Shown: piece after piece, positions 1 to 64,000 of the stretch
How the letters are laid out: each line of letters begins with the position of its first letter
How positions within the stretch are numbered: the first letter of the stretch is position 1
Source of the DNA: Candidatus Gastranaerophilales bacterium
GTDB lineage: Bacteria > Cyanobacteriota > Vampirovibrionia > Gastranaerophilales > Gastranaerophilaceae
NCBI GenBank assembly: GCA_944325825.1
Contig: CALVBP010000001.1
Span: 62,001 to 126,000, forward strand
Length of the DNA stretch: 64,000 nucleotides
Direction of reading: 5' to 3'
Notes under the pieces: generated by a model
What the model saw: the letters and a program-made list of their open reading frames with translations, nothing else
What the model was told of the DNA's origin: nothing
Databases searched by the model: none
Translations under genes and position numbers: made by a program

Positions 1-2
1 TA

Positions 3-3000
3 TTATCTGCTATAGCGACTGCAGAGGCTAAAGAAGCTACTTATGAAATTAATGTTGATAAACTTGCAACTTCAACACAGGCTGCAAGCGGATATAAGTT
101 CACTACTCAGATTGTAACAACTACCGCTGCAACATTAGATTCAAAACTTGCAAATTTAGGGGTGAAATCCGGTAACATAGGTGTAACGGTTAACGGGCTT
201 GAGCAAAATTTATACATTGCTGATAATGATACTATACAGACCTTTATTGATAAATTAAATAATTTAGGTGTAAGTGCTTCATTCAATCAGGATACCGGTG
301 TGTTCAATATGAATATCGGTATAAATGATATTAATGATAAGGATAATACAGGGATTATTGCCGCACTGCATCTGGAAGGTGTCAATGAAGGTTATCAAAG
401 TGACAAGCTTGAAATTACAAAGACGGATACAACTTTTGAATCTGCTGATGAATCTACTCTTTTAACCGATTTAGGTGTAAAAAGAGGTACTTTAACGATA
501 GAAGCAAACGATGCCATATATAATGTTGAAATAGATAATGATACTACTTTAGGTGAATTTTTACAGGCTCTGAGGGATGAAAATATTAATGCATCATTGA
601 CAGAGGGCGGTGTGTTCAGGCTTGAAGATGCGGTTATTACAAATGATGGAACAACAAACCTGATTGATGCTTTTGGCTTGCAGCAGAGTGTAAGTTCAAA
701 TATTCAGCAAAGCGGTGATTTGAGCTACAAGACCGTCGTAACGGATGTAACCGTCGCAACATTGGATTCGCTGCTTAATGATATCACGGAAAATGGTGTA
801 TCCAACGGCGATACTGTAGTTGTAAAGAATTCAAATAATGAAACTTCAACTATACGTTTGTCATCAACAAGTACACTGGGTGATTTATTTGACGGATTGA
901 AAGCTGCCGGAATGATGGCGGCCTTGAATAATGACGGCACTATTACTATATCCGGCGGTGAGATAACCGGCGGAAGTTTTGATGCTGTAAGGGAATTCGG
1001 TTTGGTAACGACTCCGACATCTTCTACAGTAACAGGTAATGTGCTTCAAAAAACTGTTACGACTACTCAGCTTGCAACGGAAGATACCCGCCTTGTGAAA
1101 GACTTGGGTGTAAAAGCAGGTGCACTGGAAGTTACAACCGGAGACGGAACTGTTCATAGCATAACAATTGATTCCGGAATGACAATCGGTGATTTGATTG
1201 ATACATATGAATCATTAGGTATAAGTGCAAGTATAGATACTTCCGGTGTCCTTACGGTTGCAGGCGGAAGCTTTAGTGAAGTGAGCGGCGGAACGGATTT
1301 GTTAACCAAATTATATGGCACGGATATGGTTGATAATACAAATCAGAATTCCGCATACTCAAAAACGGATGCCTTAAAGTACGATATAATGGTTACAGAG
1401 ACGGTTGAAGCCACTCTCGATTCTCTGATAAATGATGTGACCCAGAACGGTGTCTCAGACGGAGATACTCTTATAGTAAGGAATTCAAATAATCAAACAT
1501 ATACAATTAACTTAAATTCAAGCAGTACTCTGGCAGATATGTTCAGCGGATTGCAAAATGCCGGATTAAGAGGAACTTTGAACGAAAACGGTTCTATAAC
1601 AATATCCGGCGGAGAGATAATCGGCGGAAGCTTTGATGCGGTGGGTGAATTTAATTTATCATCCGTAACCAATTCCGGAATGGTTTCCGGCAGTGTCTTA
1701 AAAGAGACAATAACGACTGTTAACACAGCGACTATAGACACCCGCCTTGTTGAGGATTTGGGTGTAAAAGCCGGTGCATTAAAAGTAGAAACGGGCGATG
1801 GAACTATTCATAATGTAACGATTACATCCGGAATGACAATCGGTGATTTAATAGACGAGTACCGAGATATAGGTATTTCGGCAAGCATAGATTCATCTGG
1901 AGTTTTGACCGTAAACGGCGGTATCTTTAGTACAGTGAGCGGCGGAACGGATTTATTAACCAAATTATACGGTACGGATATGGTTGATAATACAAATCAG
2001 AACTCCGCATACTCTAAAACCGATGCATTAAAATATGATGTAATGGTAACAAGAACGGTTGAAGCCACTCTTGCTTCACTGATAAATGATGTGACAAAGA
2101 ATGGTGTTTCAAACGGAGATACCCTTGTAGTAAGGAATTCAAATAATCAAACACATACAATTAACTTAAATGCAAACAGCACTCTGGCAGATATGTTTAC
2201 CGGATTACAAAATGCCGGACTTAGAGCAACATTGAACGAAAACGGTTCCATAACGATATCCGGCGGAGAGATAATCGGCGGAAGCTTTGATGCGGTAGGT
2301 GAATTTAATTTATCATCAGTAACCAATTCCGGAATGGTTTCCGGCAGTGTCTTAAAAGAAACAATAACAACCGTTAATACTGCGACATCAGGCACCCGCC
2401 TTGTTGAGGATTTAGGTGTAAAAGCCGGTGCATTAAAAGTAGAAACAAGCGACGGAACTACTCATAATGTAATGATTACGTCCGGAATGACAATCGGTGA
2501 TTTGATAGACGAGTATCGAGATATAGGTATTTCGGCAAGCATAGATTCATCCGGAGTTTTGACCGTTAACGGCGGTATCTTTAGTACAGTAAGCGGCGGT
2601 ACGGATTTGCTGACCAAATTATACGGTACGGATATGGTTGATAATACAAATCAGAACTCCGCATACTCTAAAACTGATGCATTAAAATACGATGTATTGG
2701 TTACAAAAACAGTTTCAGCCACCCTTGATTCTTTGATAAATGATGTAGCTGCAATTAAAGTTTCAAACGGTGCAACTCTTGAAGTAAGGAATGCAAATAA
2801 TCAAACATATACAATTAACTTAAATTCGAGCAGCACTCTGGCAGATATGTTTACCGGATTGCAAAATGCCGGACTTAGAGCAACATTGAACGAAAACGGT
2901 TCCATAACGATATCCGGCGGTGAGATAACCGGCGGAAGCTTTGATGCGGTGAGAGCATTCAACCTTTCTTCCGTAACAAATTCCGGAATAGTTACCGGAA

Positions 3001-6000
3001 ATTCGCTTCAAGAGACTATTACCAATATCAATATAGCCACGGAAGACACCCGCCTTGTTGAGGATTTGGGTGTAAAAGCCGGTGCTTTAAAAGTAACAAC
3101 GGATGACGGAACTACTCATAATGTAACGATTACGTCCGGAATGACAATTGGCGATTTGATAGATGCATACGACGCCTTAGGTATAAGTGCAAGTATAAAT
3201 TCTTCCGGTGTTCTTACGGTTGCAGGCGGAAGCTTTAGTGCAGTAAGCGGCGGTACTGATTTGTTGACCAAATTATACGGCACGGATATGGTTGATAATA
3301 CAACCCAAAATTCTGCATATTCTAAATCCGAAGCGTTAAAATATGAAATTACCGAAACGGTGAAAGCCACACTGGATACAAAACTCGGTTCAATGGGGCT
3401 TGAAAGTGACTCAGCTGTATCATTTTCTGTTAAGGACGTCGGGACTGTATCTGTAACCTTAAGTTCATCAATGACAATTCAGGATATGATTGATAAACTG
3501 AGCTCTAAAGGTGTTTCGGCTTCCTTTGATAGTGAAAGTGCAAAATTAACTATTTCTAATGCTGAACTCACATCTGCTAAATCCCCGGTTAGTGAAATAT
3601 TTGGATTCACCTCTATAATTACAGGCAGATACACATCGTCAAAAGCTGTTTATGGAGTGCAGCAAGAAGAAGTATATGCTAATGAAAACACAACTCTCGG
3701 ACAGTTAGGCTTATCCGGAAACAGTACACTCAAACATCAAGTTAAGCTTTCTGTTGACGGTGTAGTGTATAATACATATGTTACATCAGCAACCAAAATG
3801 AGTCAGGTAATTGAATGGATTAACTCTAATGGTGCGACAGCAACGTTAACAAACGGTATATTTAGGATTGAAGGCGGGGCAATTATTGAAGGTCCTCTGG
3901 AAGTTCTGCTGGGACTTTCTACGCAGACAACAATAGTTCAATCTACAACGGAGCAAACTGCAGGATTATCGACAACTCTAGCGGCTGTCGCAAATACAAA
4001 TGATTTTAAAATAACATTCAAAGATTCTGCAACAGGTGCAGCTTCAACAGTATATACTTTTGCTTCAGATGCAACATTTGCAGATTTAATAAGTGTCTTT
4101 GTAAGTAATGACATTGATGTAACATTGACAGACGGTGTACTTTCGTTTGATACTTCTGCCGGTACTTATGCGACAGGTGCTCTTCTGGATGATTTCGGTG
4201 TGAAATCAAGTGCGGGCATCGTAGGTCTTGCACAGTCATCTATCAATCTGCGAGAAGAAAAGACGTTAACTACCAACGCTAGTTCATATACCACATTTGA
4301 AGATTTAGGTATTGATCCTACGAATATGACAATTTGTATCGAAGGCAATCGTCAGCAATGTACGATTAATACTCTGACAGAGAATTCTACGCTGGCGGAT
4401 TTCTTTAATAGGCTTTCAAGCTGGGGTGTTGGTTTAACCGGTTCTATTAGTAATGGTGTAATTACAATAAAATCTACTCAAAGCAATAAGCTAACCGGTA
4501 CTTTAGCAGAGGCATTAGGCATCAACTGGGGCAGTACTACAAAATGGAATTCAACCTCTAATGTAACGTATAAAAAGGTTGTGTATACTTCTACCGGCGG
4601 GAATGGCAATCTTGAAATAATTAAACCCGGAAATAATAATACCGGTAGTACATCATCAGGATTAGGTTCTTCGGTATCAACCGGCGGCGGTACCGGCGGC
4701 GGTACATTCCAGGCGACAACTGTTACTTGTACTGCGACACTAGATACTACTCTTAGTGAATTAGGTATAACATCTGATCAGGTGATTACTTATTCCATGG
4801 CTCCATCAGGGGGTGTAACATATCAACCTGCCCGTATTACTATTAAATCAACGGATACTTTAAGAACTCTTAAATCCAAAATAGCATCGTATGCGAGCAT
4901 GACTATATCATCAACCGGAAGGGTTTCTATAGTAGAAAATAGCAGCGATGGTAACCTCACTCTCACATCTAGTATAATATCGGCACTAAAATTGGCAGAA
5001 ACCGAAACTTATGATACCACAGCATCTGTAACCCTGAGCCCGATAAGTACTACGTCTACTTTTGGCGCAAGCCTAACAACCCAGCTTAAAAATATCCAGG
5101 TTTCTTCATGGGTGCTCCCCCTCACCTATTCTATTACGATTGGTAATGTAGAAACCGGCAGCCTTACTACATACACATTTGCATCAACTGATACTATTGA
5201 TGATTTTGTGACCACTCTTAAAGAGGCAGGTGTAAATGCCACCTTCTCTGCTTCAACCGCTACAGTTGAAATTGCTGCCGGCGGAGATGGGTATATAACG
5301 TCAATGTCAAATCAAATAAGCTCTATTTTCGGATTTAAAACCGGAGAGGGACATTCGTACGAATATTCAGATGGTGGAATGTCAGCCTCCGGTATGTTGA
5401 AAGAGTCTTCTAATAACTCGACTACAGTACCTACTTCTCAATCATCTGTAAGACCTCTGATGGTAACAATAGAGGTGCAATCTACGGTTACAACAGATAC
5501 AAAACTCTCTGATTTGGAAGATTTTAACGGAACAAATCTCGGTATAACTTCCGGTCAGGTCTATGTATATACTAACGGTGTGCGCAATACATTGAATATT
5601 AGCAGTAATGAGACGATAGGTTCCCTTTCCAGTAAGTTAGCAGCTTATGGTATTTCAATAGATATGTCTAATAACCAGCTCTATTTTAACGGTAACAGCA
5701 ATAGCTATCTGACAGTAACCGGACTGCCTGCTACCAGTGCTTCCAATATATTGACGAAATTGGGTATTCAAACCTGGAATACTAATTATGATACGGTTTC
5801 CGGTTCTCTTGTCGCCGAAGCCAACAGCAACGGAACGGCAAACGGAGATGTAAAACTTGTTGATTTGCGCGGTTCTAACGGTAATCTCCTCGGTATTACT
5901 ACGGGTACATATTACATATATGATAACGGAACCAAAATTACGGCAACTATAACCTCTGATATGACCGTAACCGATTTCTTAAACACTCTGAATGCCCATG

Positions 6001-9000
6001 GTATATCAGCAGGTATAAGTTCAGACGGTTCAATCACATTGAGCGGAAAGAACAATTCACACATAGCCTCATCGGGAGGTTCGAATATAGTAGATACATT
6101 ATTCCCTGATTGGGAGTATGTAAACACATATACATCCGAAGACTTGAAGTTCCAGACAGAAGAAGAAAAAGCCATAACCTCAAGTACAAAACTGTCAGAC
6201 ATAAACGGAGTAAGTTATAAAGCGGGCTTGATAACAGTAAATCGAGACGGAATCAAGACGAATATAACATTAACGACAGATGAGACAATCGGCTCATTAA
6301 TAGATAAATTAAATTTACAGGGCTTTAATGCGGCACTTGATGTAAACGGCAGTCTGACCATAAGATCAGACGGGAATCTGTTACTGGAAGAATACGTAGG
6401 AACCCAGACCGCATCAAATGTGATGGAAATATTGGGAATAGATCCGTCAAATTGGATAAAAACAAGTATATATGATAGTGCAAGCTTAGACAGAGAAGAA
6501 GTCACCCAAGAAGAGACAGCAATAGTCGGGGAAACAAAGCTGTCAGAAATCGGTGTAACAGCGGGCACATATTATATATATGAAAACGGAGTCCGCCTGA
6601 CAGCGACTATAACATCGGATATGACAGTGTCAGATTTCTTAAATACAATGAATTCACACGGCATATCAGCAGGTATAAGTTCAGACGGTTCAATCACGTT
6701 GAGCGGTAAGAACAATTCATACATAGCCTCATCCGGAGGTTCGAATATAGTAGATACATTGTTCCCTGATTGGCAGTATGTAAATACATATACATCCGAA
6801 GACTTGAAGTTCCAGACAGAAGAAGTCATGGCGGTTACCACAGATACAAAACTTGCGGATATTAATGGTGTGAACTATGTAGATGGGTTAATTACCATTA
6901 ATAAAAATGGTGCTAAAACAAATATAACTCTTACCTCTGACGAAACTATAGGGTCATTCATTAACAAGCTCAATGTTCAAGGCTTTAACGCAGCTCTTGA
7001 TATCAATGGCAGCTTGATTATAGGTGCTGACGGAAACCTCTCTCTTGAATCTTATGCCGGTACAGGCAAAGCTTCCAATGCTTTAAGTATTCTCGGTTTG
7101 GATTCTGCTAACTGGATTAAAACAAATACCTATGATAGTAAAGATTTGAATAAAGAAGAAGTCTATACGATAGATACTGCCGTTACTCGTGATACTATGC
7201 TTTCTGATTTAGGTATCAAAGCAGGTGAATACTATATCTATAGCAACGGTGTAAAATATACCGCAATGATTTCAGGTGATGATACAATAGGTTCATTTAT
7301 TCAGACTCTCCAAACCTTCGGTATTCAAGCAAGTCTAAGCATATCTGATGATAAGTCAACTTTGACTATTTTAGGCAACGGAGATTCTTATGTCGCCAAA
7401 TCTAATTCAGTAACAAATGCTTCTAATATTGTGGACAGACTCTTCCCGAACGGTATGGGTACCACCTACGATTACAACGCTTCGCTTACACAAACGATTA
7501 CGACAACTTCTACTCACCTTATCAATAAAGATACCCTCCTCAGTGAGCTTGATAAGGATTGGGGCAGCTCTAAACTTAAATCAGAAGGAAGATTAGTATT
7601 TAATATCAATGGTATAGCGAAAGCTATTGATATTGAATCCGATGAAACAATAGGCTCCCTTATCGATAAGCTGGAAACAATAGGAATAACCGCTTCAGTA
7701 TCTGACGGCGTATTTACAATTCAAAGCGGATTTGATGAAATAAGCATAAATCAACCTGCTTCTTCTTCAAATCTTATAACTAACCTTGAATTGACTTTCC
7801 ATGATGATTTAGGAGGTTATGCGGCAAGCTCTGATACGGTTATGCAGACGGTTACTACTTATGAAGAAAGAACCCTTTCCGTTTCAAATTATGCGGATAA
7901 CTCTACTAAATTGAATATGATGAATATTTCATCAGGTACTTTTACAATCTATAAAGATGGTCAAAAAGCAGTTATTCAGGTTGATTCCGAAGAAACCTTC
8001 GGAGAATTCCGTTCAAGAGTCGCATCCGCTCTTAATGGCGTAGATGTGAAATTTGAAAACGGTATTCTGACCTTCTTAGCAACAGACGGCGGTGATTTGC
8101 AAATAGGCTCTACTACCGATTCAAGCAATCTTGCCGCAGTTGCCGGACTTGCTAAGAATGAAGACGGTACAATTACAAGTGCAAGAGAATTGTATAAAGT
8201 GAACGGCTCTTCTGTTATCACAGATTCAGGCTTGTTTAGGCTCGGTAATGTTACTGAAGGTACATTTACCCTCGGTAATGAAGTCTTTACTATTGATGAT
8301 AAGACAACAATAAATGACTTGATAGGTCAGATAAATTCCAGCGAAGAATCTAATGCTACGGCTTATTGGGATTCTATTGACGGTAAACTTGTTATAACTT
8401 CCCGTGCAACAGGTGCATCACTTATTAATATCGAAGCCGGTACAAGTAACTTTACTGATATTATGGGCTTTACATCAACTGAAACAGCGGCTGACGGCTC
8501 AACAATAAAGAGACTCTCCGTGGATAATCAAACTCTCGGGGCAAACGCAAGCTTTACAATTAACGGTACAAGATATACTTCAACATCTAATACCGTTACA
8601 AGTGACATTTCAAGAATTGAAGGGGTTACTATTAATCTCAAAGATATAACAGAAGAAGGTCCTGTTACTCTGAAAATTGAACGTGACAAAGAAGCGGTTG
8701 CAGATGCGATTGAAGATGTTGTCGAAGCTTATAATGAGCTCATGTCAAATGTTAACGATGCAATTTCAATCGAAGGTGAGCTGCACGGTGAAACAATGCT
8801 TAAGCTGATAAGAACACAGCTGAGAAATCTCATGACAAGTTCACTGGCAGGCAGCGGTACTTATAAAAACCTTGATGCTATAGGTATAACATCAGAAGCT
8901 GCAAGCGGAACAAATGTTGATACTGAAAATGTAGATACGTTATATTTTGACAGGGAAAAATTCCTTGAAGCATATGGCGAACATCCTGAAGAATTGAAAG

Positions 9001-9284
9001 AATTTCTTGTAGGTACTGATGATAATCCGGGCGTGCTTTCCAAGGTAGAAACCTTGATTGAATCAACCCTGGCTTCAGTTACGGGTTACTTCGATTCCAC
9101 AGATTCTTCTTATGCTGACCAAATCCAGCGTATTGATGACAGAATTTCAAGACAAACACGTGCTGTTGAAAGATATAGAATACGTTTAGAAGCTAAATTC
9201 CAGTCTATGGATTTACTGATTGCTAATATGCAAAATCAGTACAGTTCATTCCTTACACTGGGCAGCAATGCTTTGACTGGTTAG
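3..9284 (+). CDS. fliD: Giant flagellar filament cap protein FliD (hook-associated protein 2), 5' end outside window
   Basis: The frame is open from the first bases, so the N-terminus lies upstream; 3,093 codons are visible. The last ~250 residues (about 8540-9281) match the FliD C-terminal domain: a SFTINGTRY segment, a VTINLKD segment, then long helices ending in a coiled coil that starts near RIDDRISRQTRAVERY. Everything before it is a string of about 25 modules of ~105-110 aa. Each module has a short TxLxxLGV start, a strand ending in a TIGDLIDxL-like helix and a GISASI..GVLTVxGG hairpin, which is the pattern of the Hook_IN motif of FliD/FlgK-type proteins. A Gly/Ser/Thr-rich linker sits near 4600-4710. 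Ordinary FliD is about 450-700 aa, so the insert is exceptional. The protein should pentamerise at the filament tip and aid flagellin folding; the array probably forms a long surface-exposed stalk (inference). Flagellin is at 49151. Confidence 0.85.
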   Translation, partial: LSAIATAEAKEATYEINVDKLATSTQAASGYKFTTQIVTTTAATLDSKLANLGVKSGNIGVTVNGLEQNLYIADNDTIQTFIDKLNNLGVSASFNQDTGVFNMNIGINDINDKDNTGIIAALHLEGVNEGYQSDKLEITKTDTTFESADESTLLTDLGVKRGTLTIEANDAIYNVEIDNDTTLGEFLQALRDENINASLTEGGVFRLEDAVITNDGTTNLIDAFGLQQSVSSNIQQSGDLSYKTVVTDVTVATLDSLLNDITENGVSNGDTVVVKNSNNETSTIRLSSTSTLGDLFDGLKAAGMMAALNNDGTITISGGEITGGSFDAVREFGLVTTPTSSTVTGNVLQKTVTTTQLATEDTRLVKDLGVKAGALEVTTGDGTVHSITIDSGMTIGDLIDTYESLGISASIDTSGVLTVAGGSFSEVSGGTDLLTKLYGTDMVDNTNQNSAYSKTDALKYDIMVTETVEATLDSLINDVTQNGVSDGDTLIVRNSNNQTYTINLNSSSTLADMFSGLQNAGLRGTLNENGSITISGGEIIGGSFDAVGEFNLSSVTNSGMVSGSVLKETITTVNTATIDTRLVEDLGVKAGALKVETGDGTIHNVTITSGMTIGDLIDEYRDIGISASIDSSGVLTVNGGIFSTVSGGTDLLTKLYGTDMVDNTNQNSAYSKTDALKYDVMVTRTVEATLASLINDVTKNGVSNGDTLVVRNSNNQTHTINLNANSTLADMFTGLQNAGLRATLNENGSITISGGEIIGGSFDAVGEFNLSSVTNSGMVSGSVLKETITTVNTATSGTRLVEDLGVKAGALKVETSDGTTHNVMITSGMTIGDLIDEYRDIGISASIDSSGVLTVNGGIFSTVSGGTDLLTKLYGTDMVDNTNQNSAYSKTDALKYDVLVTKTVSATLDSLINDVAAIKVSNGATLEVRNANNQTYTINLNSSSTLADMFTGLQNAGLRATLNENGSITISGGEITGGSFDAVRAFNLSSVTNSGIVTGNSLQETITNINIATEDTRLVEDLGVKAGALKVTTDDGTTHNVTITSGMTIGDLIDAYDALGISASINSSGVLTVAGGSFSAVSGGTDLLTKLYGTDMVDNTTQNSAYSKSEALKYEITETVKATLDTKLGSMGLESDSAVSFSVKDVGTVSVTLSSSMTIQDMIDKLSSKGVSASFDSESAKLTISNAELTSAKSPVSEIFGFTSIITGRYTSSKAVYGVQQEEVYANENTTLGQLGLSGNSTLKHQVKLSVDGVVYNTYVTSATKMSQVIEWINSNGATATLTNGIFRIEGGAIIEGPLEVLLGLSTQTTIVQSTTEQTAGLSTTLAAVANTNDFKITFKDSATGAASTVYTFASDATFADLISVFVSNDIDVTLTDGVLSFDTSAGTYATGALLDDFGVKSSAGIVGLAQSSINLREEKTLTTNASSYTTFEDLGIDPTNMTICIEGNRQQCTINTLTENSTLADFFNRLSSWGVGLTGSISNGVITIKSTQSNKLTGTLAEALGINWGSTTKWNSTSNVTYKKVVYTSTGGNGNLEIIKPGNNNTGSTSSGLGSSVSTGGGTGGGTFQATTVTCTATLDTTLSELGITSDQVITYSMAPSGGVTYQPARITIKSTDTLRTLKSKIASYASMTISSTGRVSIVENSSDGNLTLTSSIISALKLAETETYDTTASVTLSPISTTSTFGASLTTQLKNIQVSSWVLPLTYSITIGNVETGSLTTYTFASTDTIDDFVTTLKEAGVNATFSASTATVEIAAGGDGYITSMSNQISSIFGFKTGEGHSYEYSDGGMSASGMLKESSNNSTTVPTSQSSVRPLMVTIEVQSTVTTDTKLSDLEDFNGTNLGITSGQVYVYTNGVRNTLNISSNETIGSLSSKLAAYGISIDMSNNQLYFNGNSNSYLTVTGLPATSASNILTKLGIQTWNTNYDTVSGSLVAEANSNGTANGDVKLVDLRGSNGNLLGITTGTYYIYDNGTKITATITSDMTVTDFLNTLNAHGISAGISSDGSITLSGKNNSHIASSGGSNIVDTLFPDWEYVNTYTSEDLKFQTEEEKAITSSTKLSDINGVSYKAGLITVNRDGIKTNITLTTDETIGSLIDKLNLQGFNAALDVNGSLTIRSDGNLLLEEYVGTQTASNVMEILGIDPSNWIKTSIYDSASLDREEVTQEETAIVGETKLSEIGVTAGTYYIYENGVRLTATITSDMTVSDFLNTMNSHGISAGISSDGSITLSGKNNSYIASSGGSNIVDTLFPDWQYVNTYTSEDLKFQTEEVMAVTTDTKLADINGVNYVDGLITINKNGAKTNITLTSDETIGSFINKLNVQGFNAALDINGSLIIGADGNLSLESYAGTGKASNALSILGLDSANWIKTNTYDSKDLNKEEVYTIDTAVTRDTMLSDLGIKAGEYYIYSNGVKYTAMISGDDTIGSFIQTLQTFGIQASLSISDDKSTLTILGNGDSYVAKSNSVTNASNIVDRLFPNGMGTTYDYNASLTQTITTTSTHLINKDTLLSELDKDWGSSKLKSEGRLVFNINGIAKAIDIESDETIGSLIDKLETIGITASVSDGVFTIQSGFDEISINQPASSSNLITNLELTFHDDLGGYAASSDTVMQTVTTYEERTLSVSNYADNSTKLNMMNISSGTFTIYKDGQKAVIQVDSEETFGEFRSRVASALNGVDVKFENGILTFLATDGGDLQIGSTTDSSNLAAVAGLAKNEDGTITSARELYKVNGSSVITDSGLFRLGNVTEGTFTLGNEVFTIDDKTTINDLIGQINSSEESNATAYWDSIDGKLVITSRATGASLINIEAGTSNFTDIMGFTSTETAADGSTIKRLSVDNQTLGANASFTINGTRYTSTSNTVTSDISRIEGVTINLKDITEEGPVTLKIERDKEAVADAIEDVVEAYNELMSNVNDAISIEGELHGETMLKLIRTQLRNLMTSSLAGSGTYKNLDAIGITSEAASGTNVDTENVDTLYFDREKFLEAYGEHPEELKEFLVGTDDNPGVLSKVETLIESTLASVTGYFDSTDSSYADQIQRIDDRISRQTRAVERYRIRLEAKFQSMDLLIANMQNQYSSFLTLGSNALTG
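756..3365 (+). repeat. Four tandem 654-bp (218-aa) units inside fliD
   Basis: The landmark ACCCGCCTTGT recurs at 1086, 1740, 2394 and 3048, spaced exactly 654 bp apart. The landmark coding ATLDSL(I/L)ND recurs at 756, 1410, 2064 and 2718. Each unit encodes two Hook_IN-like modules, one starting with (A)TLDSLINDV and one with DTRLVEDLGVKAGAL. Units 2 and 3 are the most alike at the base level. The next unit after 3365 is shorter by two codons at its start and has clearly diverged. Confidence 0.9.
5892..7211 (+). repeat. Second tandem repeat in fliD, two 660-bp (220-aa) units
   Basis: Segments coding for GI/GVT(T/A)GTYYIY start at 5892 and 6552, and a more diverged GIKAGEYYIY copy starts at 7212, giving a 660-bp period. 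The stretches 6001-6170 and 6661-6830 are almost identical base for base, including TATACATCCGAAGACTTGAA, which suggests recent duplication or gene conversion. Each unit again encodes two Hook_IN-like modules. Confidence 0.85.
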
Positions 9285-9386
9285 ATTAATCTCCTTAAAT
9301 TTTATTATGACAGCTCCCCCCGTAAGAATTTTTTAACAGGGTATTTTATCTGTTGTTTATGATATGATATTCCTAAAGGAGTTCGT

Positions 9387-10082
9387 ATGAGAATAGACGG
9401 AAGAGAAAATAATCAGCTTAGAACAATTAAATTTACCCATAATTTTACAAAACATGCCCTAGGCTCAGTTTTGGTTGAATTTGGAGATACAAAAGTTATC
9501 GTGACAGCCTCTGTTGATTTGAAAAAGCCAAAATGGATGGCTGAAGATGATGAAAGAGGCTGGGTTACGGCAGAATATTCTCTGTTGCCTTCTTCAACAA
9601 ATACAAGATGCAGAAGAGAAAGAGAAAAAGTTTCGGGCAGAACCCATGAAATTCAAAGACTTATCGGAAGAAGCTTACGTGCTTGTGTCGATTTAACAAA
9701 AATGCCCAAAATGACTATTACAATTGATGCCGATGTGATTCAAGCTGACGGAGGTACAAGAACTGCAAGTATTTGCGGAGGGTATCTTGCATTAAAAGAT
9801 GCAGTGGATAAACTCTTGGCTTCCGGAGATTTAACTGAAAATCCTATAATTGAACCTGTAGGTGCTGTTTCAATCGGTATAGTCGATGATGAAATTAAGC
9901 TTGATTTGAATTATGAAGAAGATTCTCATGCAAGGGTGGATTCCAATGTGGTGTTGACAAAAAGCGGGAAAATCGTTGATTTTCAGACAACCTCCGAGGG
10001 TGCACCATATGAATACAATACAATGCTTGAGTTATTTTGTATCGCAAAATCCGGCATTGATAAAATTATTGAAATGTATTAG
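9387..10082 (+). CDS. rph: Ribonuclease PH
   Basis: This 231-aa protein trims the 3' ends of tRNA precursors by phosphorolysis in the cytoplasm. Family landmarks are an N-terminal MRIDGRENNQLR, GSVLVEFGDTKVIVTASV, the basic segment RCRREREKVSGR(T)HEIQRLIGRSLRA, and the catalytic-region ADVIQADGGTRTASI. Length is usual for the family, although it stops soon after the ELFCIAKSGI helix. The start is supported by a strong AAAGGAG upstream of ATG. It follows fliD after about 100 bp and is likely a separate transcription unit, since two TATGAT boxes lie at 9358-9368. Confidence 0.95.
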   Translation: MRIDGRENNQLRTIKFTHNFTKHALGSVLVEFGDTKVIVTASVDLKKPKWMAEDDERGWVTAEYSLLPSSTNTRCRREREKVSGRTHEIQRLIGRSLRACVDLTKMPKMTITIDADVIQADGGTRTASICGGYLALKDAVDKLLASGDLTENPIIEPVGAVSIGIVDDEIKLDLNYEEDSHARVDSNVVLTKSGKIVDFQTTSEGAPYEYNTMLELFCIAKSGIDKIIEMY

Positions 10083-10147
10083 TTCCTTGTTGACTGGCTC
10101 TTATGTTGCCTGTAAACTGGTATAGAGAAATGTGTGGGGAAAAGTTT

Positions 10148-11527
10148 ATGGAAGAGAATGCACTAAAAAAATTTACTACAGCAAAATTTATAAGTTTTGC
10201 TATAGGTTTCTTCGGACTCCAGTTTGCCTGGCAGATGAGAATAATATTGTCCGGCCCTGTTACAGAAGAGTTAGGTGCATCACCTTTCCTGTTCGGCTTA
10301 ATTTGGCTTGCCGGCCCTTTTACCGGTATGGTTGTACAGCCGGTTATCGGGGCACTGAGTGATAAAACAAGAACCGCTTTTGGCAGAAGACGACCGTATC
10401 TTTTAGGCGGGGCGCTTCTTTCTGCTCTTGCACTCTGGGCTCTTCCAAATTCTGCATCTATAACTAATTGGTTCTCTAATCTTTTACATTTTCACTTCCC
10501 TGCCTGGTCAGCACTGTTGTTTGCAGCGATTATGATATGGATTTTAGATGCTTGTGTTAATATTGCCCAAGGCCCATACAGAGCTCTTGTTCCAGATGTT
10601 GTGCCTCCGGAACAACATTCTATTGCTAATTCATATATAAGTCTTGCAATAGGCCTCGGTTCAGTTTTTGCTGCAGGTGCAGCTCCGTTCCTAAAGTGGG
10701 CGTTCAATTATCAGATGCCTATAAATGCTCAGTTTATAATGGCGGCGCTTGCTTTCTCTCTGGGTATGATTTGGACTTGTACGGCTATACAGGAACGAAA
10801 TAATATAAGTACTGAAACAAAAAATGATGAAAAATTTAATATTGTAAAATCTTTGAAAGATTTTTTCGGACTTTCTCCGGAAGTCGGAAAAATTTGCTGG
10901 ATGCAGTTTTTTACCTGGATTGGTACGATGTGTATGATGATGTACTTTACTCAATACTCTGTCCATACCGTTTTTGCAGTTCCGGATTTATCTGATGTTC
11001 ATGAAACGATGAAAACGGCTTATGACAGTGCAGTCCTTGCCGGAACAAACTTTTCTTCAGTTTGTTTTGCAATTTTTAATTTGATATGTTTTATTGTGGC
11101 AATTCCTATCGGTGTTCTGTCTGTTAAATACGGAAATAAGAAAGTACATATTATATCAATGCTCTCTATGGCAGCGGCTTATCTCGGTATGGCAATAACG
11201 GTTAATCCCAAGTTGATTGCTTTGTTTATGGCTATTTCAGGTATTGGATGGGCGAGTATTTGCGCACTTCCGTTTGCGATGCTTTCTCAGTTTATTAAAC
11301 CCGGAACTGAAGGTTCTGTTATGGGAATCTTTAATATTTTTATAGCAGGTCCGCAAGTCTTTGTCTGTACTCTTGTTTCCTGGTTGATTAACAAAAGTAT
11401 GTTTATTATGGATGAAGGAGTTAATTATCACTGGGAATATACTTTTATTGTGGGAGCTTTGTGTCTGATTGCGGCTTCAATCGTTGCATCAAAAGTGAAA
11501 GAAAAGTCTGTCCCTCAAAATGTATAA
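10148..11527 (+). CDS. MFS transporter of the sugar (GPH/SLC45-like) type
   Basis: A membrane protein of about 459 aa with around 12 hydrophobic segments. The loop GALSDKTRTAFGRRRPYLL after the second membrane segment is the MFS signature as found in sucrose/maltose-type proton symporters (SLC45 and GPH-like carriers). The substrate cannot be read from sequence; a sugar is likely. I place the start at ATG 10148 because GGGGA lies 7 nt upstream; an ATG at 10103 is in frame but has no ribosome binding site. It follows rph by 65 bp and may be co-transcribed. Confidence 0.8.
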   Translation: MEENALKKFTTAKFISFAIGFFGLQFAWQMRIILSGPVTEELGASPFLFGLIWLAGPFTGMVVQPVIGALSDKTRTAFGRRRPYLLGGALLSALALWALPNSASITNWFSNLLHFHFPAWSALLFAAIMIWILDACVNIAQGPYRALVPDVVPPEQHSIANSYISLAIGLGSVFAAGAAPFLKWAFNYQMPINAQFIMAALAFSLGMIWTCTAIQERNNISTETKNDEKFNIVKSLKDFFGLSPEVGKICWMQFFTWIGTMCMMMYFTQYSVHTVFAVPDLSDVHETMKTAYDSAVLAGTNFSSVCFAIFNLICFIVAIPIGVLSVKYGNKKVHIISMLSMAAAYLGMAITVNPKLIALFMAISGIGWASICALPFAMLSQFIKPGTEGSVMGIFNIFIAGPQVFVCTLVSWLINKSMFIMDEGVNYHWEYTFIVGALCLIAASIVASKVKEKSVPQNV

Positions 11528-11551
11528 CCGCTCAGCTTGTGAGGTATTATT

Positions 11552-12946
11552 ATGACAAAAAAAATACTTTTGATTTATCCCCCTTCACCGGTTTTAAACA
11601 GAGAAGACAGATGCCAGCAGCCTACGAAAGAACTTCTGGTAATTCCGCCGCTGCCTCCTACGGATCTGATGTATCTTGCTGCTATCGCCGAAAAACTGGG
11701 CTTTGAGGCTGTAATTCGTGATTATAGTCTGGGCGGGGATTTGTTTCAAGACCTGATTGAACTTAAACCGGATTATTTGCTTGCTAATATTGCAACTCCT
11801 ACGTTTAAATCGGATATGGAGACAGTTAAAAATATCAAAGAAAAGATTCCTAATTGTATAACAATTGTAAAAGGTGCGCCGTTTCTTACATATAATACGA
11901 ATGTTATTTATGAACACCCTTATATTGATTACGTAATTATGGGTGAGCCGGAACTCACATTAAAGGAAATTCTAGAAGGGGTGCCTGATAATGAAATCCT
12001 CGGTATTTGTTATAAAGAAAATTTTCAGGGTGTAAAAAATGAATCAAGACCCTTTAATGAAGATTTGGACTCCTTGCCCTTTCCAGCCAGACATTTGGTC
12101 GATAATACAATTTACAGGAGACCGGATAACGGAAAGGTTCAGGCAGTAATAAAAGTTTCCAGAGGATGTCCGTTTCACTGCTTTTTCTGTTTAGCATCAC
12201 CAGTTTCCGGAATTAAGGTTAGAAAGCGTTCTGCTGAAAATATTATAGCGGAGTTAAAAGAATGTGTTGAAAAATTTAATATTACCAACTTTCTTTTCTG
12301 GTCAGATATTTTCAATATTGATAGAAGTTGGACCATAGATTTATGTAAAAAAATTATTGACAGCGGTCTTAAAATTACTTGGTCGGCAAATACACGGGCT
12401 GATACAATGGATGATGAAATGGCTCATTGGATGTATAAATCAGGATGCAGACTCGTAAGCATAGGCGTTGAAAGCGGTTCACAAGAAATTTTGAACAATA
12501 TAGGTAAGAAAATAACTCTGGATAATATAAGAAATACGGTTAAAGTATTGAAGAAAAATAAAATTAAAATTTATAATTATTTTGTGCTCGGACTTCCCTG
12601 GGAAACAGAGGAAACTGCAAACGAAACCATAAATTTTGCAATAGAACTCGATAGTAATTTTGTAAGTTTTTATACGGCAGCACCTCTTCCGGGAACAAAA
12701 TTCTTTGCTTATGCTCTGGTAAATAAGCTTGCAGAAGATGGGTTGAATTTTGACGGTGCATATTTTGTACCTTCTGTCCGTACACATAGCCTTTCAAAAG
12801 AACGTATTCTTGAGATTCATAAATCAGCAGTACGGAAATTCTATCTCCGCCCGGGTTTTATTTTTAAAACTATTTTGTCCCTCCGTTCTTTTACGGAGTT
12901 TAAGAATTATTTTCGGGCAGGTATGAATTTGATTTTTAAAAGATAA
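11552..12946 (+). CDS. B12-binding-domain radical SAM protein
   Basis: This 464-aa protein has an N-terminal Rossmann-like cobalamin-binding region (about residues 1-140, including VIMGEPELTL) and a radical SAM barrel. The CxxxCxxC iron-sulfur motif is CPFHCFFC near residue 206. Later come a GVESGSQEIL segment typical of this superfamily and YFVLGLPWET. Members act on lipids, tetrapyrroles or methyl-transfer targets; the substrate here is unknown. The start is preceded by GTGAGGT. A strong terminator lies just downstream. Confidence 0.85.
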   Translation: MTKKILLIYPPSPVLNREDRCQQPTKELLVIPPLPPTDLMYLAAIAEKLGFEAVIRDYSLGGDLFQDLIELKPDYLLANIATPTFKSDMETVKNIKEKIPNCITIVKGAPFLTYNTNVIYEHPYIDYVIMGEPELTLKEILEGVPDNEILGICYKENFQGVKNESRPFNEDLDSLPFPARHLVDNTIYRRPDNGKVQAVIKVSRGCPFHCFFCLASPVSGIKVRKRSAENIIAELKECVEKFNITNFLFWSDIFNIDRSWTIDLCKKIIDSGLKITWSANTRADTMDDEMAHWMYKSGCRLVSIGVESGSQEILNNIGKKITLDNIRNTVKVLKKNKIKIYNYFVLGLPWETEETANETINFAIELDSNFVSFYTAAPLPGTKFFAYALVNKLAEDGLNFDGAYFVPSVRTHSLSKERILEIHKSAVRKFYLRPGFIFKTILSLRSFTEFKNYFRAGMNLIFKR

Positions 12947-12974
12947 AAGGTTGATAAACAGTATTTTAAAACAG

Positions 12975-13010
12975 AAGGGGGTCGGATTCTAACAAGAATC
13001 CGACCCCCTT
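12975..13010. terminator. Bidirectional rho-independent terminator
   Basis: A perfect 16-bp stem (AAGGGGGTCGGATTCT and its complement at 12995-13010) closes a 4-nt loop AACA. It sits between the convergent radical SAM gene and rpsT. The flanks are only moderately T-rich (TTCGTTAATT on one side, TTTTAAAACAG on the other). Confidence 0.8.
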
Positions 13011-13030
13011 CGTTAATTAATCCTCGGAGC

Positions 13031-13297
13031 TTATTGCTGAGCTCTTTTAATAGCAAGAACAAGTCTTGATTTCTTTCTTGCAGCAGTATTTTTATGCAAA
13101 ATACCTTTTGATACAGCCTTATCGCACAACTGATAAACTTTTGAAATAGCTAAGTCTAAAGCTTCTTTATCAGATTCAGTTGCCAGTGAAAGAGCTTTTT
13201 TAACTGCTGATTTAATAGATGTTTTAAAAGCTACATTTCTTTGTCTGTTGGCTTCTGCAATAAGAACTCTTTTCTTTGCTGACTTAATATTTGCCAT
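13031..13297 (-). CDS. rpsT: 30S ribosomal protein S20
   Basis: An 88-aa basic protein that binds 16S rRNA in the small subunit. It starts MANIKSAKKRV and contains the KSAVKKAL and DKAVSKGILHKNTAARKKSRL segments of S20. An in-frame upstream ATG at 13381 would add 28 unrelated residues; the start at 13297 has GAAAGGAAATATAAA before it and fits the family. It is monocistronic and ends at the shared terminator. Confidence 0.97.
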   Translation of the reverse strand: MANIKSAKKRVLIAEANRQRNVAFKTSIKSAVKKALSLATESDKEALDLAISKVYQLCDKAVSKGILHKNTAARKKSRLVLAIKRAQQ

Positions 13298-13441
13298 TTT
13301 ATATTTCCTTTCACTTGTAACAATTAAAAAGGTTAATGACTCCGTTTTTAATTGTTTATCACATGAGGATTGTGAGTACAATTATTGTATTAGTAACAAA
13401 CTATTTTGTAAAGAGGATTATTGCGTTTTAATACAAGGTAC

Positions 13442-15952
13442 TTAACTTTTCTTAATTTCTGTTAAGGTAGGATCCAGGAGCCGTCTTCCGATGTTATCAA
13501 AATTTATGGAATAAAGAGTTTTTGTTCCATATTTAATCATTTTTTCGACAACACCTGTTCCGTATTTTGCATGAGTAACGGTATCTCCTTGCTCAATAGG
13601 GTCGCTTGTCACCATATCTTCCGGAGGAATATCTGCATCATAAACAGGTACAATAGGTGTAGAAGAATTTCTGGTTTCAAGTATTTCTCCACTGTCATCG
13701 GTCTCAGCAGAATTGCCGACTTCTTCCAACGGTTCTAAAAAAACGTCGTCTTCGTCCTCTGCTATAGGTTCTAATTCTTCAATTTCTTCTCTTGTTTGGG
13801 GAAGTTCTTCAATTTTTTCTTCAGAATTTTCGCCATTTAATTCATCTATAAAATCTAAATCTGAATCAGAGATATCCTCATCTTCTTTTATTGTAGTGAA
13901 AACTTTATCGACATCTTCGACTATTTGTTTATCTAAATCTTCTTCTGAGAGTCCTTCGTCTTCGCTGCCTAAATCAACAAGAATTGCTTCTCCGTCAGAT
14001 TCGGAATTGGGGTCTAGCTCAACCAATTCATCTAATTCGCTGTTATCTTCATTAATAGGAATTACCCCGATATCGTTTGTTTCTTCTTCAAATTCTTTTA
14101 ATGACGGAATCTCCTGACTTTTTTCAGGTTCTTCTTCTACTAAATCGGAAATTTCTTCGGGGAGGGAAATTTCTTCAGATTGTTCTTGTTCATCTAAAGA
14201 AATTTCAGGAAGTATTTCCGGCACATCCTCGTTATTTTCTGCTTCAGAACCCGGTATTACTTCTTCAGAGATATTATCAGGTGTAGTATTATCTTCTGTT
14301 AGCGTGCTTTGTTGAAAATCTTCTGTCTGTGTTTCTTCTTTAATTTTGTCTTCAGGATTTTCATTTATGCCGGATTCAACAGGAATCTCTCCGGTTTCTT
14401 CACTAAAAGATTCAGGTTCAACTACAGTATCATTATTAGTACCATTTTGAACGGTTATATTTTCATTCGTACTTACTGTATTATCTTCAGTGATAAGAGT
14501 CTCTGTATCTTCATCCGTATCTTCATCGGCAAAAAGATTTTGAACAGTAGAAACTTCTGAGCTTTGAACTTCTTCTGATAATTTTTCAATTAAGTCATCA
14601 GACTTTTTCTCAATTGCGGCAGCAGTTGGTTCAAGGGGCTGTGCCGTAATATCATCACTCTGTGCGATTTCGTCTTCTTTTATTACTTCATCTGTAATTT
14701 CATTTTCTAAATCTTCAACTGTGAGTTCTTGTGCCGCAAGAGGAGTTTCATCCGGTTCTGCTCCGGGATGAGGTTCTATAACTGCTGTTATTTCTTCCAG
14801 GTCAGAGACTAGAGGAATATAGTTTGTTCCTTCTCCGACAAGCAGATAAGTATCTTTTGGCATAGAGTTAAGAAATGTGTTATAAATATTGAAAACCTGA
14901 TTCGCTGTAAAAGAAGGTTCTATTATAAAATTATCAAACAGGTTTTTAATTTCGTTAATGTATTTAAATTTCGAATGAGTTATAAATGTAGTTGACAATG
15001 CATCATTGGTCAACACATTTTTAATATTTTTCTTGTTAATTGAATTTGAACTTTCCAGAAATATTTGCACAGAATCTTTTTGTTTTGAAAGTGCTGAAAG
15101 GATACAGCTCAGGTATCTGTTTTGGAAAGTCGGGTCAAGTTTTGACAAATCAATAATTGCAAATTTTGATTGAAGGATTTTATCAAGATTTTCAGCTTCG
15201 TCTTTTGTTTTTGCAAAGCATCCGTCTTTATCAAATTTTGCGAGTTTATTTTTTAATACGAGCAGTTTGAATATATGAGACTTGTCAACCAAATCATCCA
15301 CTACTGTTTTAAGTGCGCTGAAAGGCAGAAAAGGAACGGTCTTAGCATATTCACCCAAATCCAGAAATATTTCTTTTATCATAGCCTTACTTTCAGGGGT
15401 TGTGTCATTAAGGCAATCTTCATACATAAAAGAAAGACCCTCTATATTTAACGGCAGGCTAAAATCAGTGCCGGCAGTAAATTTTTTGCCATCTACAATT
15501 CCCAGCATATCTATAACAATAACTCTGCCATATGTTTTAAATTGGTTAACAAAGTTTGATAAAATAATATTATTTGAATCGGGTTTATCTACACATATAA
15601 GGGTTTTTTTATTAAAGCAATCTTTGTCAACAGGTATATTGATATGTTTGTCGGTGAATTTACCGGCAAATATAGGATTTGTCGGGGTTAGAGAGTTGTT
15701 TAGAATATCGAGTGTAAACTCGCTGATTTCAGAATCTTTATCAGGGAGAGTTTTATCGTAATTTCTGAGTATTCCGTCATACAGAAATAAAATTTTTGCA
15801 TATGCAATCAGATTACCTCCGGCCTTTTTTACCTGAATTACCTGAGCAATATACTGTTTAGCAATATCATTTATTAATATAAATGACGATAACGAAATCT
15901 TTTCTTCAGATTCAAACTTGATAAAACCGTCTCTTACTTCTAAAATTCTCAT
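13442..15952 (-). CDS. Large protein: HerA-like barrel plus degenerate ATPase, acidic linker, Tudor-like tail
   Basis: I do not recognise this 836-aa protein as a named family. Residues 1-~60 (GFIKFESEEKISL, YIAQVIQVKKAGGNLIAY) look like the N-terminal barrel of HerA/FtsK-type ATPases. The following region has the expected strand TLICVDKPDSNNIIL where a P-loop should be, but no GKS/GKT, and later FAIIDLSKLD in a Walker-B-like position. Residues ~395-770 are extremely acidic and low in complexity, and probably disordered. The last ~50 residues (GDTVTHAKYGTGVVEKM, LYSINFDNIGRRLL) resemble the Tudor/SH3-like C-terminal domain of PcrA/UvrD helicases that contacts RNA polymerase. A role at the transcription or DNA machinery is inference only. 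Confidence 0.7.
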   Translation of the reverse strand: MRILEVRDGFIKFESEEKISLSSFILINDIAKQYIAQVIQVKKAGGNLIAYAKILFLYDGILRNYDKTLPDKDSEISEFTLDILNNSLTPTNPIFAGKFTDKHINIPVDKDCFNKKTLICVDKPDSNNIILSNFVNQFKTYGRVIVIDMLGIVDGKKFTAGTDFSLPLNIEGLSFMYEDCLNDTTPESKAMIKEIFLDLGEYAKTVPFLPFSALKTVVDDLVDKSHIFKLLVLKNKLAKFDKDGCFAKTKDEAENLDKILQSKFAIIDLSKLDPTFQNRYLSCILSALSKQKDSVQIFLESSNSINKKNIKNVLTNDALSTTFITHSKFKYINEIKNLFDNFIIEPSFTANQVFNIYNTFLNSMPKDTYLLVGEGTNYIPLVSDLEEITAVIEPHPGAEPDETPLAAQELTVEDLENEITDEVIKEDEIAQSDDITAQPLEPTAAAIEKKSDDLIEKLSEEVQSSEVSTVQNLFADEDTDEDTETLITEDNTVSTNENITVQNGTNNDTVVEPESFSEETGEIPVESGINENPEDKIKEETQTEDFQQSTLTEDNTTPDNISEEVIPGSEAENNEDVPEILPEISLDEQEQSEEISLPEEISDLVEEEPEKSQEIPSLKEFEEETNDIGVIPINEDNSELDELVELDPNSESDGEAILVDLGSEDEGLSEEDLDKQIVEDVDKVFTTIKEDEDISDSDLDFIDELNGENSEEKIEELPQTREEIEELEPIAEDEDDVFLEPLEEVGNSAETDDSGEILETRNSSTPIVPVYDADIPPEDMVTSDPIEQGDTVTHAKYGTGVVEKMIKYGTKTLYSINFDNIGRRLLDPTLTEIKKS

Positions 15953-16068
15953 TCTAAAACCTCTAAACAGATATTATCATGAACATGCTCTTATTTTAAA
16001 AAATTTTTTACAATTCTATAACAAATTTTTAATTGAAGTCTAATAAAATTTGTGGTTTAATTCTTGCT

Positions 16069-17277
16069 ATGAGAGAAATTTTATTGAATAACAACATTAA
16101 TGCCTGTATAAAAATTAACAATGATACTCCGAGAACAGCATTGGCTTTGAATTTCTTAATAGAAAGACCGGAGAAAATCCCTGGTGAATATCTTTTAATG
16201 AACAGACTTCTTTTAAAAGGTACAAATAAATACAAGTCGGAAGAACTAGCTTCTATACTGGATGAAAATGCCATAGATATGTTAACCGAAATGAAATATG
16301 ATTATTTAAGATTCCGCTTTGTATCATTAAATGAAGATTTTGAATACGCACTTTCTATACTTTCAGATGTTATTTTGAATTCAACATTTGAGGAGTTTGA
16401 GAAAGAAAGAGAAACTTTAAAAGGAGAACTTTTAGCAGAATTGGATTCAGCCAGAACAAAAGTTTCGGATTTATTTACAAAAACTATTTACAAAAATCAT
16501 TTTTACGGAGCGAGTTATACAACAATTCTTGAAAATATAGATAGGGTTACCCTTGAAAGTGTAAAGGAATCTTATAATTATATTCTGACAAATAGTAAAA
16601 AAACACTTGCATTTGCAGGTGATATAGATTCTGATAGGGTTGTTGAACTTCTAAATAAATATTTGGACCGGATACCTGATTCAAAAAATATTGTTTCAGA
16701 AATATGTCCTCCTAATCCTGTAAAACAAGAAAAAGCGGAACTGGTTAAAGAAGATGCCCAACAGGCGCAAATTATTCAAGGGTGGCTTGTTCCTACCATA
16801 GGCAGTGACGATTATTTTAAAATAATGCTTTTAAATACAATTCTTGGTGCAAGCGGTCTTTCTTCCCGTTTATTTATGGAATTAAGAGAGAAAAAAGGTC
16901 TGGCATATACGGTCAGAACTTCATATGAAACTCATCAGAAAGCTGCCGTGTTTAGTATATATATAGGAACTGAACCTTCCAATATAGAAACATCAATTTC
17001 CGGGTTTAAAGAAGAGATTGAAAAAATAAAGAGAATTCCGGTTTCTGAAGAAGAGTTACATAATGCTAAAAATAATATTATTGGCAAGCAGCAGTTTATA
17101 ACTGAAACAAATTCTCAGCAGGCAAATTTAATGGCATATTATTCAATTTCAGGTAAGCCATTCGATTATCAAAAAGAGGTTGTTGAGAGGTTAAAATCCG
17201 TAACTTCTGCTGAATTACTGGAGTGCGCCAATAAATATTTCACGGATAATTTTGTAATTGCTGTATTAAGACCTTAG
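16069..17277 (+). CDS. M16-family peptidase-like protein lacking the zinc motif
   Basis: A 402-aa protein with two M16 halves. The N-terminal REILLNNNINACIKINN and LLMNRLLLKGT strands match M16, but where active enzymes have HxxEH (as in FLEHMLFKGT) this one has EYLLMN, so it should not bind zinc. The C-terminal half keeps the LREKKGLAYTVRTSY segment typical of the non-catalytic partner subunit. Such proteins usually pair with an active M16 subunit, which is not in this window. I choose ATG 16069 over an in-frame TTG at 16033 because family members begin MREI.L.N. No clear ribosome binding site is seen. Confidence 0.75.
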   Translation: MREILLNNNINACIKINNDTPRTALALNFLIERPEKIPGEYLLMNRLLLKGTNKYKSEELASILDENAIDMLTEMKYDYLRFRFVSLNEDFEYALSILSDVILNSTFEEFEKERETLKGELLAELDSARTKVSDLFTKTIYKNHFYGASYTTILENIDRVTLESVKESYNYILTNSKKTLAFAGDIDSDRVVELLNKYLDRIPDSKNIVSEICPPNPVKQEKAELVKEDAQQAQIIQGWLVPTIGSDDYFKIMLLNTILGASGLSSRLFMELREKKGLAYTVRTSYETHQKAAVFSIYIGTEPSNIETSISGFKEEIEKIKRIPVSEEELHNAKNNIIGKQQFITETNSQQANLMAYYSISGKPFDYQKEVVERLKSVTSAELLECANKYFTDNFVIAVLRP

Positions 17278-17284
17278 GTAGCTT

Positions 17285-17899
17285 ATGAATTTTACGCTTG
17301 GCGGAAATAAAATAGATTTATTCAATCCCTCTTTTGGGGCGGTTCTTGTAATCGGGGTTGTTCATGGCGACGAACCGCAGGGGGATTACCTCATAAGAAA
17401 ATATTATGAACTTTGTCCGGAAACAAAATTGATGCTTGTTCCATGTCTTAATCCCGATGGTATGGAAAGTAAAACCAGGACTAATTTTCGTGGAGTTGAT
17501 TTAAATAGGAATTTCCCTTCTAAAAACTGGATTCTGTCAGAAAAGAATGAGTATTTTGGAGGTGAAACTCCTGCATCGGAGCCGGAAACAAAATTTCTTA
17601 TTGAACTAATTGATAAATATTCTCCGAAAGCTATATTGACACTTCATTCACCATACAAAGTTGTAAATTATGACGGCGGAAACACTGATGAAGCAAAAAT
17701 TCTTGCCAAAAAAATATCTGAAATAATCGGCTATCCGGTACAGGAAAACATTGGTTATCCCACTCCCGGAAGTTTCGGAACCTGGGCTGGAATTGAAAAA
17801 GGTATCCCTGTTATTACATTGGAGCTTGATGAAAATATAGAAGTTGTTGAACTTGAAAATTCTGTTTTTGGTATATTTAAAATGTTGGAAAATTATTAG
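17285..17899 (+). CDS. M14-family zinc carboxypeptidase (MpaA/DUF2817-like)
   Basis: A 204-aa cytoplasmic protein without a signal peptide. Zinc ligands are visible as HGDE (HxxE, near residue 24) and the His of ILTLHSP. The substrate-binding NPDGMESKTRTNFRGVDLNR segment and the catalytic Glu of ITLELDE follow. It resembles the murein-peptide amidase MpaA group that cleaves peptidoglycan peptides during recycling. It is 7 bp after the M16-like gene and 7 bp before uppS, so the three probably form an operon. Confidence 0.8.
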   Translation: MNFTLGGNKIDLFNPSFGAVLVIGVVHGDEPQGDYLIRKYYELCPETKLMLVPCLNPDGMESKTRTNFRGVDLNRNFPSKNWILSEKNEYFGGETPASEPETKFLIELIDKYSPKAILTLHSPYKVVNYDGGNTDEAKILAKKISEIIGYPVQENIGYPTPGSFGTWAGIEKGIPVITLELDENIEVVELENSVFGIFKMLENY

Positions 17900-17906
17900 G
17901 ATAGTT

Positions 17907-18623
17907 ATGAAGAATATAAAAGAGATAGTTGAAAAGAATAATTTAAAGCATATAGCTATAATTATGGATGGAAACAGGCGGTGGGCAAAGGAGAAAAATC
18001 TTCCTTCCGCAGTCGGGCATAAAAAAGGTGTAGATGCCCTGAAATCAGCAATGCATGCCTGTGATGATTTTGGTATAAAATATTTAACAGTGTATGCATT
18101 TTCTACTGAAAATTGGAATAGAAAACCGGATGAAGTAAATTTTTTGATGGACTTGTTGGGACAAACGTTAAAGAATGAGCTAAAAGAAATGCATGAAAAC
18201 AATGTTGTAATTTCGTTTATAGGCGATACATCAAAATTAAGTACAAAACTTCAAGAAATTCTAAATAATGCAGTTCAGACAACAAAAAATAATACAGGGG
18301 TAAATCTGCAGATAGCATTTAATTATGGGGCACGAGCTGAAATTGCACGTGCTGCAGCGATGATAGCAGATGATTATAAATCAGGTAAAATAAGCAGCAT
18401 AACAGAAGATACGGTAAACTCGTATCTTTATACTTCAAATATTCCGGATCCGGACTTGCTAATAAGAACCGGAGGCGAAATGCGAGTTTCAAATTATCTT
18501 CTCTGGCAGATTGCATATTCCGAATTTATAGTTTTACCGTCATTCTGGCCGGATTTTAATAAAGAAACTTTGGAAAAGTGTATAGAGGAATTTAATCGTA
18601 GAAATCGTCGCTGGGGTGTTTAG
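17907..18623 (+). CDS. uppS: Undecaprenyl (isoprenyl) diphosphate synthase
   Basis: A 238-aa cis-prenyltransferase that makes the C55 lipid carrier for peptidoglycan and surface glycans from farnesyl-PP and isopentenyl-PP. Signatures are IIMDGNRRWAKE with the catalytic Asp, TVYAFSTENWNR, and RTGGEMRVSNYLLWQ with AYSEF. The start at 17907 follows TTAGGATAGTT; an in-frame upstream ATG at 17844 lies inside the preceding gene and adds residues foreign to the family. The 3' end overlaps the convergent gatD by 4 bp. Confidence 0.95.
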   Translation: MKNIKEIVEKNNLKHIAIIMDGNRRWAKEKNLPSAVGHKKGVDALKSAMHACDDFGIKYLTVYAFSTENWNRKPDEVNFLMDLLGQTLKNELKEMHENNVVISFIGDTSKLSTKLQEILNNAVQTTKNNTGVNLQIAFNYGARAEIARAAAMIADDYKSGKISSITEDTVNSYLYTSNIPDPDLLIRTGGEMRVSNYLLWQIAYSEFIVLPSFWPDFNKETLEKCIEEFNRRNRRWGV

Positions 18624-19315
18624 TAAGCTTTATTAACTAATGAATCATGAGTCATGTTTTCAATAGTGTCTTCTAACGGCTCGAGTTTTTCTCCGAGCGC
18701 CAGTTCCAGTATGTAGTCTGCGAATTTAATATTTTTAGGTAAGAATGAGCCATGGAGATAGGTTCCGAATACATTTTTGTATCGTGCACCTTCTGTCTTG
18801 TCATTACCGTTATTTCCGTTCCCGGTAATAACTTTTCCGAGAGGCTTTGTTTCTCCCTGAAGGTAGGTTAATCCGCTATGGTTTTCAAACCCTACAAGAG
18901 TTCCTCTTTCTGTTTCAACCGTTACATTCCCGATAAAACGTCTGTCTCCCGCAACGGTGTAGGCATCTAAAAGGCTTATGCCTTTAAGCCGGTCTCCGTT
19001 ATGAGGCTGATAATAATGTCCCATAAGCTGGTATCCGCCGCATATACCTAAAAATACAGCTCCTCTTTCACGCTCATTAGTTAAAAAGTCCTTATGCTTC
19101 TGCAACTCTACAGAGACTTCTATTTGCTGTAAATCTTGACCTCCGCCTATAAAATAGATATCGTGCTCTCCTATGGAATCTGAAATATTAATTTCATCAA
19201 TTTTAATATTTATACCTCTCCATTCGCACCTCTTTTTCAGGGTAATAATGTTTCCTCCATCCCCGTATATGTTTAAAAGTTTTGGATATAAATGTGCAAG
19301 TCGGATTGTTTTCAT
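18620..19315 (-). CDS. gatD: Lipid II isoglutaminyl synthase, glutaminase subunit GatD
   Basis: A 231-aa class I glutamine amidotransferase of the CobB/CobQ-like type. The N-terminus RLAHLYPKLLNIYGDGGNI is characteristic of GatD. The nucleophile Cys is in FLGICGGYQLMG and the catalytic His in GTYLHGSFLPKN. With MurT it amidates the D-Glu of lipid II to D-isoglutamine. murT usually sits beside gatD, but the neighbours here are recO (4-bp overlap at the start) and convergent uppS, so murT must be elsewhere. Confidence 0.85.
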   Translation of the reverse strand: MKTIRLAHLYPKLLNIYGDGGNIITLKKRCEWRGINIKIDEINISDSIGEHDIYFIGGGQDLQQIEVSVELQKHKDFLTNERERGAVFLGICGGYQLMGHYYQPHNGDRLKGISLLDAYTVAGDRRFIGNVTVETERGTLVGFENHSGLTYLQGETKPLGKVITGNGNNGNDKTEGARYKNVFGTYLHGSFLPKNIKFADYILELALGEKLEPLEDTIENMTHDSLVNKAY

Positions 19316-20079
19316 TGAATAGTAAGCTCCTTAAGAACTTTTAGGGTTTTTTGCTTTTTGCTGCTGTGAACTTTTATATAATCATCTAAAAGGTTAAAAC
19401 ATACCTGGCAAACTTTTTCAGTAGCCTTTTTGTCATAATCGCTTTCATAGTTAAAATCAAATTGAAGCATTGCGAGTAGAAAATCTCTTATTTTATGATG
19501 CATTTTTAGCTTAATACCGAGAGTTTCGTTGCAATCTTTACAGATAACACCACCCATTGTTGAAGAAAAGTACATATCTTCATCCAGGATTTGTTCTCTG
19601 CAACATAAGCATGTATCCAATTCTACACAGAACCCCATTATTAAAAGGAGTTTTAGTTGGAATTTTATCACAGCTATCAAAGCATCTTTTTTATCCTTAG
19701 AATCTGCTATTTTGTTTAAAGCTTTATATAAAAGTTCATATATTTCTTTAGAAGCAGCCTCTGAACCTTCTCCAAAGTTTACAATAAGTTCCGAAACGTA
19801 AGATGATAGCATAAGTTTGTCCATATCTTCTCTGGTTTTTCTGAAATTATTGACTGTTTGGGCTTGTATAATAGTATCCATGTTTCGGCCTTTAAGAAGC
19901 TGTAAAGAATTTGCCACGAGCAAATCCATTCTTGCTCCTAATCTGCTTTTAGGTTTTTTTATCCCCTTTGCAACTCCTTTTATTAGTCCGTTATCCTTTG
20001 AATACATAACTATAATCTTATCGGCATCATTGAGACTGTACGATTTTAGATTAATAGCTTCTGTTACATAATTATTCAT
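19312..20079 (-). CDS. recO: DNA repair protein RecO
   Basis: A 255-aa recombination mediator that loads RecA with RecR. The N-terminal OB fold is visible in VTEAINLKSYSLNDADKIIVMYS and GLIKGVAKGIKKPKSRLG. A zinc-binding cluster follows in the C-terminal half (CLCCREQIL, then GGVICKDC). Length is standard. It sits between pilT (8-bp overlap) and gatD (4-bp overlap) in an evident operon. Confidence 0.93.
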   Translation of the reverse strand: MNNYVTEAINLKSYSLNDADKIIVMYSKDNGLIKGVAKGIKKPKSRLGARMDLLVANSLQLLKGRNMDTIIQAQTVNNFRKTREDMDKLMLSSYVSELIVNFGEGSEAASKEIYELLYKALNKIADSKDKKDALIAVIKFQLKLLLIMGFCVELDTCLCCREQILDEDMYFSSTMGGVICKDCNETLGIKLKMHHKIRDFLLAMLQFDFNYESDYDKKATEKVCQVCFNLLDDYIKVHSSKKQKTLKVLKELTIQ

Positions 20080-21169
20080 AATAAGATTTTGTTCCTTGAT
20101 ATACCCCTCTGAATATTTTTTCTAATTCATGCTCGTCATTTGAATTTGCAAGCGCTTCTTCTTCGGAGATATATTCATTATCAACAAGAGAGTATAATGA
20201 TGAATTCATTGATAACATATCTTCCAGAGTATTATCGCTTATCAAGCTGTATATTTCATCAGAGTTATCTTTGATAATATAATCTTTAATAGTAGATGTC
20301 ACAACCATAACTTCGCAGGCAGGGTATCTCTTTTTATTTTTTTCTGAGTAGATAAGTCTTTGTGCAATGGTTGCTCTTAATGTTTCTGCGAGCTGTTTTC
20401 TTACAATCTGTCTGTTTGATTCTTCAAACATATTAACAATTCTGTTTATAGTTTGTACCGCATCGTTTGTATGGAGTGTTGTTAAAACAAGATGCCCTGT
20501 TTCGGCAGCTTTAAGCGCCGCCGACATTGTTTCTTTATCTCTGATTTCTCCGATAAACAGAACATCAGGATCTTGTCTCAGAGCATATTTAATTCCATCT
20601 GAGAAGGTTGCTGTATCAACGCCCACCTGTCTTTGAGAAACTATACTTTTTTCATTGTGAAAAACATATTCAACCGGGTCTTCAATAGTTACGATATGTT
20701 TTGTTTGCGTCATATTAATCTGATTAATAAGAGATGCTATGGTTGTAGATTTGCCGCATCCGGTAGGACCTGTAACCAGAACTATTCCGTTTTTGTGCTG
20801 TACAATACTTTCTAATAGGCCGGGAAGTTGTAATTCTTTCAATGTCGGAATTTGATAAGGTATGTTTCTTATTGCAAGAGCCGGCATGCTGAGCTGACGG
20901 TTATAATTAATTCTGTACCTTGAAACACCTTTGATTTCATACATAAAATCAACATCCATTCTGGTTAAGATGGCATCTCTTATAGATGTAGGAGCTATTT
21001 CAAGAATAGCATTATCAATATCCCCTTTTGTTAAAGCCGGCAGGCTTGTTTTTAGAATAAAACCATTACGCCTTAAAAATGGTGGGTATCCTACTATTAA
21101 ATGCTCATCTGATGCTCTGTTTAAAGCGGAATCCTTTAAAAACTGTTCAATATTGAAACCTTCACTCAT
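20072..21169 (-). CDS. pilT: Type IV pilus retraction ATPase PilT
   Basis: A 365-aa hexameric secretion ATPase. Walker A is VTGPTGCGKSTTI, the Asp box IVTIEDPVEYVF, Walker B DVLFIGEIRDKETM and the His box GHLVLTTLHTNDA. The protein length and the ETLRATIAQRLI segment fit PilT rather than the longer PilB. ATG 21169 is preceded by GAGGGTTATATA; an in-frame ATG 33 nt upstream overlaps that ribosome binding site and is less likely. No other pilus genes are nearby. Confidence 0.88.
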   Translation of the reverse strand: MSEGFNIEQFLKDSALNRASDEHLIVGYPPFLRRNGFILKTSLPALTKGDIDNAILEIAPTSIRDAILTRMDVDFMYEIKGVSRYRINYNRQLSMPALAIRNIPYQIPTLKELQLPGLLESIVQHKNGIVLVTGPTGCGKSTTIASLINQINMTQTKHIVTIEDPVEYVFHNEKSIVSQRQVGVDTATFSDGIKYALRQDPDVLFIGEIRDKETMSAALKAAETGHLVLTTLHTNDAVQTINRIVNMFEESNRQIVRKQLAETLRATIAQRLIYSEKNKKRYPACEVMVVTSTIKDYIIKDNSDEIYSLISDNTLEDMLSMNSSLYSLVDNEYISEEEALANSNDEHELEKIFRGVYQGTKSYYE

Positions 21170-21234
21170 TATATAACCCTCTTCCTTCCTTAATCGTATC
21201 ATTTATAAGCTTTTTTGACAATAAGTTTACATAA

Positions 21235-21261
21235 AAAAAGCGGATTCAAAATCCGCTTTTT
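21235..21261 (-). terminator. Rho-independent terminator of the Ser/Gly/Cys repeat gene
   Basis: The stem GCGGATT/AATCCGC (21240-21246 with 21250-21256) is extended by A5/T5 flanks. It lies 12 bp past the stop codon of the minus-strand gene ending at 21273 and ahead of pilT, so pilT likely has its own promoter. Confidence 0.75.
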
Positions 21262-21272
21262 GATTTATTTAA

Positions 21273-21632
21273 TTAACAACTGTAACTGCATCCGCCGCTA
21301 AAACCTCCTCCAGAAGAGAAAGAGGAAGCTGAGGATGCGATTGAACCGCAGGACTCACCAGCTCCGGAGTATGCGATTGAGCCGCAGGATTCTCCAGCTC
21401 CTGAATAAGCAATTGAACCGGTTGTCTCATAGCTTTCCCCGAACGCTGCTATTGTCGCATCTGATGGTCCAGAGTAGAAACTGCAAGTATCAACACCGCC
21501 ATCACCGGAAACGGTCGGTGCTATTAATGATGTATTATTTGAAATCAGATGCGTCGTTTGTGCACCTGTATCTGCGCCAATAAATTTAAAGCATGTATTT
21601 TGTCTTTCTTCTGAAGCTGTAAATGTTAGCAT
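21273..21632 (-). CDS. Small Ser/Gly/Cys-rich repeat protein
   Basis: I do not recognise this 119-aa protein. It starts MLTFTASEERQNTCFKFIGA. In its C-terminal half a 12-residue unit GSIAYSGAGESC occurs twice in full and then partly (GSIASSA), followed by SSFSSGGGFSGGCSYSC at the very end. Six cysteines are present. There is no signal peptide. An upstream in-frame ATG (21695) exists, but 21632 has AGGATTTGAAAAT before it. It could be a surface or matrix peptide, or a modified-peptide precursor with a Cys-rich tail; no modification enzyme is adjacent. It has its own terminator and the shared upstream element at 21705. Confidence 0.6.
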   Translation of the reverse strand: MLTFTASEERQNTCFKFIGADTGAQTTHLISNNTSLIAPTVSGDGGVDTCSFYSGPSDATIAAFGESYETTGSIAYSGAGESCGSIAYSGAGESCGSIASSASSFSSGGGFSGGCSYSC

Positions 21633-21704
21633 ATTTTCAAATCCTATCTCAGTGTTTACATATATATAAAGTTGAAAAATAATGCTTAATTTCACAAGCT
21701 ATTT

Positions 21705-21724
21705 ATTTCGTTACAAATCTTAAT
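21705..21724 (-). promoter_or_regulatory. Shared upstream element, copy 2
   Basis: In gene orientation this reads ATTAAGATTTGTAACGAAAT. It lies 73 nt before the start of the Ser/Gly/Cys repeat gene at 21632 and matches the other copies described under findings. Confidence 0.45.
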
Positions 21725-21730
21725 ATATAG

Positions 21731-23260
21731 CTAAGCTCTTATTAGGGTTACATTTTGGTCATCATCCAGACCAGCGGGGAATCCATCTATTCCTGAAGTT
21801 TTTCTAGTTATATAATACTGAATTTTCGGAATAAAAGTTGATAAGAATGCTGCTGCAACAAGGAAGCCTGCAATAAAGTTTATACCGTTATAAGAAAGAT
21901 TTTCACTTCTCATTTTATCAAGGAGTTTTTTGTTAACTTTACCGTCTTTTGCAGCTTTACATATATCTTTAACATAGTCCTCCATTGAATTTTTGAGGTT
22001 GTAAAGCTTTTTATTGGAGATATATCTGTAACTATCTGTACTGGTTCCTCCTGAAAATTCGGAGAACGCCTTATCCAGAAGTTTAGGATTATGAATTTCG
22101 CTTCCGCTTAAAGCTTCAAGGAGTTGTCTCTTTGTAACCACTGCTCCATCAACTCTCTGAGGCTGCAAAGCAGACATCTGGCGTATACGAACTCTTGTCG
22201 GAGCATCCGTTATGATTTTTTCCAGCTCGCTTAGTTTAATAACTTCAAGAGGTTCTTTCGGATTCTTTCTAAATTTATTCATAAACTTTGTAATATAGGA
22301 TTGTTTGTCAGATTCAAATTTTATACCTTCCGGCAATTTTATATCATCAAGATTTTTACCTAGTACAGCTTTTTTGAATTCCTCAACGCTCATTTCTCCG
22401 CCATTTTTTTCAATAAAGCCCTGCAAATGTTCGTCTACGATTCCGGTTGTTGTAGGATTTAATCTTGTGAATCTTCCGCTTTGAATATAGTTAAGCAGAT
22501 TTCCGACATGACCTTGTGCCCACATATAGAAGTAAATTGAGCTTATATCTCTAAACCCGATTTCTCTTCTTTCCTCTTTTGTTCTGGCATTATACATTCT
22601 TCCGCCGGCAATACCAATATCAGTTGAGAGCAATTTACCCACGTTTGTATTTTCAATAACATTGGTGAACGTATTAAGTGCATTAATAGGATTACCTTTA
22701 AATGCCGGATTCTCTCCATTTACATTAGCAGCTTTCACATTGCTGCCGGTATTATGATGCGCAAGCGCTTTATTTTGTTCGTGAGCTTTTTTACGGCCTC
22801 TGATACTGTTTGTTAGAGCATGGTTTATATTCGGAACGGCAAATCCGATAAACAGGTTAGCAATAATAATACTAGAGAGTATTTTTGCACCTTTTAGCAT
22901 TGCAATTGTTGTTTGGCTCAGACGTCTCGGGTTGTTTGAAGCTTTTTTTACAAAATTATCAAAAGGTGTTCTAAGTTTATCTTTTCCCACGTCAAAGTTA
23001 ACATTTTTATTTTTTATTACCTTTTGAAGAATTTTATCTCCGAGTTTGCTAAGAACTCCGACACCGAAGAGCCATACAACTGAACCTGTTGATTCTTCTA
23101 TTGCACGTTCTCTTGCCTCATCCCAACCCCCTCTTCTATATGCCTGATAGGTTCTGCCGCCTACAACAGTCGCTTCCAATGCAATAATCGGAGCAAGGGC
23201 ATCGGCTTTTGTCATATAAGTTACAACTTTTGCTATATTATTATTTGAAATAGGTTTCAA
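21731..23260 (-). CDS. Lineage-specific membrane protein (paralogue of the 28522 gene)
   Basis: I do not recognise this 509-aa protein. Hydrophobic segments are near residues 58-72, 128-150 (IIIANLFIGFAVPNINHALT) and 465-490. A polar stretch holds NPAFKGN at ~185-190, followed by LLSTDIGIAGGRMYNARTKEER. The gene at 28522 shares the same order of features: an early AR..A..E motif with a V/AIWL segment, a GF..P..N.ALT membrane segment, a SFKGA motif at the same residue (190), a TDGGLTVGRVATARN motif and a C-terminal membrane segment. Function unknown; host- or envelope-directed roles are possible (inference). It is transcribed divergently from rplS. Confidence 0.65.
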   Translation of the reverse strand: MKPISNNNIAKVVTYMTKADALAPIIALEATVVGGRTYQAYRRGGWDEARERAIEESTGSVVWLFGVGVLSKLGDKILQKVIKNKNVNFDVGKDKLRTPFDNFVKKASNNPRRLSQTTIAMLKGAKILSSIIIANLFIGFAVPNINHALTNSIRGRKKAHEQNKALAHHNTGSNVKAANVNGENPAFKGNPINALNTFTNVIENTNVGKLLSTDIGIAGGRMYNARTKEERREIGFRDISSIYFYMWAQGHVGNLLNYIQSGRFTRLNPTTTGIVDEHLQGFIEKNGGEMSVEEFKKAVLGKNLDDIKLPEGIKFESDKQSYITKFMNKFRKNPKEPLEVIKLSELEKIITDAPTRVRIRQMSALQPQRVDGAVVTKRQLLEALSGSEIHNPKLLDKAFSEFSGGTSTDSYRYISNKKLYNLKNSMEDYVKDICKAAKDGKVNKKLLDKMRSENLSYNGINFIAGFLVAAAFLSTFIPKIQYYITRKTSGIDGFPAGLDDDQNVTLIRA

Positions 23261-23329
23261 TTCTTTAACCTTTCATTTTCGGCTGCTATGGTAAAACGTG
23301 TAAATATCCTTTTTTGATAATTCTATATT

Positions 23330-23351
23330 AAAATGTTACAAAAGTAAAAAA
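23330..23351 (-). promoter_or_regulatory. Shared upstream element, copy 1
   Basis: In gene orientation it reads TTTTTTACTTTTGTAAC followed by ATTTT. It ends 69 nt before the start of the 509-aa membrane protein gene at 23260. Confidence 0.4.
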
Positions 23352-23386
23352 ATGTTTACAATACACGTTTTTTTAGTTTAAGCTAC

Positions 23387-23415
23387 TTGTATTTAGTTTT
23401 TGTTTTATTTATGAT
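23387..23415 (+). promoter_or_regulatory. Probable sigma-70-type promoter of rplS
   Basis: A TTGTAT box (23387-23392) and a TATGAT box (23410-23415) are separated by 17 bp. The predicted start gives a leader of about 37 nt to the rplS ATG, which has a ribosome binding site AAGGAAT. Confidence 0.5.
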
Positions 23416-23458
23416 GAAACTAAATGTAACAGTAGTCAAAATATAAGGAATAGCAAAA

Positions 23459-23812
23459 ATGAATCCTATTATTAGCAATTTAGAGAAAGAATACACCACA
23501 AGAGAATTGCCTGATATGAATCCCGGCGATACTGTTAAGGTGTTTGTAAGAATCGTAGAAGGTAACAAAGAAAGAATTCAGGCATTTGAAGGTGCCATAA
23601 TAGCTGAACACGGTTCCGGTATTAATAAAACAATTACAGTAAGAAAAGTATTTCAAGGTGTTGGTGTAGAACGTGTATTTTTAGTATACTCACCACGTAT
23701 TGAAAAAATCACAGTTTTAAGAAAAGGTGATGTAAGACGTGCTAAATTGTATTACTTAAGAGAACGTTCCGGTAAAGCAACTCGTATTAGGGAAAAAATT
23801 GAAAAAAGATAA
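23459..23812 (+). CDS. rplS: 50S ribosomal protein L19
   Basis: A 117-aa protein at the subunit interface of the large ribosomal subunit. Family segments are PGDTVKVFVRIVEGNKERIQ, FEGAIIAEHGSGINKTITVRK and GVGVERVFLVYSPRIEKI with VRRAKLYYLR near the end. Start supported by AAGGAATAGCAAAA-ATG. It overlaps rbgA by 14 bp, so translation is probably coupled. Confidence 0.97.
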   Translation: MNPIISNLEKEYTTRELPDMNPGDTVKVFVRIVEGNKERIQAFEGAIIAEHGSGINKTITVRKVFQGVGVERVFLVYSPRIEKITVLRKGDVRRAKLYYLRERSGKATRIREKIEKR

Positions 23813-24644
23813 ACTTCATATTCACTGGTATCCGGGTCATATTGCAAAAGCGGAACGTCAGCTAAAAGAAAAATTAAATTTAGTTGATGTAGTGATTGAA
23901 GTCAGAGATGCTAGATTACCTTTAAGCAGCAGTTATGCAAACATAAAGAAGCTCTTGGGAGAAAAACCAAGGCTTCTTTTGTTGAATAAGGCTGACCTTG
24001 CAGATAAGAAAGACCTTGAAAAATGGGTCGTATATTTGAAAAAAATGTCGGGCTGTCCTGTTTTGTTAACAGAGGCTAAGGGTTCAAGAGATTTGAATCT
24101 GGTTATCAAAACAGCAGTAGACTTGGCAGAACCCAAAATACAAGCTCTAATTGCAAAAGGACTCCTAAGAAGAGCTGCAAGGGCAATGGTTGTTGGCATG
24201 CCGAATGTCGGAAAATCAAGCATTATTAATAAGCTTACTAAATCTTCGAAAACTAAAGTTGGTGCAAAAGCCGGTGTTACAAGACAACAACAGTGGGTCA
24301 GAATAAATCCGAAGCTCGACTTGTTAGATACTCCGGGTATAATTCCAACCAGGCAAGATAATCAAGTACAAGCTGCTAAGCTCGCTTTTGTAAGTTCAGT
24401 TTCTGAAAATGCATATTCCCCGGAACCTGTTGCTAAATCTTTGCTTGAGCTGCTTGAGAAATATTCTGAGGTGAAAGAATATTATAAAACGACAAATTTA
24501 ACACTTGAAGATATTGCAATAAGCAGGAATTGGGTTAAAAAGGGTAATGAACCGGATTTAGAGCGTACGGCAATTTATGTGTTAAAAGACTTTAGAGAAG
24601 GAAGATTAGGCTTATTTATTTTGGATGAGATACCGGAAGAATGA
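23799..24644 (+). CDS. rbgA: Ribosome biogenesis GTPase RbgA (YlqF)
   Basis: A 281-aa circularly permuted GTPase that assists late assembly of the 50S subunit. The N-terminal HIHWYPGHIAKAERQLKEK is diagnostic. G4 (NKAD) comes first and the P-loop GMPNVGKSSIINKL later (near residue 136), followed by DTPG; that permuted order is the family hallmark. The start is a TTG at 23799 inside the end of rplS, preceded by AGGGA. It overlaps tag by 4 bp (ATGA). The coupling to rplS makes sense, as both act on the large subunit. Confidence 0.93.
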   Translation: MKKDKLHIHWYPGHIAKAERQLKEKLNLVDVVIEVRDARLPLSSSYANIKKLLGEKPRLLLLNKADLADKKDLEKWVVYLKKMSGCPVLLTEAKGSRDLNLVIKTAVDLAEPKIQALIAKGLLRRAARAMVVGMPNVGKSSIINKLTKSSKTKVGAKAGVTRQQQWVRINPKLDLLDTPGIIPTRQDNQVQAAKLAFVSSVSENAYSPEPVAKSLLELLEKYSEVKEYYKTTNLTLEDIAISRNWVKKGNEPDLERTAIYVLKDFREGRLGLFILDEIPEE

Positions 24645-25183
24645 AACGTTGTTTTTGGGTAGATGAAAAATCGGAAATTTATTTAAAATACCATGATGAA
24701 GAATGGGGAGTTCCAAAATACGATGACAGAGAACTTTTTGAACTTCTGGTTCTTGAGTCTTTTCAAGCAGGGTTATCCTGGTTAACTGTTCTCAAAAAAA
24801 GAGAAGCTTTTAGGGATGCCTTTGATAACTTTGATGTTAATAAAGTTGCTTCTTATAACGAAGCTAAAGTAGAAAGTCTTTTACAAAACGAAAATATAAT
24901 ACGAAGCAGGGGGAAAATAAACGCTGCGATTAATAATGCTAAAATCTTTATTGGTATTCAAAAAGAATACGGCAGTTTTTCTAATTATATATGGGGATTT
25001 ACTGATAACAAAATTATCAAAAATGTTTCAAATAAAATTCCCGTCAGCACTCCGCTTTCAGATAAAATATCAAAAGACTTAAAAAAACGTGGTATGAAAT
25101 ATGTAGGAACCGTTATAATATATTCGTATTTGCAATCAATAGGAATTGTAAATGATCATGAAAAGGACTGTTTTAGATATTAA
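24641..25183 (+). CDS. tag: DNA-3-methyladenine glycosylase I
   Basis: A 180-aa base-excision repair enzyme that removes 3-methyladenine. The start MKRCFWVDEKSEIYLKYHDE and the C-terminal NDHEKDC supply the zinc ligands (Cys4, an early His, and late His and Cys) of the Tag family. The segment ESFQAGLSWLTVLKKREAFR is also typical. It overlaps rbgA by 4 bp and the convergent transporter gene by 4 bp. Confidence 0.95.
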   Translation: MKRCFWVDEKSEIYLKYHDEEWGVPKYDDRELFELLVLESFQAGLSWLTVLKKREAFRDAFDNFDVNKVASYNEAKVESLLQNENIIRSRGKINAAINNAKIFIGIQKEYGSFSNYIWGFTDNKIIKNVSNKIPVSTPLSDKISKDLKKRGMKYVGTVIIYSYLQSIGIVNDHEKDCFRY

Positions 25184-26004
25184 AATAAAATAATTATACT
25201 GGCTCCTGCTATCATTATTGAAGAGCCTATTACTTTTTTTACTAAGCCGCTTTCTTTAAAGATATTTGCTCCTAAAAATACACTTACAATTGTAGACAAC
25301 TGGAATAGTGCAAGAGCATAGGACACATTAATCTTAGAAAAAACGTAGTTTGTAGAAAATTGCATAATCCCGACTGATAGAATTAAAAGAAGTTGATATT
25401 TAAAAGATATGATTTTTAATTTATATCGAGCAGCAAGCACAAAGATTGCAGAAAATATAAGTCCGGAAAAAGCCCAGAGAAAAAATGCGCTTGTTATATC
25501 GCTTTGAAGTATAACTTTTTTTATAAAAATCGCTTCCGTGCCGGAAAAAACGAGAGCCAGAACTCTGTATGCCAGTGCTTTTTTATTAATTCTACCGCTT
25601 TTATTATTTAAAATAAAGCCTGTTCCTAAAATAATTAACAGAATTCCGCAGCAGGCAGTAAGAGAGGGTATTTCTTTAAGATAAAATATCCCTGCAACCA
25701 TAGCAACAATTGGCTTGTAGGAGTTGATTGGCGCAAGGGTTGATAACTCTCCGATTGATAAAGCTTTAATAATAAAATAGTTTCCGAGCGCACCTAATAC
25801 TCCCATAATTAACACATTATTAATAATATCAAAGGAAAAATTTATCCGGCTTATACAAAATAGCCCTATAATAGATAATCCCAGATATGTATAAAAATTA
25901 ACGACTGAAGATTTCTCCCCCTTGGCTGTTAAAATTTTTTGAAACACATTCAGGTATGAGTTTGAAAGTATTCTTATTGTTATGCCCAGGCATGTTGTGA
26001 TCAT
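25180..26004 (-). CDS. EamA/DMT-family transporter
   Basis: A 274-aa integral membrane protein with about ten hydrophobic segments arranged in two similar halves. The first half has an EIPSLTACCGILLIILGTG segment and the second half repeats it (ANIFKESGLVKKVIGSSIMI with GASIIILF), as in drug/metabolite exporters. Substrate unknown. Monocistronic; the C-terminus ends at the stop codon overlap with tag. Confidence 0.8.
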   Translation of the reverse strand: MITTCLGITIRILSNSYLNVFQKILTAKGEKSSVVNFYTYLGLSIIGLFCISRINFSFDIINNVLIMGVLGALGNYFIIKALSIGELSTLAPINSYKPIVAMVAGIFYLKEIPSLTACCGILLIILGTGFILNNKSGRINKKALAYRVLALVFSGTEAIFIKKVILQSDITSAFFLWAFSGLIFSAIFVLAARYKLKIISFKYQLLLILSVGIMQFSTNYVFSKINVSYALALFQLSTIVSVFLGANIFKESGLVKKVIGSSIMIAGASIIILF

Positions 26005-26041
26005 AACTTCATTATAAAGGTTATTTTATTAATTAATCTGT

Positions 26042-26059
26042 AAATAAATGTAACAATTT
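26042..26059 (+). promoter_or_regulatory. Shared upstream element, copy 6
   Basis: Reads AAATAAATGTAACAATTT, sharing the exact GTAACAATTT core with copies 4 and 5. It ends 75 nt before ATG 26134, whose 26-codon frame runs into the flagellin fragment, and a TATAAA box follows at 26074. Confidence 0.4.
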
Positions 26060-26133
26060 TAACAAAAGAATGTTATAAACTTTCTAAAATGTGGAATATA
26101 AATAATATATGGAAAAGAAAAGTAAGAAGAGCG

Positions 26134-26614
26134 ATGGCAAAACTGTATTGTAAAAGTTTAAAACCGTCTATAACTCCCTCTCTGTATGTGTTTGAGACGA
26201 CGAGGGGGCTATGAGCCTGTGCCTGCGCCGGATAGTATAGTATTTCAGGTAGGGATAACATCCGACTGGTCATCACAGATAGGGGTAAGAACGTCTTTTG
26301 AACTAACGGGCTTGGAGGAGTTAAGGACATTAGGTCTGGATAATCAGGATTATTTATCAAAGATAGACAAACTTTTATCGGTAATCACCGCAAAGCAGAC
26401 AGAACTGGGTGCCGTAGAGAACAGATTAATGAGCGTACTGGAAGAGATATCAATACATTATGATAATTTGGTATCATCCCGTTCGACGTTAAGAGATGCA
26501 GATATAGCGGAAGTATCCAGTGAATATATTCGCCAGCAGATATTACAGCAGGCGAGTGCTACCCTGTTATCGACAGCGAATCAAACGCCAGCGATAGCGC
26601 TGCAGTTGATATAA
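26134..26614 (+). pseudogene. Flagellin remnant: C-terminal part only
   Basis: An open frame (26174-26614, ATG at 26186) ends with a clear flagellin C-terminus: a helix containing GAVENRLMSVLEEIS, then LRDADIAEVSSEYIRQQILQ and ASATLLSTANQTPAIALQL. This closely parallels the end of the complete flagellin at 49151 (DADVAEESSNYIQAQILQQA). No N-terminal D0/D1 region exists, so it cannot make a filament alone. A 26-codon frame from ATG 26134 (MAKLYCKSLKPSITPSLYVF) would join the fragment if one base were changed near the GGGGG run at 26204-26208. It may be a decayed second flagellin or a silent donor cassette. Confidence 0.75.
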
Positions 26615-26657
26615 TTAGTGAGTAGTGAGTAGTAGTTAAGTGAATAAGTGAATAAGT

Positions 26658-26705
26658 GAATAAGGTGTTTGTATAACCTGTCACCCTGAACTCGATTCAG
26701 GGTCT
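26658..26705. repeat. 48-nt intergenic hairpin element, copy A
   Basis: Contains ACCCTGAA-CTCGA-TTCAGGGT, an 8-bp stem with a 5-nt loop (26683-26703), preceded by GAATAAGGTGTTTGTATAACC. Confidence 0.8.
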
Positions 26706-26865
26706 ATTCAGGTTAGTGAATAGTGACTGGTGAATAGTGAGTAGTGAATGGTAAATAAGTTAATAAGATTTTTCTTCTTTTTTTCACTTACCTTAGGATA
26801 GTAAGTGAATCCGCAGGAATTTTTCGCCAGAAAAATTCAGCAGTGCGAGTTTTTCTTTCTTTGGG

Positions 26866-26910
26866 AGCGTTTCTTTCTTTTTTCATCGTAAAAAAAAAGA
26901 AAGAAATGCT
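26866..26910. repeat. Imperfect inverted repeat of about 18 bp
   Basis: The left arm is AGCGTTTCTTTCTTTTTT (26866-26883) and the right arm (26891-26910) is its near-exact complement, ending GAAAGAAATGCT. The loop is about 7 nt. A purine/pyrimidine-biased hairpin of this type can act as a terminator on either strand. Confidence 0.6.
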
Positions 26911-26929
26911 CTAAATACAAGTGAATAAG

Positions 26930-26977
26930 GAATAAGGTACTTGTATAGCCTGTCATGCTGAACTCGATTCAGCATCT
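26930..26977. repeat. 48-nt intergenic hairpin element, copy B
   Basis: 41 of 48 positions match copy A. The stem is ATGCTGAA-CTCGA-TTCAGCAT (26955-26975). The two stem positions that differ from copy A are changed on both arms, so pairing is kept. Confidence 0.8.
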
Positions 26978-27538
26978 TACCAATGTAGCGTTATGCCTGG
27001 TTTTCCGGTAAGATCCCGAAGGGGTAAATATAAGTTAGCAGGCTAGACCAACACAATAGTCCGCTTGGTATAAAAAATTCGGGATGACAACGAAATTCAG
27101 ACATCAGCCCCGATACAAAATTAACATAGATAGACTTCGCCTCGGCGGTCGGAATGACAGGGGTAAATATATTACTCAACTCCAAAATTACAATAATTAC
27201 AATAATTACCCATCGAGCCCTTACCTTGAAAGGGAAGGAATATTTTTCCCGCCCTCCCCCTCTCTCTGCCTTCTCACATAAAAAAAACCACCCGGTGTGT
27301 GTCGAGTGGGTTTTGTTTTCTGCATCCTAATGGTCTTTTTTAGTGTTTATTATCTAGGAGTTTATATGATTTTTGGGGTTTATTATTTATGCTATTTAGT
27401 GTTTCGGCTACACTTAAAGTGTGTATTATTATTATCGCACGTAAGAATTTAAAGTCAATAGGCTTATTTAAATTCATATTTACAAAACTTAATAAATGCT
27501 AAATGTCAATTATAATAACCTGTTTGGGCTTTTAAAAC

Positions 27539-27572
27539 AAAAAGGGTAATATATACAATTATTACCCTTTTT
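27539..27572 (-). terminator. Terminator downstream of lpxA
   Basis: A perfect 12-bp stem AAAAAGGGTAAT/ATTACCCTTTTT with a 10-nt loop. It is 34 bp past the lpxA stop, with a T-rich tract following on the minus strand. Confidence 0.75.
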
Positions 27573-27606
27573 GTTAAGTTTTGTTAAAATTTATTTATTT
27601 TACATG

Positions 27607-28437
27607 TTAATCTTCAAGAGATTGGTATCCTGATTTGTGAGATTTAAGGAGAACCCCTCTTTTGGATGTTTGAATAAAGTTAATCATTTTTTCAATATAT
27701 TCATTCATTGGAATCTCTGCTTTAATTTTTTCAATAGCCTGAGAGGTATTATAATCTTCTGAAATCAGAAGTTTGAAGGCTTCGTTAACTGCAGTTCTGA
27801 TTTCTTGCGGAACACCTCTTCTTTTCATGGCAATGACATTAAGTCCTCTTGGAACAGGAGGTCTGCCTTCGCCTTTAGAGTATGGAAGGATATCTTGTCT
27901 TGAAGCTGAGAATCCGCTTATAATTGCCATATCTCCGATTCTGATATTTTGGTGGAAAACGCTCATTCCGCCTACGAATGCTCCAAATCCGACATGTACG
28001 TGTCCGCCCAGTGTAACAAGATTAGCTAAAATGACCTGGTCTTCTAATACACAGTTATGAGCAATATGAGAACCCACCATTAATAAGCATTTATTTCCTA
28101 TCCTTGTTGTAAAATCTCCGCAGGCAGCTCCACGGTGTATGGTTACATTTTCTTTTATAATTGTTTCATTCCCGATTATAACTTTAGTCGGCTCGCCCTT
28201 GTAACCAAGATCCTGCGGCTCTGAGCCGATTGTAGAAAATGGAGAAATTGTACAATTTTCGCCGATTTCCGCAAATTCAATATATGCATTTGCGATAACT
28301 CTTGTACCTTTGCCGAGTTTTACACCTTCTCCTATAACAACATTAGGTCCTATTATTACTCCTTCTGAGATTTCTGCTGAAGGATGTATAACAGCAGAAG
28401 GGTGAATTGAACATTTTTCTAAAACACTGTTTGACAT
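27607..28437 (-). CDS. lpxA: Acyl-ACP--UDP-N-acetylglucosamine O-acyltransferase
   Basis: A 276-aa trimeric left-handed beta-helix enzyme that performs the first step of lipid A synthesis. The hexapeptide repeats start at once (IHPSAVIHPSAEISEGVIIG). The catalytic region is HRGAACGDFTTRIG with MVGSHIAHNCVLED, which holds the catalytic His, and the GGHVHVGFGAFVGG and RGLNVIAMKRRGV segments follow. It shows that the organism builds an LPS-type outer membrane. It stands alone here, without lpxD, fabZ or lpxB. Confidence 0.93.
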   Translation of the reverse strand: MSNSVLEKCSIHPSAVIHPSAEISEGVIIGPNVVIGEGVKLGKGTRVIANAYIEFAEIGENCTISPFSTIGSEPQDLGYKGEPTKVIIGNETIIKENVTIHRGAACGDFTTRIGNKCLLMVGSHIAHNCVLEDQVILANLVTLGGHVHVGFGAFVGGMSVFHQNIRIGDMAIISGFSASRQDILPYSKGEGRPPVPRGLNVIAMKRRGVPQEIRTAVNEAFKLLISEDYNTSQAIEKIKAEIPMNEYIEKMINFIQTSKRGVLLKSHKSGYQSLED

Positions 28438-28521
28438 TATCTTTCTCCATAATTTCCAATACTTTTCAAGTATAGTATAAAAAAATCAGCTTTTAGAAAA
28501 ATTTTATATTATCTTAATACG

Positions 28522-29739
28522 TTATTGAACTAAACCCGGCTCTGCATCTGAGCCTGTAATTTTCTTTCTTAAAATAAACGTAATTTTGGGAAGCGCAACC
28601 GCCAGCAGAAAACTGCTTAATGCGACGTTAGCTACTATATTTCCGGATTTTACTTTTAGAGCTTTTTTTGCATATTTTTCAATATTACCGCTTTCTTTTG
28701 CTTGTTTAGAAAATTTTTCTATTTCATTTTGAAAAGCTTTAATTTTCTTTTCGTTTACAAATTGTCTCGGGTCACGGGTTCTGTTATTAAGGTATTTTAC
28801 TCCGCAAAACTTTTCTGCAAATTTTGAAAATTTTTCGTCAGGATTTTTATCTAAAAATTCTATAATACTGTCTTTTGGAAGTTTTAACGAATTGTTTTTT
28901 ATAGAATTAATAAACTCTTTATCATTGAGAATTTTAGGGTCAAGGTCAACATTAGTTTTAAAAAGAACGTTTGAAATTTTATCAAAACCTGCCGCAAGCC
29001 ACCATGGTGCAACGAAATTTAAGAACATCATACCGGACATTTTAAAAGCCATTTCAAGCTTTTCGTACTTATTTCTTGCTGTTGCTACTCTTCCTACAGT
29101 CAGTCCGCCGTCTGTAATTGCCATTTTATTTACGGTTGACATGTTTGCAAATACTGATGCGGCACCTTTAAACGATATATTTTCTCCTGTCTGGAGTTTC
29201 TGTTTAACATTTGCATTGTTATTAAGTTTTTGATTCTGTTTTTCTCTTAATTTCGCAGTGAGAGCAAAATTCATTTTAGGCAGGCAGAACCCCATCATAA
29301 GGATAGGAATCGCAGTTGATAAGAAGAACTTTCCGGCAAGAAGTTTTTCGTAGCCGTTTTTGTTTGCCAGAATTTTTTTCATTTCTTCAACTTCTTTTGG
29401 TGCAATATTTTTAAATTTTTCAATATTATATTTAAGTCCTTGGTTAGAATTTTCTTTGAACAAATCCGGATTGATTTTGGGATTATACCCCAGCTTTTCT
29501 ATTCCTTTGCAGCATAAATAATCTATAGCGGGAATTCCTCCGAGCCAGATTGCCGAGGTCCCGTATTCGTCAATAAGGCGTTCTCTCACGGCATTTTTTG
29601 CCATGAGTTTAGAATCTTTTAGGTTTTGTTCATATGTCATTCCGACTTTTGCAGGGATTTCAATACCGCAATCTCTGACAAGAAGGGGATAGATGCTGGA
29701 ATTATTTCCGATAGCAGATATTATATTAACTAGTGACAC
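28522..29739 (-). CDS. Lineage-specific membrane protein (paralogue of the 21731 gene)
   Basis: I do not recognise this 405-aa protein. Hydrophobic segments are near residues 62-75, 135-158 (STAIPILMMGFCLPKMNFAL), 240-256 (MFLNFVAPWWLAAGF) and 372-393. A polar stretch carries ENISFKGA at 187-193, exactly where the 509-aa paralogue has NPAFKGN, and TDGGLTVGRVATARNKYEKLE follows in both. The start is a GTG with AAAGGAGAAAAGAAGT before it. Topology and role are unknown. Confidence 0.65.
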   Translation of the reverse strand: MSLVNIISAIGNNSSIYPLLVRDCGIEIPAKVGMTYEQNLKDSKLMAKNAVRERLIDEYGTSAIWLGGIPAIDYLCCKGIEKLGYNPKINPDLFKENSNQGLKYNIEKFKNIAPKEVEEMKKILANKNGYEKLLAGKFFLSTAIPILMMGFCLPKMNFALTAKLREKQNQKLNNNANVKQKLQTGENISFKGAASVFANMSTVNKMAITDGGLTVGRVATARNKYEKLEMAFKMSGMMFLNFVAPWWLAAGFDKISNVLFKTNVDLDPKILNDKEFINSIKNNSLKLPKDSIIEFLDKNPDEKFSKFAEKFCGVKYLNNRTRDPRQFVNEKKIKAFQNEIEKFSKQAKESGNIEKYAKKALKVKSGNIVANVALSSFLLAVALPKITFILRKKITGSDAEPGLVQ

Positions 29740-29771
29740 TTCTTTTCTCCTTTATTACCGTACTCTTACAT

Positions 29772-29915
29772 TTACCTGAATATCCCGAAAGAGCCGGTTA
29801 AAGGAGTGCCTACAGGAACAGCAAAACTCCAAGCCCCTTCGGGTTTGGATGTGAATGATGATGCTGTCTTACAAAATTGGTCATAGTTTTTCCTTTGTTT
29901 TTGTAATATTATCAT
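29772..29915 (-). CDS. Possible 47-aa small protein upstream of the 405-aa membrane gene
   Basis: The frame encodes a C-terminal segment KPEGAWSFAVPVGTPLTGSF that looks protein-like, but its ATG at 29915 has no ribosome binding site. A second frame starts at ATG 29884 after a strong AAAGGAAAAACT and codes for a His-rich 24-mer (MTNFVRQHHHSHPNPKGLG...). Either one may be real and act as a leader of the downstream gene, or a frameshift may join them. Low certainty. Confidence 0.25.
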   Translation of the reverse strand: MIILQKQRKNYDQFCKTASSFTSKPEGAWSFAVPVGTPLTGSFGIFR

Positions 29916-29936
29916 GGGTTTGTCATATTGTAAATA

Positions 29937-32198
29937 CTATATTTTTCTAAGTATTAAGATTGAATTTGGAGCAAGATTAAGTCCCTGATTATTTTTTGTG
30001 ATGGTAGTCAGTCTGTCGTTGTTGATATAACCTGATCCGCCGTATTTTTTGTCATCGCCGTTGAAAATTTCTACCCATTCACCGTCCGGAAAATCCGCAA
30101 CCCCATATTCTTTTGAATGGAATTTATCACCAAAATTCTTAATTACCATATACTCTTCATTACCGTCAGAGAGGATATGTGCATGAACTTTATGGGTATA
30201 ATCTTTTATTGTTGATTTAATTTCACCTTTAAGCAACGCAGGAGTACTTTTTACAAGATTTGATAAATCTTTCATATAACTTTTCATTTCTTGTATATAA
30301 CCGGTATCTTTGGATTTTATTCTTCCGAGCATTGATTGTGGACGGGCAATTTCTTCAAGAGTGTCGTAACCTTTTTGTTTATACAATTTAAATGTTTCAG
30401 GGTCTTGTTTAAGCCTGTTTTCCTTTTCTTCGGAGAATTCTCTGAAGAATTTAAAGGTGGACATATCCATTTCATCATCGCCTTGAAAATACATTTTTGG
30501 TCCCGGTACGGTCATAACCGTGCCCATACAGAGTTTTTGTTTTGCTTTTGAGGTTTCAAAAGCTGTCTTAATACGTTTTGGAGAAAGATGTTCATTATCT
30601 TTAAGACCTATACTTTTGGCTTGCCTGTGTAATTCTTCCAAACCCATCCCATCAAGCTCCCCTGTTATGAGTTTTTCAATAAGCCACTGCGATAATTTTG
30701 CGGCATTTTGTCCGATTTCTCCAATATTAGAGCCCTTTACTCTTTTGTCAAGGTTAAGTTCCGGAACCATGGCTTTGGCTACGAGTCTTGTGCCGTCCCA
30801 GTTACCAATTTCATCATGACTTAAGGCAAATTTTGTTCTGTATTTTGAATTCCATATTGTAGAATCAATTATATCTAAATTTAATTTATATGGTGCAGAA
30901 ATTGGGTCTTTCAGAGCGTGCATAAGATTGAAGTCCCATTCACTGTCAAAACCTATATCCCCGGGGTCAGAATTAAATCTTTTATGAGCAATATTATCTA
31001 CACCTTGATCAATCATTGCAAGTTCATTATCGTGGGTCATTTCGAATTTGTTGTACTGGGTAACTTTATTTAGATTGTCTCTGCCGTCTTCCGCTATCAA
31101 AAAGACTTTTGGATTATGTTCATTTACCTCTGCAACTATTTGTTTCAAAAGGTAATCTGAGTTACATAATTTGGTCATATCGAATCTTATACCATCAACT
31201 TTATATTCATTAGCCCACCACAGAGCGGCATTGGCCATCCAGTCTCTAACATATCTGTTATTTAGACCTTCATAATTCAGGTTGCTTCCGAATTCTCCCG
31301 AGCCGTTTTCGTAAGGACCTGTTTTAGCCAGAAAATCGCCGTCAGTTCCCATATGGTTAGGAACCATATCCATAATAACATTTAACCCCTTGCTGTGAGC
31401 ATAATCAATTAAATCTTTTAATTCAGCGGAAGTTCCGAGGTTCCCGTTAACCGCAAATTTATCCACACCGTCATATCCCCATTGTTTGGAGAATGTATTT
31501 TCAACCGGTAAAATTTCTATTGCGGTTGCGACTCCTTTTTCTGCAATCTTATCGATATGCTGCTTAGCGCTTTCAAAAGTCCCTTCTTCTGATATTGTAG
31601 GAATATTAATTTCTTCTATGATAAGATTTTCCAATCCTCTTAAAGGTTCTTCCGGCTTTCTTATAATTCTTCTCGGGTCTTTACCTTCAAGCCAATCCGT
31701 GTTTTTCCATTCATAATTATTTGGATTATAGATTTCGCTCCAGCCTTTAATATCAGGCTGCTGCTTGCTATACGGGTCTTTTACAAGATTAACTTGATTG
31801 TCGGCAGTTACTATAATAAATCTATATTGAGAATTTTCTTCTGCGGGAATGCTTTTAGTTTCAAAAATTCCTTCTCCTTTGTTTTCCAGTTCATGTACAG
31901 AAGTATCTTCGTTTTCAGCCAACACATTTTCTATAGAAAATGCCGCTCCTTGAATTGCTATTAATTTTACAATTTTTTCCCAGAGGTTGCCGAATTTATT
32001 CTCAGCTTTTTTCCCGATTTCAACAAAAACTCTTTTAGCATCAGGGAATGTAAATAGCTTAAAGTCAGCTTTGCCGGCTTCTTTTATATATTTTGCTCCC
32101 CAGCTTACGTGTTCTGCCCAATTTCTTTTAAAGGCAGGTTTTGTATTGTAATTGTAGGCTCTCTGATTGTTAATTGAGTAATCTGTAGTAATTTTCAT
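29937..32198 (-). CDS. GH13 alpha-amylase-family enzyme (branching/debranching type)
   Basis: A 753-aa protein. After a long N-terminal extension and a beta-rich CBM48-like region (~residues 60-180) comes the GH13 barrel: region I DMVPNHMG, region II GIRFDMTK (nucleophile Asp), region III VFLIAEDGRD (acid/base Glu) and region IV ALSHDEIGN. WGYDGVDKFAVNG resembles the entry seen in GlgB/TreZ-like enzymes. Substrate is an alpha-glucan such as glycogen; exact activity is open. The N-terminus has TKPAFKRNWAEH at ~19-30, similar to the SFKG motif of two neighbouring membrane proteins, and no signal peptide. ATG 32198 has GGGG 5 nt upstream; an in-frame GTG 6 nt before it is less likely. Confidence 0.8.
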   Translation of the reverse strand: MKITTDYSINNQRAYNYNTKPAFKRNWAEHVSWGAKYIKEAGKADFKLFTFPDAKRVFVEIGKKAENKFGNLWEKIVKLIAIQGAAFSIENVLAENEDTSVHELENKGEGIFETKSIPAEENSQYRFIIVTADNQVNLVKDPYSKQQPDIKGWSEIYNPNNYEWKNTDWLEGKDPRRIIRKPEEPLRGLENLIIEEINIPTISEEGTFESAKQHIDKIAEKGVATAIEILPVENTFSKQWGYDGVDKFAVNGNLGTSAELKDLIDYAHSKGLNVIMDMVPNHMGTDGDFLAKTGPYENGSGEFGSNLNYEGLNNRYVRDWMANAALWWANEYKVDGIRFDMTKLCNSDYLLKQIVAEVNEHNPKVFLIAEDGRDNLNKVTQYNKFEMTHDNELAMIDQGVDNIAHKRFNSDPGDIGFDSEWDFNLMHALKDPISAPYKLNLDIIDSTIWNSKYRTKFALSHDEIGNWDGTRLVAKAMVPELNLDKRVKGSNIGEIGQNAAKLSQWLIEKLITGELDGMGLEELHRQAKSIGLKDNEHLSPKRIKTAFETSKAKQKLCMGTVMTVPGPKMYFQGDDEMDMSTFKFFREFSEEKENRLKQDPETFKLYKQKGYDTLEEIARPQSMLGRIKSKDTGYIQEMKSYMKDLSNLVKSTPALLKGEIKSTIKDYTHKVHAHILSDGNEEYMVIKNFGDKFHSKEYGVADFPDGEWVEIFNGDDKKYGGSGYINNDRLTTITKNNQGLNLAPNSILILRKI

Positions 32199-32259
32199 AC
32201 ACACCCCGGTTTTTATTTGTATTTGTGTTTTTGGTAAAACATCTAAATAATTTTTTTTG

Positions 32260-33153
32260 CTAGTTTTCTGAAACGTAACCGAAATTTTTTAATATTTTAT
32301 CTCGTTTTCTCCAATCTTTTTCAACTTTGACTTCAAGAGAGAGAAAAACTTTCTTTTCGGCTATTTCTTCTAATTCCAGTCTGGCTTGAGTTCCGATAGT
32401 TTTTAACAATGAACCGCCTTTACCGATAAGGATTCCTTTTTGGCTTTTTTGTTCGCAGTATATTGTTGCAAATATTTTATCAATATCTTCTTTTTCCTCA
32501 TATTTGTCAATCGTTATTGCAACCGAATGAGGAATTTCATCTTGAGTATTTATAAGAATTTTTTCACGGATAATTTCTTCTGCTACATTTCGCATGCTCT
32601 CTTCTGTTACAATGTCATCTGGATATAATTTTTCACCTTCAGGTAATTTTTTTAAAATATTTGAAATAAGAGTATCTTTATTTCTTCCTGTTTTTGCTGA
32701 AATTCTTAAAACCGGGATATTTGTATTAAATAAGAGTTTGTATGTAAGCAGATTTTCTTCAATTTTTTGCGGGTTTTTAACTTTATCAACTTTATTCATC
32801 ACAAGTATTACGGGAATATGAGTATCCTTCAATAAGTTTTCAGCAATCCATTTGTCTCCTTTCCCTGCCGGTTCAGAACCGTCTACTAGAAATAAAATTA
32901 AATCCGCATCAGGAATTGCGACTTTTGCCTCATCCATTAAAAATTCGCCGAGTTTATTCAGCGGACGATGAACTCCTGGTGTATCAATAAAAATAATTTG
33001 CCCGTTAGAATCTGTTAAGATACCTTTAATTCTTTTTCGTGTTGTTTGAGCTTTGTCTGTTGTGATAACAATTTTCTGCCCGAGAATCTGATTCAAAAGA
33101 GTCGATTTTCCGACATTTGGACGTCCTATAATTGTTACAAATCCGCATTTCAT
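32260..33153 (-). CDS. era: GTPase Era
   Basis: A 297-aa GTPase that binds 16S rRNA during 30S maturation. It starts MKCGFVTIIGRPNVGKSTLL (P-loop), then TTRKRIKGIL (switch I), DTPGVHRPLNKLG and NKVDK (G4). The C-terminal KH domain is visible in KGILIGKGGSLLKTIGTQAR. A frame extension to 33225 starts with TTG and is foreign to the family; 33153 fits, although no clear ribosome binding site precedes it. Its promoter region is shared with the divergent gene at 33276. Confidence 0.95.
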   Translation of the reverse strand: MKCGFVTIIGRPNVGKSTLLNQILGQKIVITTDKAQTTRKRIKGILTDSNGQIIFIDTPGVHRPLNKLGEFLMDEAKVAIPDADLILFLVDGSEPAGKGDKWIAENLLKDTHIPVILVMNKVDKVKNPQKIEENLLTYKLLFNTNIPVLRISAKTGRNKDTLISNILKKLPEGEKLYPDDIVTEESMRNVAEEIIREKILINTQDEIPHSVAITIDKYEEKEDIDKIFATIYCEQKSQKGILIGKGGSLLKTIGTQARLELEEIAEKKVFLSLEVKVEKDWRKRDKILKNFGYVSEN

Positions 33154-33180
33154 AGAATTAAGTTTAACATAAAAACAGGA

Positions 33181-33198
33181 ATTACGTTGTAACAAATC
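33181..33198 (+). promoter_or_regulatory. Shared upstream element, copy 3
   Basis: Reads ATTACGTTGTAACAAATC and ends 78 nt before the start of the 592-aa coiled-coil gene at 33276. A TATATATATAAC box follows at about 33236. Confidence 0.4.
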
Positions 33199-33275
33199 TT
33201 TACCAAAAAACAATTTTTCAGGCAAAATAAACTTTATATATATAACAAGGGAATAAAAGAGGATTTAGGGGATTT

Positions 33276-35054
33276 ATGACAGATTACTTAAATGCAAATA
33301 TCTATGGAAATCCGTTGAATTATAACTATTTTAGCAATGATTTAACGTCCTTATTGCCGGCATCTCCGTATTTATCAGGCTGGGGCAATTATGGAGGTTA
33401 TGGCGGGAATAATTATAATTTGAGTAGTTTTAGCTGGGACAACTATCCGGGAGGAAGCTCTGTTACTGAAACCCCGTCAGAGGATTCAACAGCAGAACGT
33501 CCGAGAGGAAGTCACTATACATATGAAGATTATGAAAAAGAACGTTATGCTTTAGCTCAACAAATGATTGAGCACAAACGAGCTGTTGAAGAGATAAATA
33601 CTCAGAAAAAAGAAATAAAAACATCTATAGAAACTGTAGATGAAGGAATAAAAGATATAAAAAAATCAAAGAAAAAAGACGGCTCGGCTGTTGTATCAAA
33701 GAGCAGAAAAGATATGAATTTCTGGCAAAGAGCAGGAAGGCTCTTTAAGAATATGGGAAAAGGTATCGTAAATATCGGTAAATCATTTATCGGTATTGAC
33801 GAAAACGGAAAATGGAACTGGAAAAAATGCCTTAAGAATGTTGCAATAGCCGCAGCTTGTATCGGAGCTTGCTTTATACCGGGAGGTGTCGGACTTGTCG
33901 CCGGATATGCTCTGGCTGCAACAGGTGTTATCGGCGGTGCTGTCGGTATAGGTAAGAGTGCTGTAGCAATGAGTAAAGCTAAGACTGATGAAGAAAAAGA
34001 CATAGCACAGCAAAATTTGGGTGCCGGTATATTTACAACCGTAACTTCAGCAGTCGGCTTAAGAGGTGTTGCAAGAGCTGCAGGTACAGCAACTACTGCA
34101 ACTACTGCTACAAATGCAACAAGCAGCGGCAGTAGGCTGGCTTCTCTCGGTACAAAAATTTCTAACTTCGGTAAAGATATATCAGTGAATGCATATAAAG
34201 GCGCTAAGAATGCGTACAAAAATATCGGACCTGAATGGAATGCTCAATTTAGGGCTGACGGTAAATTTAGCGGGAAAGAATTTTGGAGTGCGTACAAGGG
34301 AAATATAAGTGATGCATTACGACCTAAACATTATGGTAATAAATTTACGAATAAAAAAACTGATATACTCAATAAACTTGATGATCAGATTAGAAACCTT
34401 GATACGGAAATAGCTGCAAAATCAGGCACAGAAAGAGCTATGCTGGAATGCAAAAAAGAAGCACTTCTTTCTGTCAAGAATAAAATTAATACTGCAAAAA
34501 CAAAAGCTGATTGGGACGCTCTTTCACAAAATGACGATATTGCAGCCTTAAATGAACTAATGCATGCGGAACAAGCAGGCGCAACAGAATCTATGCTAGC
34601 TACAATCAAACGGTTGAGCAAAGAAAACAGCAAACTGCTTGACAAACTCGATAAGCTTTCTCGAGCCAAGCAAAAGGCAATGAGAGAAATGGCAGATTCT
34701 CATAAAAAATACAGAACTCCGGAATTGGATAAATATGTCTCTTCCGAAGCTCCTGAAACAGGATTGTTAAGCAGATTAAAACCCGGAAATAAATACCAGA
34801 AAATGCTGGAACATAATTCCCGAACAAACGCTATGCTAAGAGGTCTCTATGACGTATCAATAGCACCGGCAGGCGGTTGGATAAAAGTACAAGAAGGAGT
34901 ATTGTGGCCTATATATTCAGAAGACGGAATATATTTATCTCCGGAGATGGTCGCAGAACAGATGCAGGCATTGGAAGCTCAAAAAGCAGAACTGGAAGCA
35001 ATCTTAAAAGAACAAGAAGCCGCCTTAAAAGCACTTGACTCAACAAAAGTTTAA
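33276..35054 (+). CDS. Lineage-specific protein with glycine-zipper segment and coiled coils
   Basis: I do not recognise this 592-aa protein. Residues 1-75 are rich in Tyr, Asn, Gly and Ser (SGWGNYGGYGGNNYN), then a helical region with Lys/Glu coiled coil (~90-135), a basic amphipathic segment, and a hydrophobic Ala/Gly stretch at ~188-230 (ACIGACFIPGGVGLVAGYAL) that could insert into a membrane. Ala/Thr-rich and then long coiled-coil regions (~350-480 and the last 30 residues) follow. No signal peptide. Clear GGGGATTT ribosome binding site. The build (disordered tip, hydrophobic core, coiled coils) recalls effectors or translocators of flagellar or type III-like export, but this is speculation. 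Confidence 0.6.
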   Translation: MTDYLNANIYGNPLNYNYFSNDLTSLLPASPYLSGWGNYGGYGGNNYNLSSFSWDNYPGGSSVTETPSEDSTAERPRGSHYTYEDYEKERYALAQQMIEHKRAVEEINTQKKEIKTSIETVDEGIKDIKKSKKKDGSAVVSKSRKDMNFWQRAGRLFKNMGKGIVNIGKSFIGIDENGKWNWKKCLKNVAIAAACIGACFIPGGVGLVAGYALAATGVIGGAVGIGKSAVAMSKAKTDEEKDIAQQNLGAGIFTTVTSAVGLRGVARAAGTATTATTATNATSSGSRLASLGTKISNFGKDISVNAYKGAKNAYKNIGPEWNAQFRADGKFSGKEFWSAYKGNISDALRPKHYGNKFTNKKTDILNKLDDQIRNLDTEIAAKSGTERAMLECKKEALLSVKNKINTAKTKADWDALSQNDDIAALNELMHAEQAGATESMLATIKRLSKENSKLLDKLDKLSRAKQKAMREMADSHKKYRTPELDKYVSSEAPETGLLSRLKPGNKYQKMLEHNSRTNAMLRGLYDVSIAPAGGWIKVQEGVLWPIYSEDGIYLSPEMVAEQMQALEAQKAELEAILKEQEAALKALDSTKV

Positions 35055-35058
35055 TAAG

Positions 35059-36813
35059 TTAAGATGGTGAAATAACACTCATTTCACAGTTCTTGCAGTC
35101 AAATATTAAAGGATAAGTATTTCCAAATTCATCTTTCAGGGAAAGCTTTTCAGGAGATTTGCAAATATTGAGTGTATATTTAATACAATGTTTGCATCTC
35201 ATAAGCGGAATCTGTCTTTCAGGTCGTTTCTTTTCAAGAGCCGGTTCGGTAACCTCGCAGCCGCAGAGTTTGTAAAATTCTTCTGCTTCCTTATTTAAAA
35301 CATTGGCTCTAAAATCTACTTTATCCTGATAATATTTTACATATTTCATCGGCTTTTGAGTTTCATTTTTATAAGACTCCAGTCTTAATTTTATAAGTTC
35401 CGTGAATAATTTTCGGCGTAATTCATTCATTTCCCCGACCGGCATGAATGGTATTTTAGATTCGATGTTTATATTTGTAATATAGAACTCACTTTCGCCT
35501 GTCTTTTGGAATTGTTTAATAAAAATTTCTTCTTGCGGTTTCTGAGGTTCTTCGCCCAAAAGTTCGGTTTGGGTTGAAAAACCGTCCTCATCAGTTAATT
35601 TAATAAATTTGTCTTTTACATCAATATTTACCCCGATTTGACGTTTTACCTGTCTGGAAAGCAGTTTTTCAAATTCTGTATCAAGATTTCTGTATACCTT
35701 TGTTCCTTTTTTTATATTAACCCTTTTATTCGGATAAATATACCCGTTTACAACTTTGTTTACAAGGCAGCCTTCGCCGTTAAAATAGAGTCCGTCTTGA
35801 GATTTGACACTAATTAGGCTGTCTGAGTCCAGCTTAAAACAGCCTTTCTTGGCTTCTATAACTTTTCCGATATATTTACCCCTTGATTTTGGAGATTCCG
35901 GATTAAAACAGTCAGTTCTGCCTCTTAGGAAATAATTCGTGAACCCTCTGTTAAAGCTTTTTTCGGGTTCAGGAAGAAATTCTATAAATGATTTTCCCGA
36001 CGAGGTTTTGTCCGGAAGAAGAGCTCTATAGTAAGAGACAATGTTTTTAACGTAATTGGTATCTTTCAACCTGCCTTCTATTTTGAAAGAGCAAATTCCG
36101 CTGTTAATAAGTTCCTCAATATCTTCTGAACCGTTCATATCTTTAAGGCAGAGTGCATAGTTTTCTGCAAGAATATTACCGGACTCATTTATAACCTTGT
36201 ATTTTTTTCTGCATGGCTGAGCGCATTCACCTCTGTTGGCGGAACGTCCTCCTATATACTGGCTTAAATAACATTGCCCGCTATAAGATACGCATAATGC
36301 TCCGTGAATAAAACTTTCAAGCTCAAGCTCCGGATTTTCTGCGTGTATTTGTTTAATCTGCTCAATAGAAAGCTCTCTTGCAAGAATTACTCTTGAAACA
36401 CCTATGTCATTAAAGAATTTAATCTTTTGGGGTAAATAGTTATCACATTGTGTGCTCATATGTATAGGAATCGGAGGAATCTCGCCGTCTATTGCAGCTT
36501 TTAGAAGCCCCATGTCCTGAATAATTATTGCATCAGCCTTTATTTCATAAAGTTTTTTAATAAGTTCTTTTGCTTCTTCCAGCTCGGAATCTGTAAGTAT
36601 TGTATTTATTGTAATATGAACTTTAACGCCGAATTTATGAGCATAATTTATTACTTCTTCAATATCCCGGAGAGTATTAGGTGCGTTTTTTCTGGCGCCG
36701 AAAGAAAAGGCCCCCATATAGACCGCATCTGCTCCGCAATCTATAGCGGCAAAGGCAGTTTCTTTATTTTTTGCCGGAGCTAATAGTTCTATTTTGTTCT
36801 CTGAGCTTTTCAT
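35059..36813 (-). CDS. U32-family protein, RlhA/TrhP-like RNA hydroxylation enzyme
   Basis: A 584-aa protein. The U32 signature ESFIHGALCVSYSGQCYLSQ with further cysteines (GECAQPC) marks the group now known to need an Fe-S cluster and to hydroxylate RNA bases: TrhP acts on tRNA uridine and RlhA on 23S rRNA C2501. Its length and the extra C-terminal region (DUF3656-like, ~380-500) suit RlhA. A Cys cluster near the end (RCKHC, FDCKNC) could bind another metal. ATG 36813 has GGAAG at 8 nt; the in-frame ATG 6 nt upstream is too close to it. It is last in the ffh-pth-TPR-U32 operon. Confidence 0.8.
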   Translation of the reverse strand: MKSSENKIELLAPAKNKETAFAAIDCGADAVYMGAFSFGARKNAPNTLRDIEEVINYAHKFGVKVHITINTILTDSELEEAKELIKKLYEIKADAIIIQDMGLLKAAIDGEIPPIPIHMSTQCDNYLPQKIKFFNDIGVSRVILARELSIEQIKQIHAENPELELESFIHGALCVSYSGQCYLSQYIGGRSANRGECAQPCRKKYKVINESGNILAENYALCLKDMNGSEDIEELINSGICSFKIEGRLKDTNYVKNIVSYYRALLPDKTSSGKSFIEFLPEPEKSFNRGFTNYFLRGRTDCFNPESPKSRGKYIGKVIEAKKGCFKLDSDSLISVKSQDGLYFNGEGCLVNKVVNGYIYPNKRVNIKKGTKVYRNLDTEFEKLLSRQVKRQIGVNIDVKDKFIKLTDEDGFSTQTELLGEEPQKPQEEIFIKQFQKTGESEFYITNINIESKIPFMPVGEMNELRRKLFTELIKLRLESYKNETQKPMKYVKYYQDKVDFRANVLNKEAEEFYKLCGCEVTEPALEKKRPERQIPLMRCKHCIKYTLNICKSPEKLSLKDEFGNTYPLIFDCKNCEMSVISPS

Positions 36814-36867
36814 ATGCATAACTTCCGGTTACTGCGAGCGGGCAGGTTATTTCTATTAATTCCCCGT

Positions 36868-38154
36868 TTATTCCCCCATACGGCTGCCAAAGATTTTTTT
36901 GAAGAAAACGGCAAAACTGCCCCCGTTTTCATATTTGTCTTTGTAGCTTTCAAAATTTGAGGCAACAAACTGGTTGCGAGGGTCAGCCGCTTTAAGTCTT
37001 TCTATATATTCAAAGGCCCCGGTATAGTCTCCTATAGATTCTCTGAATTCAGCGAGTTTTTGAAGTGCATTTATGTTCTTAGGCTCAAGTTCAATAAGCC
37101 TTTCATAAAATTCGCAGGCTTTTGTCTTATCTTTCATACCTTCAAGCTGTACCGCAATTGTTTCAATTAACTCTGTATCATTATTATTGAACTGGTAGGC
37201 TATCATATATTCATTAAGAGCAACATCTTTTTCGCCTTTTAAAATATTATATTTCCCCCAGTTAATATGTTCGTTAAAATCATCTCCTTCTTTTTCATAG
37301 ATAAGAGCTTTCATCTGATATATTAAAGGTGAATTCGGATCAAGTTTAGCGTACTCGTCGATTTCTTTAAAGGCTTCTTCTGCCATACCTTTTTGGAAAT
37401 AGTATTGAGCGAGAAGTGAATGAATTATTTTTTCATTTTTGTATTTATCTTTAACCCTGCTTAAAATTTCAAAAGCTTCATCGTTTTTGTCCATATCCAT
37501 TAGTGCACGTGCTTTTGTAAGTTCATTTTTAGTAAGTTCAAGAGCTTTTTCCGGTTGAGAATTTCTTATATAGTAACCGGCAAGTATTTCTTCAAAATCT
37601 TTAAATCCCCGGTCTTTTCTCCCCCGTTCCAGAGTTTCAATAGCTGCATACAAACCTTCGGTCTTTTCATATAATTCTGCAAGTTTAAGAAATACCGCAG
37701 CATTAGCCTCATCATAATCGGATATTCTTAAGTATTCGTCAATAGCTTCTTGATACTTGCCCTGCTGCTCGCAGATTCCTGCATAAAGATATCTGGCAGG
37801 CAGCGCTTCCTGCGGCTCATGAGCGTGTTCAATTGCTTTTTTATAATCACTCTTTGCGTGGCTCATCATTTGCTGGAGGGAGTGAAGATTTCCTCTGAAA
37901 AGATAGTATTTAAATTTGTCTTCATCTGCAAAAATATCTACCAATTGTTCATGGGCAAGTATATTAGAAGGATCAATTTCAAGCATTTTTGCATAATAGA
38001 TTCTTGCTTCGTCTTTTTTATTTAAAATTAAAGCAAGATGAGCAAGCTTTGTTAAAAGTTCAATATCATTTTGTTTGTGCGGAAGGTCTTTTTTATATTC
38101 CGCATAGGCTTCATCATATTTTTCATTTTGTTCAAGTTGTTCTGCTAAATTCAT
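36868..38154 (-). CDS. Tetratricopeptide-repeat protein
   Basis: A 428-aa soluble protein made of TPR helices from end to end, for example AYAEYKKDL, AHLALILNKKDEARIYYAKM and AEFRESIGDYTGAFEYIERL. At least ten 34-residue units can be traced. TPR arrays are protein-binding scaffolds; the partner is not evident. It lies 9 bp after pth and ahead of the U32 gene in the same operon. The C-terminus ends with a short basic tail. Confidence 0.8.
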   Translation of the reverse strand: MNLAEQLEQNEKYDEAYAEYKKDLPHKQNDIELLTKLAHLALILNKKDEARIYYAKMLEIDPSNILAHEQLVDIFADEDKFKYYLFRGNLHSLQQMMSHAKSDYKKAIEHAHEPQEALPARYLYAGICEQQGKYQEAIDEYLRISDYDEANAAVFLKLAELYEKTEGLYAAIETLERGRKDRGFKDFEEILAGYYIRNSQPEKALELTKNELTKARALMDMDKNDEAFEILSRVKDKYKNEKIIHSLLAQYYFQKGMAEEAFKEIDEYAKLDPNSPLIYQMKALIYEKEGDDFNEHINWGKYNILKGEKDVALNEYMIAYQFNNNDTELIETIAVQLEGMKDKTKACEFYERLIELEPKNINALQKLAEFRESIGDYTGAFEYIERLKAADPRNQFVASNFESYKDKYENGGSFAVFFKKIFGSRMGE

Positions 38155-38163
38155 ATATGTCTC

Positions 38164-38721
38164 CTAGTTAAATTTGTTTTGAGCTTCTGAGATTCCTTCT
38201 TTAAAAAAACAATTTATTCCGCTTTTAGCCGTTGAAAGAACTGCTTTTATTGTTTCCAGTTCTTCTTTTGAAAAGTTTTGGAGTACAAAAACTTCTGACG
38301 GAAGGCTTGGCTGCGGTCCAATACCAATTTTAAGCCTTGCTATATTATCAGTCCCAAGATGTTGTATGACAGATTTCATCCCGTTGTGACCTCCGTCTGA
38401 ACCGCTTGCACGGAATCTGATTTTGCCAAGATTTAGTGAAATATCATCATACACAATTAAAATATCCTCAACCGATATTTTATAATAATCCATAACGGCT
38501 CTGACTGCTTCCCCCGACAGATTCATAAATGTTGTCGGTTTTATTATAAGATAGTCGTCATATCCATTTCGGAGGTTTGTCATAAGGCATTTTAATCTGG
38601 AGTTCTCTCTGAATGTAAGCCCGGAATTTAGCGCAATACTATCGGCTAACATAAACCCGATATTATGTCTTGTAAATACATATTTATTACCGATATTTCC
38701 CAAACCCGCAATAAGTTTCAT
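38164..38721 (-). CDS. pth: Peptidyl-tRNA hydrolase
   Basis: A 185-aa enzyme that frees tRNA from peptidyl-tRNA dropped by ribosomes. Catalytic His lies in FTRHNIGFMLAD, the substrate-binding Asn in GLGNIGNKY and the conserved Asp in ILIVYDDISLNLGKIR; SGSDGGHNGMKSVI is also diagnostic. It begins 1 bp after the ffh stop codon, so the two are surely co-translated. Confidence 0.96.
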   Translation of the reverse strand: MKLIAGLGNIGNKYVFTRHNIGFMLADSIALNSGLTFRENSRLKCLMTNLRNGYDDYLIIKPTTFMNLSGEAVRAVMDYYKISVEDILIVYDDISLNLGKIRFRASGSDGGHNGMKSVIQHLGTDNIARLKIGIGPQPSLPSEVFVLQNFSKEELETIKAVLSTAKSGINCFFKEGISEAQNKFN

Positions 38722-38722
38722 T

Positions 38723-40114
38723 TTACTTAAACCGCCTCATATTCTTCATCATCTGATGCATAGAAAGTTTGCTTCCGGCACCGGCGCCGAGCTTTCCTGT
38801 AAGCTTTGACATATTATTTTTTAAGTCGGACATACCTTTCATCATTTTTCTCATCTGTTCAAACTGATTAATAAATATATTTATATCGTGAAGAGGTATT
38901 CCGCAGCCTTGAGAAATCCTTTTCTTTCTTGACGAATTCATTAATTCCGGGTGTTCTCTTTCTTCCGGAGTCATGCTCTGTATGAAAACTTCAATTCTTT
39001 TAAACTGTTTCTCTCCTTCGTGTGAAATGAGTTGTCTGTCGTCTTTTGATATTTTCAACCCCGGAATCATACCGAGAAGCTGGTCCATCGAACCAAACAT
39101 TTTCATCTGGGACTGCATTTTTAGAAAGTCATTGAAGGAAAATTCGGCTTTTGCCATTTTCTTTTCCATTTCACGGGCAGTTTTTTCATCAAAAACTTCC
39201 TGAGCCCGTTCAACGAGTGAAACAATATCCCCCATTCCAAGAATTCTGTCAGCCATTCTTTGCGGATAAAAGTCCTCTAAAGCATTCAACTTTTCTCCTG
39301 TACCTGTCAGCTTAATTGGTTTTCCGGTGCAGTAAACAATACTTAATGCTGCGCCGCCTCTGGAATCGCCATCAAGTTTTGTAAGCACAAGACCCGTTAT
39401 TTCGAGCTGCGCATCAAAATTTTCAGCAACATTAACAGCTTCCTGACCTGTCATTGAGTCTATGACAAGGAGTTTTTCTGCCGGATGGAAGACTCTGTCT
39501 ATTAAAAGCAGTTCAGCCATCATTTCTGTATCAATTTGAAGCCTGCCGGCTGTGTCAAGTATTAACACATTGTTGCCGTTTTCTTTAGAAAAATTTATAG
39601 CATTTTTAATAATTGATTGAACATCTTTTGATTCTTCTGAATAAACATTTATTCCAATTTGGTCGCCCAGAGTTTTTAACTGGGTGATTGCTGCCGGTCT
39701 GTATACATCACAGGCAACAAGCAGTGGATTTTTACCTTCGTTTTTTAGTTTAACTGCAAGTTTGGCCGAAGATGTCGTTTTGCCGCTTCCCTGAAGCCCG
39801 AGCATCATAATAAGAGCAGGGCTGCCTTGCAAGTTCAGGGGGGAAGCTTCTTTCCCTAAAAGTTCTATGAGTTCATCATGAACAATTTTTATAAGCTGCT
39901 GAGACGGATTTACTCCTCTTAAGACATCTTCTCCTTCGGCTTTATCTTTAATATTTGATATAAACGATTTTACAACACGAAGATTAACGTCTGCTTCTAA
40001 TAAAGCTCTTCGTATTTCTCTGAGAGCATCTTGCATATTCTCCTGAGTCAATTCTTTTTGACCGGAGGTTTTTGCTATAATATCCTGCAGTTTATCTGAC
40101 AACGACTCAAACAT
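38723..40114 (-). CDS. ffh: Signal recognition particle protein Ffh
   Basis: A 463-aa GTPase that targets membrane proteins to FtsY and SecYEG. N-domain residues 1-90, then the NG GTPase with GLQGSGKTTS (P-loop), LLVACDVYRPAAI, DTAGRLQID and TKLDGDSRGGAAL. The methionine-rich M domain runs from ~300 to the end (MEKKMAKAEF, then QMKMFGSMDQLLGMIPG) with the SRP-RNA-binding SRKKRISQGCG helix. Family length is usual. First gene of the operon with pth, a TPR gene and the U32 gene. I did not locate the SRP RNA. Confidence 0.97.
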   Translation of the reverse strand: MFESLSDKLQDIIAKTSGQKELTQENMQDALREIRRALLEADVNLRVVKSFISNIKDKAEGEDVLRGVNPSQQLIKIVHDELIELLGKEASPLNLQGSPALIMMLGLQGSGKTTSSAKLAVKLKNEGKNPLLVACDVYRPAAITQLKTLGDQIGINVYSEESKDVQSIIKNAINFSKENGNNVLILDTAGRLQIDTEMMAELLLIDRVFHPAEKLLVIDSMTGQEAVNVAENFDAQLEITGLVLTKLDGDSRGGAALSIVYCTGKPIKLTGTGEKLNALEDFYPQRMADRILGMGDIVSLVERAQEVFDEKTAREMEKKMAKAEFSFNDFLKMQSQMKMFGSMDQLLGMIPGLKISKDDRQLISHEGEKQFKRIEVFIQSMTPEEREHPELMNSSRKKRISQGCGIPLHDINIFINQFEQMRKMMKGMSDLKNNMSKLTGKLGAGAGSKLSMHQMMKNMRRFK

Positions 40115-40170
40115 TTTTATCCCTTTTAATATTAATTACATATTAAGGGTAACATAAACAAGCCTGTTTT

Positions 40171-41646
40171 TTAAGTAAATATTGAGAAGTTTCTTTCAGT
40201 GTTGTCGTTGCGTACCTGTTCTATACCCTGAATCATCTGACTAATTGCAGATTGCTCGGTTTGTAAATTCTGCATTCTTGTATCAATTCGGGTTTCTTTT
40301 TGATTAATAATACTCTTCTGGTATTCATATTCTGCAAGAGCTTCATTCTGAACGCTGCTGTCATTTACTGAATAAACATTAGTAAAGTTAGATGCAATAT
40401 CTGTTTCATAGCTGTTTTCCCAGATATATTCTCCGACATTTTCATCATATTCTTTTTCTCTTGTAACAGTTGTAAGTGTGTATAAATTGTTTTGGAGCAT
40501 CTGGTTAAGGTAATCAGTATCTGTAACTTGAGAATTATAAGTCCAGCCTTGTTCGGCTATTGCAGAAAATAATGTGTCGTAAAACTCTATTTGACTTTCT
40601 TGCTCGGCTGTAAGAAGTGTATTCTTTTTCGATGCCGAGTCGTTGTAGGTTTCCTGGGCATTTTCATATTCTTCTTCCCAGGCAGCGTGTTCGGTTTCCC
40701 AGTTTTTATATTTTGTAGAATCCCGATCGTACCACTCATATAATGTACTGCCGTATGCGCTTGTTGAATTGCCGTTTCCGCTTATGATTGAATATGAACC
40801 CATTATTTCGTCAATCATCTCGGATACATTTACAGAATAGCCGTCACTATTCCCTTTTACGGGGAATGCGTTGCTTGACAAGTCTTCTCCTTGTGTTATC
40901 AGACTGCTCATTGAGTCATAAAATGTTTGACAGGCTTCCTGCATACCTTCCGTATCATCAAAATAGTAACCTAAAGTGCCGGAAATTGTGTTCAAAACGT
41001 TTGCAAGAGATGATGCTGCAGCGCTTCCGGAACCAAGGTCAATTGTACTTCCGTTAGAATATGCAGATACCCAGTCTGATGCATTAGAAAAAGATGAACC
41101 AATACCGGTTGAACTTCCCATCTTTTCCAGTAGTCCTGTTATTGTAGTCGATTCTATCGGACGTTCAGGCTCTTTGTCTTCAATTCCGTATAGTATTGAT
41201 AAATTTTCATCTGCTGTTTTTTCATAATTTTCCAGATTATCTATTGTTTCAGCAGGTATTCCGGTAAGTGAAGAAAGAACTTCGCTCCTGACACTAAGCC
41301 AATCACCTCCGGATTTCCCGTTTTCGGAAATCATTTGTGCATATTTATAGTAAGAGCTGTCAACAACAACTTTACCGCTGTTATCGGTTATAAGATACGG
41401 GGTTTGCTGATTCATACTGCTCGGTGTCATCAAGTTCTGATAGCTTAGGTCTACATATGTAACGCCTGAGTTGTTAGACCATTTTAATGTCTTGGAATTA
41501 AGTGCATTTTGATATTCCTTTGAAACCTTTGACATTTCCCTGGTCAGGCTCATTTTTTGCATAGAAAGGCAGTTTAGCTGATAACCAATATCGTTTTTAC
41601 GATTGGTTAGCTGTAATAATCTAGCTTGTGATGCTGCCATTCCCAT
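40171..41646 (-). CDS. Lineage-specific coiled-coil protein with MGMAASQARLL leader
   Basis: I do not recognise this 491-aa protein. It opens MGMAASQARLLQLTNRKNDI, with an amphipathic helical start that recalls flagellin-type export leaders, followed by a coiled coil (MQKMSLTREMSKVSKEYQNA). The centre is low-complexity Ser/Gly/Asn/Asp-rich, and the end returns to a coiled coil (INQKETRIDTRMQNLQTEQS). The 143-aa protein at 63242 shares both ends: LL followed by R-x-N, then a late E..LDAQI..SSAELEE and a terminal N-x(3)-F stretch. Both have the shared upstream element. No signal peptide. A filament or secreted structural role is possible but unproven. Confidence 0.6.
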   Translation of the reverse strand: MGMAASQARLLQLTNRKNDIGYQLNCLSMQKMSLTREMSKVSKEYQNALNSKTLKWSNNSGVTYVDLSYQNLMTPSSMNQQTPYLITDNSGKVVVDSSYYKYAQMISENGKSGGDWLSVRSEVLSSLTGIPAETIDNLENYEKTADENLSILYGIEDKEPERPIESTTITGLLEKMGSSTGIGSSFSNASDWVSAYSNGSTIDLGSGSAAASSLANVLNTISGTLGYYFDDTEGMQEACQTFYDSMSSLITQGEDLSSNAFPVKGNSDGYSVNVSEMIDEIMGSYSIISGNGNSTSAYGSTLYEWYDRDSTKYKNWETEHAAWEEEYENAQETYNDSASKKNTLLTAEQESQIEFYDTLFSAIAEQGWTYNSQVTDTDYLNQMLQNNLYTLTTVTREKEYDENVGEYIWENSYETDIASNFTNVYSVNDSSVQNEALAEYEYQKSIINQKETRIDTRMQNLQTEQSAISQMIQGIEQVRNDNTERNFSIFT

Positions 41647-41726
41647 AAAAAACCGCTTTCCTTTATAGTTTTCCCTTGTTACTATGTATTACGGCTTTTT
41701 TAAGAAAAATCTTTAATATTTTAAGA

Positions 41727-41747
41727 AAATTGTTACAAAACTTAATA
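41727..41747 (-). promoter_or_regulatory. Shared upstream element, copy 4
   Basis: In gene orientation this reads TTATTAAGTTTTGTAACAAT with TTT following. It is 81 nt before the start of the 491-aa gene at 41646. The DJ-1/PfpI gene starts 60 bp away in the other direction and could use it too. Confidence 0.45.
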
Positions 41748-41806
41748 ACCCGATGAGGGAATTTATTTTACAAACTTTGAGCTTATCTTGGGAAAAAGGA
41801 GTTTTT

Positions 41807-42472
41807 ATGAAAAGTAATAAAAAAATATTGATTGTTGTAACAAATTTTTCCGGAAATGACAAAATTAAAGATACCGGAGTTTGGCTCGAAGAATTTGCAG
41901 TTCCGTATCTTGTATTTAAAGATACTGGTTATGAACTAGCCATTGCTTCACCTCTGGGAGGATTGTCTCCTGTGGATGAAGGAAGCATGTCCTGTTCTAA
42001 TCCGGAAGAATGGGATGCCTGTATTAAAATTCTCAGGGATACAACAAGTCTGTCCGAAATCGATTACAAAGATTATGATGCAATTTTTCTTCCCGGAGGT
42101 CATGGACCCATGTTTGACCTTGCTAAGGATGTTTTGTTAAAAGAAATAGTCGAGTATTTTTATAATAACAAGAAAATTATAAGTGCAGTATGCCATGGAC
42201 CTGCGGGTCTTGTTCTTGCCTGTGATAAAAACGGCGAGCCTATATTAAAAAATAAGAAGGTAACTTGTTTTACCAATAAGGAAGAACATATTGTAAAAAG
42301 AGATGAAGATGTTCCGTTTCTTTTGGAAACAAAAATAAGAGAACTTGGGGCAAAATTTGAAAATGCTTCACCTTGGGCAGAATATGTTTGCGTGGATGGT
42401 AATATTATAACAGGGCAGAATCAACATTCAGCACTTCTTCTTGCTGAAAAAGTTGTGGAGAAACTGAATTAA
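41807..42472 (+). CDS. DJ-1/PfpI-family protein (type 1 glutamine-amidotransferase fold)
   Basis: A 221-aa cytoplasmic protein. Conserved parts are YDAIFLPGGHGPMFDL and the nucleophile elbow ISAVCHGPAGLVLA with a cysteine. Its length and the insertion after VWLEEFAVPY match the Hsp31/YhbO-like branch, which includes glyoxalase III and stress chaperone activities. ATG 41807 has AAAAAGGAG upstream, while an in-frame ATG at 41753 does not. The last 68 bp overlap the convergent glycosyltransferase gene. Confidence 0.85.
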   Translation: MKSNKKILIVVTNFSGNDKIKDTGVWLEEFAVPYLVFKDTGYELAIASPLGGLSPVDEGSMSCSNPEEWDACIKILRDTTSLSEIDYKDYDAIFLPGGHGPMFDLAKDVLLKEIVEYFYNNKKIISAVCHGPAGLVLACDKNGEPILKNKKVTCFTNKEEHIVKRDEDVPFLLETKIRELGAKFENASPWAEYVCVDGNIITGQNQHSALLLAEKVVEKLN

Positions 42473-43418
42473 AATCCGGATATTGTTTTAGAATAAAGTA
42501 CTTAAAAATGTTTTTCCAAAAATTTATCTTGTCCATTAAGCCAAAATGCTTAAAATTTTGTAAACAAAATGAAAAATAACAATTATTTTTTAATGCGAAA
42601 TTATTAAGCTGTTCATTTTCTTTTATTTTTATAAATAAAGCTTTTCTAAGTGCTTTTTTGTATCTTATGCAGACTAGGTTTTCATAGTCTGACAGAAGAT
42701 TAAAACACATTTCTGCAAGCAGAAGATTATAGATTTTTTTTATTTCAGTGCTCTGTGATTCATATATACTATTTACGTTAACTCTGCGGGCATACATTAA
42801 CTTTGGAATATAATGTATTTTGCCGAATCTGAGCATATAGGAGGTTAAAACAATATCATCAACAATGGCGGGAAATTGGTTCTTCGAAACTTTTTCTTTG
42901 AAAATATTTCTGAATATAAACCCGTTTGAAGATATATAAATGTTATTTTTTAAATAATCAATTAAATTTAGGGTTATTTCTTTTTTTAAGAATATGTGTG
43001 TATATGTGTATTCTTTAGTTTTATTATCAAAATTATCTATATAATGAGCACAGCCGATAAGTTCTTTATTTTTCTCCAAAACATCAACAAGGATTTGAAA
43101 TCTTCTGTCATCTGTATAAAAATCATCTCCGTCCAGAAAACAAAAATATCTACCTGCTGCATTTTTTAAAAGCTGTAATCTATTATTTGAAGCTCTCTCC
43201 ATAGGAATGGTGTTAAGCTTTGCGCTATCACATTTGAAAAGTTTCACGGGGTATTTTTTTATAATTTTCTCACTGTCAGCATCTTCTCCATCCAAGCCGA
43301 CTAGTACTTCGTATTCAAAATTTGTTTTTTGATTAAAAATGCTCCTAAGTGCTTCATCTATAAATTCTTTTTGGCGGCAAAAAGTTACTAATACACTCAG
43401 CTTAACTTCTTTTCCCAT
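42405..43418 (-). CDS. Family 2 glycosyltransferase
   Basis: A 337-aa enzyme with a GT-A fold: KLSVLVTFCRQKEFIDEALRS at the start, YEVLVGLDGEDAD, and the nucleotide-sugar-binding FLDGDDFYTD. It should add a sugar to a surface glycan or lipid. ATG 43418 follows AAAGGAGTGT. Its promoter is unusually clear (43478-43506) and overlaps a palindrome next to the XRE regulator gene. Confidence 0.82.
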   Translation of the reverse strand: MGKEVKLSVLVTFCRQKEFIDEALRSIFNQKTNFEYEVLVGLDGEDADSEKIIKKYPVKLFKCDSAKLNTIPMERASNNRLQLLKNAAGRYFCFLDGDDFYTDDRRFQILVDVLEKNKELIGCAHYIDNFDNKTKEYTYTHIFLKKEITLNLIDYLKNNIYISSNGFIFRNIFKEKVSKNQFPAIVDDIVLTSYMLRFGKIHYIPKLMYARRVNVNSIYESQSTEIKKIYNLLLAEMCFNLLSDYENLVCIRYKKALRKALFIKIKENEQLNNFALKNNCYFSFCLQNFKHFGLMDKINFWKNIFKYFILKQYPDFNSVSPQLFQQEEVLNVDSALL

Positions 43419-43477
43419 ACACTCCTTTTATAAATAGTGATGTGCTGCATAGATTATTCACCTTATAATCTATAAAT

Positions 43478-43506
43478 ATAGTAGATATATTGATATTTAA
43501 TGTCAA
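43478..43506 (-). promoter_or_regulatory. Consensus sigma-70 promoter of the glycosyltransferase gene
   Basis: On the minus strand TTGACA (43506-43501) and TACTAT (43483-43478) are spaced by 17 bp, near the ideal pattern. Transcription would start about 50 nt ahead of the 43418 start codon. Confidence 0.6.
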
Positions 43507-43511
43507 TATAT
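43485..43511. promoter_or_regulatory. Palindrome overlapping the promoter, possible XRE operator
   Basis: A perfect 9-bp inverted repeat ATATATTGA/TCAATATAT with a 9-nt spacer spans the -35 box and spacer of the minus-strand promoter. The divergent XRE-type regulator begins at 43573, so it is a candidate to bind here. Confidence 0.4.
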
Positions 43512-43572
43512 TATTCAAAAGGTGATATATAAGTTTGTTATTTTGTTAAGCTGCTTGACTAATAATATTTAT

Positions 43573-43893
43573 ATGAATGATTATAAAAAATTTTTAGGTT
43601 CAAAAATTAAAGAATTAAGACGCAGTCGCTCGTACACACAGGATTCGTTATCTGAAAAAATAGGGATTGATCCAAAGCATCTGAGTCGTATAGAATGTGG
43701 TAAAAATGCTCTGTCTTTAGATTTGATTTATAAAATTTGTGTGACATTAAAAATAAAACCATCTGCATTATTTGATGACAGTTTACATAAGTGTAAATCG
43801 GAGTTAATAAAAGATATTTTAGATATTTTAGAATATGAATCTGAATCTAGTGTCAGAAAATTTTATAGGATTTTAATAAATTCTTTAAATTAA
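43573..43893 (+). CDS. XRE-family transcriptional regulator
   Basis: A 106-aa protein with one N-terminal helix-turn-helix: LGSKIKELRRSRSYTQDSLSEKIGIDPKHLSRIECGKNALSLD, given here only as the span of residues 7-48 with key parts TQDSLSEKIG and LSRIECGKN. The tail (~70-106) is helical and may dimerise. I place the start at ATG 43573, 5 nt after a TAATAT box, with no ribosome binding site; an in-frame start at 43522 adds a hydrophobic stretch not seen in the family. It may control the divergent glycosyltransferase gene and itself. Confidence 0.75.
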   Translation: MNDYKKFLGSKIKELRRSRSYTQDSLSEKIGIDPKHLSRIECGKNALSLDLIYKICVTLKIKPSALFDDSLHKCKSELIKDILDILEYESESSVRKFYRILINSLN

Positions 43894-43995
43894 AATAAAC
43901 TATTCGGATGATTTACTTTAAAAAATATTAAAGTTTCAAGTTGTATTGCCGATGAGCCTAATATAGTTTTAATAATAATTTTGCTCGGAGAATAT

Positions 43996-45645
43996 ATGAC
44001 AGAACAGACAATTACCCCGATACTGGCACCGTTAAACAGTGTGGATGGAATTTTGGAAGAGGCGCGCGAGGCGCATGAAAAATATTTAATAAAGCAACAG
44101 GATGTAGACTTAGAACATGCAATTGAATGCTATATAGATGCTATAAAAATTAACCCCGGTTTGTCGGAGTCTTATTACAGATTGGCAAGTCTTTTGCTAA
44201 TAAAAGGTCAAATAACAGTAGAGGGAGCACTGGAACAGTGTAAAACAGCATTGACGCTTGAGCCTGAAAACCCGAATGCTCATATATATACCGGCTACTT
44301 TCAGTGTTTGAATGGTAACTTTGATGAGGCAGAAAGAGAATTTTCCTGCGCAATTTCACGTTCGGGAAGGAATTCTGCCAGACCGAGACTCTTTTTGTCC
44401 AAGGTTCTTTTAAATAGAATAAAAACTCATAATTCTTCAATGAAAGATGTTGTGCGGTTTTTGTATTATTTTCTTTCCGGAAGCATGATGATTATGTGGG
44501 ATTGTCCATCTATAAAGATGTTTTACAAGTTTTTGGCGAATGATTTTTCAATTTTATCATACAAGACTCTGGGCGAAACCTTTGAAAAAATGAAGCTTTT
44601 CCCTTCTGCGCTTGAAGCATATTCAAGGGGGTTAGAGAAAACTTCTCAAGGGAATCTTTTCTATCAAAAAATGGGCGACTTGTCATTAGAATGTAATGAT
44701 ATCAAAGCGAGTCTTGAGTTCTATAAAAAAGCACACGAAATTGACCCGCAGGATAGAGATGTGCTGATTAAGTTAGCTACAATAAATCAAACATATTTCC
44801 CTGAAAATACAGATGAAACTATCGATTATTACAATACCTTGCTTGAATTTGGTATTGATTTAGATAAAATTTACTATGAATTAGGACATTTATATCTTGC
44901 AAAAGCAGATAAAATTCATGCAGTTTCAGCTTTTAAGCTGGCGGAAGAAATGAACCCTGAAAATCCATACTATAATAATTCACTTGCCTTTGCTTATGTT
45001 AAGGCAGAACTTTATGATGATGCAATAGAGTATTATCAGAAAGCTATTAAGCTCAATCCTGATGCTGAGTGGACTTCTATCGTATGTCATGCGCTCGGTG
45101 CTATTTATGCTGAAATTAAAGAAAATTTCGAAGCTGCAGAAGCAACATTTAATGCCGGAATGGTATTGGATCCGAATAATGTTGACATACAGCTTTCCTT
45201 AGGGGATTTGTATATGGCTGTAAATGATTTAGATAAAGCTATCAAAACATACTGTGATGCTATAACTGCAGATCCTCTTAATTACTTATCTTATGCAAAA
45301 GCCGGTTTGGCACTTTGGGAAAAGGATTATCTTGAAGAATCCGTTGTTGCGTTCCATAAGTCAATTGAGCTAAATCCGGATTTCGAAATTGCTCAGAATA
45401 ATTTAGGTGTCGTTTATTTAGACGGATTTGGCGATCCTAAAGAATCTGTTGATTATTTTAAAAAGGCAATAAATATTAATCCAAACTATACACTTGCATA
45501 CTTTAATCTTGCAAGAGCATATCAGACAATAGGAGATAAGCCTCTTGCTGCGGAATATTATCAGATGACTCTTGATTTGAATAAAATAACAGAAGAATTA
45601 TCTGATAAAGATATAAGAAAAAGATTGTACGATTTATTTGAGTAG
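43996..45645 (+). CDS. Large tetratricopeptide-repeat protein
   Basis: A 549-aa TPR solenoid without signal peptide. Clear 34-residue units include ALEAYSRGLEKTSQGNLFYQ, DAIEYYQKAIKLNPDAEW, DKAIKTYCDAITADPLNY and ESVVAFHKSIELNPDFEI, with one interruption near residues 150-190. ATG 43996 follows CTCGGAGAA. Its last 12 bp overlap the convergent tlyA gene. Partner proteins unknown. Confidence 0.8.
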   Translation: MTEQTITPILAPLNSVDGILEEAREAHEKYLIKQQDVDLEHAIECYIDAIKINPGLSESYYRLASLLLIKGQITVEGALEQCKTALTLEPENPNAHIYTGYFQCLNGNFDEAEREFSCAISRSGRNSARPRLFLSKVLLNRIKTHNSSMKDVVRFLYYFLSGSMMIMWDCPSIKMFYKFLANDFSILSYKTLGETFEKMKLFPSALEAYSRGLEKTSQGNLFYQKMGDLSLECNDIKASLEFYKKAHEIDPQDRDVLIKLATINQTYFPENTDETIDYYNTLLEFGIDLDKIYYELGHLYLAKADKIHAVSAFKLAEEMNPENPYYNNSLAFAYVKAELYDDAIEYYQKAIKLNPDAEWTSIVCHALGAIYAEIKENFEAAEATFNAGMVLDPNNVDIQLSLGDLYMAVNDLDKAIKTYCDAITADPLNYLSYAKAGLALWEKDYLEESVVAFHKSIELNPDFEIAQNNLGVVYLDGFGDPKESVDYFKKAININPNYTLAYFNLARAYQTIGDKPLAAEYYQMTLDLNKITEELSDKDIRKRLYDLFE

Positions 45646-46449
45646 TTCTATATGGGCTGTTTCAACAAGTTCCGTAATTGAAGGAATGGTTTCGCTATCT
45701 TTTTGTGTGGAAAACCAGATAAGATATTCAATATTGCCGGCGGGGCCTTTAATTGAAGAGTACGTCAGACCTTTAACCGTATAATCTAAATCTTTTACGC
45801 AGTTAATTACTTCTTTTATGACTCTTTCGTGAGTGTTTTTATCTCTTACGACTCCGCCTTTCTCCACATATTCTTTTCCTGCTTCAAATTGAGGTTTAAT
45901 AAGACATATCATCTCATGGAACTCAGTGTTAAGAAGAGTCTTGAGATTCGGAATAACTTTTGTCAGAGATATGAATGACAGGTCGGATACAAGCAGATTC
46001 GCAATCTCTTCATTATCAGAATAAATATCTTTAAAAGAACAGGTTCTTAAATTCGTTTTTTCAATTGTTTTAACTTGTTTTGAGCTTCTGATTTTCCAAT
46101 CCAGCTGACCATATCCTACATCAACCGCATAGACAAATTTTGCTCCATGTTGGAGTAAACAGTCTGTAAAACCTCCTGTTGAAGCACCTGCATCAAGACA
46201 TATTCTATCTTTTACCTCTACATTGAATGCTTCTAATGCTTTTTGAAGTTTAAAACCTCCTCTTGAAACGTACGGCATTGATTTAATCTGAAAATCGTAC
46301 TCTTTAGACGGGTCAATTTGGTATCCGGCTTTTGTTATAACTTCGGTTCCAATCATAACATTTCCGGCCAAAATTGCTGCCGAAGCCTTACTTTTATTTT
46401 CAAAATACCCTAAATCTACAAGAATTTTATCTAAGCGTTCTTTTTTCAT
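45634..46449 (-). CDS. tlyA: TlyA-family rRNA 2'-O-methyltransferase
   Basis: A 271-aa protein with an N-terminal S4 RNA-binding domain (ERLDKILVDLGYFENKSKA) and a FtsJ-like methyltransferase fold: SAM motif LDAGASTGGFTDCLLQ, YAVDVGYGQL, LLVSDLSFISL and CLIKPQFEAG. TlyA methylates 16S/23S rRNA in other bacteria; target here assumed. It overlaps tatD by 4 bp and ends the pfkB-nuclease-tatD operon. Confidence 0.9.
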   Translation of the reverse strand: MKKERLDKILVDLGYFENKSKASAAILAGNVMIGTEVITKAGYQIDPSKEYDFQIKSMPYVSRGGFKLQKALEAFNVEVKDRICLDAGASTGGFTDCLLQHGAKFVYAVDVGYGQLDWKIRSSKQVKTIEKTNLRTCSFKDIYSDNEEIANLLVSDLSFISLTKVIPNLKTLLNTEFHEMICLIKPQFEAGKEYVEKGGVVRDKNTHERVIKEVINCVKDLDYTVKGLTYSSIKGPAGNIEYLIWFSTQKDSETIPSITELVETAHIELLK

Positions 46450-47210
46450 ATGTTAAAGAACCTTTCTGCATTATGAGTAGTAATTGCTGCTAACTCATCA
46501 TAAGCAATTCCTCTGATTGCCGCAATTTCTTCCGCTACGTATTTAACATAAGCCGGTTTGTTGGGTTTCCCTCTGTATGGGACCGGGGTCAGGTATGGGG
46601 AATCGGTCTCCAGAACAAGTTTATCCAAAGGGACTTCTTTTGCTACTTCCTTCATCTTAACGGCATTTTTGAATGTTACAACCCCTCCTAATGCAATATA
46701 CCAGCCCTGTTTCGTGCATTCTCTCATAAATTCAACACTACCTGAAAAACAATGGAATAAAACTTTTTCGCCCTTATCTGTTTCTTTCAGAATATCAAAA
46801 GTGTCTTTATGGGCTTCTCTATCGTGTACTACAATCGGAAGAGACATTTTGTTTGCAAATTGAATTTGCTTTCTGAAGACTTCTTTTTGTAATTCAACGA
46901 AACTTTTATCCCAATAATAATCAAGCCCGATTTCTCCAATGGCTTTAATTTTTGAATCTTTACAAATCTCTTCCATTCTGGATTCAAGTTCAGGAGAATA
47001 TGCTGCGGCTTCTGAGGGATAGATGCCTGTCATAGCGAAAATGTTTTCATGTGAATGAGCAATTTTAAGTATTTTGTCAAAAGTTTTTTCTTCAACAGAA
47101 GGTATAATAACTTTTTTAACACCATTTTGATTCATTTCGCCGATGATTTTATCAACGGGTTCTTCAATCATATCTATATGTGCGTGGGTATCAATTAAAT
47201 AATTTTCCAT
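46446..47210 (-). CDS. tatD: TatD-family metal-dependent DNase
   Basis: A 254-aa TIM-barrel hydrolase. Metal ligands are visible as DTHAHIDM, the Glu of AIGEIGLDYYWD, VVHDREAH, LFHCFSGS and LETDSPYLTP. TatD enzymes degrade DNA 3' to 5' and serve in repair or D-aminoacyl processing. Twelve bp separate it from the upstream nuclease gene. Confidence 0.93.
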   Translation of the reverse strand: MENYLIDTHAHIDMIEEPVDKIIGEMNQNGVKKVIIPSVEEKTFDKILKIAHSHENIFAMTGIYPSEAAAYSPELESRMEEICKDSKIKAIGEIGLDYYWDKSFVELQKEVFRKQIQFANKMSLPIVVHDREAHKDTFDILKETDKGEKVLFHCFSGSVEFMRECTKQGWYIALGGVVTFKNAVKMKEVAKEVPLDKLVLETDSPYLTPVPYRGKPNKPAYVKYVAEEIAAIRGIAYDELAAITTHNAERFFNI

Positions 47211-47222
47211 ATCCCAATTATA

Positions 47223-47846
47223 TCAGTAACAAATAATTTTGTACTCGCAGGGACAAACGTTTTTATTTTTTATATAATCCTCATGTTCTATTTTTTCGGT
47301 AATTTGCCCTAATCTTTCTTTGTATTCTTTTTCAAGAGCAGGTGTAAGTTCTATAACGGATTCTTTTCTGTTTTTTAAATCCAGATAGACAAATGTAACA
47401 TTGTCAGTATTAAAAAATTTTTGTACTGCAAGAAGGTAAATCATGGTTTGAAAATCATATTTTGCATTTTTAGGAATTGCACCTGTTTTGTAATCCAGTA
47501 TGTAATATTTATTCCCGTCTTTTAACAGTGCATCAAGTCTTCCTCCGAAGAAATACTGCCCGAGTTTAGCAGAAAGATTATATTCAGTAGCCACAGTTTC
47601 ATACTTGAAATAATTTATTCCTTTTAAATATTCCCAAATATCTTTTTCTTTAGGGGTAAGAGAAGTTTCCATACGGTCAATGTTTTCTTTTCTTAAATAA
47701 TAAGAAGCAAGAGCATGAATATTTTTACCGAATTCGAAAATTTCATCGTTAACCGGCATTGAAATATTTTTTACATACCTGAAGTAGAACTTTTTAGGAC
47801 AAAGTTCAAAAGTTTTAAGCATATTTGGTGAAAAAGACTGGAACAT
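47223..47846 (-). CDS. PD-(D/E)XK nuclease of the RecB/Cas4-like group with Cys cluster
   Basis: A 207-aa protein. Nuclease motifs are FGGRLDALLKDGNKYYILDYKTG (GRLD and DYKTG) with QTMIYLLAVQ as the QxxxY-like helix. An early Cys (FELCPKKFYFRYV) and three at the end (CPCEYKIIC) are placed as in Cas4/AddB-type Fe-S nucleases. No CRISPR genes are near, so a repair or recombination role is more likely. It is 3 bp downstream of the pfkB gene. Confidence 0.8.
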   Translation of the reverse strand: MFQSFSPNMLKTFELCPKKFYFRYVKNISMPVNDEIFEFGKNIHALASYYLRKENIDRMETSLTPKEKDIWEYLKGINYFKYETVATEYNLSAKLGQYFFGGRLDALLKDGNKYYILDYKTGAIPKNAKYDFQTMIYLLAVQKFFNTDNVTFVYLDLKNRKESVIELTPALEKEYKERLGQITEKIEHEDYIKNKNVCPCEYKIICY

Positions 47847-47849
47847 AAA

Positions 47850-48893
47850 TTATCCTAATACATAAGTATAATCAGGTTTTGCATTTAATTTTTCTTCAAT
47901 TTCTTCAAAAGTCAGAAGCCCTTCAGTGGCTCCGAATTTTGATACAACAGAAGAAGAATTTACCGAAGCATACATTAGAGATTTGCCGATATCAAGTCTG
48001 GTTCTTCCGAGAGCAGCACAGAATGTTGAGGCAAAAGAATCTCCGGCACCCAGAGTGGAGACAACTTCGGAAGGATATGGCTCGCAGAAATAGAACTGCT
48101 TGCCGTCATAAGCGTATGCTCCTCTCCCGCCGTCCGTTATAACAATTATTTGATAGTCCTTAATTTTAAGCGTTTTCAGCATTTCTTTTACATCAGGATG
48201 AATAAGTTCTTCTGAAAATTTTTCTGTTTTTGTGTCGGGTCTAACTTTAATCCCTGTAGCCATAGAAGCTTCTTCTTTATTCATAACAACAATATGTGCG
48301 GAGGAAAGAATTTTTTTAATATGTTCAAACCCTTTTTTTAGGCTGGTTGAACCTGCGTTGAAACATATTTTCGTGTTGTTTTTATGTGCATATTCTATGA
48401 TTGGTTCCAAAACTTTATTTGATTCTCCGTTAAGCGGAGCTATATATATAAAGTCTGCATCTTTGATAGCTTCAAAATTAATTTCTTCTTCAAGAATATG
48501 TGCGTTTGCTCCCCTGTGAGCAAGAACGGTTCTATCCCCTTGGAAACTAACAAGAATTATTGAGAAGCCGGTTGAAGTATCTTCTTTTTGAATAATATTA
48601 TCAAGTTTTACATTTTGTGTTTTAAAGAAATCTAAAATACCTTCAGAATAAATATCTTTTCCTATTTTAAATATTGCGGAGGTATCAAAACCCAGCTGCC
48701 CGAAGTTACAGGCTGTATTTATACCGCCTCCTCCGACTTTAGAGGAGAATGTTGTAATATCAATCTTTGCTCCATATGGATAGCTCATAAAATCCGAGCT
48801 GTGGTCTTTGGTGAAAACGGAAACAATGTTTGCTTCATCGCATTCTACAAATACATCCATGGTAGCACTTCCAATTGTAATTATCTTTGGCAT
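47850..48893 (-). CDS. PfkB-family carbohydrate/nucleoside kinase
   Basis: A 347-aa ribokinase-fold enzyme. N-terminal GGGGINTACNFGQLGF and the C-terminal anion hole with catalytic Asp, TLGAGDSFASTFCAALG, are diagnostic. VMNKEEASMATG and VITDGGRGAYAYDG lie between. The sugar or nucleoside substrate cannot be told from sequence. GGAGGGAATAGT precedes the ATG. First gene of the operon that runs down to tlyA. Confidence 0.88.
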   Translation of the reverse strand: MPKIITIGSATMDVFVECDEANIVSVFTKDHSSDFMSYPYGAKIDITTFSSKVGGGGINTACNFGQLGFDTSAIFKIGKDIYSEGILDFFKTQNVKLDNIIQKEDTSTGFSIILVSFQGDRTVLAHRGANAHILEEEINFEAIKDADFIYIAPLNGESNKVLEPIIEYAHKNNTKICFNAGSTSLKKGFEHIKKILSSAHIVVMNKEEASMATGIKVRPDTKTEKFSEELIHPDVKEMLKTLKIKDYQIIVITDGGRGAYAYDGKQFYFCEPYPSEVVSTLGAGDSFASTFCAALGRTRLDIGKSLMYASVNSSSVVSKFGATEGLLTFEEIEEKLNAKPDYTYVLG

Positions 48894-49005
48894 ACTATTC
48901 CCTCCAATCCTTTTATTTAATTTTATTATAAAAATACTTAGTTTTTTAATGTAAATAAATGTAAAAATATAAGTAAGGCATGGTGTAATTTTTATAGAGT
49001 TAATC

Positions 49006-49011
49006 TATAAT
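49006..49011 (+). promoter_or_regulatory. Candidate -10 box of the flagellin gene
   Basis: An exact TATAAT with no good -35 box at 17 bp. The resulting leader of ~135 nt contains a hairpin AAACTCT/AGAGTTT (49064-49084) and a purine-rich AAAGG site before the ATG. No sigma-28 or sigma-54 consensus was visible to me. Confidence 0.35.
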
Positions 49012-49150
49012 GTTTGTATACAAGGGTATGTGATATATATATAAGCTTTGTAGAAAAGAGAGCAAACTCTTCTATTGAGAGTTTTGTGTATCAAATTTGA
49101 TTAAGGGATTTATAAAGGAACAAAGAGCACTTGTTCAGAAAGGTTAAGAA

Positions 49151-50140
49151 ATGGCTCTTACAATTAACACAAACATTTCGTCGCTTATTGCACAAAGAAA
49201 CTTAAACAGCGCGACAAACTCTTTAAACACTGCTATTGAAAGAATGACTACCGGTTACAAAATTAACCATGCGTCTGATGATGCAGCCGGTTATTCTATT
49301 GCAAATTTATGGGAAACTCAACTGGGCTCATTAGATGTCGCTGCCGATAATGCGGCTACTGGTTCAGACTTGTTGACTACAGCAGAAGAAACATATTCAT
49401 TATTGACCAGCCACTTACAACGTGTAAGAGACTTGACAGAACAAGCTGCTAACGGAACTTATGGTTCAGCTTCATTAAAAGCTATTCAATCAGAAATAAG
49501 TGCAAGGTTGCAGGAAGTTAACAGAATTTCTGCAAATGCTGAATTTAACGGTATTAAATTGATGGCATACAATATGGATGGACAAGGAAATGAATCTGTG
49601 GGTATTACAGCAGCCGGTATTAACCTTCAGGTTGGGCTTTATGCAGATGAGAACAGTATTATTAATCTTAATGTCGAATTATTCTCTAATGCAAGCTTAA
49701 GCGGCTTGTTTAAGGACATGACCGGTTTGGATGCTTTAATGACAAGTGCTGGCGGTGATGTATCAGCATTAGGCGATGCAGAGAATATTGAGGCTTTTGC
49801 TGCTGCTTGTGCGGGTTTGGTTTATGATGCCGGAGACTTTACTCTTCAAACAGACCCGGATTCCGGAGCAAAAGAAATGTTGGCTTATCTGGATGATGCA
49901 ATTGATGTAATTTCAGATAGAGTAACTAAAATTGGTGCGGTTCAGAACCGTGTAGAATCTTCTATAACAGCTCTTGATGTTCAGTCTCAAAACCTGACTT
50001 CATCACTTTCTACATTGAAAGATGCCGATGTTGCGGAAGAATCTTCAAACTATATTCAAGCTCAGATATTGCAGCAGGCTTCTGCTACTTTATTAGCAAC
50101 AGCTAACCAGCTGCCAAGTATTGCATTGAACTTGATATAA
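49151..50140 (+). CDS. fliC: Flagellin
   Basis: A 329-aa filament subunit. The N-terminal D0/D1 (MALTINTNISSLIAQRNLNS, then IERMTTGYKINHASDDAAGY) and C-terminal D1/D0 (IGAVQNRVESSITALDVQ, DADVAEESSNYIQAQILQQA, TANQLPSIALNLI) are complete. The short middle domain (~140-240) is variable. It is exported by the flagellar apparatus and capped by FliD. Single gene with its own terminator; no chaperone gene adjacent. A second, headless flagellin remnant lies at 26134. Confidence 0.96.
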   Translation: MALTINTNISSLIAQRNLNSATNSLNTAIERMTTGYKINHASDDAAGYSIANLWETQLGSLDVAADNAATGSDLLTTAEETYSLLTSHLQRVRDLTEQAANGTYGSASLKAIQSEISARLQEVNRISANAEFNGIKLMAYNMDGQGNESVGITAAGINLQVGLYADENSIINLNVELFSNASLSGLFKDMTGLDALMTSAGGDVSALGDAENIEAFAAACAGLVYDAGDFTLQTDPDSGAKEMLAYLDDAIDVISDRVTKIGAVQNRVESSITALDVQSQNLTSSLSTLKDADVAEESSNYIQAQILQQASATLLATANQLPSIALNLI

Positions 50141-50188
50141 TTTTAGAAAATTTTAATTTGTTGTTGATTGGGATATGTACTTATATGT

Positions 50189-50217
50189 GGGCTTGATTTA
50201 TCAAGCCCTTTTATTTT
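50189..50217 (+). terminator. Terminator of the flagellin gene
   Basis: A perfect 8-bp stem GGGCTTGA/TCAAGCCC with loop TTTA is followed by TTTTATTTT, 48 bp past the flagellin stop. Confidence 0.9.
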
Positions 50218-50235
50218 GGTTGTTTTGCTGAATTC

Positions 50236-50264
50236 TTCACTTGGCATTTTGTTTGTAGTATGAT
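50236..50264 (+). promoter_or_regulatory. Possible promoter giving a leaderless AGCS transcript
   Basis: TTCACT (50236-50241) and TATGAT (50259-50264) are 17 bp apart. The ATG at 50271 is only 6 nt past the -10 box and lacks a ribosome binding site. Confidence 0.4.
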
Positions 50265-50270
50265 TTACTT

Positions 50271-51737
50271 ATGAATTTTGATGCCGTAATAGATAGCCTG
50301 CTATCACCGATAGCTGATAAAATTTCCGGGCTTATATTCTCTTACGTTACAATTGGAGAAGTAAAAGTCGAATTTTTAGTTGCGCTTTTGATTACTGCTG
50401 CTCTTTATTTTACTCTCAGAACCGGTTTTATAGGTTTTTGGGGCTTTAAACATGCAGTTAAGCTTATTACAAATAACTATAAACACAATAATCCGTCCGG
50501 TTATCAAAGAAAGAAAAAAGGCGAGCTTTCTTCTTTTCAAGCACTTAGTGCTACAATTTCAGCATCTGCAGGTATTGGTAATGTTGCAGGTTCGGCAGCA
50601 GCCGTTTCTATCGGCGGACCGGGTGTTATATTTTGGATGATTGTTGCAGGTTTATTTTCCATGGCACTTAAGTTTTCGGAAGTTCTTCTTGGTGTTAAAT
50701 TCAGAAAAATAAATCCGGACGGTTCTGTTTCAGGAGGTCCGATGTATTATATTTTAGCGGGCCTCAGGGGAAAATATTCTCAAAAATTAGCTCCGTTTTT
50801 AGCAAAAACTTATGCTGTTTGTTGTATTTTTGCTATGATTGGAGGCTGGAACTTATTCCAGATTAATGCAATGACTGCACAATTTACGGAAGTAACCGGC
50901 GGAAATAATAGTATATTTGCATCAAACGGTTGGATTTTAGGTACTATTGTAGCGGTTATAACCTGGTTTACTATAATAGGCGGAATTAAAGCTATAGGCA
51001 AATTTACCTCAAAAGTTACACCGATTATGTGTTCTTTATATGTATTAAGCGCCTTTCTGGTATGTATAGTTAATATTCATCATCTTCCGGAAACTCTTGT
51101 ATTAATAGTAAAAGAAGCCTTCTCTCCAAGAGCAATACAAGGCGGAGTTTTTGCCTGCTTATTATGGGGTTTTAGAAGGGCAATGTTTGCAAACGAATCC
51201 GGATTGGGAACAGCTCCGATTGCTTTTTCTGCCGTCAATACGAATAAACCTGTAGCGCAGGCTTTTATATCGCTTCTCCAGCCGTTTGTAGACACAGTTA
51301 TTGTTGGAGTTGCGACGGCATTTGTAATTGTTGTTTCGGGCGCTTACCTTACTGTCGATGGAATAGCCGGAATTGAGTTAACATCAAAGGCTTTTGCTAC
51401 AATTTGTCCGCTCTTCCCTATTATTCTAACTCTAATGGCAAGCTGCTTTGTACTTTCCACAATGCTTTGCGGTTCTTATTACGGACTTAAGGCTTGGAAT
51501 TTTCTTTTTGGCGAAGGTGTTAATCGCTCAAGAATATTTCAAGCTTTTTACTGTATCTGTATAATTGCAGGTTCTGCAATGAATTTTAAGAGTATTATAA
51601 ATCTTTCGGATGCAGTGACGTTATTCCTTGCTGTACCGAATTTGATAGCCGTATTCGCACTTTCCGGAGTTGTTATAAAAGAACTCAAACGCTATTGTAA
51701 GCGTTATCAGATAGGACCAAAAGAATTCAGGACTTAA
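50271..51737 (+). CDS. Sodium:alanine (AGCS family) symporter
   Basis: A 488-aa membrane carrier with about 11 hydrophobic segments. The AGCS signature is GIGNVAGSAAAVSIGGPGVI with FWM and, later, GGPMYYIL and ANESGLGTAPIAFSAV. It imports alanine or glycine with sodium. The ATG has no visible ribosome binding site and may be translated leaderless. The next gene starts 66 bp after its stop. Confidence 0.9.
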   Translation: MNFDAVIDSLLSPIADKISGLIFSYVTIGEVKVEFLVALLITAALYFTLRTGFIGFWGFKHAVKLITNNYKHNNPSGYQRKKKGELSSFQALSATISASAGIGNVAGSAAAVSIGGPGVIFWMIVAGLFSMALKFSEVLLGVKFRKINPDGSVSGGPMYYILAGLRGKYSQKLAPFLAKTYAVCCIFAMIGGWNLFQINAMTAQFTEVTGGNNSIFASNGWILGTIVAVITWFTIIGGIKAIGKFTSKVTPIMCSLYVLSAFLVCIVNIHHLPETLVLIVKEAFSPRAIQGGVFACLLWGFRRAMFANESGLGTAPIAFSAVNTNKPVAQAFISLLQPFVDTVIVGVATAFVIVVSGAYLTVDGIAGIELTSKAFATICPLFPIILTLMASCFVLSTMLCGSYYGLKAWNFLFGEGVNRSRIFQAFYCICIIAGSAMNFKSIINLSDAVTLFLAVPNLIAVFALSGVVIKELKRYCKRYQIGPKEFRT

Positions 51738-51803
51738 TATAATCTTTACTTGCGGGGGGATGAAATATATTGTAAAATACACCTACAAGTGGAGGGTTTA
51801 GGT

Positions 51804-53108
51804 ATGCCAAAGATTTACTTTGTAGATGTTACAAACCGGGACGGGGTTCAAACTTCCAGATTAGGTCTGGCAAAACTTCAGAAAACAATGATAAATCTGA
51901 TGCTGGATGATATGGGTATAACCCAATCAGAGTTTGGTTTCCCAACAACCATGCACGAGTTGAATTATCTGAATGCCAATCTTGAACTTGTAAGACGCGG
52001 GGTTATTAAAAGGACAAAACTTTCCGGCTGGATGAGAGCAATAGCGGAAGATGTAGAAAAATCTTTTTCCAATTGCCCTCTTTTGAAAAATTGCAACCTT
52101 TCACAATCGACATCTGACCAGATGATACAAGGTAAATACTTAGGTAAAAAGTCAAAAGATGATATTTTAAGGATGACTTGTGAAGCTGTAGAGTGTGCAG
52201 TTTCCAATGGGGCCGAAACAATTGGTGTAAATGCGGAAGATGCCTCAAGAAGCAATATTGATTATCTGGTAAAAATTGCAAGAGAAGTGAAAAAATTGGG
52301 AGCAAGCAGGTTTAGATACTGTGATACGTTGGGATACGAGGACCCAAAAACCGCTTATGACAGAATACATTATCTCGCAAAAGAAACCAAAATGCCTATA
52401 GAGCTGCATTATCATAACGATTTAGGGATGGCAGCAGCTTGTTCTGTAATGGGAGCAAGGGCTGCTGTAGATGCCGGAGTGGATGCCTATATTAATACTG
52501 CTATTAACGGGATGGGAGAAAGAGCCGGAAATGCAGATTTAGTATCTTGCCTTCTTGCTTGCTTAAAATCGGCAGGTTTTAAAGACCAATATAAAATTGA
52601 TGATAATATTGATTTATCAAAAGCCTGGAAATTGGCTAAATATACGGCTTATGCGTTTGGCTTGCCTATCCCGATTAACCAGCCTGCAGTTGGGGATAAC
52701 GCTTTTGCGCACGAATCCGGTATACACGCAGACGGAGCCTTAAAGGATAGAAGAAACTATGAACTTTATGATTTCGAAGAGCTCGGAAGAGGCGAACCGG
52801 AAATTATTGAAACGGGCAGAATGATTACGACCGGCGAATATGGCGGAATTAAAGGTTTTAGAAATGTATATAACAAGCTTGAAATAGAATTTAAAGATGA
52901 AAATGAAGCAAGAAATATTCTTGAACTTGCCCGCTATGCAAACGTTCATACGCAAAAACCTCTTACGGACAGTGAGTTGAGGTTTATTTATCACTACCCT
53001 GATATTGCGGCTAAGGTAATGACAGTATCACCTTACTATGAACCGTCAGGTGAGCTGGAAAAACGTTTGAACGAAAGAGATATGGCTATTCCAAATAAGA
53101 TTGTTTAG
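51804..53108 (+). CDS. Homocitrate/2-isopropylmalate synthase-like enzyme
   Basis: A 434-aa HMG-CoA-lyase-like (DRE-TIM) enzyme. The catalytic segments are FVDVTNRDGVQ, ELHYHNDLGMAA, GMGERAGNADL and AHESGIHADGA. It joins acetyl-CoA to a 2-oxo acid; the absence of the LeuA allosteric domain and its length fit homocitrate synthase (NifV/LYS20-like) or a re-citrate synthase. Start chosen at ATG 51804, with GGAGGGTTTAGGT; an in-frame start at 51750 lacks a site. The substrate cannot be decided without structure-level residues. Confidence 0.75.
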   Translation: MPKIYFVDVTNRDGVQTSRLGLAKLQKTMINLMLDDMGITQSEFGFPTTMHELNYLNANLELVRRGVIKRTKLSGWMRAIAEDVEKSFSNCPLLKNCNLSQSTSDQMIQGKYLGKKSKDDILRMTCEAVECAVSNGAETIGVNAEDASRSNIDYLVKIAREVKKLGASRFRYCDTLGYEDPKTAYDRIHYLAKETKMPIELHYHNDLGMAAACSVMGARAAVDAGVDAYINTAINGMGERAGNADLVSCLLACLKSAGFKDQYKIDDNIDLSKAWKLAKYTAYAFGLPIPINQPAVGDNAFAHESGIHADGALKDRRNYELYDFEELGRGEPEIIETGRMITTGEYGGIKGFRNVYNKLEIEFKDENEARNILELARYANVHTQKPLTDSELRFIYHYPDIAAKVMTVSPYYEPSGELEKRLNERDMAIPNKIV

Positions 53109-53112
53109 TAAT

Positions 53113-53148
53113 AAAAAAAGAGGATTCAATCTTGAATCCTCTTTTTTT
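53113..53148. terminator. Bidirectional terminator
   Basis: A 16-bp stem AAAAAAAGAGGATTCA with loop of 4 nt and its complement ending in T7. It lies between the convergent genes ending at 53108 and 53164 and supplies A/T tracts for both strands. Confidence 0.9.
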
Positions 53149-53163
53149 GACCTTTTAGCCAAA

Positions 53164-53868
53164 TTACTTAGCTGCACATACGCTGAATTCATCAATTAAT
53201 ATAGCGTAAACTCTTTCACCTTTCTTAGCCTTGTAGTGGCAGCCAGGTGTTATTAAACCAACTAGCAAACCAACGCCGCAGCCTACAGGAATACCGATTG
53301 CAAAACCTGTACCAAGTTTGGCAGGGTTAGGAATAAATGCGAAACCTACACCGGCACCTGCACCAACTATACCCATTGTGAGTGTTGACAGGAATAATTT
53401 CCCTGTAGTTGTCCAAGGGCCTTCTTTAAGTTTTCCGTCTTTTGTAAACGGTCTGGCTTTGATATCAATGCAAGTGTTGTCAGGAAGTACAATTTGCTTG
53501 AATACCAGATTAACTCTTGCATTCTTGTTAAACATTTTTGGTTTTTCAATTTTTGTGATTTCAGCAACAATCTTTGTTCCGCAAGGTAAAATCATTGTGC
53601 CTTCACAGGTGTAAAGGGCTTCCGGAACAACAAAATGAATAAGCTCTCCGGCTTGATGGCATTTTGAGAAGAATTTTTCATCAAATGCAAATTCTAATAC
53701 ATTACCTTTTTCAACCGTTCTTCTAACATTAGTAATTTTTACTTCATTACACGGGGCTTTCTTATGAACATCTAAATGCTCAATGGAACAAGTTTCCGCA
53801 ATAGCAGGGATTGTGTTAAGTCCCATTAACGAAATTAATGAAAGAAGTGCCATTAATCTTTTAAACAT
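53164..53868 (-). CDS. Exported protein of unknown function
   Basis: I do not recognise this 234-aa protein. It starts MFKRLMALLSLISLMGLNTI with a signal peptide, likely cut after PAIA, before ETCSIEH. The mature part is beta-rich with four or five cysteines and GTKIVAEITKI and VNLVFKQIVLPDNTCIDI, as in some Vanillate/outer-membrane-cargo beta folds. A hydrophobic Gly-rich stretch (GIVGAGAGVGFAFIP, then GIPVGCGVGLLVGLI) follows at ~150-200 and may span a membrane. ATG 53868 has AGGAGTCATATT upstream. Divergent from the TerC-like gene. Confidence 0.6.
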   Translation of the reverse strand: MFKRLMALLSLISLMGLNTIPAIAETCSIEHLDVHKKAPCNEVKITNVRRTVEKGNVLEFAFDEKFFSKCHQAGELIHFVVPEALYTCEGTMILPCGTKIVAEITKIEKPKMFNKNARVNLVFKQIVLPDNTCIDIKARPFTKDGKLKEGPWTTTGKLFLSTLTMGIVGAGAGVGFAFIPNPAKLGTGFAIGIPVGCGVGLLVGLITPGCHYKAKKGERVYAILIDEFSVCAAK

Positions 53869-53971
53869 AATATGACTCCTATTTATTAATTCAATCATAG
53901 TATATCAAATGAATTTATATTTTTCAATCCTTTTATATTATAATAATAGAAGAAATCAGAAGGAGATTTGT

Positions 53972-55033
53972 ATGCTGCATTATTTTTTAGGTTCTTATAT
54001 AGTAACAATCTTTGGCTTAACTGCTGCTTATTTTTGGGGCGAACACGTGCATAACGGAACGGGCATTTCCTGTATATTTATAGCATTTGTGCTTGCAATA
54101 TTAGAAGTAAGCTTATCTTTTGATAATGCTGTTGTTAATGCGATGAAACTGGAGCATATGTCTGAAAAATGGAGACATCGTTTTATAACCTGGGGTATTT
54201 TAATTGCGGTGTTTGGTATGAGATTCTTGTTCCCGCTTGCTGTTGTAGCAATATTTGCTAAGTTGAATATTTTGAGAGTTCTGGATATGGCACTAAATGA
54301 TGTACATCAATATGCTCATTATCTTGAATTAACTCATGCACCTATTGTATCTTTCGGCGGTGCATTTCTTCTTATGCTTTTTATGGATTATTTCACAGAG
54401 CAAAAAAAAGATGTACACTGGATTAAATTTATTGAAGTACCTATGCAGAGACTTTCTAAAATTAAAGGTATATGTTCAATTGTAACATTATGTGCAATAG
54501 GAATTATTCTTTTTGAGCTGCCTCAAGAAGTTAGGCAGAGTGTTCTTTTTTCCGGAATCTCGGGTATAATTACATATCTTGTAATAGACGGGCTTGCAGA
54601 ATGGCTGGAAAGAAGACAGGAAGAACGGGCAAAACTCTGTGCAGATACGGTTAAGTGTTCCGGACTCGTCGGCTTTCTCTATTTAGAACTCATTGATGCA
54701 TCATTCTCGCTGGATGGCGTTTTAGGAGCTTTTGCTCTAAGTAAAGATATTTTAATAATTACGATTGGTTTGTTTATCGGAGCTATGTTTGTAAGATCTC
54801 TTACAATTATGCTTGTTGACAAAAAAACATTAAACCACTTCCCGTATCTTGAACATGGCGCACATTGGGCGATAGGAGTTCTCGCTGTATTAATGTTTGT
54901 TTCAACTATAAGAGCTGTGCCTGAAGTTGTTACCGGACTTTTAGGTTTGATAATTATTGTAGCAGCATTTATAAGTTCTCTTGTTGAAAATAAGAAAAAT
55001 GCACCGGCTATTAATAAGAATGAAGGAATTTAA
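53972..55033 (+). CDS. TerC/DUF475-family membrane protein
   Basis: A 353-aa protein with about nine membrane segments. Two inverted-repeat-related motifs with acidic residues are seen: ILEVSLSFDNAVVNAMKL and YLELIDASFSLDGVLGAFA. These are the metal-site signatures of TerC-like proteins, now linked to metal (manganese or calcium) export or tellurite resistance. ATG 53972 is preceded by AGAAGGAGATTTGT. It begins an operon with cca and four glycosyltransferase genes, possibly by chance. Confidence 0.85.
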   Translation: MLHYFLGSYIVTIFGLTAAYFWGEHVHNGTGISCIFIAFVLAILEVSLSFDNAVVNAMKLEHMSEKWRHRFITWGILIAVFGMRFLFPLAVVAIFAKLNILRVLDMALNDVHQYAHYLELTHAPIVSFGGAFLLMLFMDYFTEQKKDVHWIKFIEVPMQRLSKIKGICSIVTLCAIGIILFELPQEVRQSVLFSGISGIITYLVIDGLAEWLERRQEERAKLCADTVKCSGLVGFLYLELIDASFSLDGVLGAFALSKDILIITIGLFIGAMFVRSLTIMLVDKKTLNHFPYLEHGAHWAIGVLAVLMFVSTIRAVPEVVTGLLGLIIIVAAFISSLVENKKNAPAINKNEGI

Positions 55034-55041
55034 AGGTTTAA

Positions 55042-56136
55042 ATGCGAATTATATCAGAACTTCAAGATAAAAATCTTTATTATGTAGGCGGAGTTGTTAG
55101 AGATGAGATTCTGGGACTTCCGAGTCTTGATATGGATTATTGTTATGAAGGTGATGCAATAAATTTTGCCAGAACTAAGAAACTCAATATTATAAAAGAA
55201 AATCCCTCGTTTGGAACAGTAAGAGTCCTCATAGACGGGATTGAAATTGATATAGCATCAACAAGAACAGAGTGTTATCCCTCTCCGGGTCATTTGCCGG
55301 TTGTTGATAAAATAGGCTGTTCGTTAATTGATGATTTAAAAAGAAGAGATTTTACAATCAATGCAATGGCAAAGAACACTTTAAGCGGTGAAATCATTGA
55401 CTATTTTAATTCTAATGATGATTTAAAAAATAAGAAGTTGAGGGTATTGCACAACAGGAGTTTTATTGATGATCCTTCAAGAATTATAAGAGGGTTAAAA
55501 TTTTCGGCACGTTTCGGCTTTGAATTGGATTCTGAGACAGAAAGCTTACAGAAATCCTATATTTCCAACATAAATTATGATATGAGTTATCACAGAATTA
55601 AAAAAGAGGTAAAAGAGACTTTTAATTTAAATAGTGATAAGATTCTGAGAAAGTTTATAAGAGACGGAATCTATAAACTTTTGGGCGATAATCAGCAAGT
55701 TCCGCTAATAAAAGGCTCTGTAGAACGTCTTGTATCTTTAATAAACCTTCATAACCCCTGGCTTTGTTATGCAGGACTCTTTAATTTGTCAAATTTTGAA
55801 TTGACCAAAGAGGAGACAGAAATAATAAGTTCTTTTAAAAAACTTGAAAATCGTACTTTTGATACGGAAAGTGAGGCTTATAAAATTTTCAGACATTTCC
55901 CTGATGAGAGTGTTTTACTCTGGGGACTTGTAAGGGAGTATGATTTAGCTTATCATTATCTTAAGAATTTAAGAAAAATCAAGCCGTCTCTAAACGGGAA
56001 CGATTTGATAAAACTAGGGATAGAAAGAGGAAAGCTTTACAGTGAAATCTTTGATTATTTAACAGAGGAAAAAATTAAGAACCCTAAATTATCAAAGGAA
56101 GAAGAGCTTAAACTCGTAGTGAATAAATATCTATGA
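55042..56136 (+). CDS. cca: CCA-adding (or poly-A) tRNA nucleotidyltransferase
   Basis: A 364-aa class II enzyme that repairs the 3' CCA end of tRNA. Motif A is YYVGGVVRDEILG with metal-binding LDMDYC; RRDFTINAMAKN and DDPSRIIRGLKFSARFGF follow. It lacks the C-terminal HD domain of E. coli-type enzymes. It starts 8 bp after the TerC-like gene and overlaps the next gene by 4 bp (ATGA). Confidence 0.93.
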   Translation: MRIISELQDKNLYYVGGVVRDEILGLPSLDMDYCYEGDAINFARTKKLNIIKENPSFGTVRVLIDGIEIDIASTRTECYPSPGHLPVVDKIGCSLIDDLKRRDFTINAMAKNTLSGEIIDYFNSNDDLKNKKLRVLHNRSFIDDPSRIIRGLKFSARFGFELDSETESLQKSYISNINYDMSYHRIKKEVKETFNLNSDKILRKFIRDGIYKLLGDNQQVPLIKGSVERLVSLINLHNPWLCYAGLFNLSNFELTKEETEIISSFKKLENRTFDTESEAYKIFRHFPDESVLLWGLVREYDLAYHYLKNLRKIKPSLNGNDLIKLGIERGKLYSEIFDYLTEEKIKNPKLSKEEELKLVVNKYL

Positions 56137-57014
56137 AAAAGTCTGTATTAAAACGATTATTAAACTATAAATTTCACGTGAGAGGGATTATGAATCCTTT
56201 CCTTAATATGCAGATAAATTCCATAGGGAACTGGAAAGGGGTAAATGATGTAAAACGTGAAAAACCTATTATTGTATCTTTAACTTCTTATGAAGATAGA
56301 TTTTCGGACTTGCCCAAGACTATATATTCTTTGCTTAATCAAACTCTGCGACCTGACAGGATAATATTATGGCTTGATGAAAAAGGAGATGATTTAACAA
56401 CGCTTCCTTATGAGATTACAAGGTTTATTAAAAACGGGCTGGAGATTAGATTCGTAAAAGATATCGGTCCCTATACAAAGGTTGTATATGCATTCAAAGA
56501 ATTTTACGAAAGTATAATAGTTACGGCAGATGACGATATTTATTATCCTAAAAACTGGTTAAAATATTTATATTTATCTTATGTTTCAAATCAAGACGAT
56601 ATTCATTGCCACAGAGCACATAGAGTAGGTTTAAAATATGGCAAGATACTTCCTTACGAGAACTGGGGAAAGCAGGTTGAAGAAGAATCGGCAAGATATG
56701 ATAATTTTTTAACCGGAGCCGGAGGTGTGCTTTATCCGCCGAAATGTTTTTCTAATGAAGTTTTGAGAGAAGATGTTTTTTTGAAATATGCTCCGAGTGC
56801 TGATGACATTTGGCTTTGGGTTATGGCGCTTGTACACGGAAAGAAAATAAGGGTTGTTAAAAACCATTATAAAACTCTTATCAGCACAAATCTTTTTCGC
56901 CAAATTTTCGGGAAAACTCTTTATTCAGTAAATAAAGACGGGCAAAATGATATACAACTTAATAATTTAATGAAATTTTATTCAAATAATATTTTATCAA
57001 GACTTAAGGGGTAA
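56133..57014 (+). CDS. GT-A-fold glycosyltransferase
   Basis: A 293-aa protein. PIIVSLTSYEDRFSDLPKTI opens the Rossmann-like domain and IIVTADDDIYYPKNWL provides the DxD metal site. Later DDIWLWVMALVHGKK is seen. It probably builds a surface polysaccharide. First of four glycosyltransferases in tandem; overlaps cca by 4 bp. Confidence 0.78.
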   Translation: MKKSVLKRLLNYKFHVRGIMNPFLNMQINSIGNWKGVNDVKREKPIIVSLTSYEDRFSDLPKTIYSLLNQTLRPDRIILWLDEKGDDLTTLPYEITRFIKNGLEIRFVKDIGPYTKVVYAFKEFYESIIVTADDDIYYPKNWLKYLYLSYVSNQDDIHCHRAHRVGLKYGKILPYENWGKQVEEESARYDNFLTGAGGVLYPPKCFSNEVLREDVFLKYAPSADDIWLWVMALVHGKKIRVVKNHYKTLISTNLFRQIFGKTLYSVNKDGQNDIQLNNLMKFYSNNILSRLKG

Positions 57015-57016
57015 AA

Positions 57017-58174
57017 ATGAATGAGAGAAAAAACTTCCTTTTAACAGTGTATGCTTTTGACGGCTGGCATGGCTCATTAATACATGTATGCGAGCTGGCT
57101 AAAGCGCTAAATTCTATGGGTTTCTCGGTCTATCTGACAGGAGTAGACATATCCTCTGAAATAAAAGACTATGTGTCAGGATTTGCTGATTTATATTTTT
57201 TTGAAGACTTACCTTTGAATGTAGATTATGATTATGTTTTGGCTTATCATGAGCCAATTTGTACATATTTGATTGAGAAGGGTTTAAAATATAAAAAGTT
57301 GGCTTTTGGTTCTCTGTCCTCAATTATTACTATGGAGGTTCCGAGTCTTTTATGTGAATATGGATTCCCGCTTGTTGTTCATAACCGAAGGCTTGAAGAG
57401 TATATGAAAGAACTCTTTTCCCCTGCTGATATAAATACGTATGTTTTCATTAACAGTGCTCCTGACGAATTTATATGCGATGTTAATCTTTCCGGACAAT
57501 TAAAAAATATTGCAATGATTTCTAATCATCTGCCGGAAGAACTTTCTGATGCAGCAAAGATTTTAAAAAATAATAATATCAATGTTGAAATTTTTGGGAA
57601 GGGGTATAATTATACACGTATTACTCCGGAAATTTTGTTAAAATATGACCTGATAATTACAATAGGAAAAACAGTACAGTACGCTTTATCAATGGGAATT
57701 CCGGTATATAATTATGACCATTTCGGCGGGGTAGGATTCATAAGGCTGGATAATCTTGACAGGGAAGAGTTTTATAATTTTTCAGGCAGAAGCAATTTTA
57801 GAAAGCTTTCAGGAAAGGATATTTACGATGAGATAGTTTCGGGTTATGATTTTGCGTTAAAGGAGATAAATAAAATCAAAACGATTGCAAGAAACAGATA
57901 TTCTCTAACAAATAACTTGAAAAGCTTGTTAAATTATTTAGATAATTCAGGCGGAGTTTTAAAAAATACATCCGAATGGAAAATTTACAAAGCAAGATGT
58001 GTGCAATATGCTCAAATGATTATAAATTATAAAAAGGAATTTCGTAATATTAAAAACTTGTTATATCTTTTAAAACTATTTTATGCTGTAATAAATAAAC
58101 TATCGTTTGGAAGATGTTATAAAAATAAACTTGCTGCGTTAATAAGCGCTTTAAATAGGAATGGGATATGTTAA
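57017..58174 (+). CDS. GT-B-like glycosyltransferase
   Basis: A 385-aa protein. VYAFDGWHGSLIHVCELAKA resembles the nucleotide-sugar-binding start of GT4 enzymes and MISNHLPEELSDAAKIL with IITIGKTVQYALSMGIPVYNYD the second Rossmann domain, though the classical E-x7-E motif is not evident. No donor is predicted. It lies 2 bp after the previous glycosyltransferase gene. Confidence 0.62.
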   Translation: MNERKNFLLTVYAFDGWHGSLIHVCELAKALNSMGFSVYLTGVDISSEIKDYVSGFADLYFFEDLPLNVDYDYVLAYHEPICTYLIEKGLKYKKLAFGSLSSIITMEVPSLLCEYGFPLVVHNRRLEEYMKELFSPADINTYVFINSAPDEFICDVNLSGQLKNIAMISNHLPEELSDAAKILKNNNINVEIFGKGYNYTRITPEILLKYDLIITIGKTVQYALSMGIPVYNYDHFGGVGFIRLDNLDREEFYNFSGRSNFRKLSGKDIYDEIVSGYDFALKEINKIKTIARNRYSLTNNLKSLLNYLDNSGGVLKNTSEWKIYKARCVQYAQMIINYKKEFRNIKNLLYLLKLFYAVINKLSFGRCYKNKLAALISALNRNGIC

Positions 58175-58175
58175 T

Positions 58176-59015
58176 ATGGGAAAAACGCTGAGTATAGTTA
58201 CATTAACACTTAATAACCTTGAATATACTAAAAAGTATATTGATAGCTTATATAGATTTACGAATAATTTTGAACTTATTATAGTAGATAATGCCTCTAC
58301 TGATGGGACAGTTGACTACCTTGAATCATTGCAGCTTGAAAAAGATAACTTAAAAGTTATTTATAATAATGAAAATAAAGGCTTTTCAAAAGGAAATAAT
58401 CAGGGGATAGATATAGCACAAGGAGAATATATCGGGTTTCTTAATAACGATATACTTCTTTATCCAAACTGGTTTGAAAAAATTAAAGAAGTTTTCGAAA
58501 ATGAAAATGCAGCCTTTGCTTCCCCGAGACATATAAAACCGGACTTTAATTTTACAAATGAACACTCGTATATTCAATATTTTCAGAATTTCAAGTATGA
58601 TAAGCCTTATGAAAAAAGTTTTGATGAATGTGAATTTTCATGTGTGATAACTAAAAAAGAAATTCTTGATAAAATTGGGAATTTTGATGAAAATTACACT
58701 CCGGCTTTTTTTGAGGATAATGATATAAAATATCGGGCAATTATGGCTGGGTATGGAGTGTATGTGGTTAATTCCGTATGTTTTTTCCACTTTGGGTCTG
58801 CGACATCTGTGAACTATAACGATAATTTTGAAGCAAATCGTGCTTATTATTATTCAAAATATCCTCTTGCGGAATATTTATCTATATCAGGAGAAGAAAA
58901 GGGCGATTTGAAAATTAAAAACAGACATTTCCAAAATTTTCCTTTAAATATTGCATACAATCTTTACTTGTTATGGCTTAAGATTATAAAAAGAATTAAG
59001 AGGAGAAGAAAATGA
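58176..59015 (+). CDS. Family 2 glycosyltransferase
   Basis: A 279-aa enzyme: KTLSIVTLTLNNLEYTKKYI, then LIIVDNASTDGTVDYL, IGFLNNDILLYPNWFEK and a late FFEDNDIKYRAIMAGYGVYV, all typical of rhamnosyl/galactosyl-type GT2 proteins (WcaA-like). I place the start at ATG 58176; an in-frame ATG at 58161 overlaps the preceding gene and has a poorer ribosome binding site. It overlaps the next gene by 4 bp. Confidence 0.85.
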   Translation: MGKTLSIVTLTLNNLEYTKKYIDSLYRFTNNFELIIVDNASTDGTVDYLESLQLEKDNLKVIYNNENKGFSKGNNQGIDIAQGEYIGFLNNDILLYPNWFEKIKEVFENENAAFASPRHIKPDFNFTNEHSYIQYFQNFKYDKPYEKSFDECEFSCVITKKEILDKIGNFDENYTPAFFEDNDIKYRAIMAGYGVYVVNSVCFFHFGSATSVNYNDNFEANRAYYYSKYPLAEYLSISGEEKGDLKIKNRHFQNFPLNIAYNLYLLWLKIIKRIKRRRK

Positions 59016-60205
59016 AGCTCCTTTTTGACAGTACTGAACTTTCTTATTTTAATGAAAAATCAGGGCATAGAGCCGGTGTCTTTAATGTTGCATTAAACCT
59101 TTTTAAGGAATTAAAAAAACGAGGGGTTGATATAACTTTTTGTGTCGATTTTAGACGATACTATTTTATGAAAGATGTAAAAGAGTTTAAAGACATTCCG
59201 CTTTTAAAAGAACGGTCGCTTATAAATCTTTTTATAGCGAAAATATTATATATCGCCGGAAAGTTTCCTTATCCCGTATATTACGGGCTTAATATACTTG
59301 CAAGGTTTTATGATAAGTACTTATATAAGGTTAATAAAAATAATCTTGAACAGTTAAAAGATTATGATGTATATTTTTCTCCATTTACCCCTCCGTCAAG
59401 AGAAATTGACAGGGCTGATCTAAAACGATTTCGAATGATACATGACGTTATTCCGATAATAGAAAAGGGGATGAGCAAAAATACGAAAGATTGGCATAAT
59501 AAAGTCTATAACTCAATCAATAATCATGATTACTATGTAGCGAATTCTGAATATACAAGACAAGATGTTCTCAAGTACTTTTCGTTTATAGATGAGAGCA
59601 ATATAAGGACAACACGGCTTGGAGTTAGCGATAATTTTAAACCTTGCAGTAATACAACAAATTTCAAATATGTATTTTCTTTATGTACAATGGGTAAAAG
59701 GAAGAATGTAATATTTGGTATAAAAAGCTTTTTTAAATTTATAGAAAAGCATAATGTAAATGATTTAAAGCTGGTGCTTGGCGGTAGTATCTGGCGCAGG
59801 TTTGAAAGAACTCTCGCTAAAGAGCTCGGGCATATTGATAAATCTAAAATAATAATTACAGGATATATAAATGATTCTGAACTGCCGGAATATTATTCTA
59901 ATGCATTAATGTTTATTTTCCCCTCTTTGTATGAAGGTTTTGGGCTTCCCGTACTAGAGGCTATGAAATGCGGATGTCCGGTAATTTCTTCTGACAGGTC
60001 ATCTTTACCGGAAGTCCTCGGAGATTGCGGAATTTTAGTCAACCCGGAATCAGATGAAGAAATGGTATCTGCATTTGAAAAAATGTACTACGATACTGAT
60101 TTCAGGGGTAAATGTATTAAAAATGGTTTAAATAGAGCTTCTGAATTTACCTGGGAAAAGTGTGCCTCAGAACTTCTTGAGTTTATTAAAGAAAAGGCCG
60201 TTTAG
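59012..60205 (+). CDS. Family 4 (GT-B) glycosyltransferase
   Basis: A 397-aa enzyme with the classic GT4 C-terminal motif FPSLYEGFGLPVLEAMKCG and the VISSDRSSLPEVLGDCG loop. The N-terminal domain begins LFDSTELSYFNEKSG. It likely transfers a hexose in O-antigen- or capsule-type synthesis. Last gene of the 53972-60205 operon; ATG overlaps the preceding stop (ATGA). Confidence 0.87.
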   Translation: MKLLFDSTELSYFNEKSGHRAGVFNVALNLFKELKKRGVDITFCVDFRRYYFMKDVKEFKDIPLLKERSLINLFIAKILYIAGKFPYPVYYGLNILARFYDKYLYKVNKNNLEQLKDYDVYFSPFTPPSREIDRADLKRFRMIHDVIPIIEKGMSKNTKDWHNKVYNSINNHDYYVANSEYTRQDVLKYFSFIDESNIRTTRLGVSDNFKPCSNTTNFKYVFSLCTMGKRKNVIFGIKSFFKFIEKHNVNDLKLVLGGSIWRRFERTLAKELGHIDKSKIIITGYINDSELPEYYSNALMFIFPSLYEGFGLPVLEAMKCGCPVISSDRSSLPEVLGDCGILVNPESDEEMVSAFEKMYYDTDFRGKCIKNGLNRASEFTWEKCASELLEFIKEKAV

Positions 60206-60254
60206 AATATTGAAAATATGTTTTTCCAAAAATATGAGCCCGATTCTGCATTCA

Positions 60255-60362
60255 TTAGGAAGGTTTTGAAGTTATTTTATCATAAAGCTTGATATATAGC
60301 ATGTCTGCCAAATCTTCTGTACTTCCTACCCTCTTACCCCTTTTATTCCTAAATTCATCCAT
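60255..60362 (-). other. Small open frame of 35 codons, doubtful
   Basis: The frame MDEFRNKRGKRVGSTEDLAD continues for 15 more residues before stop. It sits in a 216-bp gap between the glycosyltransferase and methylase genes, has no clear ribosome binding site, and may be a gene remnant. A half copy of the shared element (TTACAAAACTTAATAA) is at 60371. Confidence 0.15.
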
Positions 60363-60421
60363 TTATTTGATTACAAAACTTAATAAATCTTTTAAACTAT
60401 GTATATTAATTGGGGAAAAAT

Positions 60422-61297
60422 ATGGCAAAAACTAATTTAAAAGAGAAAAAAGCTGCTTCGGGTGCGAAGCTGAAGGTTGTTGATGATAGTGCGATTAAAA
60501 CTACTTCCTACAGCGATATCAATCTTAAACAGTGGAGAAATTACGAACATGTTAAGACGGATACTCTATGGGAGTTCCCTTCCAGATTAAAAGAAGGCGG
60601 ACATTCAAATGAATACCATGGTAATTATATTCCGCAGATTGCTCAGCAAATATATGAAAGGTTTACGAAGAAAAATGATATCGTTTTAGATTTGTTTTTT
60701 GGTTCGGGAACTTCCGGCATAGAGGCTGTAAACATGCAGCGCCGTTGCATAGGGGTTGAACTGAAAGATGAATTAGTTGAGTCTGTTTCTCAAAAGTTTA
60801 CCCCTAAGCAACTAGTAACAGATGTGAATATAATATGTGCAGATTCTGCGAGTGAGGATGCAAAATCAAAAATTCAGGCTCGCCTTGATGTAATGGGAAA
60901 AAAGAATGCGCAGCTTTTAATGCTCCATCCCCCTTACGATGATATTATTAAATTCTCTGACAGGAAAGAGGATTTGTCCAACTGTGCTACTACGGAAGAG
61001 TTTTATAATTTGTTTGAAAAAGTAGCTAAAAACGGTTATGACTTATTAGAAAAAGGACGCTTTGCTTGTTTGATAATTGGTGACAAGTATGCTAATTCCC
61101 AGCACATACCTCTGGGGTTTGAATGCATGGCAAGAATGAACAAACTCGGATTTATTACTAAGGCTATAATTATTAAAGATATGCAGGGAAATGAAAGAGC
61201 TAAAGGTAAAACAGCTAATCTATGGCGCTATAGAGCTCTTGCCGGCGGTTTTTATATTTTTAAACATGAATATGTAATGGTGTTCCAAAAGGTATGA
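60422..61297 (+). CDS. Orphan adenine/cytosine-N4-type DNA methyltransferase
   Basis: A 291-aa protein. The SAM-binding motif I LDLFFGSGTSGIEAVNMQRR, with GVELKDE, comes first, and the catalytic motif comes second as LLMLHPPYDDIIKF. The catalytic tetrad reads HPPY rather than the usual D/N/SPPY. The end is KHEYVMVFQKV, as in N4/N6 methylases. No restriction enzyme gene is adjacent, so it is an orphan or a regulatory methylase; the target is unknown. ATG 60422 follows TTGGGGAAAAAT, and the next gene overlaps by 4 bp. Confidence 0.8.
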   Translation: MAKTNLKEKKAASGAKLKVVDDSAIKTTSYSDINLKQWRNYEHVKTDTLWEFPSRLKEGGHSNEYHGNYIPQIAQQIYERFTKKNDIVLDLFFGSGTSGIEAVNMQRRCIGVELKDELVESVSQKFTPKQLVTDVNIICADSASEDAKSKIQARLDVMGKKNAQLLMLHPPYDDIIKFSDRKEDLSNCATTEEFYNLFEKVAKNGYDLLEKGRFACLIIGDKYANSQHIPLGFECMARMNKLGFITKAIIIKDMQGNERAKGKTANLWRYRALAGGFYIFKHEYVMVFQKV

Positions 61298-61569
61298 CAG
61301 AAGCAGGTCTGACTTTACAAATACGAATTTTACCGAATTCCTCTAAAAACGAAATAATAACGGGAGACGGTTTTTTAAAAATAAAAATTACTGCTCAACC
61401 AATTGAAAATAAGGCCAATAAAGCTTTGATTGAATTTTTATCAAAGCAGTTAAAGGTTCCTAAAACAAAAATTCAAATTGTTAAAGGTGAGACATCAAAA
61501 GACAAAACATTGTTTTTTAAAGTTGATGGTCACAAAAAGGCGGAAATCATTACGAGATTGACAAAATAA
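61294..61569 (+). CDS. YggU/DUF167-family protein
   Basis: A 91-aa protein of a widely conserved alpha/beta family without known function. Landmarks are LQIRILPNSSKNEI, ITAQPIENKANKALIEFLSK and VPKTKIQIVKGETSKDK. Overlaps the methylase by 4 bp, so translation is coupled. Confidence 0.88.
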   Translation: MTEAGLTLQIRILPNSSKNEIITGDGFLKIKITAQPIENKANKALIEFLSKQLKVPKTKIQIVKGETSKDKTLFFKVDGHKKAEIITRLTK

Positions 61570-61617
61570 GCTAAAAAATATACTATTATTATACGAGAGT
61601 TAAGAGGGTGTTCTATT

Positions 61618-61920
61618 ATGAATAAGCGTTGGTATGATGTTGATCCCACAGTGAGCTTAGCAGTGAGTCTTATGAGAAATGCTAATATAATGACTCAATA
61701 TAAATGTGCTGATTATATTGTGAGTAAGTCTAAAGAACACGGAATTGACCTTTCTGAAAATATTTTGACGGATGCTTTTAATTATGTTTTGAGAAGATGG
61801 TATGACACAGATCAAAAAATAGCAGAGGCTTTTGAATATCTCAAGCTTATGCCTTTGGAGCTTCAGAAAGAACTCTCTTTGGAATTAATAAATCTTCTTC
61901 AGGAAGAAGAAGTTCACTAA
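61618..61920 (+). CDS. Small helical protein with internal repeat
   Basis: I do not recognise this 100-aa protein. It contains two related halves: KRWYDVDPTVSLAVSLMRNA near the start and RRWYDTDQKIAEAFEYLKLM in the second half, each an (R/K)RWYD-x-D helix cap followed by an amphipathic helix. It has no signal peptide. AAGAGGGTG lies before the ATG. The COG2056 transporter gene starts 5 bp after it. Confidence 0.6.
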   Translation: MNKRWYDVDPTVSLAVSLMRNANIMTQYKCADYIVSKSKEHGIDLSENILTDAFNYVLRRWYDTDQKIAEAFEYLKLMPLELQKELSLELINLLQEEEVH

Positions 61921-61925
61921 GGATA

Positions 61926-63245
61926 ATGGAAAATTTTATTGCTCTAGTTACGAACCCTGCAATTGTTTCAGTAATTTTACTGTGCATTTTGTGTTTGAAA
62001 AAAGTGAATGTTTTGCTTGCAATAATTGTATCAACTCTTGTTGCCGGAATACTATCAGGCATGGATATTACTCATGCTATGAACGTTTTTATTTCCGGTA
62101 TGGGGGGAAATTCCGAAACAGCTTTAAGTTATATCCTATTAGGGACCTTTGCCGCTACCATGGCCCATTCCGGTTTTACTGATAAACTGGCAGATAAAAT
62201 AACCAAATTTATTTCCGGCAGAAAATACGTACTTCTGCTGATTTTAACATTAATTGCAATGGCATCTCAGAACTTGATACCTATCCATATTGCATTTATA
62301 CCTATTATAATTCCTCCTCTGCTAACAGCTATGAATTCTTTAAAGATTGACAGGCGTGCTGTTGCCTGTGTTTTGGCATTTGGATTAAAAATGCCGTATA
62401 TAACAATTCCAGTCGGGTTCGGACTTATATTCCAGAACCTTATTGCTGATAATATGGTACAAAATGGGGTTCAGGTTCTAAGGTCAGATATATGGAAATC
62501 AACATTTATACTCGGTATTGCAATGCTTGCCGGCCTTTTGATTTCAGTATTTGTAACATATAGAAGACCTCGCAATTATGAAGATTTGCCTATTGCGGGA
62601 TTATCAGAACAGCCTGCGCCCTGTAGCAGATATACGACATGGATTGTAATACTTGCCGCAGTACTAACTTTTGCGGTTCAGCTTATTACTCACTCGCTTC
62701 CACTCGGCGCTTTGGTAGGGCTTGGAATAATATTTACCTTGAAAGTTATACCTAAAGAAAAAATGGATCATATGATGAACGAAGGTATATATCTTATGGG
62801 TTATGTAGCCTTTGTAATGTTAGTAGCGGCTGGTTTTGCTTCTGTCCTTCAAGAGTCGGGTGCCATTGAAACCCTTGTAACGACAATTCTGGCGGTTCTT
62901 CCTGAAAATGTATTATTCACTTCATTAATATTTTTAATAATAGGCCTGTTTATAACAATAGGAATTGGGACTTCTTTTGGTACGATACCAATCTTAGCCG
63001 TTTTATTTATTCCTGTATGTGCAAAGATGGGATTTAATACACAACAGATGGTTGTATTATTAGCGGCTGCAGCTGCTCTCGGGGATGCAGGTTCTCCGGC
63101 TTCCGATACGACTCTCGGACCAACCTCCGGATTGAATGCTGACGGACAACACAATCATATTTTTGATACTTGCATACCGACATTTCTTCACTATAATATA
63201 GCACTTATTATCTTTGCTATATTAGGAGTTTATCTTTTTGCTTAG
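61926..63245 (+). CDS. COG2056/YuiF-type Na+/H+ antiporter-family transporter
   Basis: A 439-aa membrane protein with about 12 hydrophobic segments. Conserved parts are GTFAATMAHSGFTDKLADK, LIPIHIAFIPIIIPPLL and, late, AAALGDAGSPASDTTLGPTS, which is a Na+/H+-antiporter-like reentrant motif. Members such as YuiF are thought to import histidine or to exchange ions. It follows the 100-aa gene by 5 bp with AAGGATA before the ATG. Confidence 0.8.
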   Translation: MENFIALVTNPAIVSVILLCILCLKKVNVLLAIIVSTLVAGILSGMDITHAMNVFISGMGGNSETALSYILLGTFAATMAHSGFTDKLADKITKFISGRKYVLLLILTLIAMASQNLIPIHIAFIPIIIPPLLTAMNSLKIDRRAVACVLAFGLKMPYITIPVGFGLIFQNLIADNMVQNGVQVLRSDIWKSTFILGIAMLAGLLISVFVTYRRPRNYEDLPIAGLSEQPAPCSRYTTWIVILAAVLTFAVQLITHSLPLGALVGLGIIFTLKVIPKEKMDHMMNEGIYLMGYVAFVMLVAAGFASVLQESGAIETLVTTILAVLPENVLFTSLIFLIIGLFITIGIGTSFGTIPILAVLFIPVCAKMGFNTQQMVVLLAAAAALGDAGSPASDTTLGPTSGLNADGQHNHIFDTCIPTFLHYNIALIIFAILGVYLFA

Positions 63246-63673
63246 CTGTTCAATCCGTAGTTAAAATCTTCCTGGATGTTAGAAGTAAGCATTGTTTTGA
63301 TAGATTCCATATAAGCATTAACTTCTTCAAGTTCAGCACTTGATGTGGTAATTTGAGCATCAAGAGCTGTTTCCCAAGCTGTCATTTCATCTAATTGATC
63401 TTGAAATTCAGCTGTGATTTTGTCAATTTCTTCTTCAAAATCAGGAATTTCAGTATAATCTAAATATGCTTCCTGTAATTCAGGGTCATTTTTATATAAA
63501 TCTTTAAAATAGTCTCTTACTTCATGTTGTTTTGATGACTTCAATGATTGCAAGTCAGCCTGTGAATATGTAGCTAAAGTTTTTTGAGTCTGATATTCAG
63601 TTATATCAAGGTTTAACTGATTTCTTCTCAATTTATAAGCTAAAAGTGTTTCATTTAAATTTGCGATTGCCAT
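63242..63673 (-). CDS. Lineage-specific coiled-coil protein, short relative of the 40171 gene
   Basis: I do not recognise this 143-aa protein. It starts MAIANLNETLLAYKLRRNQL, followed by a Gln/Lys-rich helix (QKTLATYSQADLQSLKSSKQ), an acidic middle and a closing coiled coil (WETALDAQITTSSAELEEVN) ending in NIQEDFNYGLNS. Both ends align with the 491-aa protein (LL-x(4)-R-x-N near residue 10-18 and E..LD/ID in the closing helix). No signal peptide. It may be an export substrate of the flagellar type (inference). It overlaps the stop of the COG2056 gene by 4 bp. Confidence 0.55.
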   Translation of the reverse strand: MAIANLNETLLAYKLRRNQLNLDITEYQTQKTLATYSQADLQSLKSSKQHEVRDYFKDLYKNDPELQEAYLDYTEIPDFEEEIDKITAEFQDQLDEMTAWETALDAQITTSSAELEEVNAYMESIKTMLTSNIQEDFNYGLNS

Positions 63674-63747
63674 CTTTCGTCACCATCTTATTTAAATCTT
63701 ACATATATATAAAAACAGATAACGAAAGCGTATTTCAAGTTTATATA

Positions 63748-63768
63748 AAATTGTTACAAAACTTAATA
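63748..63768 (-). promoter_or_regulatory. Shared upstream element, copy 5
   Basis: In gene orientation this reads TATTAAGTTTTGTAACAATT and then T. It ends 75 nt before the start of the 143-aa coiled-coil gene at 63673 and matches copy 4 almost perfectly. Confidence 0.45.
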
Positions 63769-63771
63769 AAA

Positions 63772-64000
63772 CTATTTAATTAAAGCCTGTATTTCTTTAA
63801 AGTTAGGATGTTTAGCACCTTTGAGAAGCTCAAATAAGACCATTTCTGTTGTTTTTATATGAACTCCGTAATCATTCATATATTTAATAGCATTATTGTA
63901 TTCTTCCGGACTCCTGCTCCCGCACGCATTTTTTACAAGATGAACTTCGAACCCGTTGTCGATAAGTGCTGCAGCTGTCTGGTGCACACAGATATGAGTT
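63772..64000 (-). CDS. Isochorismatase-family cysteine hydrolase, 3' part only
   Basis: The frame runs in from the right edge. Its visible start, THICVHQTAAALIDNGFEVH, carries the catalytic Cys of isochorismatase-like hydrolases (CVxxTA), and the end KYMNDYGVHIKTTEMVLFEL is their usual C-terminal helix region. Nicotinamidase-, ureidoacrylate- or YcaC-type activity cannot be separated. Confidence 0.8.
   Translation of the reverse strand, partial: THICVHQTAAALIDNGFEVHLVKNACGSRSPEEYNNAIKYMNDYGVHIKTTEMVLFELLKGAKHPNFKEIQALIK

Follow-up and report, generated by a model that had tools for sequence, protein, structure and literature searches.

The flagellar filament cap protein FliD (HAP2) is commonly regarded as compact, with a length of about 450-700 aa. 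FliD of Campylobacter jejuni has an extra domain, D4, a single globular insert in the D1 helix bundle that has been proposed to serve adherence (PMC7316729), and FliD has been linked to mucin binding in P. aeruginosa and to methanogen contact in Pelotomaculum (reviewed in PMC4009794). The available part of Burroughs et al. 2007 reports a beta-grasp domain in FliD, FlgK and FlgL and does not describe a massive tandem multiplication of it (PMC1949818). Flagellar subunits of more than 1,000 aa, enlarged by internal domain duplication and insertion, have been described as giant flagellins, which build the filament (PMC6248924), while SiiE of Salmonella (595 kDa), a type I secretion substrate, is a long chain of small beta-rich, Ig-like modules that could hold a binding part off the cell (PMC6272769).

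The protein described here, a giant FliD of 3,181 aa, has the same two terminal domains as canonical FliD, in the same order, and the same kind of beta-grasp outer domain; however, it has 25 outer modules and not two, and the NCBIfam FliD models that it matches span 440-672 positions, which agrees with the remark in a first-pass annotation of this DNA that known FliD proteins are several-fold shorter. It is an additional paralogue and not the sole FliD, and its relatives, unlike canonical FliD, carry central inserts. Where the C. jejuni protein has one globular insertion, the giant has a long series of outer domains. It resembles the giant flagellins in its manner of enlargement but belongs to the cap family, whose giants reach about 2-6 times the 1,000-aa threshold used for flagellins, and it resembles SiiE in its chain of small modules but differs in its FliD ends, beta-grasp fold, presumed flagellar export and the anchoring of both chain ends. 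The repeats that characterize GLUG-repeat adhesins are absent from this giant (no PF07581 match in Pfam) and present in the apex inserts of its relatives.

The window, a stretch of 64,000 nucleotides, comes from a draft genome (57 contigs) of Candidatus Gastranaerophilales (Melainabacteria), a gut bacterium with cyanobacteria as relatives. The intact frame of 3,093 codons that the annotation had reported was confirmed and represents the 3′ 97% of the gene (Table 1). The whole gene (G000:C1:61739-71284, identical to L003:6740-16285) runs for 3,181 codons without interruption from an ATG start (MTISFSGLASGLDTSSW) at G000:C1:61739, 262 bases 5′ of window base 1, to the stop at window 9284; its product starts with MTISFSGLASGLDTSSWVESLV, and the N-terminal motif MTISFSGLxSGLDTSSW is common to the giant and its canonical paralogue. 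By eye, the flanking genes in L003 are of lipid-A/LPS type upstream, on the minus strand, and RNase PH-like downstream; the giant gene therefore lies outside any flagellar operon. A scan for sigma-28 sequences (TAAAGTTT/GCCGATAA) 5′ of the giants, the flagellins and FliD gave nothing over background, and no flagellar promoter was recognised there. Repeats are a usual cause of misassembly, and in a draft genome a chimaeric or falsely expanded gene has to be considered; however, the longest exact DNA repeat within the gene is 62 nt, short enough for the gene to be resolved by ordinary short reads. Other, independent assemblies contain intact orthologues (2375, 3437 and 3503 aa) with C-terminal ends 79-87% identical and differing module numbers. 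The artefact reading is refuted in substance, and we assign it a negligible probability. A pseudogene reading was also considered and rejected.

Both ends of the protein identify it as a paralogue of FliD, and here the annotation was borne out. FliD_N and FliD_C both score over their Pfam cut-offs (54.3 bits against 24.8 and 129.4 bits against 25.4, respectively). Retrieval of the upstream sequence yielded this FliD N-terminus, 53% identical to that of canonical FliD across 111 residues, and not a different one such as that of a non-flagellar adhesin. Against the NCBIfam FliD equivalog cut-off of 469 bits, which is a naming threshold rather than a biological feature and was not used to exclude the giant, the giant scores 80.8 and the canonical paralogue 131.7; because the canonical paralogue too falls below it, such cut-offs are unsuited to this lineage. 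Pfam searches of the whole protein found neither Flagellin_N nor Flagellin_C, and nothing in the 3,181 residues matched the Ig-like or RTX modules and type I secretion signal of giant adhesins such as SiiE.

Between these ends, a module profile seeded on the TIGDLI-type repeat motif and iterated on four giant proteins, which settled at 82 positions, delimits exactly 25 modules of ~82 aa (residues 131-2912), each at E=2.6e-10 or better in a genome-wide search; about 25 had been claimed. A "218-aa unit" proposed earlier (446-1179) proved to be a pair of modules, the single repeat being ~82 aa. Canonical FliDs were left out of the training of the profile, and two further entries of 612 aa in the same listing are locus-truncated pieces of longer frames. 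Even so trained, the profile finds exactly two modules in each canonical FliD (573-585 aa) of the genus, at ~124-210 (E ~1e-15 to 1e-20) and 226-317 (E ~1e-8 to 1e-12), and two in each member of g17, a more distant FliD group used as outgroup; in the genome of the window it matches 25 times in the giant, twice in the canonical FliD and in no other gene. We conclude that the arm arose by multiplication of the outer beta-grasp domain that FliD itself has, because a profile built from giants alone recovers two modules in the canonical proteins, and the relation to FliD's outer domains that had been suggested holds as homology.

The more specific assignment of the modules to the Hook_IN family held in part: this model (Flagellin_IN) matches 8 of the 25 modules when they are searched singly, a weak fit with a best E-value of 1.8e-4, but has no match at E<=1 on the whole protein. 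Searched against solved chains, the module profile found ubiquitin, flagellin and FliD, mostly with weak E-values. An AF2 model of four modules (18-21), computed from an alignment of a disjoint row set, gave strand-strand-helix-strand-strand in each (pLDDT 73.6); its pTM of 0.36 means that the relative placement of the modules is not given by the model. The best flagellar match of this model in Foldseek was H. pylori FliD (E=2.1e-4, probability 0.87, low overall TM-score), and the predicted fold fits the beta-grasp domain of FliD, FlgK and FlgL as reported in the available part of PMC1949818. Of the two structure predictions that had been proposed, the one for the C-terminus was too poor for use (pLDDT 45) because its alignment had four rows. 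Pfam also listed weak matches of the modules to ubiquitin-like families; no weight was given to RP-C, OTU1_UBXL, RA_2, CBS and other matches, since those of ubiquitin-like type fit a beta-grasp fold and the rest are repeat-driven. Ca2+-dependent ice adhesins (4p99, 5irb), which ranked high in Foldseek, were rejected, as TM-scores of ~0.1 reflect a common bead-chain shape and not the fold.

Table 1. Features of the giant FliD gene in window coordinates.
Feature	Position	Strand	Evidence or remark
End of FliD N-terminal domain (FliD_N, residues 10-112)	1..74	+	PF02465 E=2.2e-14; first 88 residues upstream of window
Giant FliD, codons 89-3181 and stop	3..9284	+	
Module 1	129..374	+	65.6 bits
Module 2	444..680	+	67.7 bits
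Module 3	756..1004	+	58.9 bits
Module 4	1074..1313	+	66.4 bits
Module 5	1410..1658	+	49.8 bits
Module 6	1728..1967	+	66.0 bits
Module 7	2064..2312	+	48.6 bits
Module 8	2382..2621	+	65.8 bits
Module 9	2718..2966	+	51.5 bits
Module 10	3036..3275	+	68.7 bits
Module 11	3366..3611	+	59.4 bits
Module 12	3678..3914	+	41.4 bits
Module 13	3963..4202	+	40.3 bits
Module 14	4278..4523	+	50.4 bits
Gly/Ser/Thr/Asn-rich midpoint linker, residues 1597-1665, presumed loop apex	4527..4733	+	68% G/S/T/N/P vs 42% in whole protein
Module 15	4734..4994	+	41.5 bits
Module 16	5067..5336	+	44.8 bits
Module 17	5487..5768	+	71.9 bits
Module 18	5838..6107	+	74.4 bits; in four-module AF2 model
Module 19	6174..6443	+	65.3 bits; in four-module AF2 model
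Module 20	6531..6767	+	82.5 bits; in four-module AF2 model
Module 21	6834..7100	+	65.7 bits; in four-module AF2 model
Module 22	7182..7445	+	76.7 bits
Module 23	7521..7796	+	58.8 bits
Module 24	7893..8150	+	56.6 bits
Module 25	8223..8474	+	35.4 bits
FliD C-terminal domain, residues 2934-3166	8538..9236	+	PF07195 E=1.9e-37, 129.4 bits

Relatives of the host genome were searched for giants within Cyanobacteriota. At least 37 of the 54 genomes of the genus encode one (a FliD-domain frame of >=900 aa, some cut by contig ends), and nearly all also encode a canonical FliD of ~580 aa. Giants are also present in genera g15 and g28, and thus in three genera, with frames up to 6,603 aa; in a class-wide sample, FliD frames outside family f1 reach 799 aa and no giant was found among them. 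In the length check of related genomes that had been recommended, 29 distinct giants could be read complete, at ~1,200-6,131 aa in open frames, several with a GTG start. In a tree of the ends (130 + 266 residues), the 29 giants and 31 canonical FliDs are split by one branch with 100% support (100/100 in a smaller, more careful tree), and when rooted on the g17 FliDs the giants form one group, again with 100% support. These trees indicate that the giants are a separate paralogous clade of one origin that has long co-existed with normal FliD. The giant is a clade-wide variant of FliD, with several times the length of those that NCBIfam models. The cap reading of the annotation stands as to the family; the giant is not, however, the cell's only cap protein, since a canonical 578-aa FliD is encoded elsewhere in the host genome and the giants are a clade apart.

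L067 and L078 contain a diverged giant type, with starts MTISFSGPASGIDTSAW and MSISFGGQASGVDTSAW, the end QTQYQVYF and a long branch, beside which another FliD start lies in that part of the locus. In L006, two divergent giant FliDs (645-6698, minus strand, and 10001-17128, plus strand) surround glycosyltransferase-like genes; the second of them lacks a FliD C-terminus and ends after 2,017 aa. Three genomes of g14 and g23, two further genera of this family, have frames of 3,022-6,511 aa that match FliD_C weakly (G108:C9, G133:C11 and G101:C43) and are perhaps more diverged giants.

Comparison with three orthologues gave dN/dS values of 0.04-0.07 for the N-terminus, 0.05-0.11 for FliD_C and 0.08-0.14 for the modules; the values are rough, as dS is near or above saturation, and they indicate purifying selection, strong in the D0/D1 ends. 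This bears on the idea that the array grew neutrally by recombination and has no role beyond capping, or even without it. Tandem modules and pairs are up to 91% identical in DNA and lengths vary greatly, as such growth would predict, but a dN/dS of ~0.1 within the modules, frames that stay open over 1,200-6,131 aa in 29 giants and retention of the paralogue across three genera make purely neutral growth very improbable.

The two termini of C. jejuni FliD adjoin each other in the leg domain (PMC7316729). If the same holds here, the module chain must go out and return, and the arm should be a loop with an insert at its apex, not a free rod. Of the 29 complete giants, 20 have inserts, taken as interior stretches of >150 aa without modules; their centres lie at 0.30-0.54 of the length, and they are preceded by 3-14 modules and followed by 5-17. 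Module counts on the N and C sides correlate (Spearman rho 0.69, p=0.0008, n=20, not corrected for ancestry). Inserts of seven giants contain GLUG or M26-N type repeats over the Pfam cut-off (L077, E=1.6e-55; L081, 3.4e-36; L049, 1.8e-20; L074, 6.9e-16; L054, 1.5e-13; L079, 1.5e-9; L056, 2.7e-8), other inserts had no Pfam match, and PDB sequence searches with the GLUG inserts gave no match. The giant of the window has no adhesive domain recognised by Pfam; its midpoint has a flexible linker only, of 69 residues at 0.51 of the length, bordered by lower-scoring modules. An apex that changes fast while the ends are conserved would be as expected of a binding part. In L049 (minus strand), residues ~792-860 of a 2,985-aa giant, a flagellar protein that is presumably extracellular, form an entire acyl-carrier-protein domain within the apex insert (PP-binding, E=7.5e-12; serine motif GADSLD). 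The five very long arms envisaged in the annotation should accordingly be loops in place of free rods; "five" presumes a homopentamer, and the giant could just as well share a mixed cap with canonical FliD.

The host genome evidently encodes a flagellar apparatus, with one complete FlhA (703 aa, 860 bits), eight Flagellin_N-type proteins and, recognised by eye, FlhB-, FlgK- and FlgL-like ORFs; flagella have been inferred from genes in Gastranaerophilales before (PMC4040986, PMC5877343). A 496-aa ORF (G000:C33:4147-5169, minus strand; L097:1465-2955) matches only the C-terminal half of FlhA (FHIPEP 321-653, E=1.5e-44) and is possibly a soluble relative of this export platform protein. The window itself has, at 49151-50140, a gene for an ordinary flagellin of 329 aa. 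Another flagellin, of 1,374 aa (L098:811-4950, minus strand; G000:C1:16310-20449), has Flagellin_N and Flagellin_C at its ends and, in its middle, GGxGxD-like repeats that by eye resemble calcium-binding RTX repeats, where Pfam gives only a weak DUF3060 match. A third, of ~690 aa (L099:2213-4324, plus strand; G000:C21), has by eye a GLUG-like insert between flagellin ends, without a Pfam match at E<=0.01. Because the repeat-rich and GLUG-like flagellins occur in this same genome, its filaments may be decorated too. The giant might then replace normal FliD on filaments of decorated flagellins, giving the cell one swimming and one adhesive flagellum. Eight Flagellin_N matches, two of them with large inserts, and two long-separated FliD clades retained side by side would suit such a division; however, flagellin gene number is no proof of separate filaments, only one complete FlhA was found and the giant gene is not adjacent to a flagellin gene in L003. 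We regard separate filaments as unlikely.

We think it reasonably likely, instead, that the giant is a FliD paralogue specialised as an extra flagellar-tip protein, which would most likely serve adhesion or cell contact there. In this mechanism the giant would be exported by the flagellum, D0/D1 would hold it at the filament end, and the loop of modules would contact surfaces or cells. A ubiquitin-size domain measures ~4 nm; 25 modules would therefore make a chain of ~100 nm. From a cap with a width of ~13 nm and a length of 17 nm it could extend outwards by up to ~50 nm, and the flagellar tip would probably become a long-armed gripping or contact device. Alternatively, D0/D1 could act in export and docking only, and the giant would work as a secreted fibre or adhesin that is either released or located on the length of the filament or at the hook junction. 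A subunit of 330 kDa might impede capping cycles, and with canonical FliD retained the giant need not cap. Conservation in the giant, however, extends beyond an N-terminal signal to the whole of FliD_N and FliD_C, and the C-terminal domain, needless for mere export, has a dN/dS of 0.05-0.11, so that we hold this alternative to be rather improbable. Returning to the tip protein, a fuller reading would make the flagellar tip of this gut lineage a grasping organelle, in which an ancient FliD paralogue, on the D0/D1 base of a normal cap, multiplies the cap domain to as many as ~31 copies in closed loops and presents exchangeable binding domains at their apex; we offer it tentatively, as a proposal slightly on the doubtful side of even.

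A search of the open literature, as distinct from subscription papers, found no description of a giant FliD. The lineage keeps its normal FliD and has evolved, a single time, another form of several times its length, in which the outer domain was copied and domains were added in mid-chain. If export and assembly of the giant proceed as its ends suggest, questions become testable: the greatest chain length that can pass the flagellar export channel, whether mixed caps can form, and whether a long-armed contact device can be carried at the tip of a rotating filament. Were the grasping-organelle reading true, few chains known to leave through a flagellum would be longer than the frames of up to ~6,600 aa. 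For the attachment of uncultured Melainabacteria in the gut, or their hold on partner cells, the giant is a concrete candidate.

Follow-up and report, generated by a model that had tools for sequence, protein, structure and literature searches.

The window, i.e. the whole stretch of 64,000 nucleotides analysed here, contains two hairpins that are CGTC-tagged REPs and that, judged from sequence comparison, are rather probably wings of non-autonomous CGTC REP dimers, with a unit of hairpin, GIY-YIG nuclease gene and hairpin as the candidate autonomous form. The CGTC REP family itself is known already; the presence of a GIY-YIG gene between CGTC-type hairpins is new. A census in 2013 left open what moves the CGTC superfamily, and a small GIY-YIG subfamily is now a strong candidate for its mobilising enzyme, a protein of about 100 residues whose gene adjoins matched hairpins in many phyla, hairpins that are absent from control genes. 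With a candidate enzyme and matched hairpins at hand, the question of the CGTC mover becomes directly testable in vitro.

Two superfamilies of palindromic repeats, one tagged GTAG and the other CGTC, are distinguished in the census (Di Nocera, De Gregorio and Rocco, 2013; PMC3733652). As described there, CGTC REPs carry at one end an unpaired tag, CGTC and often TGTC (or CCTC), and have a stem of 8–9 bp, in which the first and second pair are almost invariably A-T, a loop of 4–5 nt and a short unpaired tail, mostly CCA; head-to-head dimers predominate, with heterodimers in CGTC-2. The superfamily, which includes dRS3, RPE-4 and RPE-6, was found in five phyla, and its members “apparently lack a dedicated transposase” (PMC3733652). 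How well do the window hairpins agree with this description? Both copies carry the tag TGTC, and nearly all other copies TGTC or CGTC; the stem comprises 8 bp and the loop 5 nt, the first pair is A-T and the second T-A in copy 2 and C-G in copy 1; and head-to-head pairs predominate, with heterodimers in the order. Window-type hairpins end in CT(TA/AT) and not in CCA, but since the census says “most” in respect of the CCA tail, the tail is not strictly defining, and GIY-YIG elements of the ATTCCC class have CCA at the end. In common with CGTC-2 are the tag, the 8-bp stem opening with A-T, the 5-nt loop, head-to-head dimers that are mostly heterodimers, and the missing link to RAYTs, whereas the tail, the hosts (the order of the window genome and further groups) and the GIY-YIG gene between hairpins are different, the sections of the census on this family naming no enzyme (PMC3733652). 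Mosaic intergenic arrays, CGTC hairpins and in-frame insertion into ORFs (here in loci L226 and L227) are shared with dRS3 and the neisserial intergenic mosaic elements and with RPE-4 and RPE-6 of Rickettsia; their stems differ from those found here, and a nuclease gene is not reported for them in the parts of the census that treat them (PMC3733652).

The preliminary description of the window had pointed out a duplicated 48-nt hairpin with two compensatory base pairs and a fixed CTCGA loop, which was reproduced exactly. The copies at 26658–26705 and 26930–26977 agree at 41 of 48 positions, the arms being ACCCTGAA/TTCAGGGT in the former and ATGCTGAA/TTCAGCAT in the latter with stem pairs 2 and 3 changed on both arms, and the conserved core starts with the TGTC tag and comprises the 27-mers 26679–26705 and 26951–26977 (TGTC, 8-bp stem, 5-nt loop, CT). 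The hairpin that had been taken for the element is real but constitutes only half of a larger four-helix dimer. The features of the locus are:

26005–27279, no strand: lineage-specific island of 1,275 nt from the terminator to the EamA start, with repeats and a flagellin fragment
26616–26678, plus strand: short tandem repeats (GTGAATAA / TAGTGAG)
26679–26705, plus strand: copy 1, TGTC tag, 8-bp hairpin ACCCTGAA-CTCGA-TTCAGGGT and CT (DNA fold of 26679–26712, z -3.45); left wing, partner absent nearby, continuing into the short tandem repeats
26814–26929, plus strand: another dispersed repeat module, containing a long hairpin of its own (26865–26911), part of the mosaic (fold z -7.65)
26951–26977, plus strand: copy 2, hp1 of the dimer, ATGCTGAA-CTCGA-TTCAGCAT
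26951–27089, plus strand: complete CGTC-type head-to-head heterodimer of 139 nt (DNA fold z -1.97 over the whole 139 nt)
27013–27089, plus strand: hp2 of the dimer, ATCCCGAA (27013–27020), 57-nt loop, TTCGGGAT (27078–27085) and tag GACA
27115–27159, plus strand: right half of a second dimer subfamily (..AACATAGATAGACTTCGCC..GGTCGGAATGACA), without left half

DNA folding of the dimer at 26951–27089 yields a four-helix cloverleaf of the outer stem TGTC/GACA, hp1, the inner stem TCTTACC/GGTAAGA and the long-loop hp2, a form of hp2 that also occurs in loci L041, L057, L062 and L066; the second dimer subfamily is complete in loci L045, L047, L048 and L051. The tandem repeats GTGAATAA / TAGTGAG escort hairpins at many loci of the window genome. 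The flagellin fragment (26186–26614, plus strand; PF00700, E 3e-17) is C-terminal, its N-terminal part missing. Between lpxA and the island lies a small non-coding gene (27280–27458, minus strand) with the sigma-70-like promoter TTGACTTTAAATTCTTACGTGCGATAATA and a terminator, which is conserved in 7 of 8 congeneric loci and for which Rfam returned nothing even at E<=1.

Comparison with relatives indicates that the hairpin elements were inserted recently. At the island site eight congeners were compared, and in five of them the same gap measures about 14–165 nt, EamA directly following lpxA and the small non-coding gene, and the island is absent; the other three end at a contig edge or have different neighbours. 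Similarly, 11 relatives were compared at the hom–thrC interval (about 300 nt), and the dimer is missing from all eight that have a parsable, conserved gene order. At a third locus (288 nt) six of eight relatives have the same neighbours and lack the dimer, one of the six containing other repeats. Flanking target duplications, which the preliminary description had connected with a transposable palindrome, were not recognisable at the three loci with empty sites in relatives.

The hairpins are more numerous than expected by chance. Within the window GTCANNNTGAANNNNNTTCANNNTCT with at most two mismatches has three matches versus 0.33 expected, and in the window genome (1.85 Mb, 57 contigs, 95% complete) a degenerate hairpin pattern with at most three mismatches has 68 matches and the reversed control pattern none. 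The two copies first noticed are thus not the only ones, and covariation extends beyond them as well. At the three stem pairs left free by the search pattern, 53 hairpins of the window genome (159 cells) have 156 Watson-Crick pairs, no G-U pair and 3 mismatches, bearing out the earlier view that it is the structure and not the sequence that is kept; the corresponding numbers are 583, 7 and 7 for cross-phylum hairpins (597 cells) and 182, 1 and 3 for hairpins outside the selection by the search pattern. Moreover, in 25 aligned dimers 96.6% of the cells are paired, as compared with only 28–42% for control structures slid along the same dimers, and 10 pairs are changed on both sides; the covariation score of 0.233 (shuffle mean 0.099) was reached in 0 of 500 shuffles.

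Is the hairpin under selection as RNA or as DNA? Compensatory changes in the stems and the mostly intergenic location of the copies (0 of 19 inside ORFs) would suit a structured RNA element, as had been proposed initially, for instance a regulator, terminator or stability element. The near-absence of G-U pairs, however, points to a palindrome of DNA rather than to a selected RNA, Rfam covariance models gave no match on the window at the gathering threshold, and intervals bearing REPs are missing in relatives. A role as terminator or between convergent genes was likewise rejected, as convergent neighbours are not preferred (17 resolved loci: 9 codirectional, 5 divergent, 3 convergent). Selection for an RNA hairpin is therefore very improbable.

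In the dimers two unlike hairpins meet at their tails, and the tags point outward (TGTC-hp1-TCT...AGA-hp2-GACA). The ends of the spacer pair as inner stem, TCTTACC/GGTAAGA, TCTGTCC/GGACAGA or TCTATC/GATAGA, and the termini TGTCA/TGACA are inverted. A stem of 8 bp together with a loop of 5 nt was found in 219 of 232 hairpins, and hairpin pairs less than 60 nt apart are convergent in 48 cases versus 15 divergent and 8 tandem ones. Heterodimers prevail in the order, where only 1 of 74 dimers among the matches listed is a homodimer versus 15.7 expected (1 of 39 versus 7.6 when each combination is counted once per genome); across other phyla there is only a trend, with 4 of 60 homodimers versus 8.6 expected (P 0.06, not significant) and 4 of 52 per-genome combinations versus 7.2 (P 0.16). 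Heterodimers avoid one long perfect palindrome; nuclease units, by contrast, often have equal ends. Longer outer inverted arms (score >=12) flank 14 of 105 dimers versus 1.5 expected, and 11 of the 14 are not REP-derived. Insertion of dimers into pre-existing palindromes might account for these arms, but in one genome (loci L100, L138, L364 and L389) they are repeated along with the dimer and hence may belong to the element. This Bacteroidetes genome has at the four loci a common longer outer inverted repeat, ACTGAAGTTACGCA, which makes up a larger composite element. In addition, some ORFs read through a REP dimer at their start or in their interior and thereby contain peptides such as MLKQVQHD.. 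and CHPEFISGS.. (L226:216–1547, L227:376–1386, L194:2365–3399), much like the RPEs of Rickettsia.

What moves these elements? The preliminary description had likened them to palindromes of the REP type, which was correct as far as REPs are concerned, but the tag is that of the CGTC/TGTC superfamily and not that of the GTAG type linked to RAYTs. Mobilisation as ordinary REPs by RAYT (Y1/HUH) transposases, the agents suggested by that likeness, could be advocated because 21 of the 80 genomes searched in the order have RAYTs, more often the REP-rich ones (17 of 42 versus 2 of 26 REP-free genomes, P 0.005), a correlation weaker than that of the GIY-YIG nuclease. Yet no Y1 transposase was found in the window genome, and there is none in genome G049 with 317 hairpins, the highest copy number among the matches listed. 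The RAYT-type Y1 transposases of about 180 aa at L195–L224 are accompanied by canonical GTAG REPs, e.g. GTAGGTTGGGCATACTTGCCCAAC, and a TGTC hairpin was found within 200 nt of the RAYT gene at 0 of 30 loci, within 450 nt and using a loose finder at 3 of 30. A search for a transposase between hairpin pairs 0.3–4 kb apart revealed only housekeeping ORFs. RAYTs were therefore rejected as mobilisers of the TGTC hairpins, and we regard their involvement as highly unlikely.

At cross-phylum loci only 6 of 761 ORFs are flanked on both sides by a hairpin no more than 450 nt away, and two of these, from Flavobacteriaceae and Mesonia, encode homologous GIY-YIG proteins of about 100 aa. As the lead arose from these two discovery genes, both were left out of the test counts. 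The nuclease matches PF01541 with 60–65 bits (cut-off 22.6), and its catalytic residues are in place, the GIY, YIG, R, H, E and N positions being 99–100% conserved in 77 proteins. Its AlphaFold model (pLDDT 83) retrieved in Foldseek UPF0213 as best match and then weakly Slx1, a branched-DNA nuclease (E 0.035); catalytic domain and fold are thus common to the small GIY-YIG proteins of the UPF0213 fold, Slx1 and the subfamily described here. The two discovery proteins and one relative (A3) were combined into a profile, with which 80 genomes of the order, picked by hairpin count from 292 of the phylum, were searched. Scores were bimodal, and matches of at least 70 bits, the strong class, were found in 25 of 42 genomes with at least 10 hairpins, 2 of 12 with 1–5 and 2 of 26 lacking hairpins (REP-rich versus REP-free genomes, Fisher P 2.5e-5). 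The remaining 17 of the 42 REP-rich genomes are without any match of at least 70 bits, and the profile search of the window genome gave 0 matches, so that the window copies are probably relics or dependent on an enzyme since lost.

When loci are chosen by protein sequence, a hairpin is found less than 200 nt away on both sides of the gene at 45 of 80 strong GIY-YIG loci, as compared with 0 of 40 loci of weak, single-copy GIY-YIG relatives and 0 of 30 RAYT loci. Within the order 16 of 30 loci are flanked in this way, among further copies 8 of 20, and in other groups 21 of 30, or 19 of 27 after subtraction of the two discovery genes and genome G368, which is identical to G098. On any side a hairpin is present at 53 of 80 strong loci versus 1 of 70 controls, leaving 27 of 80 strong loci with none within 200 nt. 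Furthermore, 9 of 12 relatives on viral contigs, found by protein alone, have both flanks occupied within 100 nt. The 45 two-flank loci comprise 29 head-to-head, 9 tail-to-tail and 7 tandem arrangements, with the same stem on both sides in 19; the 29 head-to-head units measure 328–552 bp, most of them 343–393 bp. In many phyla the nuclease gene is thus often the spacer of a head-to-head dimer, and decayed copies of the unit are found in L287 and L306. One unit (L277:1441–1852) occupies the exact middle of a perfect palindrome whose 37-bp arms stop abruptly.

Could the dimers have multiplied without any dedicated enzyme, by replication slippage, template switching at palindromes and DNA transfer, with mutual correction of the arms producing the covariation? 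The mosaic arrays with recombination at hairpins, the scarcity of G-U intermediates and the long outer inverted repeats common to some dimers are in line with such a process, but a nuclease gene framed by hairpins across phyla is not predicted by it, and we consider it improbable. The stem class, moreover, goes with the nuclease: hairpins of the ..C.GAA class with 5-nt loops pair with one set of nucleases, those of the ATTCC[CT]GC type, with mostly 4-nt loops and dRS3-like, with another. Stem class and protein similarity correlate with a Mantel r of 0.33 (P 0.0002, n=43 loci) and, in the 28 loci outside the order alone, of 0.325 (P 0.0002), and in 34 of 43 cases a protein and its nearest neighbour share the hairpin class, versus 18.8 upon permutation. 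These and the other P-values given here are optimistic, since common descent links the genomes as well as the elements and the loci are not independent. Stem class would track nuclease sequence in this manner through joint descent of gene and ends.

GIY-YIG is a classical domain of homing nucleases, and the gene could consequently be a homing-type parasite, a passenger that entered dimers because it cuts hairpins while the dimers spread by other means. Such a parasite predicts the same association of gene and dimer and would explain the unequal copy numbers (1–5 nuclease genes versus 10–317 hairpins in genomes among the matches listed) and the existence of REP-rich genomes without the nuclease gene, including the window genome. 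Against it speak the co-variation of stem class with the nuclease, the identical stems on both flanks in 19 of 45 loci, as if gene and ends moved jointly, and the presence of the strong class tracking REP copy number. We therefore consider a passenger doubtful, though the most serious competitor of a mobilising nuclease.

How might a mobilising nuclease act? The unit of hairpin, nuclease gene and hairpin, typically 330–420 bp long, would be the autonomous element. Its nuclease may single out hairpins of its own class, or the corresponding cruciforms, and make a nick or a cut close to the tag, whereupon copying or repair would place the unit at a new site. The dimers of 60–140 nt would be derivatives borrowing the nuclease in trans, and the stem may serve the nuclease as recognition site and for that reason be preserved as a structure of the DNA. 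The arrangement resembles GTAG REPs and REPINs with their RAYTs (REPtrons) in having non-autonomous hairpin pairs and a unit in which hairpins enclose an enzyme gene; here, however, the tag is not GTAG and the enzyme is GIY-YIG and not Y1/HUH. Searches of openly accessible literature found nothing linking GIY-YIG proteins with REP or CGTC repeats. On balance the comparisons slightly favour an even wider reading, in which CGTC REPs, dRS3 and certain elements of Rickettsia among them, would be the non-autonomous tail of widespread one-gene mobile elements of about 330–420 bp, encoding a structure-specific GIY-YIG protein of about 100 aa between matched hairpins. If so, GIY-YIG nucleases would drive an independent REP system of their own beside that of RAYTs and GTAG REPs; its enzyme would be unrelated and its chemistry of transposition probably another, and dRS3 of Neisseria and the RPEs of Rickettsia may be its footprints.

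The hairpins are present in 105 of 292 sampled genomes of the phylum, all within one order, the reversed control giving none, and they were also found in records of Bacteroidota, Treponema, Patescibacteria and Elusimicrobia. A TGTC-type dimer at L083:2671–2728 lies on a contig labelled Nanoarchaeota archaeon (MAG); either an archaeon really carries it or the contig was binned wrongly.
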